DNA of 44,993 nt from Bacteroidales bacterium (GTDB lineage: Bacteria; Bacteroidota; Bacteroidia; Bacteroidales; UBA932): assembly GCA_017437125.1 (NCBI GenBank), contig JAFSBV010000030.1:1-44993 (forward strand), in the 5' to 3' direction. Below are positions 1-44,993 of this stretch, in pieces. Each line of letters opens with the position of its first letter. Position 1 is the first letter of the stretch. The notes beneath the pieces are model-generated. The model searched no databases, had not been told where the DNA came from, and was given only the letters and a program-made list of their open reading frames with translations. A program made the translations under genes and the position numbers.

Positions 1-83
1 ACGGGTCTTACCCATTTGCAAAACTTGAGAACCGCCCGGATCCATTGTCCTTTGTTAAACTTTATTTATCGGCATAAATTTAC

Positions 84-138
84 TACTTTTGTCATACAAA
101 CCTTGGTGCAGAGAACTACGCTGCAAATCTAAGGTTTG
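84..138 (+). promoter_or_regulatory. Promoter-like element followed by a hairpin, no ORF
   Basis: TACTTTTG at 84-91 matches the Bacteroidetes -7 consensus TAnnTTTG, with TTTA at 61-64 as a weak -33 at 19-bp spacing. A nested inverted repeat follows: CAAACCTT (97-104) with AAGGTTTG (131-138), and inside it TGCAG with CTGCA. No open frame follows before the Fic promoter, so this may be a short leader, a small RNA or a relic of a lost gene. Confidence 0.3.
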
Positions 139-189
139 CATCAAAAACAGTTAGGTTCGACCGTTTGAAAGACTCACATCTTATCTTCT

Positions 190-244
190 TGCGGTTAATT
201 ATCCGCATTTTTTGCGGTTAATAGTCCGCAAATTGCTATATTTG
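190..244 (+). promoter_or_regulatory. Tandem operator-like palindromes and promoter of the Fic gene
   Basis: Two 18-bp near-palindromes of the form TGCGGTTAATNNTCCGCA lie at 190-207 and 213-230, exactly 23 bp apart. The second sits between TTTG (211-214) and the -7 element TATATTTG (237-244), so a bound protein would block RNA polymerase. The C-terminal winged helix of the downstream Fic protein is a plausible ligand, which would make the gene self-regulated. That link is inference; the repeats and promoter are visible. Confidence 0.6.
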
Positions 245-261
245 CTGAAAATTCATTGGAT

Positions 262-1395
262 ATGTATATACACGAGACACAGAACTGGCCTGACTTTACT
301 TGGAACAGGGAGCAGATAGATGCCAAGCTGATTAAAGTAAGCAAAGCGGCAGGATACCTTGAGGGAAGATTGTCTGCTATCGGATTTGATGTACAGCAGC
401 AGGCGGCTGTGGAGGCATTGACACACGATATCGTATCATCTTCTGAGATTGAGGGGGTGCTTCTGAATTCCGATCAGGTGCGGTCTTCTGTGGCAAGAAG
501 AATGGGAGTGCATATCACGAATGAGACGGAGCCGTCGCATTACATAGAGGGAGTGGTGGAGATGATGCTTGATGCTGTAAACAACTTTGCCAGTCCTTTG
601 ACACACGACAGACTTTTCGGATGGCACAATTGTCTGTTTCCAACCGGGAGGAGTGGCATGGAGCCGATAAATGTAGGACAGTATCGCGTAGATCCGATGG
701 ATGTGGTGTCAGGTACTTGGGGAAGAGAGAAGGTACATTATCACGCTCCGGCAGCAGAGGATGTGCCAGCAGAGATGCAGAGGTTTCTTGCCTGGTTCAA
801 TTCAGATGAGACAGCGAAAGATTATGTAAAGTCAGCCATTGCACATTTCTGGTTTGTGAGCATCCACCCTTTCGATGACGGAAACGGAAGAATAAGCAGG
901 GCGATTGCAGATATGGCATTAAGTCAGGCTGACAACTCGACATTGAGGTACTTCAGCATATCCCGTCAGATCAATAAAGAAAAGAGAAAATACAACGACA
1001 CATTGGAAAGGTGCCAGAAAGGTTCCTGCGACATTACCGTATGGATCGAATGGTATCTTGATTGTATGCTAAGATCCATTGAGGGAGCAGAGGAAATGCT
1101 GTCATCTATCCTGAACAAAGCCATCTTCTGGCAGAATCATTCACAAACAATACTGAATGACCGTCAGAAGAATGTCCTCAATATCTATCTTGACGGCTAT
1201 ATCGGTAAACTGACCACGAAGAAATGGGCGAAACTGGCGAAGACATCTCCTGACACGGCGGCCAGAGACATCAAGCAACTTACTGAAGCCGGGATTCTTA
1301 TACCTCAGGAAGGAAAATTCAGGAATGTTCCATACAGTATCGTAATTTCAAAGGATTTGATTCTGACTCCTTGTCCGGAGGATGAGGAAGAATAA
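262..1395 (+). CDS. Fic-family AMPylator with DUF4172 N-terminus and C-terminal winged helix
   Basis: A 377-residue Fic protein that likely transfers AMP (or another nucleotide) from NTP to a hydroxyl side chain. The N-terminus resembles DUF4172. An inhibitory-helix motif, SSEIEG (about residues 60-65), fits (S/T)xxxE(G/N) and marks a class II Fic protein that is autoinhibited by its own N-terminal helix. The catalytic motif HPFDDGNGRISR (about 202-213) is complete, including His, acidic residue, GNGR and the final Arg. The last 80 residues look like a winged helix. The ATG at 262 is chosen because the in-frame codon at 256 is TTG and the promoter ends at 244, leaving a near-leaderless transcript. 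Two operator-like palindromes upstream suggest autoregulation. The physiological target is unknown; such proteins occur in toxin-antitoxin and accessory loci. Confidence 0.9.
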   Translation: MYIHETQNWPDFTWNREQIDAKLIKVSKAAGYLEGRLSAIGFDVQQQAAVEALTHDIVSSSEIEGVLLNSDQVRSSVARRMGVHITNETEPSHYIEGVVEMMLDAVNNFASPLTHDRLFGWHNCLFPTGRSGMEPINVGQYRVDPMDVVSGTWGREKVHYHAPAAEDVPAEMQRFLAWFNSDETAKDYVKSAIAHFWFVSIHPFDDGNGRISRAIADMALSQADNSTLRYFSISRQINKEKRKYNDTLERCQKGSCDITVWIEWYLDCMLRSIEGAEEMLSSILNKAIFWQNHSQTILNDRQKNVLNIYLDGYIGKLTTKKWAKLAKTSPDTAARDIKQLTEAGILIPQEGKFRNVPYSIVISKDLILTPCPEDEEE

Positions 1396-1606
1396 TTGTC
1401 CTGGGGTCCTGAGAAAACCCTGTTCATACAACAAGTTCTACCCACCTACCTACAAAGAGTTCCTCATCAATATGGAAGACAAGATGCAGGATGACGAATT
1501 CCTTGGCGACACCCAACAATTGCTCAGACCCGATGAAAAATTTGATCCTGTCAGTGGATACGAACTAGTAAAAAGAATGTTGATTGATAGACTACAGCAG
1601 AAATAG
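1382..1606 (+). pseudogene. Probable C-terminal fragment of an AbiEii-type nucleotidyltransferase
   Basis: A 74-codon frame that overlaps the Fic stop by 14 bp. Its second half, with EFLGDTQQLLRPDEKFDP and then a helical YELVK...IDRL end, resembles the C-terminal tail of AbiEii/AbiGii toxin-family nucleotidyltransferases. The nucleotidyltransferase core itself is absent. An internal ATG at 1472 is another possible start. The simplest reading is a relic of a larger gene whose 5' part was replaced by the Fic gene. It could instead be a small translationally coupled partner of Fic. The family assignment rests on recalled similarity of a short tail. Confidence 0.35.
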
Positions 1607-1622
1607 GAACATTTACAATAAC

Positions 1623-1655
1623 AAACCCCTCCACAGATACCTGTAGAGGGGTTTT
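1623..1655. terminator. Intrinsic terminator, probably bidirectional
   Basis: AAACCCCTC (1623-1631) pairs with GAGGGGTTT (1646-1654), with an inner ACAG/CTGT stem, flanked by A and T runs. It ends the Fic transcript. It sits one base from the tRNA-derived repeat at 1657, so it may also be the original terminator of a leftward tRNA-Lys gene. Confidence 0.7.
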
Positions 1656-1656
1656 C

Positions 1657-1673
1657 GTGCTCCCCCAGGGGCT
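1657..1673. repeat. Left attachment site of the tRNA-Lys island (attL-like)
   Basis: GTGCTCCCCCAGGGGCT is identical to 6884-6900, which covers the 3' end (acceptor and T-arm) of the tRNA-Lys(CTT) gene, and to 6983-6999 in the second copy. A detached tRNA 3' fragment at a distance from the intact gene, on its 3' side, is the classic footprint of a tRNA-targeting tyrosine recombinase. The alternative is a remnant of a deleted tandem tRNA copy. Confidence 0.65.
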
Positions 1674-1987
1674 ATAGTATGATTTGCAACTCATTGATTC
1701 TCAAACACGGTCTCAAAAATGAACAACAGATTAACAAACAGTTATTTTCGATTACCGTTTTATAGTCCTTTAGGGTCTATTATAGTTCGATTATCAACTT
1801 CAAATTCTCGGTAGCTTTGAGTTATAGTTTGATAAAGTATGATACAGTTTCAGAACCAAACTTAACAAGCATTTATTTTAAAGAACGTATATTTCCGTTG
1901 GGGCCACAAAGATATACAATATTCATTCAAACTACAAGCATACGGTATAGTAGTTAATTTGTCATTTGCTCTGAATATTACTACATG
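1673..1987. other. Gene-free left end of the island with repeated TATAGT-type motifs
   Basis: This AT-rich stretch of about 315 bp has no convincing ORF. It carries several direct copies of a motif close to TATAGTNNGAT: 1673-1683, 1781-1791, 1823-1833, and a weaker one at 1834-1843, plus TATAGTCCTTT at 1761-1771. Their position next to the attL-like repeat would suit arm-type integrase or excisionase sites, which is inference. Confidence 0.4.
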
Positions 1988-4900
1988 TCATTTTTTAAAT
2001 CTGATGGCACGTCGGTTTGTTGTAATTTGGCTATCTCTTGGATTCAGACTTACTGCCTGTATTATCTTCTGTCTATCCGAGAAGGTAACATGGTTATTAT
2101 ATAAATATGATCTCACTCTAGCTCGTATAATACTCATCGCGACAGGATTATCGTTCAATTCCTCTACCAAATCCTTTAGCTCAGGGATAGCGATCTTAGA
2201 GAAACAGCTGATTATTGAGAAGGAGACCAACTTGGCAGCCGGACTACCTATTTCCTCTGCAACTTGAGTAAATATTGCTCTCAACTCTTTAGTACCAACA
2301 GAATTTATCATTTTTGAGAATACGAACAAACAGAAGTTCAATGAAGTAATCTCGAAAAAAGCATCAAGTTTCTTCTTTATCTCATCATTAGAAATACCCT
2401 CTTTCTTATTCTTAATAATATCATCTATCACCTGAGCTTTATCTGTTTCTACGATAGTTCCAAAATAACTAATAGTACGGAATGCTGTTTCATACATCTG
2501 CATAACCATTGCTTTGATATCTGTTTTAGGCAAAGATCCCTGGCGATTTTTAACAATCTGTCCTACGACCTCTATAGAGCGCAATGCCTTGTTCATGTTC
2601 TGTATCTCAACAGGAAGAGCATTAGGATTAACCTTATCTTTAGACAAATATTTATCCCTTTCGTCCATTTTCCTCAACATATTCTCACGCTCTTTCTCTG
2701 GATCGATTTTCTCTTCAGGAGCAACTATTTCTTTCTTAAGACTCTCACAAAGTTCGTTTAACAAAGTGTAATATTTATCATCTCTTTTTAACGTTACTGG
2801 CTCCTGTCTTTCAAGAGCAGAAGTCAATGCTAATTGAGTCGCTTCAATAAATTGTGGATTTTTGATGTGGTGAGCAATAAAAACAAGGATATTAGATTTC
2901 TGCTCATCATGAATATTTATACACAAATCCAAGATATCGTTCACCCCCTCTTCAGAGTGAATATTACCTGCCATATATTTTGCAACTAAAAAATAATAGA
3001 TATAGTTATAGGAGAACCTATAGTAATAATCATCTGTACATTTAAGTAGATTGCATTTAAGGAGATTATTCTTTGTCTCTTTGTATCCTTGTGTAAAATA
3101 AGTATGTTGATATTTTGTATAGAAATCCGAAAATTCTGCCTCAGATATAGATTTACCATTTTTAGTATATATAAAGTATGCTAGATTCATCAAGACATTA
3201 TAGTATCTATCAATCTTCGTTTTATCTTCCACACATGTCATCAAGGCACATGTTATCAGCGCTTCATAACAATATCCATAAGACGTTTGCTCCAGCGAGG
3301 TACCTTGAATCTTAGTATTAGACAATAGTATAGATAATATATAAATCGGATATGATGGCATATATTCCTTACCCAGGAAATTCTCAACCATATCAAACCC
3401 CGCTTTCACTTGTTCCAACAACACCTGTTGCTGTATTGTTGATGCATTAACATTATATGTGGAATAAAATTTTTTCACCAGTTCATTCCGTTTCAGGTGA
3501 CCGAGAGGTTTAATGCGAGCCAACAGTGCATCTTTCTTTTCCATAAGATAATAAGACGAAGCTACATTCTCATTCTCTCTAGTAGTAAGAACTACCTTAT
3601 GAAAGCGATCGACAAGTCTGTCTATAATATTCTTCTTTGCTGTATCATTTAACGTACACTCATCAAAATTGTCAATAAGTAACACTTTACGGGCTTTATC
3701 ATATTGACCATATTTCTCCTTTTCATCACTATTATACTGTTCCGAAAAAGCATTCTCAATAAGTTTGTCAAGCTTATCATTTGTAATATTTTTACCCTTT
3801 ATCAGAACCGGATACATATACCTATCAACAAAGCGAAGATAAAACATATTTAGCAAACTCGTCTTTCCGCTCTGATCATCACCTTCAAGCATAACTAGAT
3901 TAAACTGAACATCATCTATAATGGTCGAACTATCAGTAAAATCTTCATCTACTTTAATATGTTTTGTGTTTATACGTTCAAGATCTGGAAACACAAAAAA
4001 CTCATCAAGTGTCATCTTCGCATTCTCACTATTGTGAATAGGAATTGACATCTTTTTCAGTGACTTCAGAAAAACGTCATTATGACGAAACTCATCAGTT
4101 TTCCTTTCATTGTTCAAATCCACAGATTCTTCCTTCTTCTTAGAATATATACCACTCGAATATTCAAAAGATCTAACGGTACAATCGAATGAGTCCAAAT
4201 CTATTACAAAGCTATTAAAAGTAGACTCTCTTGTACCACCAGTTTGACCAGAATACAAAGTACCTCCTTCAAATTCATTAACAACCTCTCCTTCATAGTG
4301 ATCCACAATTTGTGAAGATGATGGTGTATGCTCATGACCAAACAACACTATATTCGAAGTCTGCATTATGCGCTTTCTAAAGTTGTTCTTATTATTGTCA
4401 CAGGCGGGAGTCAACCATGAATAATGATGATGAAACAAAGAAATCACCAAGTCTGCATTACAAGTCTCTTGTACCAGCATATTCATTGGCACAACAAGAC
4501 TATTCTGACTTTCATTCATAGTGGACATCCATGCAGTATTATATAGTCTGAAAAGAATAGTCTTATCTCCAACTCTTATAGGTAGATCATTATTGATCGA
4601 GAGTACATATTCCTTATCAATCATAATGTCTCGAGCAAAGGATTGATACTCTTTTTGAATAGCGGAGACCATGTCATATACGCTTTTGTCAACTGTTTCC
4701 AAATTCGAGCGCACACCATTAAGCAGCATAGTCCTTGCTTTTGTATCATTGTCAAAATTACAATCATGATTACCTGGTACGCAGATAATTTTATTCTCCA
4801 GTTCGGTTTCTCTCAGATTTCTTTCTGCAAAGGACCTTAATAAAGCCTTAAAGAAAAGTTTTGCATAACCATACTACTCTTCTTTTCCGGAATAGACAAC

Positions 4901-5047
4901 ATCGCCAGAAACAGCTATAATAATCTTATTACATTCCGAGAAATCATTCCATATAGCGGAAACTATATGATTCGTTTTATTTATGAGCCATTGATAATTA
5001 CTACTATCAATATGTAAATCCGAAAGATGTAAAATAGCGACTTTCAT
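1988..5047 (-). pseudogene. Metallophosphoesterase-P-loop NTPase fusion interrupted by an amber codon
   Basis: The frame starts at ATG 5047 and would encode 1019 residues, but codon 58 (4874-4876) is TAG; the remainder reopens and is complete from Met107 (4729). The N-terminus is a calcineurin-like phosphoesterase with all metal-binding motifs: SDLH (9-12), SGD (47-49), GNHD (92-95), HHH (206-208) and GHEH (237-240). Next is a P-loop NTPase with Walker A GDDQSGKTS (389-397) and Walker B VLLIDNFDE (about 455-463), then a long helical C-terminus. The layout of an N-terminal effector, a STAND/NACHT-like switch and a C-terminal sensor is that of many antiphage proteins; a defence role is inferred. 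Starting at 4729 would lose the first metal ligands, so without readthrough the enzyme is dead. The stop lies where a Gln (CAG) would fit. Base composition is much richer in AT than the flanking genes. Confidence 0.75.
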
Positions 5048-5112
5048 AGTAATAGATTATTAAATTGTTAGTATCATGGTCTTCTTAACCTTCATCGTCA
5101 AAACATATATAA

Positions 5113-6324
5113 CTAGTATAGAAATCCTAACATCCAGAGTGGTAGTTTTGCGCCATCTGGCATATCCCAATCGTCGGCAAATACGTATGAGTCTTTGAGA
5201 CCGGCGATCTGAGAGAAGTCTTTACTTCGGCCGCCAATTTCAAAAGTGTATCTGCCATCTACCTTGAAGTCTCCTTGTGTCTTTCCATATTCTACACGAT
5301 GACATTCTGCCAAACTATTGATGGCAAAACATTCGCGAGCCGTTCCTATATCAACTTTACCTGGAGCGAGAGCGTGAAGGAGGTTAGGATTCTCCATATA
5401 TACTTTATCCGGTTTGGATAGTTTGCCCATCTTCTTTTTATCAGAGTAGAGAAGGTTAAACACTTTGGCATCTCCAAGGTACTTAAGATATTCGACCACA
5501 GTATCACGTCCTATCTCCAATGAGCCAGCTAATTTGTTAGCGTTCAACTCAAATGGAACTTCTTCAGCAATGAGTTTCACCAGTGCCTGAATCTTTCGTA
5601 TGTTTGAGACATCAACATTACATATTTGTGGCAACTCTGTCTCTATGATGTAGTTCACGACTTGCTCTATACGAGTGTAGTATTCGTTCTCACCTTCAAG
5701 AAGGAATGGATAGTAGCCTTTTTCGAGGTATTCTTTGAATAGGACTATCGGTTTACACTTTGATGTCACCATCTCCCACAATTCGTATGGGCGTGACAAG
5801 ATATCCTCTAACGTCCATTTAGGAAAATCCAAAGCATGATAGAACTTCAGGGCCTCGCGGAATGAAAGTCCTGGCATAGTATACTTGATAGCACGACGTG
5901 AAAGATCCGCATCACCTTCTCTGAGTTGGAGAAGAGACGAACCGCTTACAATGAGCTTGAGAGATGGGAAAAGTTCATATATCTCTTTGACTTCCTTGCT
6001 CCAGTCCATTGTCCCGGGCTTGTATTTATGGATCTCATCAATGACAAGCAGTTCTCCACCGTGAATATGGAACTCCTCTGCAAGCCCTACCAATGTTCTC
6101 GTAGAAAAGTCAACCGTGTCTGCTGAACAATATAGAACGCTTCGGTCTCCTGGCTGGTAGTTCTGCTTGATATGCTGTTTGATAAGCGTGGATTTACCGA
6201 CTCCTTTTGGGCCCATAATACTTATTATTTGCGCATTCCAATGAATCTGATCCATCTTTTCACGGATGATCTTCATTGATGTATTGGCCAAAAGCCTGTC
6301 GTGTTTTCTATATAAAGCATCCAT
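5113..6324 (-). CDS. AAA ATPase with DUF4143 C-terminal domain
   Basis: A 403-residue P-loop ATPase of the AAA_14/DUF4143 type that is widespread in Bacteroidales accessory DNA and of unknown cellular role. Walker A is GPKGVGKST (38-46), Walker B is LLVIDE (92-97), and a sensor-like SGSS follows. The C-terminal DUF4143 part has nuclease-fold-like ends (a YTFEIGGRSKD segment) but I cannot assign activity. A TTG at 6369 could extend the frame, but the promoter TATATTTG (minus strand, 6344-6351) lies inside that extension, so ATG 6324 is the start. A perfect 14-bp inverted repeat covers the promoter, suggesting self-repression. The phosphoesterase-NTPase gene follows 65 bp downstream on the same strand and may be cotranscribed. 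Confidence 0.85.
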   Translation of the reverse strand: MDALYRKHDRLLANTSMKIIREKMDQIHWNAQIISIMGPKGVGKSTLIKQHIKQNYQPGDRSVLYCSADTVDFSTRTLVGLAEEFHIHGGELLVIDEIHKYKPGTMDWSKEVKEIYELFPSLKLIVSGSSLLQLREGDADLSRRAIKYTMPGLSFREALKFYHALDFPKWTLEDILSRPYELWEMVTSKCKPIVLFKEYLEKGYYPFLLEGENEYYTRIEQVVNYIIETELPQICNVDVSNIRKIQALVKLIAEEVPFELNANKLAGSLEIGRDTVVEYLKYLGDAKVFNLLYSDKKKMGKLSKPDKVYMENPNLLHALAPGKVDIGTARECFAINSLAECHRVEYGKTQGDFKVDGRYTFEIGGRSKDFSQIAGLKDSYVFADDWDMPDGAKLPLWMLGFLY

Positions 6325-6343
6325 ATCATCAAAATTTATGAGC

Positions 6344-6385
6344 CAAATATAAGAAAAGTGTTGCGCCAAAACAACACTTTTCTTA
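6344..6385 (-). promoter_or_regulatory. Promoter and 14-bp inverted-repeat operator of the DUF4143 ATPase
   Basis: TAAGAAAAGTGTTG (6350-6363) and CAACACTTTTCTTA (6372-6385) are exact reverse complements separated by 8 bp. The minus-strand -7 element TATATTTG (6344-6351) overlaps the inner edge of this repeat. A dimeric repressor on the palindrome would exclude polymerase. The ligand is unknown. Confidence 0.6.
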
Positions 6386-6424
6386 AAAAGTGATGGTCAC
6401 ACGCGACAAAACTACAACTTAAAT

Positions 6425-6823
6425 CTATCCCCAGAAATAAATCTTCAGGATTGCATATAGTATGACTGCACTGCGGGTGAAACAGATTGTCTTGCGGTTT
6501 AGCCGCTTCAAGTGGGTTCGGAGGTTCAGGTTGTGGCGTTCTATATGAGTTGTTCCCCGTTTTCCTCGGACATGTACTTCACATGGAACCAACGACAGGT
6601 AATGTACCAGATAATCCGTATAGACTTTTGACGGCGCAGAACTGTTGACAGTCTTGAAAATCGTGGATAACATTTCAATGGACCTGCCACCTACATTAAA
6701 GGCTACGACTTCCTTAGACTTTCTGTCAAGAGCGTAACCGATCCATAACGGCTTGTGCTTATTACCCAGGAATGTCCACATTTCATCCACCTCATACTCT
6801 CGATGAGGTTTTATCCGTGGCAT
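6425..6823 (-). pseudogene. IS1-family transposase, 5'-truncated
   Basis: This 132-residue frame is the catalytic half of an IS1-type (InsB-like) transposase. It begins around the YEVDEMWTFLG motif that holds the first acidic catalytic residue, includes VYTDYL, and ends with the conserved HIERHNLNLRTHLKRLNRKT and ILYAILKIYFW segments. The same frame continues nine codons further upstream (IKKIADSIE before the Met) and then meets TGA. The N-terminal zinc-finger/HTH part (InsA region) is missing. The break lies about 30 bp from the tRNA-Lys attachment site, so the element was probably cut when the island formed or rearranged. It should not be able to transpose on its own. Confidence 0.8.
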
Positions 6824-6859
6824 CTCAATACTATCTGCTATCTTCTTGATTCAAACAAA

Positions 6860-6883
6860 AAAGGCGGTTAAAAAACCGCCTTT
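6860..6883 (-). terminator. Terminator of the tRNA-Lys operon
   Basis: AAAGGCGGTT (6860-6869) and AACCGCCTTT (6874-6883) form a perfect 10-bp stem with an AAAA loop. On the minus strand a T-rich tract follows. It lies directly next to the tRNA 3' end and, by the att-site reading, was brought in by the island. Confidence 0.85.
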
Positions 6884-6900
6884 GTGCTCCCCCAGGGGCT
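6884..6900. repeat. Right attachment site of the island (attR-like), inside tRNA-Lys
   Basis: Same 17 bp as 1657-1673. It contains the 3' acceptor strand, discriminator and part of the T-arm of the tRNA on the minus strand, so integration would leave the tRNA intact. Confidence 0.65.
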
Positions 6901-6957
6901 CGAACCCTGGACCCCAACATTAAGAGTGTCGTGCTCTACCAACTGAGCTAGGGAAGC
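6885..6957 (-). tRNA. tRNA-Lys (CTT), copy 2
   Basis: A 73-nt cloverleaf. The acceptor GCTTCCC pairs with GGGGAGC, the D stem is GCTC/GAGC, the anticodon loop is CTCTTAA (anticodon CTT, reads AAG), and the T arm CAGGG-TTCGAGC-CCCTG is canonical. CCA is not encoded. It is identical to the copy at 6984-7056, and its 3' end is the likely integration target. Confidence 0.95.
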
Positions 6958-6983
6958 AATAAATATTTAAAGAACTTGTGTGG

Positions 6984-7056
6984 TGCTCCCCCAGGGGCTC
7001 GAACCCTGGACCCCAACATTAAGAGTGTCGTGCTCTACCAACTGAGCTAGGGAAGC
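6984..7056 (-). tRNA. tRNA-Lys (CTT), copy 1
   Basis: Same sequence over all 73 nt as the neighbouring copy; anticodon CTT. It lies in the middle of a three-tRNA operon transcribed leftward. The perfect identity suggests recent duplication or gene conversion. Confidence 0.95.
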
Positions 7057-7069
7057 ATAATTTTTTCCG

Positions 7070-7142
7070 TGATTCGCATGGGGCTCGAACCCATGACCCC
7101 AACATTAAAAGTGTTGTGCTCTACCTACTGAGCTAGCGAATC
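7070..7142 (-). tRNA. tRNA-Lys (TTT)
   Basis: A 73-nt cloverleaf. The acceptor GATTCGC pairs with GCGAATC, and the anticodon loop CTTTTAA gives anticodon TTT (AAA/AAG). It is the first tRNA of the operon. Its anticodon arm closely matches the CTT copies, while the acceptor stem differs. Confidence 0.95.
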
Positions 7143-7193
7143 AATCCGAGGTCATTCTTGGGTCTCTAGTGAGTTCCTTTCGAATTGGGATTG

Positions 7194-7224
7194 CAAAGGT
7201 ACATTTTTTTTCTTAGTATGCAAA
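7194..7224 (-). promoter_or_regulatory. Promoter of the tRNA-Lys operon
   Basis: On the minus strand, TTTG (7221-7224) and TACCTTTG (7194-7201) are separated by 19 bp, a near-ideal Bacteroidetes -33/-7 pair. It lies about 50 bp upstream of the first tRNA. Confidence 0.75.
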
Positions 7225-7262
7225 ACTTTTTTGACTTTTTTCACTCGGGAAAGGCACTCGAC

Positions 7263-8336
7263 TCAGACCACATTTTCCAATTCTCTGATTATCAAGTCGG
7301 AAGCGGAACGAGCCCATTCCACAAAACCAGATTCCGGTTTGAAATGATCTGTAAATTCCACAAGACGGCTCAGATCAAATCTGTCACAAGCCACTCCTGC
7401 GCCATTCCTCGTAGCATCAAAGGCATTTATTTCCTGTTCGATATGGGACGGAACCATCAGTACCGGCTTGCCAAGATACATAGCCTCGCATATGGACTCG
7501 AAGCCAGCGGTGCTTGCGTAAGCCCTGCATCCTGCCATCTGGCGAAGGAATTCATGATCATCTATAAGATAGAAACTCAACGTATCATCTATCACTTGCA
7601 CCTTCCCCGCTTCCCAATTATCCCAGAAGAAGCGGAGCGGAATTTCCGGATGCGACTCATGCCACTCCATGACATCCTTTGCGAATCCTGAATTGAGCAT
7701 ATAACCATGTATGTAATCTCCATCAGAGGGATGGAGATCCATTACTTCAGGACGAAGAAGAGGAGGGACAACGACAATGTTATGTTCCTGATCCGGCTCC
7801 ATATGACGAAAAGATAGTGCCAGATGCTTTACAGAGCCTACAGAAGTCATTCTTGTAAAGAAATCAAGAGCAACACTGCCGGGATATTTATGGCGCGGCA
7901 GACCGAAATCCTTGTGGAGGAAAAGATACTGATGCCCGATGCTTACCATCGGTATATGAAGTTCGTAAAAGAAATATGTCATTCCCGCCAGCAGTTCATA
8001 GAAATTCACCACGACGTCGGCATCAGAAGAATGGATTTCAGCCTTGATGAGCTGCATGGACGGATAGAACCTATGCATGTTGAAGGAATTGAAAAGCACG
8101 GTAGTAACCATGCTCGGCTTGCGGTTGTCAGCCGAAGGCATGAAATTCATGCTTTCGAACTGTACGACGGGAGCACTGATTCCTTTCGTGAAGAAATCCG
8201 GGAGTTTTCTGCTCGGACTCTTTCCGACAAGCACCTTTACAATCTGATGTCCGTTAGTACGGAGAAGACCGGCAAGAGTAAGAGCCTGTGTCATGTGTCC
8301 CCTGCCCTCTCCCTGAACTATGAATAAATATTTCAT
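7263..8336 (-). CDS. GT28/MurG-like glycosyltransferase
   Basis: A 357-residue GT-B-fold glycosyltransferase. The N-terminal Rossmann segment has the glycine-rich loop GEGRGHMTQA (10-19), as in MurG and UDP-sugar transferases. The C-terminal donor-binding domain has GFESICEAMYLGKPVLMVP and then an EQEINA motif typical of GT28 enzymes. No transmembrane segment is visible, so it should act at the cytosolic face on a lipid or glycan acceptor. Its partner, the phosphoesterase gene, ends 24 bp upstream on the same strand, so the two are probably cotranscribed and may act together in envelope glycolipid synthesis. The acceptor is not predictable. Confidence 0.8.
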   Translation of the reverse strand: MKYLFIVQGEGRGHMTQALTLAGLLRTNGHQIVKVLVGKSPSRKLPDFFTKGISAPVVQFESMNFMPSADNRKPSMVTTVLFNSFNMHRFYPSMQLIKAEIHSSDADVVVNFYELLAGMTYFFYELHIPMVSIGHQYLFLHKDFGLPRHKYPGSVALDFFTRMTSVGSVKHLALSFRHMEPDQEHNIVVVPPLLRPEVMDLHPSDGDYIHGYMLNSGFAKDVMEWHESHPEIPLRFFWDNWEAGKVQVIDDTLSFYLIDDHEFLRQMAGCRAYASTAGFESICEAMYLGKPVLMVPSHIEQEINAFDATRNGAGVACDRFDLSRLVEFTDHFKPESGFVEWARSASDLIIRELENVV

Positions 8337-8360
8337 CTGATTTCAATTTTGAAGATAAGT

Positions 8361-9137
8361 TCAGAATCCGGACTCGGGGAACTGCATATCCTTGTAATAG
8401 AGGATCTTCCATGATCCGTCAAAGTCCTCGACAAGAGCTGACATGGTTTCAACCCAGTCTCCGGAATTCAGATACCTTATGCCATCAATTATTCTATCCT
8501 CCGGACGGTGGATATGTCCGCATATCACTCCCTGACAGCCTTTCGTGCGTGCCATATCCGTAAGCATCGTATCGAAATCGGATGCATTTGAGACAGCCTT
8601 CTTGACCTTGTTCTTGATAGCCTGTGAAAAGGAATAGTAAGGCCGGCCTCTCCATGACTGGATCCTGTTATACATGACATTGATCTTCAACAGGAAATTA
8701 TACATGACATCTCCGAGCTTTGCCACCCATTTCATATTGGAAGTAATGCTGTCGAATACATCTCCGTGAGTCACGAAGAACTTCTTTCCTCCGGTCTCAA
8801 GAATCATATCCTTCAGGATGTTCAGCTTGCCCATCGTCATCGGGATGATCTTGTCAAGAAAATCATCATGGTTTCCTCTGAGGAAGTTGACCTCAGTTCC
8901 ATGTCTTTCCACCATCTTCATGATTATACGGAAAAAACGGGACTGGTCAGCTCCCCAGAATGCATTGTCATTCTTCTGAAGCTGCCAACCGTCAATAGTA
9001 TCACCATTAAGAATAAGCCTGTCACAATCGACAGATGAAAGGAAATCGCCCGCTTCGACAACCTTGGAATACTTTGATCCAAGATGAATATCCGAAAGGA
9101 CGACCGTCCTGTATGCCTTTCTTTCCTTCATGTCCAT
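8361..9137 (-). CDS. UDP-2,3-diacylglucosamine pyrophosphatase-like metallophosphoesterase
   Basis: A 258-residue calcineurin-like phosphoesterase of the LpxH/YbbF type. The metal motifs are SDIHLG near the N-terminus, NGDTIDGW, RGNHDD, THGD and CGHIHRPE, all intact. LpxH cleaves UDP-2,3-diacylglucosamine to lipid X at the inner membrane; many Bacteroidetes paralogues with this sequence pattern have unassigned substrates. The frame can extend to 9200, but ATG 9137 or 9131 fits the family N-terminus and follows an AAAGG stretch. That stretch lies in one arm of a 15-bp inverted repeat (9145-9222), so translation could be controlled by RNA folding. It precedes the glycosyltransferase gene in an operon. 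Confidence 0.8.
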   Translation of the reverse strand: MDMKERKAYRTVVLSDIHLGSKYSKVVEAGDFLSSVDCDRLILNGDTIDGWQLQKNDNAFWGADQSRFFRIIMKMVERHGTEVNFLRGNHDDFLDKIIPMTMGKLNILKDMILETGGKKFFVTHGDVFDSITSNMKWVAKLGDVMYNFLLKINVMYNRIQSWRGRPYYSFSQAIKNKVKKAVSNASDFDTMLTDMARTKGCQGVICGHIHRPEDRIIDGIRYLNSGDWVETMSALVEDFDGSWKILYYKDMQFPESGF

Positions 9138-9144
9138 GATAAAA

Positions 9145-9222
9145 ACCTTTACATTCCGTTGTCTCCTGCGACTGCCTTCAGGATACACTGACCCGCCCAC
9201 GTACGGTACGGAATGTAAAGGT
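9145..9222. repeat. 15-bp inverted repeat with 48-bp loop in the phosphoesterase leader
   Basis: ACCTTTACATTCCGT (9145-9159) and ACGGAATGTAAAGGT (9208-9222) are exact reverse complements. On the minus strand the second arm contains the AAAGG in front of the phosphoesterase ATG and runs into a T tract, so the structure could act as a terminator for the upstream porin operon or mask the ribosome site. A small MITE-like insertion is another reading, but no target duplication is seen. Confidence 0.6.
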
Positions 9223-9237
9223 AATCTTTTTTTTCTA

Positions 9238-9849
9238 TCAGAATGCTATACCGAGCTTGAATCCGACATTATTGAGGCCATTCAGACCATAAGTCTTGTT
9301 CCTGTTTGTCGAATAGCTGTAGAATGCAGCTACCTGGAATCCAAGATCCGTCTTCTGGAACGGGAAGATAGTCATACCCACTTCCGGAGACACATAGAAA
9401 CCCCAGTTGTCATGTCTGTTGACGAACGTTGACATGTATGTGCTCTGAACGGAATACTCGGTTCCTACCTTTGCCTCGACATAAGGCTGTACCATATCCC
9501 TCATGAACCTGAAACGGAATGTTGCTCCGAAAGGAACCTGATATACCGATCTGTTAAGGTCAGTTGTGATGGCAGACTTATCGTCAAATGTATATGTCTG
9601 CTTAGGAATATATTCGTTATTGGTATTGAAGCTTGCAAATCCACCTACAGCGAACATCGGTGTGAGATAGTAGCCACCTTCGAAATATGCTCCATATCCC
9701 TGTGCAGATTTGACGAAGTCATTTCCGACGGTACTGTTGAACTGCCATCCTCCATTGATATAATCTCTCTTACCCATCTGGGCGCTGGCTTCACTTGCAG
9801 CGAAAGCAAGTGCGGCAGTTGCCAGCATTACGCATATGATTCTTTTCAT
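9238..9849 (-). CDS. Outer-membrane beta-barrel protein
   Basis: A 203-residue precursor with a signal peptide ending near ASAQ (about residue 24). The mature part alternates aromatic and polar residues in strands separated by short turns, and ends in a GFKLGIAF strand with C-terminal Phe, the signature of BAM-assembled barrels. The size suggests an eight-strand barrel of the outer-membrane-protein beta-barrel (OMP_b-brl) family. No enzymatic motif is seen. It is the last gene of a three-gene envelope operon with DUF4136 and DUF4251 proteins; the gap to the upstream gene is 21 bp. A structural or adhesion role is likely but unproved. Confidence 0.8.
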   Translation of the reverse strand: MKRIICVMLATAALAFAASEASAQMGKRDYINGGWQFNSTVGNDFVKSAQGYGAYFEGGYYLTPMFAVGGFASFNTNNEYIPKQTYTFDDKSAITTDLNRSVYQVPFGATFRFRFMRDMVQPYVEAKVGTEYSVQSTYMSTFVNRHDNWGFYVSPEVGMTIFPFQKTDLGFQVAAFYSYSTNRNKTYGLNGLNNVGFKLGIAF

Positions 9850-9870
9850 ATCTGTTTCATTTTTAAATTG

Positions 9871-10515
9871 TTACTTCGTCTGTGACGGTTTCAGGTATGG
9901 AGACTGTGCGAAAGCCTGATCGATTGCAGCCTTCATCCTGTCAACATCGTTCTGGTAAGATGAGCCGGCAGGGCCGCCGATATATGAAGTCCAAAGAACT
10001 TCAAGAGGCTTGTCCTCCTCGATTTCTGCTGTAAGGTTGACCATATCGGCAATGAGTGCGTTTGTCGTATAAGTATATACTACAGGGCGAGGATAATAGA
10101 ATCCGTGCCAGCTTCCCCAATATCCTGCAGGCCAGTATCCCGGATAATCAAGCCACCAGTATGGATTGTCATAATACTGCACATATCTCTCGGTCTTGAT
10201 GATATATGTGAGCTGAATGCCGAGGTCCGCATCAGGATTTGAAGGAGTATATATATAGCCGAGTTTCTCCATGTTGGTCCTGTAGGCCTGAATCAGGGCA
10301 AGGGCACCTTGAGTCTGCGAGTAAACCGGCTTGTCACCCTGACCGATGACAAGAAGGCTGTCAGCGATATCAAAAGTCCTGAACTGGGAGAAATTCACAT
10401 CCTTGCCAGGTGAGGTATATACAAGGTACTCATTATCATTATCCTGTGGATAAGGCTCCTTGTGGCAGGCTGCGAGCAGAACTACAGCTGCCGAGAAAAG
10501 TAGAATCTTCTTCAT
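9871..10515 (-). CDS. DUF4136 lipoprotein
   Basis: A 214-residue lipoprotein precursor. The lipobox LAAC puts the lipidated Cys at residue 17. The body matches the DUF4136 pattern: a YTSPGKDVNFSQFRTFDI strand near the start, a central D-ADLGIQLTY segment, a Tyr/Trp/Gly/Pro-rich insert (YWWLDYPGYWPAGYWG), and a late IADMVNLTAEIEEDKPLEVLW segment. The function of this family is unknown; members are often periplasmic or outer-membrane lipoproteins next to barrel proteins, as here. It lies between the DUF4251 gene and the barrel gene, same strand, with gaps of 24 and 21 bp. Confidence 0.85.
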   Translation of the reverse strand: MKKILLFSAAVVLLAACHKEPYPQDNDNEYLVYTSPGKDVNFSQFRTFDIADSLLVIGQGDKPVYSQTQGALALIQAYRTNMEKLGYIYTPSNPDADLGIQLTYIIKTERYVQYYDNPYWWLDYPGYWPAGYWGSWHGFYYPRPVVYTYTTNALIADMVNLTAEIEEDKPLEVLWTSYIGGPAGSSYQNDVDRMKAAIDQAFAQSPYLKPSQTK

Positions 10516-10539
10516 AATTATGTTTATATTAAATTCGTT

Positions 10540-11169
10540 TTACAATGAACTTCCTTCGATTACATTGGCATTTTCATAAGGCACTATACTGCCTTCAAGC
10601 CATACTGTGTTTGAATTGAAGTTAGGATATACTGTAGCGGAAGCACGGTTTGACCCAGGGAACATATAGATTTCCACCTGTGCGTTCACACCGATTCCCG
10701 TCACATTCATGGAGAATGTCGTACGTCCTTTACTGTCAGTACGCACCTCCTGGCCGGAAATGATTCCGTCAACTGTCACTCCACCGAGTCCGTTCGGGCC
10801 GGAAGCGAAGTTGCTTGGGGAGATCTGCACCACCGCCCTGTTGCCCTTTACGGAAATGAAGTTTGTACTTGAGTTCACAAATACGGTACTGCCGTTACGG
10901 AACTGGACGTTATCAGCTTCAAGAACGAAGTCCTGATTGCGAAGAGCGGCCCGTGCCTGTACCGAAGCCAGAGAGTCCGCCAATTCACGCAGCTGGCGGT
11001 CTTCTGCAGAACGTGCCCTGAATTCGGCCATATCCCTATGCCAGTCATTCATGAGCTTCTGCCGTTTGCCGGCACCGGTATTGCTATTGTCTGTCTGAGC
11101 AGACGCGTCGGGGGCAATCGTCGAAAGCCCTGCGACAACGACCATCAAGGTCAGCAAGATTCGTTTCAT
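10540..11169 (-). CDS. DUF4251 secreted protein
   Basis: A 209-residue precursor with a signal peptide (hydrophobic residues 5-22, cleavage near ASAQ). A charged helical stretch (about 35-80) precedes the DUF4251 core, which runs from FVLEADNVQFRNG to the WLEGSIVP end and has the expected alternating strands. Function is unknown in the family, which is nearly confined to Bacteroidetes. It is the first gene of the DUF4251-DUF4136-barrel operon and has a clear promoter, TACTTTTG, 22-29 bp upstream of the ATG. Confidence 0.85.
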   Translation of the reverse strand: MKRILLTLMVVVAGLSTIAPDASAQTDNSNTGAGKRQKLMNDWHRDMAEFRARSAEDRQLRELADSLASVQARAALRNQDFVLEADNVQFRNGSTVFVNSSTNFISVKGNRAVVQISPSNFASGPNGLGGVTVDGIISGQEVRTDSKGRTTFSMNVTGIGVNAQVEIYMFPGSNRASATVYPNFNSNTVWLEGSIVPYENANVIEGSSL

Positions 11170-11191
11170 ATACTTTCTATTTTTAATTTTT

Positions 11192-11221
11192 CAAAAGTAG
11201 AAAAGCAAAGTGCAGACCAAA
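11192..11221 (-). promoter_or_regulatory. Promoter of the DUF4251 operon
   Basis: Minus-strand TTTG (11218-11221) and TACTTTTG (11192-11199) with an 18-bp spacer, close to the Bacteroidetes consensus. Confidence 0.65.
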
Positions 11222-11311
11222 TGCGGAATCCTTTGAAATTATTTATTTAACGATTGAACTGTAATTGATAAATGCAGACACTTAATTTACAGTTTATCGA
11301 TATATAATGAC

Positions 11312-11319
11312 TAAATTTG
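11312..11319 (+). promoter_or_regulatory. -7 element of the lipoprotein hydrolase gene
   Basis: TAAATTTG, about 50 bp before the ATG at 11370. No strong TTTG is found at the -33 position. Confidence 0.55.
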
Positions 11320-11369
11320 CAGAATGCAATCTGTTCAGTAAACCACTTATAACATAATAACACAACAAA

Positions 11370-12269
11370 ATGAAACGTATCATCTTCATTGCCGCGGCTA
11401 TCATGCTCGCAGGCTGTGCTTCAGGCCCGATAGCGCCTGTCGCAGTTCAGTCATTAATCGTAGAAGAGGGTGGAACAGGTCCTTACAAGGCACTCATGTT
11501 CGAGGCTCCGGACTTCGAAGCCCACACAGTATTTGCTCCGCAGGATCTTTCTGCATTCGGAAAGGACAACAAGCTTCCGGTACTCGTATGGGGTAACGGC
11601 GCATGCACGAACTCACCTTGGGAACACTTCAAGTTCCTCAACGAGATCGCATCACATGGATTCCTTGTAATCGCTACAGGACATATCCCTATGGTGGAAG
11701 AGCCTTATCATGGCGAGAGATCTACATCAGAGCAGCAGCTCCAGTCTGTTGATTGGGCTATCGCACAGAATGCAGACAAGGAAAGCCCGTTCTACGGAAG
11801 AATAGATGTTGACGCGATTGCAGCAGCAGGTATGTCATGCGGCGGTCTCCAGACACTTGACAACAGCGCTGACCCACGTTTCAAGACCCTCATGATCATG
11901 AACAGCGGTCTCTTCGTGAATCCGGCAGGTGCTGTTCCTGGAATGCCTATGCCGGAGAAGGAGAAGCTTCAGAAGATCACTGTTCCTGTAATCTATATCC
12001 TTGGCGGTCCTGAAGATATCGCTTACGGAAACGGAATGGATGACTTCTATCGTCTGACAAAGGTTCCTGCAGTAGCAGCCAACTATCCGGTAGGACACGG
12101 CGGAACATACCGCGAGCCACACGGCGGAGAATTCACGATTCCTGCTCTCGCATGGCTCCAGTGGCAGCTTCAGGGCGACGAGGAAGCAGCAAAGATGTTC
12201 AAGGGAACTGACTGCGGACTCGCAATGAGAGAAGGCTGGACAGTTGAAAAGAACAACCTGATGGAATAA
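11370..12269 (+). CDS. Alpha/beta hydrolase lipoprotein, dienelactone-hydrolase/PETase-like fold
   Basis: A 299-residue lipoprotein with lipobox LAGC (Cys16). The serine hydrolase core shows WGNGACTNSPW near the oxyanion hole, nucleophile elbow GMSCGG (Ser156), acidic residue in GGPEDIAYGN (Asp216) and His243 in VGHGGTY. This pattern resembles the dienelactone-hydrolase/chlorophyllase-like esterases found among polysaccharide esterases in Bacteroidales. It probably removes acyl groups at the cell surface or in the periplasm. The convergent neighbour is a GH43 lipoprotein, which favours an ester-linked hemicellulose substrate. The Cys next to the nucleophile is not the catalytic residue. Exact substrate unknown. 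Confidence 0.75.
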   Translation: MKRIIFIAAAIMLAGCASGPIAPVAVQSLIVEEGGTGPYKALMFEAPDFEAHTVFAPQDLSAFGKDNKLPVLVWGNGACTNSPWEHFKFLNEIASHGFLVIATGHIPMVEEPYHGERSTSEQQLQSVDWAIAQNADKESPFYGRIDVDAIAAAGMSCGGLQTLDNSADPRFKTLMIMNSGLFVNPAGAVPGMPMPEKEKLQKITVPVIYILGGPEDIAYGNGMDDFYRLTKVPAVAANYPVGHGGTYREPHGGEFTIPALAWLQWQLQGDEEAAKMFKGTDCGLAMREGWTVEKNNLME

Positions 12270-12273
12270 ACGA

Positions 12274-12305
12274 AAAATGGTGACCCGATCGAAGGTCACC
12301 ATTTT
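12274..12305. terminator. Bidirectional terminator between hydrolase and GH43
   Basis: AAAATGGTGACC (12274-12285) and GGTCACCATTTT (12294-12305) are exact reverse complements with an 8-nt loop, with A/T tracts on both sides, serving the two convergent genes. Confidence 0.85.
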
Positions 12306-12325
12306 CATTTATACAGAATGAGGAT

Positions 12326-13690
12326 TTACTGATCCATTCTCCACCAGTCAAGCTGGAAGAGGTTGCGCTCCTGATATCTGCTTGCCTTGAATACGAGGCA
12401 GAGATCATGAACACCCTTTGCACCTCTGATCTTTGTAGTAAACTCGACAAGCTCGTTCTTGGTACATCCGATATCCACCTTACCAATAAGCTTTCCGTCG
12501 AAGTCATCGAGTCTGATCTCGATTGTTCCACCATAGAGAAGGGCTGAAGCCGAAACAGTGAAAGACTTTGCTCCGCTGCCGAAGTCAACGCCTCTGAGCT
12601 TGATATACTCGCCATCATCGATATTTGTCACGAGCTGATCCCAACGGTCCTTGCCCCACTGGTTCTTAGGAATTGTCTTGAGACCGTAACCCCAAGCCAT
12701 TGTCTCAGCCTGAACCTTCTTATAAGGATTGAACCACTCTACCTGCTCAATCTTGAGATCGACAAAATATGGAAGTTCCTGGATTGTTCCGTCCTCATTG
12801 TAATGCATCTCTGCGAGAGCCACGGAGCGACGCTCCGCGTGACGGCTTTCCTCGAGACGGAAAACATCATAGTTCTGTCCGAAGCACCAGCTCTTTCCCT
12901 TATAATCAATGATTCCCGGGTGGTTACCACGGTCACGGTGGGTATGATCCATGATATGTCCCTTATACTCCCACGGACCTGTAGGGCTGTCACTCATAGC
13001 ATAGCCGATACCCTCAGGACAGCAAGTCGAAGCGAATGCGAGGTAATAATGGCCGTTCCTCTTATAGAACCAAGGGCCTTCCTGATAGTCCTCGATATGC
13101 GGCATTTCAACGATATCTCCTGAATAAGAGATCATATCCTCATTCAGCTTCACATAGTACAGATTCGGATTACCCCAGTACATATATGCCTGCCCGTCGT
13201 CGTCGATCCATACGGTAGGGTCGATGTCATACCAATGTTCCTTCTGCCATACGAGAGTCGTTCCGAGAGGGTCAACGAACGGGCCATATGGTGAGTCGGC
13301 TACGAGTACGCTGATGCCGTTTCCATGAATAGGACAATACATATAAAACTTGCCGTTACGCTCGACCACCTGCTGTGCCCATGCTCCGTTATTGTTTTTA
13401 TACCACTTGAAGTCCCTCAGACTGGCTACAGCACCTCTGTCCTGCCAGTTGACCATATCTGTGGTCGTATAAAGAAGCCAGTCCTTCATGATGAAGTTCT
13501 CACCGTGGTCATCATCGTGGCTGGTGTAAAGAAAGAGGGTGTCACCGATGACGATTGGTGACGGGTCAGCAGTATATTTGGTCTGAATGATAGGCATGTT
13601 CAGATCCTCATGAGACTGCTGCGGGGTCGTGTTGCACGCCGCAACAGCTGCCAGCACCGCAAGCGCTGAAAGAATGGCTTTGATTTTCAT
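12326..13690 (-). CDS. GH43 glycoside hydrolase with C-terminal CBM6, lipoprotein
   Basis: A 454-residue enzyme with lipobox ending at Cys19. The five-bladed propeller shows the three GH43 acids: general base Asp42 in TADPSP, pKa modulator Asp157 in DIDPT, and general acid Glu204 in QEGPW. From about residue 325 a CBM6-like beta-sandwich follows, with VQAETMAW at the start and a FQLDWW end. Such GH43-CBM6 proteins are usually arabinofuranosidases or xylosidases acting on arabinoxylan. The lipid anchor places it at the cell envelope. A weak -7 element (TATATTTA on the minus strand, near 13724) precedes it. It is convergent with the esterase gene and downstream of the TolB/TIM gene on the same strand, with its own leader. 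Confidence 0.85.
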   Translation of the reverse strand: MKIKAILSALAVLAAVAACNTTPQQSHEDLNMPIIQTKYTADPSPIVIGDTLFLYTSHDDDHGENFIMKDWLLYTTTDMVNWQDRGAVASLRDFKWYKNNNGAWAQQVVERNGKFYMYCPIHGNGISVLVADSPYGPFVDPLGTTLVWQKEHWYDIDPTVWIDDDGQAYMYWGNPNLYYVKLNEDMISYSGDIVEMPHIEDYQEGPWFYKRNGHYYLAFASTCCPEGIGYAMSDSPTGPWEYKGHIMDHTHRDRGNHPGIIDYKGKSWCFGQNYDVFRLEESRHAERRSVALAEMHYNEDGTIQELPYFVDLKIEQVEWFNPYKKVQAETMAWGYGLKTIPKNQWGKDRWDQLVTNIDDGEYIKLRGVDFGSGAKSFTVSASALLYGGTIEIRLDDFDGKLIGKVDIGCTKNELVEFTTKIRGAKGVHDLCLVFKASRYQERNLFQLDWWRMDQ

Positions 13691-13806
13691 ATGTTATGTG
13701 GTTATGGTTATTTCTTATTCGTAAATATAAGATATATTCACAAATATTCATATCCGATTCATGTATGAACCACGTTATTGGGCCTTATTTAAAAGAATCT
13801 GATTAT

Positions 13807-15549
13807 TTATCGTATATTATTCCTAAGGTAAAGTGCGCTTTCACGAAGGCCTTTCAGGATGTTCGGAGTGCTTGCCTCCTCCATTTCCACGACAAAGCCC
13901 TTTGTCCCGGCAATGTCGAAATTGCGGAATATCGCGTCGAAGCCGACCATTCCGCTCTGCCCTACTTCCCTCTTGTCCTTGATATGCAGAATCTCGAAGC
14001 GTCCCGGATATTTACGCATATATTCCACAGGTGCAGCGCCACCGACAACCGCCCAATACACATCCATTTCGATGAACACATTCTCCGGGTCTGTATGAGT
14101 GATGAAATAATCCATCATCGTCGTATTGCCGATCCTTTCGAACTCATGGGCATGATTGTGATAGCCGAAACGGATTCCTGCAGCATTGCATCTGCTTCCG
14201 ATGGCATTAAGATAATCAGACATGACCTTGAGTTCCGCCTCGCTGTCCAGCTTCTGAGAATATGACATCACAAGTCTCGGGATTCCTGCCTTCTTATGGG
14301 CCTCGATGCACTCATCCCACCATTCAAGGGCTGCCCTCAGATCACCTGATGTCAATTCATTCTTTGAAAGCATGCGCGTAGCGTGAGATGAAACCAGATC
14401 CAGGCCGGCCTTATTCAAGACAGCTTTGAAATCCTCCGGTTCCATTCCGGAAAATCTTCCGTCAGCATAACTTGCCGCTTCTGCTCCTGTATAGCCCATC
14501 TGCGAAAGACGTTCAAGCACATACTCATGGTTCTCAGCAAAGAGTTCCGGAGTACCGATAAGATCGCGCGCTGAATAAAGCTGTACTGCCATTTCTTTTG
14601 CAGGAGCAGTCAATTCCTCTGCCATACGATAGCTTACATATGCAAATTTCCTGCTGTCCGGACTCCATGAATTCACATTTATAGAGCCCTGGCCACCAAA
14701 CAGTTTGACAAGAATCTTCGGCTCTCCGCCCTCAGCCGGAATCATCCTGAGCTGTACATTCTGGTTGGCGGTATGATCTCCGGGGGCGACTTCATAATCG
14801 TGATATGCGATATAGACCACCTTCTTTCCGTCAGGAGAAATATGCGGAAACCAGGAATTCATATCCTTGTCGAAAGTCATCTGCTTCTGATCCTTTCCGT
14901 TTGCCTTCATTCGCCATACCTGCATCCTTCCGCTTCTGACGCTGTTGAACCATATGTATTTTCCGTCCATGCTGTATTCCGGACCGTCATCCAGACCAGG
15001 CGCATCTGTCAGGCGCACCTCCCTGCCCCCTTTGACCGGCATGACATATACGTCCGGCTCATTCTCCGGACCACGGAAAGCACAATATGCAATCATCTTC
15101 CCGTCAGGGCTGATGCCGTGAAGATAGCTCGGCCCGACCGGAGTGATCTTCTTCGGCTCGCCGCCCTCGAACGGGACAGTATAAACGAATGAATTCCATC
15201 CCTTCTGCGCAGGATCATTGCTGCTCAACGCAATCCACTTTCCATCAGCAGAGATCACATGATCATTATTGCACTGATTTATTGCTCCGGTATTTATCTC
15301 CGTCAGCTCGCCTGAACCATCCGGAGCAATCCTGTATAGACGGCCGTCCTTATTGACCACAAGCCATTTCCCGTCCGGAGTCCAGTTCGGAGCCTCTATC
15401 AGAAACGGGAACTCCTTCACCACCTGATGAGTCCCTGTCTCCATATCATATATCTCCAGATAACTGATAACCTGCGACGACTGCTGTGCCGAAAGAGCGA
15501 TTGTACCGGCAAATGCCAGAAATGCACTTAGGATAGTCTTGAATTTCAT
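13807..15549 (-). CDS. TolB-like beta-propeller fused to a xylose-isomerase-like TIM barrel
   Basis: A 580-residue secreted protein with signal peptide ending near LSAQ. Residues 30-330 contain repeated PD40/WD40-like motifs: WTPDGKWLV, ISPDGKMIAY, YSMDGKYIWF, ISPDGKKVVYI and WSPDSRKFAY. From about residue 330, the start AVQLYSARDL and a sugar phosphate isomerase/epimerase (AP endonuclease 2 family) barrel follow, with metal-ligand candidates in YHNHAHEF, FIEMDVYW, LHIKD and VVEMEE. Barrels of this type in Bacteroidetes act on keto-sugars or as epimerases. The propeller would be a binding or scaffold module. The promoter at 15580-15587 lies inside the longest possible frame, so ATG 15549 is the start. 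A fusion of these two domains is unusual. Substrate unknown. Confidence 0.75.
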   Translation of the reverse strand: MKFKTILSAFLAFAGTIALSAQQSSQVISYLEIYDMETGTHQVVKEFPFLIEAPNWTPDGKWLVVNKDGRLYRIAPDGSGELTEINTGAINQCNNDHVISADGKWIALSSNDPAQKGWNSFVYTVPFEGGEPKKITPVGPSYLHGISPDGKMIAYCAFRGPENEPDVYVMPVKGGREVRLTDAPGLDDGPEYSMDGKYIWFNSVRSGRMQVWRMKANGKDQKQMTFDKDMNSWFPHISPDGKKVVYIAYHDYEVAPGDHTANQNVQLRMIPAEGGEPKILVKLFGGQGSINVNSWSPDSRKFAYVSYRMAEELTAPAKEMAVQLYSARDLIGTPELFAENHEYVLERLSQMGYTGAEAASYADGRFSGMEPEDFKAVLNKAGLDLVSSHATRMLSKNELTSGDLRAALEWWDECIEAHKKAGIPRLVMSYSQKLDSEAELKVMSDYLNAIGSRCNAAGIRFGYHNHAHEFERIGNTTMMDYFITHTDPENVFIEMDVYWAVVGGAAPVEYMRKYPGRFEILHIKDKREVGQSGMVGFDAIFRNFDIAGTKGFVVEMEEASTPNILKGLRESALYLRNNIR

Positions 15550-15579
15550 ATGCGTAAGTTTATAGTTTGCGATTCCTGT

Positions 15580-15587
15580 CAAATATA
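15580..15587 (-). promoter_or_regulatory. -7 element of the propeller-TIM gene
   Basis: TATATTTG on the minus strand, 31 bp before ATG 15549. It rules out the upstream ATG at 15624. Confidence 0.65.
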
Positions 15588-15632
15588 ATGATTTTTCCGG
15601 CAGGTTCAGCAATCTGTGACGCACTCAAGCTA

Positions 15633-15744
15633 AGTGATGTACCACGAAAACGCGAATTCTTGGTACATCACTACGGTTTTGAAGGCATTTGATCTTATTT
15701 TCGGGGGTGATGTACCAAAAATCAGCAGAAACTTGGTACATCGC
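15633..15744. repeat. Pair of tandem palindromes with core TGATGTACCA
   Basis: AGTGATGTACCA (15633-15644) pairs exactly with TGGTACATCACT (15661-15672). GATGTACCAA (15709-15718) pairs with TTGGTACATC (15733-15742), and the stem extends two bases outward with one mismatch. The palindrome centres are 73 bp apart. The 326-bp intergenic space around them has no gene. They could be operators, REP-like elements or ends of a small mobile element. Confidence 0.75.
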
Positions 15745-15810
15745 TTCTTACAGCAAGCGTATTCATGGCGTTACATGTGAAGATAATCGATTATCATACC
15801 CCCCTAAAAC

Positions 15811-15842
15811 GAAATCGGACAGCCAAATGGCTGTCCGATTTC
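15811..15842 (-). terminator. Terminator of the DUF2795 gene
   Basis: A perfect 14-bp stem, GAAATCGGACAGCC (15811-15824) with GGCTGTCCGATTTC (15829-15842), loop AAAT. It lies downstream of the leftward DUF2795 gene. Confidence 0.75.
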
Positions 15843-15875
15843 ATCGCTCAACTTATTTTTCAATAAGATTGTCTA

Positions 15876-16097
15876 TTAATACTCCTCCTCGTTGAAGAAG
15901 AAATCGTCCTTTGTAGGATAGTCTGGCCAGATATCTTCGATGCTCTCGTAGATCTCGCCGTCATCCTCAAGTTCCTCAAGGTTCTCTACAACCTCAAGCG
16001 GTGCGCCTGAACGGGTTGCGTAATCGATAAGCTCCTCCTTTGTTGCTGGCCATGGGGCATCCTCCAGTCGGTATGCAAGTTCAAGTGTCCAATACAT
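15876..16097 (-). CDS. Small acidic DUF2795-domain protein
   Basis: A 73-residue, very acidic protein that starts with MYWTLELAYRLEDAPWPATKEELIDYATRSG. This matches the short DUF2795 helical domain, in which a WPATKEELIDYA-like segment is characteristic. The C-terminal half is almost all Asp, Glu and aromatic residues and ends FFFNEEEY. It has no signal peptide. Family function is unknown. It has its own promoter (TATATTTG, minus strand, 16162-16169), with a small CCCCTT/AAGGGG hairpin in the leader (16141-16158), and a strong terminator. It is divergent from folE. Confidence 0.8.
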   Translation of the reverse strand: MYWTLELAYRLEDAPWPATKEELIDYATRSGAPLEVVENLEELEDDGEIYESIEDIWPDYPTKDDFFFNEEEY

Positions 16098-16161
16098 AGT
16101 CTATAAAGTTTAAATTATTAATTATCAGCATTTTTAGTTTCCCCTTTTCATTAAGGGGGCG

Positions 16162-16169
16162 CAAATATA
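16162..16169 (-). promoter_or_regulatory. -7 element of the DUF2795 gene
   Basis: TATATTTG on the minus strand, 65 bp before the ATG. A short hairpin (16141-16158) lies in the predicted leader. Confidence 0.6.
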
Positions 16170-16202
16170 GATAAAAAAACTTAATGATGATATTCTTTTT
16201 AC

Positions 16203-16210
16203 TATTTTTG
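16203..16210 (+). promoter_or_regulatory. -7 element of folE
   Basis: TATTTTTG on the plus strand, back to back with the DUF2795 promoter. Confidence 0.55.
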
Positions 16211-16313
16211 CATAAAAAATTTCAAAGTCCTGATAATGAGCTATGGCACAAGTTCCATACCACTTATGGTAACAGGACATAAACTACATTATTTTGACAT
16301 AAAAACCATCATA

Positions 16314-16901
16314 ATGGCATACATCAAAGAAGAAAGATACGACGAGCAGACTACTGCTGCAATCGCGGCCCATTACAAGGAAATCCTCAGACTTCTGGGT
16401 GAAGATCCTGAACGTGAAGGCCTGGTCAAGACTCCGGAAAGAGTCGCCAAGGCGCTCCAGTTCCTCACCCATGGCTCACAGCAGGACGGGGCGGAAATCC
16501 TGCGGAGCGCGATGTTCAATGAAGAATATCAGCAGATGGTCCTTGTAAAGGATATCGAACTGTACTCGACATGCGAGCATCATGTGATGCCATTCATAGG
16601 AAAGGCTCACGTGGCATATATACCTAACGGTACGATCACAGGCCTCAGCAAGATCGCGCGTGTCGTGGAAACATTCGCACGCCGTCTTCAGGTGCAGGAA
16701 AGGCTCACCACTCAGATCCGCGACTGCATCCAGGATACTCTGAATCCGCTTGGTGTCGCTGTCGTAATAGAAGCATCACACACATGCATGACCCTCAGAG
16801 GAGTGCAGAAGGCCAATGCAGTGACTACCACATCGGCCTTCAGCGGTATCTTCCTCAAAGATGAGCGTACCCGAAATGAGTTTCTGAACCTTATCAGATA
16901 G
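16314..16901 (+). CDS. folE: GTP cyclohydrolase I
   Basis: FolE converts GTP to 7,8-dihydroneopterin triphosphate, the first step of folate and pterin synthesis, in a cytosolic homodecamer. From ATG 16314 the protein has 195 residues. Zinc ligands are visible: Cys87 and His90 in [10 protein letters not shown], and Cys158 in SHTCMTLRG. The segment [20 protein letters not shown] and the VTTTSAFSG end are also conserved. The frame can begin at 16236 (221 residues), but those extra residues do not look like FolE and the shorter form matches the family. No Shine-Dalgarno is seen for either start. Its 3' end runs straight into a 22-bp tandem repeat. Confidence 0.93.
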
Positions 16902-16910
16902 ATCCCTCGA

Positions 16911-17014
16911 CTTCGCTCGGGATGACAAGTCACTTCGCTCGGGATGACAAGTCGCTTCGCTCGGGATGACAAGTCACTTCGCTCGGGATGACAGGTCACT
17001 TCGCTCGGGTTGGC
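16911..17014. repeat. Tandem 22-bp repeat, about 4.7 copies
   Basis: Units starting CTTCGCTCGGGATGACAAGT begin at 16911, 16933, 16955, 16977 and 16999; the last is degenerate. Read on the minus strand it is the GTCATCCCGAGCGAAG sequence found scattered between genes in many bacterial genomes. It fills the gap between convergent folE and htpG and reaches the htpG stop. A role in transcript 3' ends is possible, but the structure is not a clean hairpin. Confidence 0.85.
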
Positions 17015-17015
17015 A

Positions 17016-19013
17016 TTACTTCAGATAAGCATCTTCTACGACCTTGGCACTTCTCGAGATGAAGTCGCTGAGGTCTTTTCCTTTAAGCATTCCGTTGGCA
17101 AGGAGCGCGAGGTCCGTGATCTGCTTGAGGATCGCGTTATCACCGGCAAATGCCTCGAGATCAGACTTATGAGCTGCCGCAGCTGCTTCCTTGGCATCGG
17201 TTACGGTCTTCTTCACGTCCTCTGAAGCATCATCTGCTGCATCCGGAATCACCTGAGCCGGAGCCACATCCGCCGCCTTAGCCTCCATGATACGTGCCAC
17301 GAGAGGATTCTCCATATTGACAGTGATATTATACATCGCCGGCATCTCGCCATAGAAGTTCATTCCGCCACCCATTGCCGACATCTCGCGGTAACGACGC
17401 ATGAACTCGCTCTGCGTGATGAGGATAGGAGCTGCATCCGCACCAAGATTGTCTGCCTGGACATAATACTGGTTATCCTTCGGAAGAACGCTCTGGAAAA
17501 TTACAGAAAGATCGTTCTGCTCCGCCTCTGACATTTCTGGTTTGATCTTGTCCTCTTTAGGGATGAGATTATCAATGCTGTCAGAGTCAACGCGTGCGAA
17601 TCGTGCATTCTCGACCTTTGTCTCAAGAAGATTCACGAAGTGACTGTCAAGCTGGCAGTCCATGATCAATACGTCATATCCTTTGTTCTTAGCTGCCTCG
17701 ATGAACGAATACTGACCTTCCTTGTCTGTAGCATAGAGGAATACGACTTTCTTGTCCTTGTCAGTCTGGCCTCCTTCTATCGCCTTCCTGTAATCCTCGA
17801 TGCTGAAATATTTGTCTTCAGTGTTCTTGAAGAGGCAGAACTTCATGGCCCTGTCGCAGAATTTCTCTTCTGACAGCATTCCATACTCGATGAAAAGCTT
17901 GAGGTTGTCCCATTTCTCTTCGAGCTGCTGACGCTCGTTTCTAAAGATCTCATCAAGACGGTCTGCCACCTTCTTGGTGATGTATGTAGATATCTTCTTC
18001 ACATTGGCATCGCTCTGAAGATAGCTTCTGGACACGTTCAGTGGAATATCCGGAGAGTCGATGACACCGTGAAGCAATGTAAGGAAGTCAGGAACGATGT
18101 TGTCAACAGAGTCTGTAACAAACATCTGATTGCAATAGAGCTGGATCTTGTTGCGAGAAATCTCTACATTGTTCTTGATCTTAGGGAAATAAAGGATACC
18201 GGTAAGATTGAAAGGATAATCCACATTAAGGTGAATATGGAACAGAGGTTCCTCAGCCATAGGATAAAGAGTCCTGTAGAACTCATTGTAATCCTCATCC
18301 TTGAGATCAGCAGGCTTGCGTGCCCAGAGCGGTTCTACCTTGTTGATGACATTATCCTTGTCAGTATCGACATACTTGCCATCCTTCCATTCCTGTTCCT
18401 TACCGAATACGACAGGAACCGGCATGAACTTGCAATACTTGTTCAGAAGGCCCTCGATACGCTTCTTCTCTGCAAATTCCTTTTCGTCATCTGCGATATA
18501 GAGTGTAATTACAGTACCTCTGTCAGCCTTGTCACATGACTCCATGTCATACTCAGGAGATCCGTCGCATGTCCACTTGACAGCCTTTGCACCGTCCTTC
18601 CATGAAAGAGTCTCGATAGTCACCTTCTCAGCAACCATAAAAGCAGAGTAGAAACCGAGTCCGAAATGTCCTATGATGCTGCTGAGCTGATCCTTATACT
18701 TCTCAAGGAACTCACCGGCACTTGAAAAAGCTATCTGGTTGATATATTTATCGACTTCTTCCTCTGTCATACCGATACCGTTATCGACAATCTTGAGAGT
18801 CTTGTTCTTTTCATCAAGCTCGATACGCACTGAAAGCTCGCCAAGTTCAGCCTTATACTCTCCTGATGCAGCCAGAGCCTTCATCTTCTGAGTCGCATCA
18901 ACCGCATTTGCCACAAGCTCCCTGAGGAAGATCTCATGGTCAGAATAAAGAAACTTCTTGATCACCGGAAATATATTCTCGGTAGTAACTCCAATTTTTC
19001 CTGTTGTTGCCAT
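17016..19013 (-). CDS. htpG: Chaperone protein HtpG (Hsp90)
   Basis: An ATP-dependent cytosolic chaperone of 665 residues, slightly longer than the E. coli protein, as usual in Bacteroidetes. The GHKL ATPase domain shows ELVANAVDAT, DNGIGMTEEEV and GHFGLGFYSAFMVA (ATP lid and glycine loop). The middle domain includes NVSRSYLQSD with the catalytic-loop Arg, and the C-terminal dimerisation domain follows an Ala/Asp-rich linker near residue 590. No heat-shock promoter or CIRCE element is visible upstream, where the terminator of the acyl-CoA ligase gene lies. It is convergent with folE across the 22-bp repeat. Confidence 0.95.
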   Translation of the reverse strand: MATTGKIGVTTENIFPVIKKFLYSDHEIFLRELVANAVDATQKMKALAASGEYKAELGELSVRIELDEKNKTLKIVDNGIGMTEEEVDKYINQIAFSSAGEFLEKYKDQLSSIIGHFGLGFYSAFMVAEKVTIETLSWKDGAKAVKWTCDGSPEYDMESCDKADRGTVITLYIADDEKEFAEKKRIEGLLNKYCKFMPVPVVFGKEQEWKDGKYVDTDKDNVINKVEPLWARKPADLKDEDYNEFYRTLYPMAEEPLFHIHLNVDYPFNLTGILYFPKIKNNVEISRNKIQLYCNQMFVTDSVDNIVPDFLTLLHGVIDSPDIPLNVSRSYLQSDANVKKISTYITKKVADRLDEIFRNERQQLEEKWDNLKLFIEYGMLSEEKFCDRAMKFCLFKNTEDKYFSIEDYRKAIEGGQTDKDKKVVFLYATDKEGQYSFIEAAKNKGYDVLIMDCQLDSHFVNLLETKVENARFARVDSDSIDNLIPKEDKIKPEMSEAEQNDLSVIFQSVLPKDNQYYVQADNLGADAAPILITQSEFMRRYREMSAMGGGMNFYGEMPAMYNITVNMENPLVARIMEAKAADVAPAQVIPDAADDASEDVKKTVTDAKEAAAAAHKSDLEAFAGDNAILKQITDLALLANGMLKGKDLSDFISRSAKVVEDAYLK

Positions 19014-19040
19014 ATCTATATATTTAATCTTTACAATAAA

Positions 19041-19062
19041 AGGTCATCCCGAAGGATGACCT
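19041..19062 (-). terminator. Terminator of the acyl-CoA ligase gene
   Basis: AGGTCATCC (19041-19049) and GGATGACCT (19054-19062) pair with a CGAA tetraloop. On the minus strand TTTTATT follows. Confidence 0.85.
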
Positions 19063-19120
19063 CATATAGTCAAATTATATTCCAATCAGAAATTTCTGAC
19101 TATTTGTCAGTCATGACTGA

Positions 19121-20755
19121 CTATTTGTACATGAATCTCTTGATACTCATCTTAGGAGTCTTCTCGAAAGGCTCTGCCATATACTCTACGACATTGATCT
19201 TGCTGTACGAAGGCATCGACTTGTTGACTTCTGCCATGATGGTCTTCTTGTACTCCTCAAGATCGACTCCCTCAGCCTTGGCCTTCTCTGAATCCATATA
19301 GATAAGCGCTACGAGCCTTGCTCCCCTGTCAACTACGACAGACTCTATCACATAAGGCTGGTTATTAACGGCAGCCTCAATCTCCTCCGGATAGATATTC
19401 TGACCGTTTGCTGAAAGGATCATGTTCTTGCTGCGGCCTTTGATGAAGATGTTGCCCTTCTCGTCAAGAAGTCCGAGGTCACCTGTACGCATCCAGCCGT
19501 CCTCTGTAAAGGCAGCCTTTGTAGCCTCCTCATTCTTATAATAACCGCTCATGATGTTCATACCGCGTGCCTGGATCTCTCCTACCTTGTTATATGGATC
19601 CTCAGAATCAATGCGGACCTCAACGGTATCGACTGCCTTTCCGCAAGACTTCGGTGCGAACTCCCACCAGTCTTCATATGCCATGAGAGGAGCAGCCTCG
19701 GTCATACCGTAACCAACAGTGAAAGGAAGCTTGAACTTCCTGAACCATTTCTCCACATCCGGATTGAGAGCCGCACCGCCCATAACGATCTCACGTATAT
19801 TGCCGCCAAATGCATTAAGAAGGGTTGTGCGCACCTTCTTGAAGATAATCTGATTGATACCTGGTATAGCTGTCACAACCTTCATGACAGGCTTGTTCAC
19901 GATAGGAGCCACCTTGCTCTTGAAGATCTTCTCCATGACAAGCGGAACTGTGATCACGAGATATGGCTTCACTTCCGCCATCGCTCCGAGAAGGAGTGCC
20001 GGAGTCGGAGTCTTTCCGAGATAATAGATCGAAGAACCTCCGCAGAGAGGATAAATAAGCTCGAACATCATACCGTACATATGAGCCATCGGGAGCATAG
20101 AGACGATCTTGTCCTCCGGATATGAAGGAAGTCTCTTCTGACCGAATGCCACATTTGCAGAAATACACTCATAACGGAGCATCACACCCTTAGGAGCACT
20201 GGTTGTTCCTGATGTATAATTGATGATAGCAAGTTCCTTTGCATTGTCTGTCGGATATGACACGTCTGATGCAGAAAAACCGTTCGGATATTTAGCATCG
20301 AACAAGGCCTGAAGATCGTCATTTGCCTTCTGGATCTTCTCGTCAGCTGCGTAAAGAAGCTTGAAGTCTGCAGTAGAGACAACTGCTTTCACTGTCGGCA
20401 TCTTTGCGATGTCAAGCTTGTTCCATATATCTGAATCCGTGAAGAGCAAAGTACTCTCAGAATGGTCAACAAGGGAATTGACACTTTCCGGATGGAAATC
20501 TGCAAGGATAGGTACTACAACAGCCTCGTATGTATTTGCTGAGAAGAAGGCAATACCCCATCGTGCAGAGTTCTTGGCACAGAGAGCGACCTTGTCTCCT
20601 TTCTTAAGGCCGACAGCTTCATAGAGAACATGAAGCTTGGCGATATTGGAAGCGACCTCTCCGAATGTAAAGAGCTCACCACGATAATTTCCCAATGCCG
20701 GACGATTCCAATTGGCCTTCATGGCCTCCTCAAGTCTAGTGAAATAATGTTTCAT
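19121..20755 (-). CDS. Long-chain fatty acid-CoA ligase (AMP-binding enzyme)
   Basis: A 544-residue adenylate-forming enzyme that activates a carboxylic acid, probably a fatty acid, to acyl-AMP and acyl-CoA. Visible motifs are the P-loop YTSGTTSAPKGV, VGYGMTEAAP (A5), GWMRTGDLG (A7), and IFIKGRSKNMILSANGQNIYPEEIE (A8), split here as GRSKNMILSANGQ and IYPEEIE. The C-terminal lysine lies in KTPKMSIKRF. Family length is normal. The ATG at 20755 is chosen because the promoter at 20796-20803 lies inside the longer frame. The N-terminus is amphipathic without a signal peptide, so it is cytosolic or membrane-associated. Divergent from the HAD phosphatase gene. Confidence 0.88.
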   Translation of the reverse strand: MKHYFTRLEEAMKANWNRPALGNYRGELFTFGEVASNIAKLHVLYEAVGLKKGDKVALCAKNSARWGIAFFSANTYEAVVVPILADFHPESVNSLVDHSESTLLFTDSDIWNKLDIAKMPTVKAVVSTADFKLLYAADEKIQKANDDLQALFDAKYPNGFSASDVSYPTDNAKELAIINYTSGTTSAPKGVMLRYECISANVAFGQKRLPSYPEDKIVSMLPMAHMYGMMFELIYPLCGGSSIYYLGKTPTPALLLGAMAEVKPYLVITVPLVMEKIFKSKVAPIVNKPVMKVVTAIPGINQIIFKKVRTTLLNAFGGNIREIVMGGAALNPDVEKWFRKFKLPFTVGYGMTEAAPLMAYEDWWEFAPKSCGKAVDTVEVRIDSEDPYNKVGEIQARGMNIMSGYYKNEEATKAAFTEDGWMRTGDLGLLDEKGNIFIKGRSKNMILSANGQNIYPEEIEAAVNNQPYVIESVVVDRGARLVALIYMDSEKAKAEGVDLEEYKKTIMAEVNKSMPSYSKINVVEYMAEPFEKTPKMSIKRFMYK

Positions 20756-20795
20756 CGTTATTAATCTGGATTTAGATTTTAGAATTTTCTGGTCG

Positions 20796-20803
20796 CAAAA
20801 GTA
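20796..20803 (-). promoter_or_regulatory. -7 element of the acyl-CoA ligase gene
   Basis: TACTTTTG on the minus strand, 41 bp before ATG 20755. Confidence 0.6.
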
Positions 20804-20835
20804 GCAAAAAGCACACACGCGCATGTATAATTTAT

Positions 20836-20843
20836 TATATTTG
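20836..20843 (+). promoter_or_regulatory. -7 element of the HAD phosphatase gene
   Basis: TATATTTG. A start near 20850 would leave the GTG at 20863 with almost no leader, which favours ATG 20896. The sequence TTTGTGGCGA occurs at 20840-20849 and again at 20860-20869. Confidence 0.55.
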
Positions 20844-20895
20844 TGGCGAAACGCCCGTTTTTGTGGCGAGAAAACTGTTAATTTTGATTCAGATC

Positions 20896-21735
20896 ATGAG
20901 AAATCGTCCAATTGTAGCGCTTATCTATGACTTCGACGGCACATTGTCGCCGGGCAACATGCAGGAGTTCGGCTTTATTCAGGCAATAGGAAAGAAGCCG
21001 CAGGAGTTCTGGCAGGAAAGCGACGAGATTGCATTAGGCCAGGATGCGAGCAATATCCTCAGCTATATGAAGCTTATGTTCGATGAGGCAAAAAAGGCAG
21101 GCATCAAGCTGCGCAAGGAAGATTTCAAGCGATTCGGAGAATCTGTCGAACTGTTCGAAGGAGTGAAGGAGTGGTTCGGTCTTATCAATGAATACGGCAA
21201 GGCCAAAGGTGTGAAGATAGAGCACTACATAAATTCATCAGGCTTGGCCGAGATGATCGAAGGCACTGCAATCGCTCATGAGTTCAAAAGGATATTCGCA
21301 TGCTCGTTCCTATATAATAAGGATGGAGAAGCAGAGTGGCCGGGAGTAGCAGTTGACTATACTGCAAAGACACAGTTCATATTCAAGATAAACAAGGGTA
21401 TCCTCAGTATCAGGGACAACAAGAAGGTGAACGAGAGCAAGGAAGAGGAAAACAAGAGAATTCCCTTCCCTCATATGATATATTTCGGCGACGGAGAGAC
21501 TGACGTTCCATGCATGAAGATCGTCAAGATGTTCGGGGGAAATTCGATAGCAGTATATAATCCTGAGATCAAGAAGAAGGTCAATGTAGCCAGGAAGCTG
21601 CTGCGCCAGAAGAGAGTGAACTTCATAACCCCGGCCAGATATACAAAGGACAGCAGGACTTATGAGGTCGTTTGTGCGATAATCGACAAGATCAAGGCGG
21701 ATTTCGACCTGGCCAAGCTGGCACGTTCTAAATAA
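20896..21735 (+). CDS. HAD-superfamily phosphatase
   Basis: A 279-residue haloacid dehalogenase-like hydrolase. Motif I is YDFDGTLSPGNMQ (nucleophile Asp and acid/base Asp), motif II is the NSSG segment, and motif IV is FGDGETDVPCM with the metal-binding Asp residues. A helical cap lies between motifs I and II. The likely reaction is hydrolysis of a phosphomonoester in the cytosol; the substrate cannot be told. The frame can extend to GTG 20863, giving MARKLLILIQI first, but the promoter position and the family start favour ATG 20896. Convergent with purT across a 27-bp perfect palindrome. Confidence 0.82.
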   Translation: MRNRPIVALIYDFDGTLSPGNMQEFGFIQAIGKKPQEFWQESDEIALGQDASNILSYMKLMFDEAKKAGIKLRKEDFKRFGESVELFEGVKEWFGLINEYGKAKGVKIEHYINSSGLAEMIEGTAIAHEFKRIFACSFLYNKDGEAEWPGVAVDYTAKTQFIFKINKGILSIRDNKKVNESKEEENKRIPFPHMIYFGDGETDVPCMKIVKMFGGNSIAVYNPEIKKKVNVARKLLRQKRVNFITPARYTKDSRTYEVVCAIIDKIKADFDLAKLARSK

Positions 21736-21740
21736 GACAC

Positions 21741-21809
21741 ATCAGATGACATCAGCCCCCCGAAGCAGAAAAGAAAGGGAAATGCTTCGGGGGGCTGATG
21801 TCATCTGAT
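21741..21809. repeat. 27-bp perfect palindrome between convergent genes
   Basis: Arms 21741-21767 and 21783-21809 are exact reverse complements with a 15-nt purine-rich loop. It sits between the HAD gene and purT. It probably stops transcription from both sides, yet neither side has a real U-tract, so it is not a standard intrinsic terminator. Confidence 0.8.
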
Positions 21810-21822
21810 TATCTGTTCAAGA

Positions 21823-23007
21823 TCAGTAAACCTTCACTTCAAGTTTGGCGTAAGCACGCTCGGCTTTTGCGAGGGCTTCTTCCACCGTGTCGGCTGTTGC
21901 GAGAATCACTCCTACACGACGGTGGCCTATGATTTCAGGCTTGCCGAAGATGCGGATCTGTACTCCTGGCTCTTCAAGCACCTTTTCAAGGTTGCAGAAT
22001 TCATATTCCTTGGTGTTGCCTTCCACAACGATAGCTTTTGATGCTGACGGTCCGTAGAACTGGATGCCAGGCACAGGAAGACCGAGAATTGCGCGAGCAT
22101 GGAGAGCGAACTCAGACATATCCTGAGATATCATCGTCACCATACCCGTATCGTGCGGTCTTGGCGACACCTCGCTGAAGATCACATCCTCGCCCTTGAT
22201 GAAGAGCTCGACACCGAATATTCCATATCCTCCCAAAGCATCAGTAATGGCCTTTGCTATATATTCCGCCTTCTCGATCGCTGCAGGTGACATCGCCTGA
22301 GGCTGCCATGATTCACGGTAATCTCCATCCACCTGATGATGTCCTACAGGTTTCAGGAAAGTCGTTCCGGCACAATGACGAACAGTGAGGAGGGTTATCT
22401 CATAGTCAAACTTCACAAAGCCTTCGACTATGACCTTACCGCTGCCTGCTCGGCCTCCTTCCTGAGAGATCTTCCACGCCCTGTCAACATCTTCCTGACA
22501 TTTTACGGTGCTCTGTCCATGACCTGAAGAACTCATCACCGGCTTCACGACACATGGAATTCCGATTTCGGCAACAGCCTGATCAAATTCCTCACGTGTC
22601 TCGGCAAAACGGTAAGGAGACGTAGGAAGGCCCAATGTCTCGGCAGCGAGACGGCGGATACCTTCGCGGTTCATTGTAAGACGTGTAGCCTTGGCTGTCG
22701 GTATGACGTTGAATCCTTCTTCTTCCAGCTTTACAAGTCTGTCGGTCGCAATCGCCTCGATTTCAGGAATTATGTAATCAGGGTTTTCCTCCTTGATCAC
22801 TCTTTCAAGAGCATCTCCGTCGAGCATAGAAAGCACATGATTCCTATGTGCCACATGCATTGCAGGAGCATTTGCATATTTGTCAAGTGCAACCACCTCT
22901 ACTCCATAACGCTGAAGTTCAAGAGTCACTTCCTTTCCAAGTTCGCCCGAGCCGCAAAGAACGGCCTTCTTGCCGGACTTTGTGAATGTTGTTCCAATTT
23001 TTGTCAT
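21823..23007 (-). CDS. purT: Formate-dependent phosphoribosylglycinamide formyltransferase
   Basis: PurT makes formyl-GAR from GAR, formate and ATP in purine synthesis, replacing the folate-dependent PurN step. The 394-residue protein has the ATP-grasp fold: N-terminal [21 protein letters not shown]-binding [27 protein letters not shown], and the metal site [15 protein letters not shown]. The frame can extend to 23031, but GAGAGAGG just before ATG 23007 and the promoter at 23039-23046 favour the shorter form. It is cytosolic and dimeric in the family. The upstream ompA-like gene is separated by a terminator. Confidence 0.95.
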
Positions 23008-23038
23008 ACCTCTCTCTTTTGTTAAAGTCATTATCTTG

Positions 23039-23046
23039 CAAATATA
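23039..23046 (-). promoter_or_regulatory. -7 element of purT
   Basis: TATATTTG on the minus strand, directly after the upstream terminator. Confidence 0.65.
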
Positions 23047-23053
23047 ATAAAAA

Positions 23054-23086
23054 ATAGAGATGTTCCGAAATATGGAACATCTCTAT
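23054..23086 (-). terminator. Terminator of the OmpA-like gene
   Basis: TAGAGATGTTCC (23055-23066) and GGAACATCTCTA (23074-23085) pair, extended by one A-T pair. On the minus strand TTTTTTATT follows. Confidence 0.9.
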
Positions 23087-23107
23087 ATGATATTTCCGGG
23101 ATAAAGC

Positions 23108-24343
23108 TTAGAAGCTTATGGTCACTGCCCTCTCAAGTTCAGGGTCAGACTTGGCATTCACAACCTCTGATTTTACTACGAGACGATCTTTTGCGATACC
23201 GAACTTAGATGTAAGGAGGTCTGATACATATTTGCTTCTGGCCTCACTCAGATCCTTGTTGCGCTTTGCAGTTCCTGTGTTGCTGTCTGCAGAACCCACC
23301 ACTGTAAGATAAACCTTGGACTGCTTGTCAGCCTTTGCAAGAATATTCTTTGCGATATATTCAAGATGCTGCATTTCATCTACAGAGAGAGTAGCCTTGC
23401 CGATATTGAAATATACCGCTACAGGAGACATATCCTTGAGCATGTCCGACATATCATCTGTCGTATTCTGGTTCTTCTTCAAGTCAACTACCATTTTGTC
23501 AAGCTGCTTGTTCCTGTTTTCAAGGGCGATCACATCCTCTTCCAAAGTCGCATTTGCAAGTTCAAGCGCGACTGCTGCAGCCTGAAGAGCAGCAATCTGA
23601 TCAGCTGCTGCAAGTTCCATGGCTCCCATCACTGAAGATGTCCTTACGAAGCCAGGGTATCCGAGATCGACAGCAAGGCCCATTGTTACAGATGGCTGGA
23701 TTGAAGGATCGTCTGCACCGATGACTCTTCCGTTCACTACAATCGCCTTCATATCCACCACAAGATCAAGTCTTTCAGTGAGTCGTAGATTGTGGAGAAG
23801 ACCGGCACCTACAGCAAGCTCGTTGTTTGCATAGTCGGCTCCATCCATGCCATATCCACGGTAAAATCCTGCATGGAGATATGGTACAAGATTCCAGAAA
23901 CGGGTCTCTTTATATCCTCCGATAGCATTCGACATGTTCCAGAGGAAATCTCCATGGACATACATATATCCCATTTTCTGGAGGTACTGATTTTCCTCTT
24001 GATCAAGAGTGTTTCCCAGGACAGAAGGGTTGTCAGCCCAGAATCTTGTTGCAAATCCTGAATAACCCACCCTCATACCGACTGCAGGAGTGAACCATTT
24101 TCCGAAACCGGCGTCTATACTAGGACCGATATTGACCTTGTAGCCATCATGAAGGAATACGTTAACACCGCCACCGGCACCGATGAACCAGTTGTCACCG
24201 AACCTGTTGGTTTCATAAGGGCCTCGAACCACCTTTCCGTTCTCATCCCTGTTTCCATTCTCCTGTGCATTAACTGCAGGAGATGCTGTCAATGCGACAG
24301 CTGCAAGAGCCGCAGCTCCTAAAATAAAATTCAGACGTTTCAT
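23108..24343 (-). CDS. OmpA-family outer-membrane protein
   Basis: A 411-residue precursor with a signal peptide ending near VNAQ. The N-terminal half is a beta-barrel-like region with repeated aromatic strands. A coiled-coil-like helical linker follows (AADQIAALQAAAVALELANATLEEDVIALENRN segment, about 245-285). The C-terminal OmpA/MotB domain (about 300-411) carries VYFNIGKATLS, LTVVGSADSNTG and the NKDLSEARSKYVSDLL helix that binds peptidoglycan. It should tether the outer membrane to the wall. The start at 24343 follows from the signal peptide; eight extra codons upstream do not fit. Strong terminator downstream. Confidence 0.88.
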   Translation of the reverse strand: MKRLNFILGAAALAAVALTASPAVNAQENGNRDENGKVVRGPYETNRFGDNWFIGAGGGVNVFLHDGYKVNIGPSIDAGFGKWFTPAVGMRVGYSGFATRFWADNPSVLGNTLDQEENQYLQKMGYMYVHGDFLWNMSNAIGGYKETRFWNLVPYLHAGFYRGYGMDGADYANNELAVGAGLLHNLRLTERLDLVVDMKAIVVNGRVIGADDPSIQPSVTMGLAVDLGYPGFVRTSSVMGAMELAAADQIAALQAAAVALELANATLEEDVIALENRNKQLDKMVVDLKKNQNTTDDMSDMLKDMSPVAVYFNIGKATLSVDEMQHLEYIAKNILAKADKQSKVYLTVVGSADSNTGTAKRNKDLSEARSKYVSDLLTSKFGIAKDRLVVKSEVVNAKSDPELERAVTISF

Positions 24344-24443
24344 AACCACTATAATTAAATGTGTCATGAAACGCCTTATACAAATTTGGTGTAAAACTCG
24401 ATTTTTTCAGCAAAAATTTTTCAAACCGGTCTTCCGCACCTGT

Positions 24444-24896
24444 CTATCCGAGGATCTGAGCCGCATGATTCTTTGTATCTACATTCTCGATGATTTCGGT
24501 CAGGATACCCTGCTCATCAAAGATGAAAGTACGTCGCAATGTTCCCATTACAGTCTTTCCGTACATCTTCTTTTCACCCCATGCTCCGAATGCCTGAAGC
24601 ATTTCTGTGGATGTATCTGCCAGCAGAGTGAAAGGAAGTTCGTATTTTTCCTTGAATTTCCTGTGTGATGCCACGCTGTCCTTGCTGACTCCTATTACAT
24701 TATAGCCCTTTGCGACAAGCATCTCATGATTGTCCCTGAGGTTGCAGGCTTCAGCTGTACATCCGCTCGTATTGTCCTTGGGATAGAAATAGATTATCGT
24801 CTTCTTTCCGATGAGGTCTTTCGAGCTGACCTCTCTGCCGTCCTGATCCATGACCACGAAATCCGGCATTCTGTCTCCGATTTTCAACATATACAT
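24444..24896 (-). CDS. bcp: Thiol peroxidase of the Bcp/PrxQ type
   Basis: A 150-residue cytosolic peroxiredoxin that reduces hydroperoxides with thioredoxin. The peroxidatic Cys46 and resolving Cys51 lie in NTSGCTAEAC, the CxxxxC spacing of the PrxQ subgroup. The preceding YFYPKD and later GVSKDS and FTLLAD segments match the family. Translation may begin at Met1 or Met3 (24890). A TATTTTTG element (minus strand, 24955-24962) about 60 bp upstream is the likely promoter. The C-terminal NHAAQIL end is of normal length. Confidence 0.92.
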   Translation of the reverse strand: MYMLKIGDRMPDFVVMDQDGREVSSKDLIGKKTIIYFYPKDNTSGCTAEACNLRDNHEMLVAKGYNVIGVSKDSVASHRKFKEKYELPFTLLADTSTEMLQAFGAWGEKKMYGKTVMGTLRRTFIFDEQGILTEIIENVDTKNHAAQILG

Positions 24897-24954
24897 TATA
24901 TTTATAATACCACGGATGAGGTATGCAAAATGCGTTCTTGAAGAAGGCTGACCT

Positions 24955-24962
24955 CAAAAATA
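24955..24962 (-). promoter_or_regulatory. -7 element of bcp
   Basis: TATTTTTG on the minus strand; no clear -33 element. Confidence 0.45.
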
Positions 24963-25103
24963 TTCTCGTGGAAATTTCATTAATGGTTCACAAAGATACA
25001 GAAAAACATCATATTCATGCATTCGCATCCTTTTATTTGTCCGTTTGCCGGATTTACACTAAATTGTACTGATAAAAAGTCAAAACACTAAAATTAAAGC
25101 CAT

Positions 25104-28100
25104 ATGTTTAAACGAGTGATTTCATTCATGGCCGCTGTGCTTCTTGCCGTGACGGCCTTTGCTCAGACTCAGATGAACACGTTCTGTAATCCTCTGGATC
25201 TTCTTCCGGAGCATGACAGGGCAAGTCGCGGAGGTGAGCCTGTCGTCCTGATATATGAGGACGATTATTATCTTTTCGTAACCGGACGCAGAGGATATTG
25301 GTATGGTCCGGACTTCAAGAACTGGACATATGTCGATGCACCGGGATTCCCTGGAGGAGTCGTTTCGGTGATCGAGAAAGACGGCATTCTGTACGCATGT
25401 TCGATGAACAACAGGAATGTTTACAAGTCCGAAGACCCTAAGTCAGGCGAATGGGTTCAGGCCGGTACATTCGACAGCGACCGTTATGGCGATGCCAACA
25501 TGTTCCTTGATGACGACGGAAGGCTATACATGTTCTACGGATGGTCACAGCTCATGCCGTTCAAGGTAGTTGAGCTTGATCCTGTCACATTCAAGGAGAT
25601 TTCCGAGCCACAGATCCTTTTCTGGGGCGACTACAAGAACCACGGTTTCGAGAACAGAAGAGATGACGACGTGATCTTCTCTATCTTCAACGGCCGCCGT
25701 CCGTACTACGAAGAGGAATATCCTTGGATCGAAGGACCTTGGGTAACCAAGCATGAAGGAAAGTATTACCTCCAGTATGCAGCGATCGGTCTCGAGCTAC
25801 TCACTTACTCGCACGGAGTTTATGTTGCCGACAATCCTATGGGCCCTTACACATATTCGAAGCATAATCCTCTGACATACAAGACCACAGGATATGCTGT
25901 CGGCGGAGGACACGGAAGCACATTCCACGACAAGAACGGACAGTTGTGGACCATCTGCATGATTCCGGCTCACTATGGCGGAAACGGAGGCGCTGAGCTC
26001 GCGATCTTCCCTACTGCCGTTGACGAGGAAGGCTTCATGTACTCTAATGTTGCATATGGAGATTATCCGCAGTTCTGGCCAGGTACAAGAACAGATGCAA
26101 TCGACAACAATTTCACAGGCTGGTATCTCCTTTCAAACAAGAAGCGTGTAGAGGTTTCTTCCACTTTCGAGGGCAATGCCGCTAAGAATGCCGTTGACGA
26201 GGACTTCATGACAAGCTGGTGCGCCGAGACAGGCAATGCCGGAGAGTACATCACCGTGGATCTCGGAAGACCTGCAGACATCTATGCGATACAGTGCAAC
26301 TTCGATCATCTCGGCTCTGCTGTAAGAGTAGGTCGCGGTGCCGGCCCTTCAGCTGCTCCTGAGACATATCAGTGCTACATCGTGGAAGTATCTCAGGACA
26401 ATGCCACATGGACAAAGGTAATCGACAAGACAAGAAACACTTATGATTTCCGCCACGATTACACAGAGCTTGACAAACCTGTAAATGCAAGATATGTAAA
26501 GGTGACTAATGTATCTGTACATGACGGTGCGAAGTTCTCCATGCAGGATCTGAGAGTTTTCGGAAAGACCGATATGACCAAGACTGTGAAGGTAAATGAC
26601 TTCAAGGCTGTACGTAATCCTCAGGATCGCCGAGAGGCTGATCTTCTCTGGACCCCTGTTGACGGAGCAGACGGATATATCGTCCGTTACGGCGTCGAGC
26701 CTGGAAAACTATACAACAGCTACACTGTCTATGAAGGCAACAAGCTCAACATCCACAGCCTCAACAGTGAATATGAATATCATTATTCAGTAGAGGCATT
26801 CGACACAGGACTTGACTACTACAAGGAAAAGTCAGAGGTTGTGAACGGTACAGGAGCCGAGATCGAGCTCCAGAAGGTTATCCCTGGACAGCGTATGTCA
26901 GGCTGGGGCGGTGCGGAAGTTCCAAGAGTGATGATCCACGAGGGCAAGAACGAGTATGTCTTCGACAACATAACTCCAGGAAACTATATCCTCAGACATT
27001 CATATGGTCCTGTTCTCTGGGCTGGAGAACTCGGCGAGGCTGAGCTCATCGGTAATGGCTCCGTAACAGTCACTGCGGACCTTACAGAGCTTGGTGTTGG
27101 CAAGAATCAGACTGGAATGCTCAGGATGAAGGTTGTAACCGGCGAGACCTGCGGAAAGGTTGTCGTTACCACAGAGTACAGCCGCAGACCTGCACAGTAT
27201 GCTTCTCCTATCGTGAATCCTGACAATACCGTTACATTCAATCTGAGCGCTCCACAGGCTAAGTCAGTGAAGATCAGCGCTCAGTTCGCACCTAAGACTG
27301 AAATGTACAGAAGGGCTGACGGAACATGGACAATAACACTCGGCCCTGTCGTTCCGGACATCTATCCATATTGTTTCGAAGTTGACGGCGTAGCTGTCAT
27401 GGACCCACAGAACCCTGACTGGTTCCCTAACGAGGGCTTCAAGAACTCGATGGTGGACGTAAGGACAGCTGCAGGCATGGATCACGATGTCAAGTCTGTT
27501 CCTCATGGAAAGGTAGATTATGTGAATTATTATTCCGAGACCTTAGGTCTGCATGGCAATGCCATAGTTTATACTCCTCCTACATATGACAAGAATCCGG
27601 ACAAGAAATATCCTGTATTCTATCTCATCAGCGGAACAACTGATACAGAAGAGGTATATTTCAAGGTCGGTAAGATGAATCTCATCCTTGACAACCTCAT
27701 CGCAGAGGGCAAGGCAAAGGAGATGATCATCGTGCTTCCATACGGAAATCCATCGAAGTACTACCCTGCCGGCACAAACACATTTGCCATGGGTGACCTT
27801 TTCAGCAAGGATCTTCTCAACGACCTCATGCCATACGTCGAGGCTAACTACAGAACTCTCAACGACAGGGAGAACAGAGCCATCGGAGGTTTCTCACGCG
27901 GTGGAAATCAGGGACTTGCATTCGGTCTCACCAACCTTGACAAATTTTCATATCTCTGCTCTTACAGTTCATTCACAAGCATGAGTCTTCCAAAGGTCTA
28001 TGACAATGCGAAGAAGACAAACAAGATGATCAACCTCTTCTGGCTTGGCGTGGGTACAGATGACTTCCTTTACGGAAATGCAAAGGAATATGCTGAATTC

Positions 28101-29408
28101 CTCGATCAGAGAGGTATCAGGAATGTTCAGGAATATACTACAGGCATGTTCGGACATACATGGATGAACGCGAGATATTTCCTCAGCAAGACCTTCCCTC
28201 TCCTCTTCAACAAGGAAGCATCTGCAGCGGCAATGAGCACATCGACAGCTGTAGAGCCTAAGGGCAAGCAGGCTCCTGTCGCTCCGGCTCCAAGACCTGC
28301 CGCACCAGCACGTGGCGAGCAGAGGCTTACTCCAGAGGTAATGGCCGCTCTCTTCCCTCCGGGAGTCGTTTCCCCAGACTACAACAAGGACGGAAGCGTT
28401 ACATTCCGCGTACTGGCTCCAAAGGCACAGAAGGTAGAACTTGAATGCCAGATGTTCGAAGGCACAAAGGCTATGACAAAGGGTGACAGAGGCGTATGGG
28501 CCATAACCGTTACTCCGGACCAGCCGGACATTTATCCATACGCATTCGTTATCGACGGTACGAAGATCGCTGACCCTAACAACATGTTCATCTTCCCTAA
28601 CGAGGGCTTCAAATACAGTCTTGCAGACGTAAGAGGAGCAGAGCCTGATCCTCAGGATCTCCAGAATGTCCCTCACGGCAAGGTAAGCTATACATGGTAC
28701 ACATCAAATGCAGTAGGATTCGACCGTCCTATGTGTATCTACACTCCACCGGGATATGACCCTGCATCTGACAAGAAGTATCCTGTACTCTATCTGATCC
28801 ATGGTATGACCGATACATATGAGACATGGTTCAAGGTAGGTAAGGTAAACAACATCCTTGACAATCTCATCGCTCAGGGCAAGGCAGAGCCTATGATCGT
28901 TGTTATGCCATATGCGAATCCATATCCTGAGATGATGCTCAGAGGTCTTGCAGACAGATATGACGCAATGGATACAAAGCTTACGACCAAGGAGTTCACT
29001 GAGTCTGTGATACCTTTCATCGAGGCGAACTATAATGTATATACAGATGCTGCAAACAGGGCAATAGCCGGCTTCTCACTTGGAGGAAGACAGACTCTTG
29101 CATGCGGTCTCGGCAATCCTGACCTCTTCAACTATGTATGTGCATTCGCTCCTGCGATCTTCGGTCCGGAGATCTCTGCAAATTTCGAGAACGGAACATA
29201 TGCTCCGGCAGCAGAGCTTAATGAGAAGCTTGATCTTCTCTGGCTCAGCTGCGGTACTTCAGACTTCCTTTACCAGTCTTCTCTCCAGCTCGAGAAGAAC
29301 CTCAAGGATCGCGGTATCGAGCACAAGACGATGTATCCTGGCGGAGGCCACACATGGATGAACTGCCGTGATTATATCACAGCCGTTGCACAGCTGCTTT
29401 TCAAATAG
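25104..29408 (+). CDS. Giant secreted GH43 / F5-8C / FN3 / tandem E-set-CE1 esterase
   Basis: A 1434-residue secreted enzyme with signal peptide ending near AFAQ. Order of parts: GH43 propeller (25-320) with Asp130 and Glu210 in place but GGEPVV (Glu45) where the general base Asp is expected; F5/8-type C (CBM32-like) domain (about 345-487); FN3 domain (about 495-580); a beta-sandwich of unclear family (585-690); first E-set plus CE1 esterase (about 695-1035; Ser931 in GFSRG, Asp986, His1018); a Pro/Ala linker (1055-1070); second E-set plus CE1 (about 1080-1434; Ser1325 in GFSLG, Asp1387, His1416). Both esterase triads look complete. It would pair removal of arabinose or xylose with cleavage of acyl esters such as ferulate or acetate on xylan. 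The second half is a clear internal duplication. Confidence 0.85.
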   Translation: MFKRVISFMAAVLLAVTAFAQTQMNTFCNPLDLLPEHDRASRGGEPVVLIYEDDYYLFVTGRRGYWYGPDFKNWTYVDAPGFPGGVVSVIEKDGILYACSMNNRNVYKSEDPKSGEWVQAGTFDSDRYGDANMFLDDDGRLYMFYGWSQLMPFKVVELDPVTFKEISEPQILFWGDYKNHGFENRRDDDVIFSIFNGRRPYYEEEYPWIEGPWVTKHEGKYYLQYAAIGLELLTYSHGVYVADNPMGPYTYSKHNPLTYKTTGYAVGGGHGSTFHDKNGQLWTICMIPAHYGGNGGAELAIFPTAVDEEGFMYSNVAYGDYPQFWPGTRTDAIDNNFTGWYLLSNKKRVEVSSTFEGNAAKNAVDEDFMTSWCAETGNAGEYITVDLGRPADIYAIQCNFDHLGSAVRVGRGAGPSAAPETYQCYIVEVSQDNATWTKVIDKTRNTYDFRHDYTELDKPVNARYVKVTNVSVHDGAKFSMQDLRVFGKTDMTKTVKVNDFKAVRNPQDRREADLLWTPVDGADGYIVRYGVEPGKLYNSYTVYEGNKLNIHSLNSEYEYHYSVEAFDTGLDYYKEKSEVVNGTGAEIELQKVIPGQRMSGWGGAEVPRVMIHEGKNEYVFDNITPGNYILRHSYGPVLWAGELGEAELIGNGSVTVTADLTELGVGKNQTGMLRMKVVTGETCGKVVVTTEYSRRPAQYASPIVNPDNTVTFNLSAPQAKSVKISAQFAPKTEMYRRADGTWTITLGPVVPDIYPYCFEVDGVAVMDPQNPDWFPNEGFKNSMVDVRTAAGMDHDVKSVPHGKVDYVNYYSETLGLHGNAIVYTPPTYDKNPDKKYPVFYLISGTTDTEEVYFKVGKMNLILDNLIAEGKAKEMIIVLPYGNPSKYYPAGTNTFAMGDLFSKDLLNDLMPYVEANYRTLNDRENRAIGGFSRGGNQGLAFGLTNLDKFSYLCSYSSFTSMSLPKVYDNAKKTNKMINLFWLGVGTDDFLYGNAKEYAEFLDQRGIRNVQEYTTGMFGHTWMNARYFLSKTFPLLFNKEASAAAMSTSTAVEPKGKQAPVAPAPRPAAPARGEQRLTPEVMAALFPPGVVSPDYNKDGSVTFRVLAPKAQKVELECQMFEGTKAMTKGDRGVWAITVTPDQPDIYPYAFVIDGTKIADPNNMFIFPNEGFKYSLADVRGAEPDPQDLQNVPHGKVSYTWYTSNAVGFDRPMCIYTPPGYDPASDKKYPVLYLIHGMTDTYETWFKVGKVNNILDNLIAQGKAEPMIVVMPYANPYPEMMLRGLADRYDAMDTKLTTKEFTESVIPFIEANYNVYTDAANRAIAGFSLGGRQTLACGLGNPDLFNYVCAFAPAIFGPEISANFENGTYAPAAELNEKLDLLWLSCGTSDFLYQSSLQLEKNLKDRGIEHKTMYPGGGHTWMNCRDYITAVAQLLFK

Positions 29409-29420
29409 CGGATAATAAAA

Positions 29421-29536
29421 AAATCAGCAGAGCTGCATATTCTGAAACCATGGCCGCCCGTGGCCTTGTGAACGAGAGGGGCCCACTCGTCAGAGTGGGA
29501 GGGATTTAGTTTCAGAATATGCAGCTCTGCTGATTT
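29421..29536. repeat. 28-bp perfect inverted repeat with structured loop
   Basis: Arms 29421-29448 and 29509-29536 are exact reverse complements. The 60-nt loop has its own CCCACTC/GAGTGGG hairpin. It lies between the convergent giant enzyme and GH9 genes. On the minus strand a long T tract follows, so it can end the GH9 transcript. Confidence 0.85.
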
Positions 29537-29544
29537 ATACTATA

Positions 29545-31860
29545 CTATCTGCGGATGCCGTAGAGGTAGCCGAGAAGGGCCATCTTTCCGCGCATTGTTT
29601 CACGAGGAGTGAATTCACCGTTCACCCACATGTAACGGATATTGAAGAAGGACTCCTGATGCGGCCAGCCGCCTTCATACCAGTCCGGATAGCATCTTTC
29701 AAGAATGATACGCGCATCACCACCGTTTCCAGGAGACCATGTTTCAGTACCGTTGAACGGAGTCTGACCAGGATGTGAGCCAGGTACGCCGTCATTTCGG
29801 CCTGTAGTATAGCAATCGATGATATGACGCTCGCCAAGTCCTGTCATTTCCACTGTGTTGGATGGATTACGGCCCAATCCCCAGCCGGCTTCGATATACA
29901 TCGCCTGTTCGAGTTCGGCACGACGCTTCGCATTGTCTGCGATATAATGAGCGAGCATGACCATCTGAAGGTTCTCTGAGGTCTGCCAGCGAGGATCATT
30001 TGCCGTACGGCGGGACGGACGGGTCTTCATATGTGCAACATTATTCTCATCAGCCTGCTTGTTCACGCTTGCCTTTATGTCGGCATATAGCTTCTGATAA
30101 TGCCTCTCATGTGGACATGTAAGGTATGCAGCCGTTCCCCATATCTGATAATACTGGTTTCTTCCCTTCGAGAATACAGGCGCAACGCCATCCTTGATCA
30201 CGCTTTCCGAAGCCATGATATCCTCCCACTCGGTATCACCTGTAAGATTATACAAGAATGCAGCTGCCATCTGCTTGAAATCACGTCCCCTCATGCCTGA
30301 AGTACCGATATTCTGAAGGTCATCAAGTTGAGTCCACTCCTGCTTTTCAGCATATCTGAAAGCCTTTACAGCTTCTGCAAGATAATAAGCCATGAGCTCT
30401 TCATTGCCATTAATACGGAAAGCCTCTGCAATCATGGCGCAGTTTGCCGCATTCGCCCAGGCAGCCATCGTGGTACAGCCGGCCTGGAACATTATGCTCC
30501 ACTCTACCGAAGGATTGGTGACGCCCTGTGAATATGCCTCGCCGTCGCGTATGCTGAGGAAGAAATCGACCTCGTTACGAGCCTCATCGATGATGTCAGG
30601 GATTCCGTTTCCGCTTTCACGTATGCTCAGATTGTCTTCTGCAATACGTCCGTCTGTAAGAATGAACGGAAGAAGAAGGTCATATATATTGCTGACATGG
30701 GCAAGATGACGGTCCCAGTCCATTGCATCGGAATGTCCTCCACACACCTCCGTATTGACAGGGTTGCCAGGAAGGCGATGTTTCCAGAACTCGGATTCAA
30801 GGGCAGGCTTGAAATGTGGTTCATCCCACACGTCACCTCTCAGCTTGCGCCAATCAGGATGCCAAGGATGCATATCTGTCTTATATACGGTAAGACCGAT
30901 CGGATCCACTTCCGGAATGAAACGAGGCTGACGAGGAATCGGAGTGATCGACGGATCGATCGGCTCTCCCAGACGCATATAATAATAGCCGCGTACGGAA
31001 TAATGATATGGTTCGAAATATACTTCGTTATCGATATCGAAGTCCATGCTGCATCCGACGCCCTCTACAACAAGGCGATATCTTCCCGGCTTCGAAGCCT
31101 TGAAATCGATATTCCAGACGTCTGAACCTGTCATATTCTTGCCATTGGCCTCTTTTTCATATTCAGAAGCCTTCATCCAGAAACGCACGTTACCGACCTT
31201 GGTCTTTTCCTTTGTATCCACATTGTACAGATAGACCTTGTTTCCTTCAAACGAAGAATAGTCACGCTGGCCGCCTTCTCCAAGCCAGAGATAAAGATCT
31301 GCTGCCTTGACAGGTTCCTGAGGGACATATCCCAATATATTGACATGGACAGACTCTGACTGCGTGTTCCATATGTCGAACTTCACTTCAGCGGAAACCG
31401 CATCCGAATTCACACCCGCCGGAATCTCTACCTTATAAGTGCATCCCTGCTTCATTGACTTCGGCAGTCTGAGGAAGATCCAGTGGTCAAGCTCGCTTGT
31501 AAGAGTATTGTCCGTATTCATTGGTTTAGACTTTCTCCAAGCCTCTACGGCTGTATTCTTTCCGAATGACTTGTCGTCTGAAGAAGTTATGATCCAGCCG
31601 GAAGCGACCGCAGCCGCAGAAGGGTCAAGCCTCGTTCCGAAAACCTTCAATGTATCATCTCCTTCTACGAAGGTATGGCCCAGATAGGCACTCGGGCCTG
31701 TACCGCTGTCCCTGTAGCGGACTTCACCGTCACGGAAATGAACCATCACATAGTCCTTGTCAATCACCTTGAGATCCAGGAACTTTGTAGCATATGCCGA
31801 CAATGGTGCAAGAAGCATCGCTGACAGCACAAGTGCAAATGTCAGAAGACGTGTTTTCAT
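29545..31860 (-). CDS. GH9 glycoside hydrolase with N-terminal Ig-like domain
   Basis: A 771-residue secreted enzyme with signal peptide ending near AYA. An Ig-like CelD_N domain (about 150-290 region, with VNILGYVP at its core) precedes the (alpha/alpha)6 barrel. The catalytic Asp pair is in CGGHSDAMDWDRH (373-385). NDGVPGSHPGQTPF and the late QESFFNIRYMWVNGEF segment, which should hold the general acid Glu, fit GH9. Family enzymes are endoglucanases or exo-acting glucosidases on beta-glucans. Residues 25-150 are a further N-terminal domain I do not recognise. Promoter elements for this gene and the divergent one overlap (31882-31913). ATG 31860 begins the signal peptide; the eight codons above it do not fit. 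Confidence 0.85.
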   Translation of the reverse strand: MKTRLLTFALVLSAMLLAPLSAYATKFLDLKVIDKDYVMVHFRDGEVRYRDSGTGPSAYLGHTFVEGDDTLKVFGTRLDPSAAAVASGWIITSSDDKSFGKNTAVEAWRKSKPMNTDNTLTSELDHWIFLRLPKSMKQGCTYKVEIPAGVNSDAVSAEVKFDIWNTQSESVHVNILGYVPQEPVKAADLYLWLGEGGQRDYSSFEGNKVYLYNVDTKEKTKVGNVRFWMKASEYEKEANGKNMTGSDVWNIDFKASKPGRYRLVVEGVGCSMDFDIDNEVYFEPYHYSVRGYYYMRLGEPIDPSITPIPRQPRFIPEVDPIGLTVYKTDMHPWHPDWRKLRGDVWDEPHFKPALESEFWKHRLPGNPVNTEVCGGHSDAMDWDRHLAHVSNIYDLLLPFILTDGRIAEDNLSIRESGNGIPDIIDEARNEVDFFLSIRDGEAYSQGVTNPSVEWSIMFQAGCTTMAAWANAANCAMIAEAFRINGNEELMAYYLAEAVKAFRYAEKQEWTQLDDLQNIGTSGMRGRDFKQMAAAFLYNLTGDTEWEDIMASESVIKDGVAPVFSKGRNQYYQIWGTAAYLTCPHERHYQKLYADIKASVNKQADENNVAHMKTRPSRRTANDPRWQTSENLQMVMLAHYIADNAKRRAELEQAMYIEAGWGLGRNPSNTVEMTGLGERHIIDCYTTGRNDGVPGSHPGQTPFNGTETWSPGNGGDARIILERCYPDWYEGGWPHQESFFNIRYMWVNGEFTPRETMRGKMALLGYLYGIRR

Positions 31861-31881
31861 AATGTAATATTTAAGTTTCCT

Positions 31882-31913
31882 CAAAAGTAATCGTTATATT
31901 TGTGACAAACAAA
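31882..31913 (-). promoter_or_regulatory. Promoter of the GH9 gene
   Basis: Minus-strand TTTG (31910-31913) and TACTTTTG (31882-31889) at 20-bp spacing. It overlaps the plus-strand promoter at 31895-31902. Confidence 0.6.
31895..31902 (+). promoter_or_regulatory. -7 element of the deoxyribosyltransferase operon
   Basis: TATATTTG, 19 bp before the ATG at 31921. It lies inside the GH9 promoter on the other strand, so the two may compete. Confidence 0.6.
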
Positions 31914-31920
31914 CATCACG

Positions 31921-32331
31921 ATGGAAAAGAAGATTTATTTTGCAGGCTCCATCCGCGGAGGAAGGGTTGACGCAGAGCTTTACGGCCGCATCATCAGATA
32001 TATGCAGAAAAGTGCCATTGTTCTTACCGAACATATCGGCAGCCCCCACCTCAACCTTATGGAACAGGGAAAAAGAGATATCGATATATATGAACAGGAT
32101 ATGGGATGGCTTCGCGAAAGCGACATTCTGATCGGAGAATGCACATGTCCGTCACTCGGTGTCGGCTATGAACTTGCATATGCGGAAAAGATAGGAAAGC
32201 CTTGCCATATCTTCTATGACAGGACAAAGACCCAGCTGTCAGCCATGCTTACCGGCAATTCATACTTCCATATCCATCCATATGAGAACGAAGATGAGAT
32301 ATATCCTTTAATTGACGAAATCCTGAAATGA
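31921..32331 (+). CDS. Nucleoside 2-deoxyribosyltransferase-like protein
   Basis: A 136-residue cytosolic protein of the nucleoside 2-deoxyribosyltransferase/DNPH1 (Rcl) family. It shows the N-terminal IYFAGSIRGGR, LTEHIG, and the SDILIGECTCPSLGVGYELAYA block with the catalytic-type Glu. DNPH1-like enzymes hydrolyse the N-glycosidic bond of (deoxy)nucleoside monophosphates; true transferases exchange bases. Which applies here cannot be told. The stop overlaps the start of the next gene (ATGA), so the pair is translationally coupled. The coupled gene is an isomerase-like protein, suggesting sugar salvage after base removal. Confidence 0.8.
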   Translation: MEKKIYFAGSIRGGRVDAELYGRIIRYMQKSAIVLTEHIGSPHLNLMEQGKRDIDIYEQDMGWLRESDILIGECTCPSLGVGYELAYAEKIGKPCHIFYDRTKTQLSAMLTGNSYFHIHPYENEDEIYPLIDEILK

Positions 32332-33563
32332 GAATAGGACTTTATACACTTACATCACCTCTTCACAATGAAGAGGCTGTCAATGCGGCATCTGCAGCAT
32401 TCGTTTCCGCAATAGAGGCGGAAGCAGGATTCACTTTCGATTTCAAGGGAGCTGACTTTAAAGATTACGGAAGCCATGATCTTGAACTGATTTATGTGCG
32501 CACCGGTGGTACTGAAGGTCTGTTCAAGGAAGTTTACGGCAAGCTTGACGGAAAGATACATATACTCACATCTGGAAAAAGCAATTCTCTCGCCGCTTCT
32601 ATGGAAATCCTGTCATTCCTGAATCAGCAGGGACGTTCCGGAGAGATAATCCACGGAAGTATCGGATATATCGCTGAAAGAATCGGTATTCTGGCAAGAG
32701 TGGAGGCTGCACGCAAACGTCTGAACGGCACAAGGTTAGGAATAATAGGGGAACCATCGGACTGGCTGATATCAAGTATGCCGGACAGACAGGCTGCAGA
32801 AGAAAAGCTTGGCATCACTTTAGTTGACATTCCCATAAGTGAGTTTATGGATGAATATGACAGGGTTCCTGCTGATTACAATCTTGCAGGCCCGGTCAGG
32901 AATGAATTCAACACCAATGCACCTCAGAGTCTTCACAAATATGCAGATGGTGCATTCAGGATATATGCCGCCTTGAAGGGGCTGGTCGCACGTCACAACC
33001 TCTCGGGTCTGACTCTCCGATGCTTCGATCTTCTGGATCTTCTCGGAAACACCGGCTGCCTTGCCCTTGCCATGCTCAATGCAGAAGGCATTCCGTCGGG
33101 ATGCGAGGGTGATGTACCTGCCCTGATATCAATGGCTGTAGGAAACGCTCTTACCGGAGTCAGCGGATTCCAGGCCAACCCTTCACGCATAGATCCCGAG
33201 AAGGGTGAGATGCTGTTCGCACACTGCACCATTCCTCTCAACATGATCAGCAGATATTCTTTCAATACACATTTCGAATCAGGAATCGGCATAGCAATCT
33301 CAGGGGATATTCCTTCAGGAGATGTCACGATATTCAAGTTGTCGGGAGACCTCAAGCGTTCATTCTGCTGCGAAGCGGAACTGCTTAAATGTCAGTCTGA
33401 GAAAGACCTGTGCCGTACACAGGCCGTCCTCAAGCTCAAAGGTTCACAAGAAGAGAGAAAAGAAATATGTAAAGAATACTTCCTGAAAAGACCGATAGGA
33501 AATCACCATATCATCTTCCCAGGAAGTCAAAAGTCCTTGTTTGAAGAATTCTGCAGGCTATGA
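32328..33563 (+). CDS. L-fucose/L-arabinose isomerase-like protein
   Basis: A 411-residue cytosolic protein with the general features of the fucose/arabinose isomerase fold: N-terminal GLYTLTSP domain, a GIIGEPSDWLISS segment at the middle-domain boundary, CEGDVPALISMAVG near the expected metal site, and a C-terminal beta-sandwich. It is shorter than true FucI (about 590). The specific substrate is unknown. It overlaps the upstream deoxyribosyltransferase gene by 4 bp and is translationally coupled. Its 3' end overlaps the convergent DUF1349 gene by 6 bp, leaving no terminator. Confidence 0.7.
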   Translation: MRIGLYTLTSPLHNEEAVNAASAAFVSAIEAEAGFTFDFKGADFKDYGSHDLELIYVRTGGTEGLFKEVYGKLDGKIHILTSGKSNSLAASMEILSFLNQQGRSGEIIHGSIGYIAERIGILARVEAARKRLNGTRLGIIGEPSDWLISSMPDRQAAEEKLGITLVDIPISEFMDEYDRVPADYNLAGPVRNEFNTNAPQSLHKYADGAFRIYAALKGLVARHNLSGLTLRCFDLLDLLGNTGCLALAMLNAEGIPSGCEGDVPALISMAVGNALTGVSGFQANPSRIDPEKGEMLFAHCTIPLNMISRYSFNTHFESGIGIAISGDIPSGDVTIFKLSGDLKRSFCCEAELLKCQSEKDLCRTQAVLKLKGSQEERKEICKEYFLKRPIGNHHIIFPGSQKSLFEEFCRL

Positions 33564-34295
33564 TTCGTCCGGCTGCTGGCCGTCGTGTGCCTTCCACATG
33601 CATTCCGTGATCTTCATGTCGGAGAATACTGCTGTAAATGAAGATTCCTCCGGTGAGCATGCATATACGCCGAAGCTGATTTCCCCTGCCCCTGCATACA
33701 TGTGACATATACGCATCTGCGAGAAATTTACTCCGTCTGTCGAACACTCGATGCAATAGTCGTCGGCACGACGAGAAAAGCGGTACCACATCGTCTTGAC
33801 ATCGGCAGGAATGGCGGTTGTAGCCCAGTCGGAATATCCGTTATTGGTAACGACGCTTCCAAGATGCTGAAATTCCTCGTTTTCAAACTCCACCGATCCT
33901 TTCAGCCAGTTCTCGCTGTCCAGGTACATGACTATACCGCACTGGTCGAAACGCTGATGGCTCTGAGTGAAATCTGTCTTTACCACAAAACTGAAATACT
34001 TCTCACGAGTCTTGATCTGGAATACCGGGGCATTGTCATTGCGGAAATGATAATAAGTCCTCTGCCAGAGATCTGTATGAGGAGCGGTAGTGATTTCAAG
34101 AATACCATCCTCAAACTTGAATCCAGCCGGTTCTCGTGTCCATTCAAAGGCATCAGGATTGATATTGCCGCCGTCTGCCAAGGCAGCTGCGACATCATCA
34201 ACAAACTCATTTTCAATATTTTCACTGACTTTCGGTCCGCAAGCTATTACTGATGAACCGAGAAATAATACAAATAATTTCTTCAGAGACATCAT
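33558..34295 (-). CDS. DUF1349 lipoprotein
   Basis: A 245-residue lipoprotein precursor with a lipobox ending in VIACG. The body is a concanavalin-like jelly roll (DUF1349), with segments FEWTREPAGFKFEDGILEI, TDLWQRTYYHF, DQCGIVMYLDSENWLKGSVEF and the GVYACSPEESSFTAVFSDM end. Members bind carbohydrate or act with glycosidases; direct catalytic activity is not established. It is divergent from the GH115 gene, so the two may serve the same substrate. Its 3' end overlaps the fucose-isomerase-like gene by 6 bp. Confidence 0.82.
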   Translation of the reverse strand: MMSLKKLFVLFLGSSVIACGPKVSENIENEFVDDVAAALADGGNINPDAFEWTREPAGFKFEDGILEITTAPHTDLWQRTYYHFRNDNAPVFQIKTREKYFSFVVKTDFTQSHQRFDQCGIVMYLDSENWLKGSVEFENEEFQHLGSVVTNNGYSDWATTAIPADVKTMWYRFSRRADDYCIECSTDGVNFSQMRICHMYAGAGEISFGVYACSPEESSFTAVFSDMKITECMWKAHDGQQPDES

Positions 34296-34358
34296 GATAT
34301 AATATGTTAACAAGTGTAAATATACGGCTTATCCGCAAAGATTGCAATGAATAATTCA

Positions 34359-34366
34359 TATCTTTG
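34359..34366 (+). promoter_or_regulatory. -7 element of the GH115 gene
   Basis: TATCTTTG, 19 bp before the ATG at 34385. Confidence 0.55.
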
Positions 34367-34384
34367 TTTTGACATAATCCATAT

Positions 34385-36790
34385 ATGATGAAAAAGCTGA
34401 TGACCCTATTGATTGCTCTTGCCATATCTGCGGGAGCTTATGCGAAAGAAATTACAGCCAATGCACATAGCATTGATCTGACCAAGGCAACGATAGTCTA
34501 TAATCCTAAAGACCACCATCTGGCAAGACATCTTGCCCATGTACTTTCAGCAGACATTGAGAGGGTTTCCGGAATCAGGCCGGAAGTCAGCACACGCAAG
34601 GGTCAGGGGCAGAACATAATACTGTCAACTGCAGCAAAGACCAGCCATGCAAAGGAAATACGCGGAGCATGGGAAAGATATGTCATCGATACTGAGGAGG
34701 ATGTCCTCTATATAACGGGATCCGATCACAGAGGACTTGCGTATGGAGTATTCCATGTCAGCGAAGAAATAGGAGTCAGTCCGTGGTACTGGTTTGCCGA
34801 CATACCGGTTGACAAGGACAATCCTTCGGTTCATGCCTACTCCGAGGACTTCGCAAGCGATTCACCATCAATCAAGTACAGAGGAGTATTCATCAACGAC
34901 GAGGACTGGGGAATGAAGGTCTGGGCGGAAAAGACTTTCGAACCGGAACTTGGAGACATAGGTCCAAAGACATATGACAAGGTCTGTGAACTCATACTTC
35001 GCCTTAAAGGAAACATGCTTGCGCCTGCAATGCATACATGTACCGGCGCATTCTACAGTTATCCTGAGAATCAGATAGTTGCGGACAAATGGGGCATAAT
35101 GATCACCACCAGTCATTGCGAGCCGCTGCTGTTCAATAATGCAGCCCCGTCAGAATGGGACAGTTCGCGCGACGGCGAATGGAATTATGAGACAAACAAG
35201 GAGACTATCCTGAGCAAGCTTGACAACCGCATCAAGGAAACCGCTCAATATGACAACATCTATACAATGGGAATGAGAGGCCTCCACGATGAGGCTATGA
35301 AGGGCAGCACATCACCTTCCGACAGAGCCCGTACGCTTGAGAAGGTATTCATCCAGCAGCGCGCGATCCTCGAGAAATACAAGAACACGAAAGCCGAAAA
35401 CATCCAGCAGATATTCGTCCCATACAAGGAGACGCTTGATATATATGATGCGGGGCTTCGCGTACCGGAAGACATCACCCTCGTATGGCCGGATGACAAT
35501 TACGGTTATATGAAACGTGTGAGCAACAGTGAAGAGCAGAAGAGAAGCGGAGGAAGCGGTGTATATTATCACCTGAGTTATTGCGGAGTGCCGCATGACA
35601 ACCTTTGGATTTCCACAACCGCCCCTCAGCTGATGTACGAGGAACTTCTGAAAGCATATACTGCCGGAGCAGACAGATACTGGCTGCTCAATGTTGGCGA
35701 CATCAAGCCTATGGAAATCGAGATGCAGATGTTCATGGACATGGCATATGATTTCGATGATTTCAGCTATGACAATGCCAACAGATATCAGGCATTATGG
35801 CTTGCAGAGGTTTTCGGCCAGGAATATCTGTCTGATTTCCAATTCATTCTGGATCATTACTACCGTCTTGCATGGGACCGCAAGCCTGAATTCATGGGAT
35901 ATGAGATGGAATGGGATACGGAGGAATACAGCCGCCTGTATGATACAGACTTCTCATTCGAGACAGGAAGTGCCCAGAAGCGCCTTCTTGAATATCAGGA
36001 CATCTGCTATGCATACGACGCAATAGAGCAGAAGATCCGGCCGGAGTACCGTCCAGCATTGTTTGAGATGCTCGGCTACTCCGTTCACTCTGCCTATCAG
36101 ATGAACCGCAAATTCCTCTATGCACAGGCAAACCATGAGACTGGAAACAGCGTATATGCAGGATTATGCAAAGATGCCGACAGGCAGATTCAGGAATTGA
36201 TCGATCGTTTCAATTCACTGCTTGACGGCAAATGGGACCAGATGATATCGGAAGTCACACCAGGCTACACAGCACTGTATCAGAACATGCCTGACCTTGT
36301 GACAGAACCGACAGACGCGTACAGGCTTCCGGACAATCAGCGTCATCCGGAATTCAAGCATAAGATCGACCTTACAGAACTTGCTCCGGAACAGCCGTTC
36401 CGTATGCTGGAGGGAATAGGAACAGACTGGATGGCCCTGCAGATGGGACAGCCTCTGGATTTCTCTACGGAAGGATCGATCGAGATACCGATTCCTGAAG
36501 AATATCTCGCTTCCGGAGCTGATCAGGTGTCCATTTGCGTTTCCGTAGTCCCTATGTGGCCTGTAGCATATGACCGAAGCAACAGGTTTGCTGTCAGTGT
36601 CGATGGCTCGGAACCGGTTATATGCGAGAACAAGTTCCAGGAATGGGGACGCGAATGGAAGATACAGGTTCTGGAGAACCGAAAAGAATTCGTGCTCACC
36701 TTCCCTCTTGACAAGACGGTTGATGAGCACGTTATTACCCTTTCCATTATAGATCCGGGTCAGATAGTCCAGAAGATAACTCTTCAGTAA
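34385..36790 (+). CDS. GH115 xylan alpha-1,2-glucuronidase
   Basis: An 801-residue secreted enzyme with signal peptide ending near AYA. It fits GH115: an N-terminal alpha/beta domain like GH67/GH20 N-domains, a TIM barrel beginning near YRGVFINDEDWG (about 160), with NMLAPAMHT, FVPYKETLDIYDAGL and WPDDNYGYMKR, and a C-terminal helical plus beta part. The family removes (4-O-methyl)glucuronic acid from internal xylose residues of glucuronoxylan. The C-terminal carbohydrate-binding-like domain found in some members is partly present (about 690-801). It ends only 4 bp from the convergent phosphatase gene. It supports a role of this region in glucuronoarabinoxylan breakdown. Confidence 0.88.
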   Translation: MMKKLMTLLIALAISAGAYAKEITANAHSIDLTKATIVYNPKDHHLARHLAHVLSADIERVSGIRPEVSTRKGQGQNIILSTAAKTSHAKEIRGAWERYVIDTEEDVLYITGSDHRGLAYGVFHVSEEIGVSPWYWFADIPVDKDNPSVHAYSEDFASDSPSIKYRGVFINDEDWGMKVWAEKTFEPELGDIGPKTYDKVCELILRLKGNMLAPAMHTCTGAFYSYPENQIVADKWGIMITTSHCEPLLFNNAAPSEWDSSRDGEWNYETNKETILSKLDNRIKETAQYDNIYTMGMRGLHDEAMKGSTSPSDRARTLEKVFIQQRAILEKYKNTKAENIQQIFVPYKETLDIYDAGLRVPEDITLVWPDDNYGYMKRVSNSEEQKRSGGSGVYYHLSYCGVPHDNLWISTTAPQLMYEELLKAYTAGADRYWLLNVGDIKPMEIEMQMFMDMAYDFDDFSYDNANRYQALWLAEVFGQEYLSDFQFILDHYYRLAWDRKPEFMGYEMEWDTEEYSRLYDTDFSFETGSAQKRLLEYQDICYAYDAIEQKIRPEYRPALFEMLGYSVHSAYQMNRKFLYAQANHETGNSVYAGLCKDADRQIQELIDRFNSLLDGKWDQMISEVTPGYTALYQNMPDLVTEPTDAYRLPDNQRHPEFKHKIDLTELAPEQPFRMLEGIGTDWMALQMGQPLDFSTEGSIEIPIPEEYLASGADQVSICVSVVPMWPVAYDRSNRFAVSVDGSEPVICENKFQEWGREWKIQVLENRKEFVLTFPLDKTVDEHVITLSIIDPGQIVQKITLQ

Positions 36791-36794
36791 ACCG

Positions 36795-37961
36795 TTATCT
36801 GATCAGTCCCTCTATCTTCTTAGGAAGGTCGGTGTTCTTCATGACTCCGGCAAATGCTTCAGCACCAGCACCATATGCGAATACAGGGACAACTGTTCCT
36901 GTGTGGCCGTGTGTGCTGAAGTTCAAACGAGGCTTGCCTGCTTCATAACCAAAATAGTCCAAGCCCACACCTCCGGTCTCGTGATCCGCTGTAACAACGA
37001 GCAAGGTCTTAGGATGCGCATTGACATATTCGACCAGCTGAAGCAAGGTTCTGTTGAATTCCTGCATTTCCTCGATCAAGCCTTCCGGATCGTTGTTATG
37101 GCCGTAACCATCGATGACAGCACTCTCGATCATCAGGAAATAGCCGTTCTTACTGTTGCGTGAAAGGACATCCAGAGCCTTTGCTGTAGCTTTTTCAAGA
37201 TATACGGTAGGTTCAGAGAGATGGGTTGCGTTTCCATCTTCGGCAGCTGCCGCCAACTTGGCAGCAAGACATACTTCCTGTCCCTCTGCCGCTCCGGCTG
37301 TATTGTTGTCTGACTTGCTGCGATGTACGTCACCGAGCGGAAGAATGCCGACAAACTTATCAGATGCAGTGTTCAGCACGTTCTCCCATGAAAGATATAC
37401 ATCATATCCTTTCTCGATAAGGGTAGCAGTCAGATCCAGAGAGTCCGGACGGTTGATGAAATGATCGAGTCCGGCACCGACAGCCACATCCACGCCGCTT
37501 TCAGTAAACTGCTTGGCAATGTCGAAAACTCTGTATCGGCTGGTCACACCGGCGTAGAATGCACCAGGAGTCGCTTCTGTAAGCGTTGTATTGACAACGA
37601 TACCGGTCTTCTTGCCCATCTCCTGTGCCTTGCGCAATATGCTTGTCAGCTGATTGCCTTCAGGATCAACTCCAAGATATCCGTTGTTGGTACGTGTTCC
37701 CGTAGCCAAAGCAGTACCTCCAGCAGGAGAATCCGTAACATAATTATTAGCCGAACATGTCTCAGAGAGACCGACAATCGGAGCATACTCGAATCCCGTC
37801 AACGAATCTTCCGAAACAAGCAACGACGTAACCGCACCGAAGCCCATGCCGTCTCCGATCAGATAGATCACGTTCTCCACTTCCGGCTTCCTTGCGCTTG
37901 TGCATGCAGTCATAAAAGCCAGCGCCAGCATTGATGCTGAAAAAAGGATGTTTCTTTTCAT
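36795..37961 (-). CDS. Alkaline phosphatase family lipoprotein
   Basis: A 388-residue phosphomonoesterase. Lipobox ends at Cys20 (FMTACTSA). The catalytic Ser78 is in VTDSPAGGTA, metal-binding residues lie in LIGDGMG (Asp37), SAVIDGYGHNND, TADHETGG and THGHTG. It is shorter than E. coli PhoA but within the bacterial range. It should release phosphate in the periplasm or at the surface. The upstream epimerase gene on the same strand is 27 bp away, so they are likely one transcript. The 3' end is 4 bp from GH115. Confidence 0.88.
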   Translation of the reverse strand: MKRNILFSASMLALAFMTACTSARKPEVENVIYLIGDGMGFGAVTSLLVSEDSLTGFEYAPIVGLSETCSANNYVTDSPAGGTALATGTRTNNGYLGVDPEGNQLTSILRKAQEMGKKTGIVVNTTLTEATPGAFYAGVTSRYRVFDIAKQFTESGVDVAVGAGLDHFINRPDSLDLTATLIEKGYDVYLSWENVLNTASDKFVGILPLGDVHRSKSDNNTAGAAEGQEVCLAAKLAAAAEDGNATHLSEPTVYLEKATAKALDVLSRNSKNGYFLMIESAVIDGYGHNNDPEGLIEEMQEFNRTLLQLVEYVNAHPKTLLVVTADHETGGVGLDYFGYEAGKPRLNFSTHGHTGTVVPVFAYGAGAEAFAGVMKNTDLPKKIEGLIR

Positions 37962-37988
37962 AGTTCAACAATTATTATTTTCTACTAA

Positions 37989-39014
37989 TTATTTTACAAA
38001 GAGATTTTTAGTATTCTCAAGCGCCTCGATCACTCGGTCACACCATGCGTCGAATTCAGGATCTTCGACCTGTAACTCCGGATGCTCCTTTATATATTCG
38101 ACAGCTTTGCGGACTCCCTGTTCAAGTCGGGTTGTCGCGCTAAAGCCTGGAACTGCGCGCTTCAGTTTGCTGCAGTCAAATGATACTGTGACAGCCTTGT
38201 CTCCCAACAGACCTCCCTCAAGATCATATGCCTGCGGAGCAATTGCCGCCAGATAATCCGATGCGACATAATATGGCTTGAATTCCACATCGAGAGCATC
38301 TGCAATGCTCTGATATATCTGATTCCATGTGAGCGACTCATCAGACATTATCTGGTAGGCCTCGCCTATTGCCTGAGGATTGCCCAGAAGGCCGATGAAT
38401 CCTTTAGCGAAGTCCTCGTTCCATGTCATTGTCCAGAGAGAACTTCCGTCACCATGTACGATTACAGGTTTTCCATCCATCATACGTTTTAGGATCTGCC
38501 AGCTTCCGTTGCTTCCATGCACTCCTACTGGAACGCTGCGCTCGCAGTAAGTGTGGCTCGGGCGGATAATGGTCACCGGGAATCCATTCTCGCGATATTC
38601 CTTCAAAAGAAGTTCCTCGCAAGCTATCTTGTTGCGGGAATACTCCCAATATGGATTTGCGAGAGTCGTGCCCTCTGTGATGACATACTGGCGCGCTGGC
38701 TTGTTATATGCTGATGCAGAGCTGATATAAACATACTGCTTGGTACGGCCTGAGAAAATCCTGATGTCACGGGCAACCTGTTCCGGCACGAATCCGATGA
38801 ACTCGCACACGGCATCGAATGTCTCGTCACCGAGCTTTGCCACAACATCTTCAGGATGCTCGTTAATGTCTCCGGTAATCAGTTTTACGTTTTGCGGCAG
38901 TTCCGCACTACGATTGCCACGATTAAGCAGCCACAGATCATGACCTTCTGCTGCAAGTTGTCTTGTGATGGCACTGCTGATCGTGCCGGTTCCTCCGATA
39001 ATAAGTATTTTCAT
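37989..39014 (-). CDS. NAD-dependent epimerase/dehydratase (extended SDR)
   Basis: A 341-residue cytosolic Rossmann-fold enzyme. Dinucleotide motif GGTGTIS (8-14) is followed by the acidic and Arg residues that set cofactor use (LLNRGNRS). The catalytic YxxxK is in YWEYSRNK, with Ser residues in YISSASAY. The C-terminal domain reads like the family of sugar epimerases and CSP41-type RNA-binding SDRs. Exact substrate unknown. It is first in the operon with the alkaline phosphatase, with promoter TAAATTTG (minus strand, 39042-39049), and is divergent from the MerR gene. Confidence 0.82.
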   Translation of the reverse strand: MKILIIGGTGTISSAITRQLAAEGHDLWLLNRGNRSAELPQNVKLITGDINEHPEDVVAKLGDETFDAVCEFIGFVPEQVARDIRIFSGRTKQYVYISSASAYNKPARQYVITEGTTLANPYWEYSRNKIACEELLLKEYRENGFPVTIIRPSHTYCERSVPVGVHGSNGSWQILKRMMDGKPVIVHGDGSSLWTMTWNEDFAKGFIGLLGNPQAIGEAYQIMSDESLTWNQIYQSIADALDVEFKPYYVASDYLAAIAPQAYDLEGGLLGDKAVTVSFDCSKLKRAVPGFSATTRLEQGVRKAVEYIKEHPELQVEDPEFDAWCDRVIEALENTKNLFVK

Positions 39015-39041
39015 AGTATGTCTTCCAGAATTTTAGATTCC

Positions 39042-39049
39042 CAAATTTA
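39042..39049 (-). promoter_or_regulatory. -7 element of the epimerase-phosphatase operon
   Basis: TAAATTTG on the minus strand, 28 bp before the ATG at 39014. Confidence 0.55.
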
Positions 39050-39101
39050 ATGATTTTCAGGATAGAGTGTAGTCAATATGAGTTAAATTTTCACATTTCT
39101 C

Positions 39102-39134
39102 TTGACTCGTACCTAAGGTCATGTCTTATATTTG
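39102..39134 (+). promoter_or_regulatory. MerR-gene promoter with dyad in the spacer
   Basis: TTGA (39102-39105) and TATATTTG (39127-39134) flank a 21-bp spacer that holds the dyad ACCTAAGGT (39111-39119). MerR-type regulators act from just such spacers, so autoregulation by the downstream protein is likely. Confidence 0.5.
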
Positions 39135-39151
39135 CAGACAAATAACGCGTT

Positions 39152-39973
39152 ATGAATAGAAATGGATTAAAAATCGGGGAGTTTTCACGCCTTTGTCGTG
39201 TCACTGTGAGGGCTCTGAGGCATTATGAAAAGATCAGGCTGCTTGTACCGGATATTATTGACTATAGTACCGGCTACAGGTATTATTCTGTCGGGCAGAT
39301 GCAGAAGGCTTTGAATATTGTCCAGCTGAAGGGACTGGGATTCAGTCTTGAAGAGATCCGAAGGATGTATAATTCTGAGACTCAGCGTCCTACAATTGAT
39401 ATGCTTGAGGAGAAGATCCGCAGTTGCCAGGAACAGTTGCAGCTGCTGGTCGAGTGCAGGGACCGGCTGTCGGCGATGATTACTTTCCAGAAGAAACTTA
39501 ATGAAATGGAAAATATCTACATTGATTCATTACCTGCGGTTATTGTCGCATCGCATCGTGCCGAAATTCCGTCGTACGATGAACTTGGAAAACTGTGTTA
39601 CATGACAATCGGCCCGGAGATGGCTCGTCTGGGATGTGAGTGTCCGGAGCCTGGATATAGTTTCACGATAGAGCACGGAGGATATCGTCAGACTGATATT
39701 GACATAGAGTACTGCGAGAAGGTTGCTGCGATGGGAAAGGACTCTGACATCATCAAGTTCAAGCAGATTCCAGAGGTCGCAGAAGCTGTATGCATGAAGG
39801 TTTATGGTCCATACAACCGCCTGAACGAAAACATTCGTGAAGTACTTGAATGGATTGAGGCAAACGGATATACGATTACTTATCCGCCACGCTACTCATA
39901 CGTGGACGGTATATGGAATCAGGAAGATCCGGAGAAATGGCTGACTATAATTCAGGTGCCAGTAACAAGGTAG
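39152..39973 (+). CDS. MerR-family regulator with GyrI-like effector-binding domain
   Basis: A 273-residue regulator. Residues 5-75 are a MerR winged helix with KIGEFSRLCRVTVRALRHYE, then a coiled-coil linker (about 80-120), then a GyrI/BmrR-C-like ligand domain (about 125-273) with a late KVYGPYNRLNENI segment and ITYPPRYSYVDG. It resembles BltR/BmrR-type drug sensors, which activate efflux or modification genes by twisting promoter DNA with long spacers. The gene is convergent with a CatA-like acetyltransferase, 6 bp away, which could be a target. A dyad lies in its own promoter spacer. Confidence 0.85.
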   Translation: MNRNGLKIGEFSRLCRVTVRALRHYEKIRLLVPDIIDYSTGYRYYSVGQMQKALNIVQLKGLGFSLEEIRRMYNSETQRPTIDMLEEKIRSCQEQLQLLVECRDRLSAMITFQKKLNEMENIYIDSLPAVIVASHRAEIPSYDELGKLCYMTIGPEMARLGCECPEPGYSFTIEHGGYRQTDIDIEYCEKVAAMGKDSDIIKFKQIPEVAEAVCMKVYGPYNRLNENIREVLEWIEANGYTITYPPRYSYVDGIWNQEDPEKWLTIIQVPVTR

Positions 39974-39979
39974 TATAAT

Positions 39980-40603
39980 CTATGCCAATCTGTTGATTTC
40001 GTTCTGCAGGTTGGCTAAGAATTTACCGGCATGAGCGCCGTCCATCTGGGTGTGATGGAACTGGAATGAGAGCGTCAGATAGTAGCGGAAAAATCTCTTC
40101 TTGTATCTCCCCCAGATTATGAACGGATTATTGAAAATGCCGCTGTTCATACCAACTGCTCCATCAATTTCAGTGTCGATGATGGCTGAAGTACCGATGA
40201 CCATGCTGTTCTCTGAAAGGTCTCTGTCCTGACAGGTGGCAGCAACCTCGGAGGTGTATTTCAGGTAATCGTTATTGAATTCTTCCAGTTTCTCATTGAA
40301 AAGTATGTCACACGAACTTACCTCTCCAGTCTTGTTTTTGACGATTGTATTGACGGCGATTGTATCGTATTGCAGAAGTTCGTCCCCGACCGGAAGCATG
40401 TAGAATTCCTTTATCGGAGCTGCCGCCTTTCCGATACACCAATCGAGCAACATATTGAATTTCAGTCTCCTCCTCTTACTTATTCTTATAAGTCTTGTGA
40501 CATCGATTGTCTTGATGAAAGTCACCATAGGATTAGGAGCCTTCATCCAAAACTCGTATGCAAATGCTCTTGTAGTCTGTTTGGGGTCAATTGAATGTGG
40601 CAT
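39980..40603 (-). CDS. Chloramphenicol acetyltransferase-like protein (CatA family)
   Basis: A 207-residue acyltransferase of the trimeric CatA family. The catalytic signature HHTQMDG (183-189) matches HHxxxDG, and Asp/Asn positions in MNSGIFNNPFI are family-like. Length is close to type-A CAT (about 215). Many Bacteroidales members are of unknown substrate, so chloramphenicol resistance is not shown. The gene has a TAACTTTG element (minus strand, 40625-40632). It is convergent with a MerR regulator of the drug-sensing type. Confidence 0.82.
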   Translation of the reverse strand: MPHSIDPKQTTRAFAYEFWMKAPNPMVTFIKTIDVTRLIRISKRRRLKFNMLLDWCIGKAAAPIKEFYMLPVGDELLQYDTIAVNTIVKNKTGEVSSCDILFNEKLEEFNNDYLKYTSEVAATCQDRDLSENSMVIGTSAIIDTEIDGAVGMNSGIFNNPFIIWGRYKKRFFRYYLTLSFQFHHTQMDGAHAGKFLANLQNEINRLA

Positions 40604-40624
40604 GGAATTCCGCTTTTATCAGTC

Positions 40625-40632
40625 CAAAGTTA
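40625..40632 (-). promoter_or_regulatory. -7 element of the CatA-like gene
   Basis: TAACTTTG on the minus strand, 22 bp before the ATG. A repeat copy (40641-40705) begins directly upstream. Confidence 0.5.
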
Positions 40633-40640
40633 GACAAATC

Positions 40641-40705
40641 CGTATGAATTACAATGGATTGCCGCTATGAATCAGTGTGATCATCTGCGGCCCAACGGGA
40701 AAAGG
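40641..40705. repeat. Dispersed intergenic repeat, copy A
   Basis: This stretch aligns without gaps to 43673-43737 at roughly 70 percent identity. The best block is ATCAGNNTGANCATCTGCGG. The rest of the gene-free interval 40604-40931 holds a loose GGACGCT/AGCGTCC pair near 40764-40808 and the esterase terminator; no gene is seen. Confidence 0.6.
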
Positions 40706-40855
40706 ACGTTCATTGGATACAGGAGACTGAGCGTCTGACACTTTTTCGGGAATATGAATGTAGGACGCTACCAGATTAAGCGGAAATATCCAGGTTTTGG
40801 GGAGCGTCCGGCAGGTTTTCAGGCGATTTATGTAGCTATGCTCTTCAAAGAAAAA

Positions 40856-40879
40856 GAGACACCCTCGAAAGAGTGTCTC
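40856..40879 (-). terminator. Terminator of the CE1 esterase gene
   Basis: GAGACAC (40856-40862) and GTGTCTC (40873-40879) with loop CCTCGAAAGA. On the minus strand TTTTTCTTT follows. The loop sequence is nearly the same as in the terminator at 43919-43942. Confidence 0.8.
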
Positions 40880-40931
40880 AATATGGGTTTGAGATGCCCG
40901 AATTGGTCTGGCTCTACTCCGCAAGACCGGT

Positions 40932-42110
40932 TTATTTCTTCCAGAGATTCGGAAGGAAACCGTAGTAGAGGAGGCCTCTCCAAGTTGACCAGTCGTGACC
41001 GGTTTCACCTATGCAGAAATACTCATATTCGATTCCGTGCTTGTCGAGAGCTTCCCTGAATGGCTTTACACGGAAATTGAACATACCCTTCTCTTCATCA
41101 CCACCCTGTCCGATGAACAGATAATCCACCTTGTCGTTGGCCTTAGGATCATTGAGGAATTCGCCGAGGGTCTCTTCCGGTCTGTTGTCACCTGCACTGA
41201 GGACACCGAAGTTTGCAAAGAGGTCAAGAGACTTCAGACCTACGAACATTGTGTGGCGGCCACCCATCGAAAGACCGGAAATGGCACGTCCGTGAGGATT
41301 TGCGATGGTCTTGTAGTGACTGTCGATGAACGGAATGACAGCCTCGCGATACTCACGCTCCATGATATCGAAAGTTAGATCGGCGTGCTGAGGATGATTG
41401 CGGTGAACGACCTGATTGTTCACAAGTACGATCAACATCGGTTCTGCCTTACCTTCTGCAAGGAGATTGTCCATGATGAAGTTCACGCGTCCGTCATACA
41501 TCCAGTTTGAAGGGAGTTCGCCGCTGCCGCCCATCAGGTAGAGGACAGGGTATTTCTTCTTTGGATTGTACTGAGGAGGGGTATAGACATAGAGTTCACG
41601 CTGTCCTTCGGTTACAGGACTGTAGTAGATATGGCGTGTGATGGATCCGTGAGGTACATCCTTGGCGTCCCACCATGATGGTCCGTCACCGTGGACGATA
41701 AGCTCGCTATAAGGAGGCATTGCCGTAAAGGCTGCATATGTGTTATTCGGATCGGCCATCTTGACACCGTCCACAACCAGATTGTACTGGTACATGTCCA
41801 CCGGAAGAGGACCGATGGTAAGGGTCCATATGCCGTCTTCCCCTTTGGTGAAAGGAATGTTTCCACGGACTCCCATGACTGTGGTCATCGCGCCCGAGAG
41901 GGCTACTGACTCTGCCTTAGGGGCATTGAGGCGGAAAGTGACGGTACGGTCGTCATTTACTTGAGGCGAATTCAGATTCGCGCTGAATGGGATCAACCCT
42001 TCGGTGTCTTTCTGAGGGTTGTAACTGAGGTTTATGTTCGACTGCTGGGCAGATGCTGTCAAAGCAGCAAGTAGCGAAATCGCCACGGTAATAATTTTTC
42101 GGTTCATCAT
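40932..42110 (-). CDS. Secreted E-set/CE1 esterase
   Basis: A 392-residue secreted enzyme; ATG 42110 starts a signal peptide ending near ASAQ. An N-terminal E-set/CBM48-like sandwich (about 45-130) has TVTFRLNAPKAESV and MYQYNLVVDG. The CE1 hydrolase follows: Ser281 in GLSMGG, Asp338 in GQGGDEE, His372 in ETGHDW. The oxyanion segment reads LYLMGGSGE rather than the usual LLHG. The two-domain unit is the same as the one duplicated in the 1434-residue enzyme, and the order of motifs matches. Likely a feruloyl or acetyl xylan esterase. The frame extends to 42233, but the promoter at 42165-42172 lies inside that extension. Confidence 0.86.
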   Translation of the reverse strand: MMNRKIITVAISLLAALTASAQQSNINLSYNPQKDTEGLIPFSANLNSPQVNDDRTVTFRLNAPKAESVALSGAMTTVMGVRGNIPFTKGEDGIWTLTIGPLPVDMYQYNLVVDGVKMADPNNTYAAFTAMPPYSELIVHGDGPSWWDAKDVPHGSITRHIYYSPVTEGQRELYVYTPPQYNPKKKYPVLYLMGGSGELPSNWMYDGRVNFIMDNLLAEGKAEPMLIVLVNNQVVHRNHPQHADLTFDIMEREYREAVIPFIDSHYKTIANPHGRAISGLSMGGRHTMFVGLKSLDLFANFGVLSAGDNRPEETLGEFLNDPKANDKVDYLFIGQGGDEEKGMFNFRVKPFREALDKHGIEYEYFCIGETGHDWSTWRGLLYYGFLPNLWKK

Positions 42111-42164
42111 AGTGTTATTTTTTCGCAATGTACGAAAAAACTGATGATTATGAAAGCCTGGTGG

Positions 42165-42172
42165 CAAAAGTA
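42165..42172 (-). promoter_or_regulatory. -7 element of the CE1 esterase gene
   Basis: TACTTTTG on the minus strand, 55 bp before ATG 42110. Confidence 0.6.
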
Positions 42173-42222
42173 CATCACAAAAAATGGCAAGACCGGACAA
42201 AGTCTGAATTTCGCGCCTTGAT

Positions 42223-42894
42223 TTACCAGACAAAAGGAATCACTTTATACTTCACTCTTGCCTTGTAGTCCTTATATCCGTCAAGACCGGATGTCAGGAC
42301 TGCCTCCTCATTACGGATCCTACGGGCAATCACCGGAATATATCCAAGCATAATGCAAAAGGAAATCGGGGAACCAAGAACCAGGGGCATTGACAGGAAA
42401 AGGATTACGGTTGCCATATACATGGGATGACGGACTATTCCATATAATCCGGTATCAATGACTTTCTGTCCCTCCTGGACTTCGATGGTTCTGGAAAGAT
42501 ATTCGTTTTCTCTCAATACTTCCGCATATAATATGTAAGAAAGAATAAAGAGAGCAGCGGCTGTCCATACTGTCCAGTCCGGCAACATCCACCAACCGTA
42601 TCTCCAGTTAAGACCAGCAGTCGTGAATGAAATTATGAACAACAGGCCGCTCAATGCCACAACTGCCTTCTGTTCGCTTTCCTTCTCCTTGGCATTCAAC
42701 CTTTTACGAAGCAGTTTCGGACTCTTGACAAGCATGACAGCTCCGGCAACGAACATAGGTACGAACAGAATTCCCATAAGGAGCCATCCTTGCCAATAAG
42801 CAAATGATCCTGCCGGCAGAAACAGCAACAGACCTACAAGTACAACACCTGAGGTCAATTTCAACAACGACTGTGTCAACAAGGATTTATTCAT
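42223..42894 (-). CDS. Isoprenylcysteine carboxyl methyltransferase-like membrane protein
   Basis: A 223-residue integral membrane protein with about five hydrophobic segments. The C-terminal GLYGIVRHPMYMAT motif and the RIRNEEAVLTSGLDGYKDYKARVKYKVIPFVW end, here split as NEEAVL, GYKDY and KYKVIPF, fit the ICMT/PEMT SAM-dependent family. Bacteria lack prenylated CaaX proteins, so the substrate is something else, perhaps a lipid or small thiol. Its start overlaps the upstream alpha/beta hydrolase gene by 8 bp, so the two are coupled. Confidence 0.82.
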   Translation of the reverse strand: MNKSLLTQSLLKLTSGVVLVGLLLFLPAGSFAYWQGWLLMGILFVPMFVAGAVMLVKSPKLLRKRLNAKEKESEQKAVVALSGLLFIISFTTAGLNWRYGWWMLPDWTVWTAAALFILSYILYAEVLRENEYLSRTIEVQEGQKVIDTGLYGIVRHPMYMATVILFLSMPLVLGSPISFCIMLGYIPVIARRIRNEEAVLTSGLDGYKDYKARVKYKVIPFVW

Positions 42895-43627
42895 ATTGCA
42901 TCCGTATTATTCTTTGCGCCACCTCCTCAGGCTTGTCAATCAGGAGCTGGCCGTGGTTCATTCCTTTGAAGACTTCAATCTTCGTTTCAGGATATAATGA
43001 TGTCAGATGCCTCACCTGCGGCTTTGCTATAAAGGTTTCCTTCGTACCGTACCAATAATGGATATCATTTCCTGAAATACTTTCAAGTTTCGTTGCATAG
43101 ACTGAAGTATATCCATCCAGAACCGCCTTACTGCCACCAAACGGATAAATCTTCTTGCATTCGTCAAGGAGGACATCGAAGTAATGCGAATGAAAGACCC
43201 ATCTCCAGAATCCTGTCCAATGATAGCATGACCACACATTGGCACATTGAAGATATTTCAATGGTCCCACAAGCCAGCGCGGAAGCGGAAGCAATGGAGC
43301 AGCATCCATTATTGAATGGCTGATGTTCACCTCGTTTCTTTCAAGAATCCGTGACAGGATCTTACCACCCAGAGACAGACCATAGGCAATATCAAGATGT
43401 TCTCCAAGGTCTTCTTGGATATATTTGCTTACCTGCCTGGCCTGGTCGTCTATTGAAGTGAATTCCGTATTCTGACCTAACGTGAAACCGTCGATCTGAA
43501 CAGCAATGACATGAAACTTTTCCTCCAGCAGACCGACAAGAGGCAGGAAAATCTCGTATGAGACTCCCAAGCCTGGAATCAGCAGGAGGGTTGGTGATCC
43601 GACATTACCGAAAGTCTTGAAATCCAT
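42887..43627 (-). CDS. Alpha/beta hydrolase
   Basis: A 246-residue cytosolic serine hydrolase. N-terminal LLLIPGLGVSYEIF includes the oxyanion region, nucleophile elbow AYGLSLGGK, and the C-terminal His in GMNHGQ. An Asp/Glu acid before the last helix is in WYGTKETF. The cap is rich in Trp and Tyr (WSCYHWTGFWRWVF), pointing to a hydrophobic substrate. It overlaps and probably drives the ICMT-like gene. A TATCTTTG promoter element lies 30 bp upstream. Substrate unknown. Confidence 0.8.
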   Translation of the reverse strand: MDFKTFGNVGSPTLLLIPGLGVSYEIFLPLVGLLEEKFHVIAVQIDGFTLGQNTEFTSIDDQARQVSKYIQEDLGEHLDIAYGLSLGGKILSRILERNEVNISHSIMDAAPLLPLPRWLVGPLKYLQCANVWSCYHWTGFWRWVFHSHYFDVLLDECKKIYPFGGSKAVLDGYTSVYATKLESISGNDIHYWYGTKETFIAKPQVRHLTSLYPETKIEVFKGMNHGQLLIDKPEEVAQRIIRMQYE

Positions 43628-43656
43628 TGCGTTCTATAAATCCCGATTAATCTGCT

Positions 43657-43664
43657 CAAAGATA
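43657..43664 (-). promoter_or_regulatory. -7 element of the hydrolase-ICMT operon
   Basis: TATCTTTG on the minus strand, 30 bp before the ATG at 43627. Confidence 0.55.
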
Positions 43665-43672
43665 ATAAAATT

Positions 43673-43737
43673 CGTAAGGATTACAAATGATCATTATTAT
43701 GTATCAGCCTGACCATCTGCGGTCCTTCGGAAACAGG
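43673..43737. repeat. Dispersed intergenic repeat, copy B
   Basis: Ungapped match to 40641-40705. It directly precedes the 51-bp tandem hairpin array in a 339-bp space that has no gene. Confidence 0.6.
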
Positions 43738-43768
43738 TTGCACATATTGGGTGTGGGCAGGTTGTTCT

Positions 43769-43898
43769 GTCCATAAAAATGGGCGATTTCGTGGACGGGA
43801 AGATGTTCTTGAGATCGCCGTCCAGAAAAAAGGCTGTTTTTCTGGACAAGACGCTGTTTTCAAGGTCGCCGTCCATGAAAATGGGCGATTTCGTGGAC
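43769..43898. repeat. Tandem hairpin array, 51-bp period, three units
   Basis: Units of 28 bp at 43769-43796, 43820-43847 and 43871-43898 each begin GTCCA and end TGGAC, forming hairpins. Two related 23-bp linkers separate them. Units 1 and 3 differ by one base; unit 2 has a longer stem with a changed centre. The period is exactly 51 bp (17 codons). Confidence 0.85.
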
Positions 43899-43918
43899 GG
43901 TAAGATAGCAACAAAAAA

Positions 43919-43942
43919 GAGACACCCTCGAAAGGATGTCTC
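43919..43942 (-). terminator. Terminator of the GGGtGRT gene
   Basis: GAGACA (43919-43924) and TGTCTC (43937-43942) with loop containing CCCTCGAAAGG. On the minus strand TTTTTTG follows. Same loop sequence as the terminator at 40856-40879. Confidence 0.8.
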
Positions 43943-43966
43943 CGTAAAGTATTGAGATTTACTCGA

Positions 43967-44977
43967 TTACTTATTAAGCGCTGTAGCAACGTCAACCGCA
44001 CAAGCAACTGTACAACCTACCATAGGGTTGTTACCGATTCCGAGGAATCCCATCATCTCAACGTGTGCTGGAACTGATGAAGAACCTGCGAACTGTGCGT
44101 CAGAGTGCATACGGCCCATAGTGTCGGTCATACCGTATGAAGCTGGACCTGCTGCCATGTTGTCTGGGTGAAGTGTACGGCCTGTACCACCACCTGATGC
44201 TACTGAGAAGTATGGCTTGCCTGCGAGCACGCGCTCCTTCTTGTATGTACCAGCTGTAGGGTGCTGGAAACGTGTAGGGTTTGTAGAGTTACCTGTGATA
44301 GATACGTCAACACCCTCGTGCCACATGATAGCTACACCTTCGCGTACGTCGTCTGCACCGTAGCAGTTGACCTTTGCGCGTGGACCGTCGCTGTAAGCGA
44401 TGCGGCGTACTTCCTTGAGCTCACCAGTGAAGTAGTCGAACTCAGTCTGTACATATGTGAAACCGTTGATACGGGCGATGATCTGAGCTGCATCCTTGCC
44501 GAGACCGTTGAGGATAACGCGGAGAGGCTCCTTACGTACCTTGTCAGCCTTAGCAGCGATCTTGATAGCACCCTCAGCTGCTGCGAATGACTCGTGACCT
44601 GCGAGGAATGCGAAACATTTTGTCTCCTCACGGAGGAGCATAGCTGCGAGGTTACCGTGGCCGAGACCTACCTTACGGTCGTCAGCTACTGAACCAGGAA
44701 TACAGAATGCCTGGAGACCGAGACCGATAGCCTCAGCTGCCTCAGCTGCGTTCTTGCAACCCTTCTTGAGAGCGATTGCACATCCTACTACATAAGCCCA
44801 CTTTGCGTTCTCGAAGCAGATTGGCTGAGTCTCCTCACATGTCATATAAGGATCGAGACCATACTGATCGCAGATTGCGTTTGCCTCCTCGATAGAAGCG
44901 ATACCGTTCTCGTTGAGAACTGCGAGGATCTGGTTGATACGACGATCCTGGCTTTCGAATTTTACTTCTCTAATCAT
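43967..44977 (-). CDS. GGGtGRT protein
   Basis: A 336-residue cytosolic protein of the GGGtGRT family, named for the ASGGGTGRTLHPDN motif near residue 265. The following AAGPASYGMTDTMGRMHSD and the HVEMMGFLGIGNNPMVG end are diagnostic. Family members are often encoded near NifU-like iron-sulfur scaffolds, and a role in metal or Fe-S metabolism is suspected, but no activity is established. Conserved Cys residues (CEETQPICF, VGCTVACAVD) would suit that. Codon use is strongly biased, and a perfect AGGAGG lies 7 nt before the ATG, which suggests high expression. The window ends 16 bp upstream, so its operon cannot be seen. Confidence 0.9.
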   Translation of the reverse strand: MIREVKFESQDRRINQILAVLNENGIASIEEANAICDQYGLDPYMTCEETQPICFENAKWAYVVGCAIALKKGCKNAAEAAEAIGLGLQAFCIPGSVADDRKVGLGHGNLAAMLLREETKCFAFLAGHESFAAAEGAIKIAAKADKVRKEPLRVILNGLGKDAAQIIARINGFTYVQTEFDYFTGELKEVRRIAYSDGPRAKVNCYGADDVREGVAIMWHEGVDVSITGNSTNPTRFQHPTAGTYKKERVLAGKPYFSVASGGGTGRTLHPDNMAAGPASYGMTDTMGRMHSDAQFAGSSSVPAHVEMMGFLGIGNNPMVGCTVACAVDVATALNK

Positions 44978-44984
44978 AGTCTTT

Positions 44985-44990
44985 CCTCCT
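44985..44990 (-). promoter_or_regulatory. Consensus Shine-Dalgarno of the GGGtGRT gene
   Basis: AGGAGG on the minus strand with a 7-nt spacer to the ATG. Nearly all other genes in the window lack such a site. Confidence 0.85.
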
Positions 44991-44993
44991 TAT

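Follow-up and report, generated by a model that had tools for sequence, protein, structure and literature searches.

A DS-8 family gene split by a single amber codon on a small tRNA-Lys unit of an uncultured Bacteroidales bacterium

In all likelihood the gene described here belongs to a known anti-phage family and was broken only recently. It can be read as DS-8 cargo at the 3' end of tRNA-Lys that has been inactivated, recently or polymorphically in the population, by a nonsense allele at codon 58, and we give this reading a probability of about 0.72. The stop is best read as a recent nonsense allele, and an assembly error comes second. A newly validated system is thereby placed in uncultured Bacteroidales, where it sits, in this case, on a small tRNA-Lys unit. 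Loss of function in a gene that is otherwise preserved agrees with the idea of quick gain and silencing of defence genes. The term window is used for the whole stretch of DNA that was analyzed (44,993 nucleotides); its features are listed in Table 1.

Table 1. Features of the DS-8 gene and of the tRNA-Lys unit (positions in the window)
Feature	Positions	Strand	Remarks
DS-8 family gene (metallophosphoesterase, nSTAND/NACHT NTPase, C-terminal region), interrupted once	1988..5047	-	1,019 codons; from translation, profile searches and alignment
In-frame TAG, codon 58	4874..4876	-	sense codon in 6/6 distinct full-length relatives aligned
57-codon N-terminal piece holding D10, H12 and D49	4877..5047	-	from translation, profile match and alignment
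913-aa frame from the first ATG after TAG (codon 107)	1988..4729	-	lacks SDLH, SGD and GNHD; keeps FHHH, GHEH, NTPase and C-terminus
AAA_14/DUF4143 ATPase	5113..6369	-	PADLOC candidate PDC-S01; DUF4143 just under cut-off; 65 bp upstream of the DS-8 gene
IS1-family transposase remnant	6425..6823	-	C-terminal half of the model matched
Three tandem tRNA-Lys genes (CTT, CTT, TTT), apparent integration site	6884..7142	-	
17-nt core, tRNA-Lys 3' end	6884..6900		present again at 6983-6999 in the neighbouring tRNA-Lys
Far copy of the 17-nt core	1657..1673		exact, same orientation
Conserved element end without listed gene	1657..1890		four ACTATA motifs (counted in the window); also in G039, G476, G208 and G344

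Reading frame, domains and family membership

Translation of the minus strand starts with the ATG at 5047 and runs through 57 open codons with the motifs SDLH and SGD until it meets the TAG at 4874-4876. The 961 open codons that follow contain GNHD, FHHH, GHEH and GDDQSGKT and end with the TGA at 1988-1990. Of these, GDDQSGKT is a Walker A motif. Given the base composition of the gene, chance alone would put about 82 stops into 1,019 codons, and one internal stop is observed. The first ATG past the TAG is codon 107 (4729), which lies 3' of GNHD. A sequence-only reading of this DNA had held that the missing motifs SDLH, SGD and GNHD are restored upstream in the same frame across one TAG and that there is neither a frameshift nor any other lesion; translation confirms the former and alignment with six distinct full-length relatives the latter.

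With X placed at the stop the whole frame reaches 833.3 bits against the NCBIfam model NF053861 (DS8_antiphage) and so passes its cut-off of 790. Taken alone, the 961-aa piece scores 772.7 bits and stays under this cut-off; the 57-aa piece aligns with the start of the model (44.9 bits, E 3.5e-12). The five intact relatives from the loci L006-L010 pass with 798 to 852 bits. In the 961-aa piece the Pfam domain nSTAND_NTPase4 passes as well (29.4 bits, cut-off 27) and Metallophos remains under its cut-off, whereas the intact relative L006 passes both. Thus, the motifs of an N-terminal metallophosphatase are all found in one frame though the TAG splits them, and a P-loop NTPase of the NACHT/STAND type is represented by GDDQSGKT together with nSTAND_NTPase4. 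The single uninterrupted frame of NF053861 is lacking due to the TAG at codon 58, and therefore the window gene is regarded as a DS-8 relative by descent and probably not as a working system. Its phosphoesterase fold is a predicted one, assigned from the letters of the frame: a profile of the N-terminal domain found only weak matches among solved structures, the best being LMO2642 (E 0.0017) and the next a phosphohydrolase (E 0.016).

DS-8 is a validated anti-phage family with a metallophosphatase joined to a NACHT NTPase, for which reduced phage plating was published after cloning in E. coli MG1655 and for which mutants of the metallophosphatase and NTPase domains show that defence requires both (PMC13092281). 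Searches of the literature on DS-8, and on metallophosphatase, NACHT and phage in combination, yielded nothing beyond this paper. That the gene is of the STAND antiphage type had originally been deduced from its layout; this assignment is now supported by the DS8_antiphage and nSTAND_NTPase4 cut-offs passed and by the published DS-8 mutants.

Eight residues (D10, H12, D49, N93, H94, H206, H238 and H240) do not vary among the five relatives that make up the N-terminal alignment, and all of them occur in the window frame. In the metallophosphoesterase superfamily such residues are metal ligands. The short product retains D10, H12 and D49 and has no NTPase; a product restarted at codon 107 retains H206, H238 and H240 and lacks five of the eight. 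Because neither fragment has the full metal site, which the published mutants show to be required, no defence is to be expected from the window copy as long as the full-length protein is absent. The single stop signal thus probably switches the gene off. One might assign to the restarted 913-aa product a job of its own, for example as an effector-less regulator, since an ATG-started frame of this length is present and keeps the NTPase and the C-terminal region. Its start falls, however, within the phosphoesterase domain, between conserved motifs, and no comparable short version is seen in the six aligned relatives, so that we attach hardly any weight to this alternative.

The tRNA-Lys unit and its surroundings

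The description of the locus as a tRNA-bounded island is borne out by the 17-nt repeat of the tRNA-Lys 3' end, which recurs directly at the far boundary, and by a matching site without the island in the related genome G066. Exact copies of the core are found three times in the 2.8-Mb assembly, twice within tRNA genes. The enclosed unit (1657-6883, 5.2 kb) has a GC content of 36.8% as compared to 47.3% for positions 7300-44993 and 44.3% for positions 1-1656. Its content, counted as frames of at least 50 aa kept between 1657 and 6883, consists of the DS-8 gene, the AAA_14 ATPase and the IS1 remnant; no integrase was found among frames of this size. A comparison of the 5.2-kb unit with phage records gave no match. 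A Fic-domain gene (DUF4172 and Fic, 256-1395) lies close to the contig end, immediately beyond the far core copy.

In G066 the tRNA trio runs directly into the hairpin that in the window lies past the far core copy. When the flanks are joined, their alignment spans 446 columns at 86%, of which only about 52 bases are past the core, and this site is consistent with absence of the unit. The far flank adjoins the tRNA in one of the four relatives compared, namely G066, and not in the other three; the site without island is therefore provided by this genome only. Conjugation and mobilisation genes are found on the far-flank side in G066, and due to the conjugation genes this flank may represent an element end instead of plain chromosome.

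A stretch of about 212-262 bp adjoining the far core was found again, at 85-93%, in four other genomes of the genus (G039, G476, G208 and G344) among 400 genomes searched. Eleven other genomes show short or weak matches to the end only, including G066, G262 and G455 with 34 query bases at the edge of far flank and core. G039 has an exact copy of the core, G476 and G344 have an altered one, and G208 has none. A helicase-DUF2726 gene, HipA and an HTH gene lie between the conserved end and tRNA-Lys in G039 (L164, 943-5331). At this locus (L164) the same hairpin sequence adjoins both core copies. In G476 a fragment of a helicase lies on the element side, with TIR and AAA_14/DUF4143 genes on the opposite side. 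In G344 one scanned neighbour is without Pfam match and a second appears lipoprotein-like by eye, and in G208 only 197 bases of the element side precede the contig end; no defence gene was seen beside the end in the scanned parts of these two genomes. Given the neighbours in all four genomes, the conserved end could not be upheld as a marker of defence cargo only. It may be an attachment arm belonging to a small integrating element that lacks an integrase of its own.

Around the close relatives of the gene about 10-11 genes were picked at L006-L009 for scanning, a selection from all genes present. At L006 a gene for an AbiLi-like ATPase and a DUF3226 gene are found upstream and an Eco57I-type methylase gene downstream. 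The neighbours at L007 are AbiEi and AbiEii, those at L008 a pair of AAA_5 and McrBC genes, and those at L009 a GmrSD-type gene, an AAA_14/DUF4143 ATPase and type I restriction genes. Each of the four loci thus has at least one scanned neighbour that matches a defence model or a restriction-type domain, and the clearly housekeeping contexts that would have spoken against a defence role were not seen there. The ATPase at L009 is of the same AAA_14/DUF4143 class and is placed as the one at 5113-6369 of the window, but a different PADLOC PDC-S01 model matches it best. At L006-L010 the examined stretches are free of tRNA genes in all five cases, which shows that a setting at tRNA-Lys is not the rule.

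Relatives, age of the stop and competing readings

Relatives were obtained from a scan of genome contigs (five loci, L006-L010) and from a search of 200 related genomes, three of which, the own genome included, gave a match. The alignment comprises seven rows and six distinct relatives, as L003 and L009 are the same sequence over the part compared (100% identical in the alignment). All six are open throughout, with 84, 78, 72, 70, 35 and 28% identity to the window, all six possess the N-terminal phosphoesterase, and all six have a sense codon in the column of the TAG. With the DS-8 model three of 400 genomes of the genus and at least three of 393 genomes of the order reach the cut-off, the own genome being included in both counts. 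The own match alone holds the stop: no second amber-bearing DS-8 over the cut-off was detected in the 400 genus genomes, nor among the matches listed from the 393 order genomes. Matches of any strength are present in 103 of the 400 genus genomes and in at least 163 of the 393 order genomes (own included). Of 14 control genomes 7 have a match as well, but in no control genome does it exceed the cut-off. The matches under the cut-off are mostly short and single-domain; a few of those listed hold TAG or TAA and were kept out of the stop tally. No DS-8 relatives were found in phage records. In IMG/VR eight stretches fit a pattern and none was confirmed, and the stop allele of the window, searched as an exact 26-mer over the stop, had no match in IMG/VR viral contigs.

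Comparison of the window gene with L006 gives pN 0.080 and pS 0.637 over 1,014 codons, which indicates purifying selection. With L007 as outgroup amino-acid changes make up 98/268 on the window branch vs 64/212 on the L006 branch (Fisher p 0.15), so that the window branch leans to more amino-acid changes, not significantly; with L008 as outgroup the values are 74/217 vs 72/211 (Fisher p 1.0). Synonymous sites between the window and its nearest relative are near saturation and dating of the stop is therefore coarse. As no decay of the frame is visible the stop should be recent, polymorphic or an error. If it is real, the inactivation would be recent, or polymorphic among members of the population, as normal purifying selection seems to act on the remainder of the frame.

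The same undamaged and selected frame would be expected if the TAG were an error of sequencing or of the assembly consensus, or a variant of a minority strain, and the gene in fact an intact DS-8; the assembly, moreover, consists of 99 contigs and is about 91% complete. On the other hand, the TAG differs at two positions from the codons of L006 and L007 and at one from that of L008 (counted for these three), which means that one miscall suffices only if the window lineage already differed from L006 and L007 there. We consider such an error unlikely.

Besides fresh inactivation and sequencing error, which both stay in consideration, the sequence-only reading had offered read-through as a third option, and for this no support was obtained. 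Release factor 1 (RF1) is encoded in the host genome, over the model cut-off; none of 41 tRNA matches, all checked with ARAGORN, in the assembly (about 91% complete) has the CTA anticodon of an amber suppressor; and TAG terminates 9 of the 32 window ORFs tallied, picked from a list of 81. These three observations make read-through by the host unlikely, and reassignment of TAG in the host code was rejected on the same grounds. One could still imagine that the host reads this stop through usefully, by near-cognate tRNAs or a special context, and makes some full-length DS-8: purifying selection is still seen over the whole frame, and a small dose of a costly effector could conceivably pay. Yet RF1 is present and CTA is lacking among the tRNAs, and the stop is shared by none of the six aligned relatives and by no other match over the DS-8 cut-off (in the order, among the matches listed), which renders this version very improbable.

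The most speculative possibility is an amber-gated defence, in which the stop would silence a costly effector until a phage that brings an amber-suppressor tRNA completes the protein and arms DS-8 against itself. The residue in the TAG column is identical in the four close distinct relatives, and it is one that such phage suppressor tRNAs probably insert. Zeta crAss-like phages, some of them assigned to Prevotella or Parabacteroides, have tRNAs with a CTA anticodon; the same paper contains the opposed suggestion that suppressor tRNAs may aid phages against host defence (PMC12386605). Amber gating would rest on one case, with no second amber-bearing DS-8 over the cut-off (in the order, among the matches listed). 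A literature search on premature stops and defence brought up no paper to the point, judged by titles and the beginnings of abstracts. Amber gating appears a far-fetched explanation, but if true, gating of an amber codon by phage suppressors would be a new trigger logic for immunity.

Proposed function and comparison with known systems

In the preferred reading of a recent nonsense allele, a small element that has inserted at the 3' end of tRNA-Lys would carry the window gene as its DS-8 family cargo. Were the copy a working one, its C-terminal region may sense a cue of infection, the NACHT/STAND NTPase would then switch and probably oligomerise, and the N-terminal metallophosphoesterase may hydrolyse a nucleotide-type substrate so that phage growth is blocked. 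The nonsense allele at codon 58 would split the effector domain, and the window copy would give no DS-8 defence.

A tblastn search of plasmid records with L006 gave eight records. Three are annotated as metallophosphoesterase, one of them aligned across 99% of the query, and five are annotated as TIR-domain proteins and are aligned only over NTPase and C-terminus. All three TIR proteins scanned (from genome G525, from one of three Vibrio records and from a Lactococcus plasmid record) combine TIR with nSTAND_NTPase4, and their matches to the DS-8 model begin at 301, 299 and 310. Two TIR proteins show 27-28% identity to the window in pairwise alignments over 689 and 708 columns. Genes with TIR joined to a DS-8-type NTPase and C-terminus were located at L114 (1459-4026), L165 (1-2622) and L166 (2458-5022). 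Homologues without an N-terminal phosphoesterase had been named beforehand as evidence against the proposed role; they are absent among the six full-length relatives, and distant ones do exist, of which the three scanned all carry TIR instead. The replacement of the phosphoesterase by TIR argues for an exchange of effectors and not for a non-defence protein. By analogy with other STAND defence proteins this suggests that the phosphoesterase may act as effector and the remainder as switch and sensor, and the exchange points to NTPase plus C-terminus as a reusable sensor-switch.

Among known systems the closest is DS-8 itself (NF053861, DefensePredictor, PMC13092281), with which the window gene shares the full-length match over the curated cut-off when X is set at the stop and the union of metallophosphatase and P-loop NTPase in one gene. 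It differs in that the window copy is split by TAG at codon 58 and resides in an uncultured Bacteroidales bacterium, the comparison being made via the family model and not via the letters of the published protein. DS-9A (NCBIfam NF053862) has a related N-terminal phosphoesterase (E 1.1e-11, 44.3 bits), but the window frame is far under its 420-bit cut-off and no HAD phosphatase occurs among the six window frames scanned. The best model of PDC-S60 covers residues 265-944 of the 961-aa piece (E 1.5e-64) and a second one matches residues 20-639 of this piece as well as the 57-aa piece; PDC-S60 is, however, a candidate family (PDC) in PADLOC and its best model is without the N-terminal third. The TIR-nSTAND_NTPase4 proteins of G525 and of the Vibrio and Lactococcus plasmids share the homologous NTPase and the long C-terminus and differ from the window gene in having TIR where the latter has its phosphoesterase.
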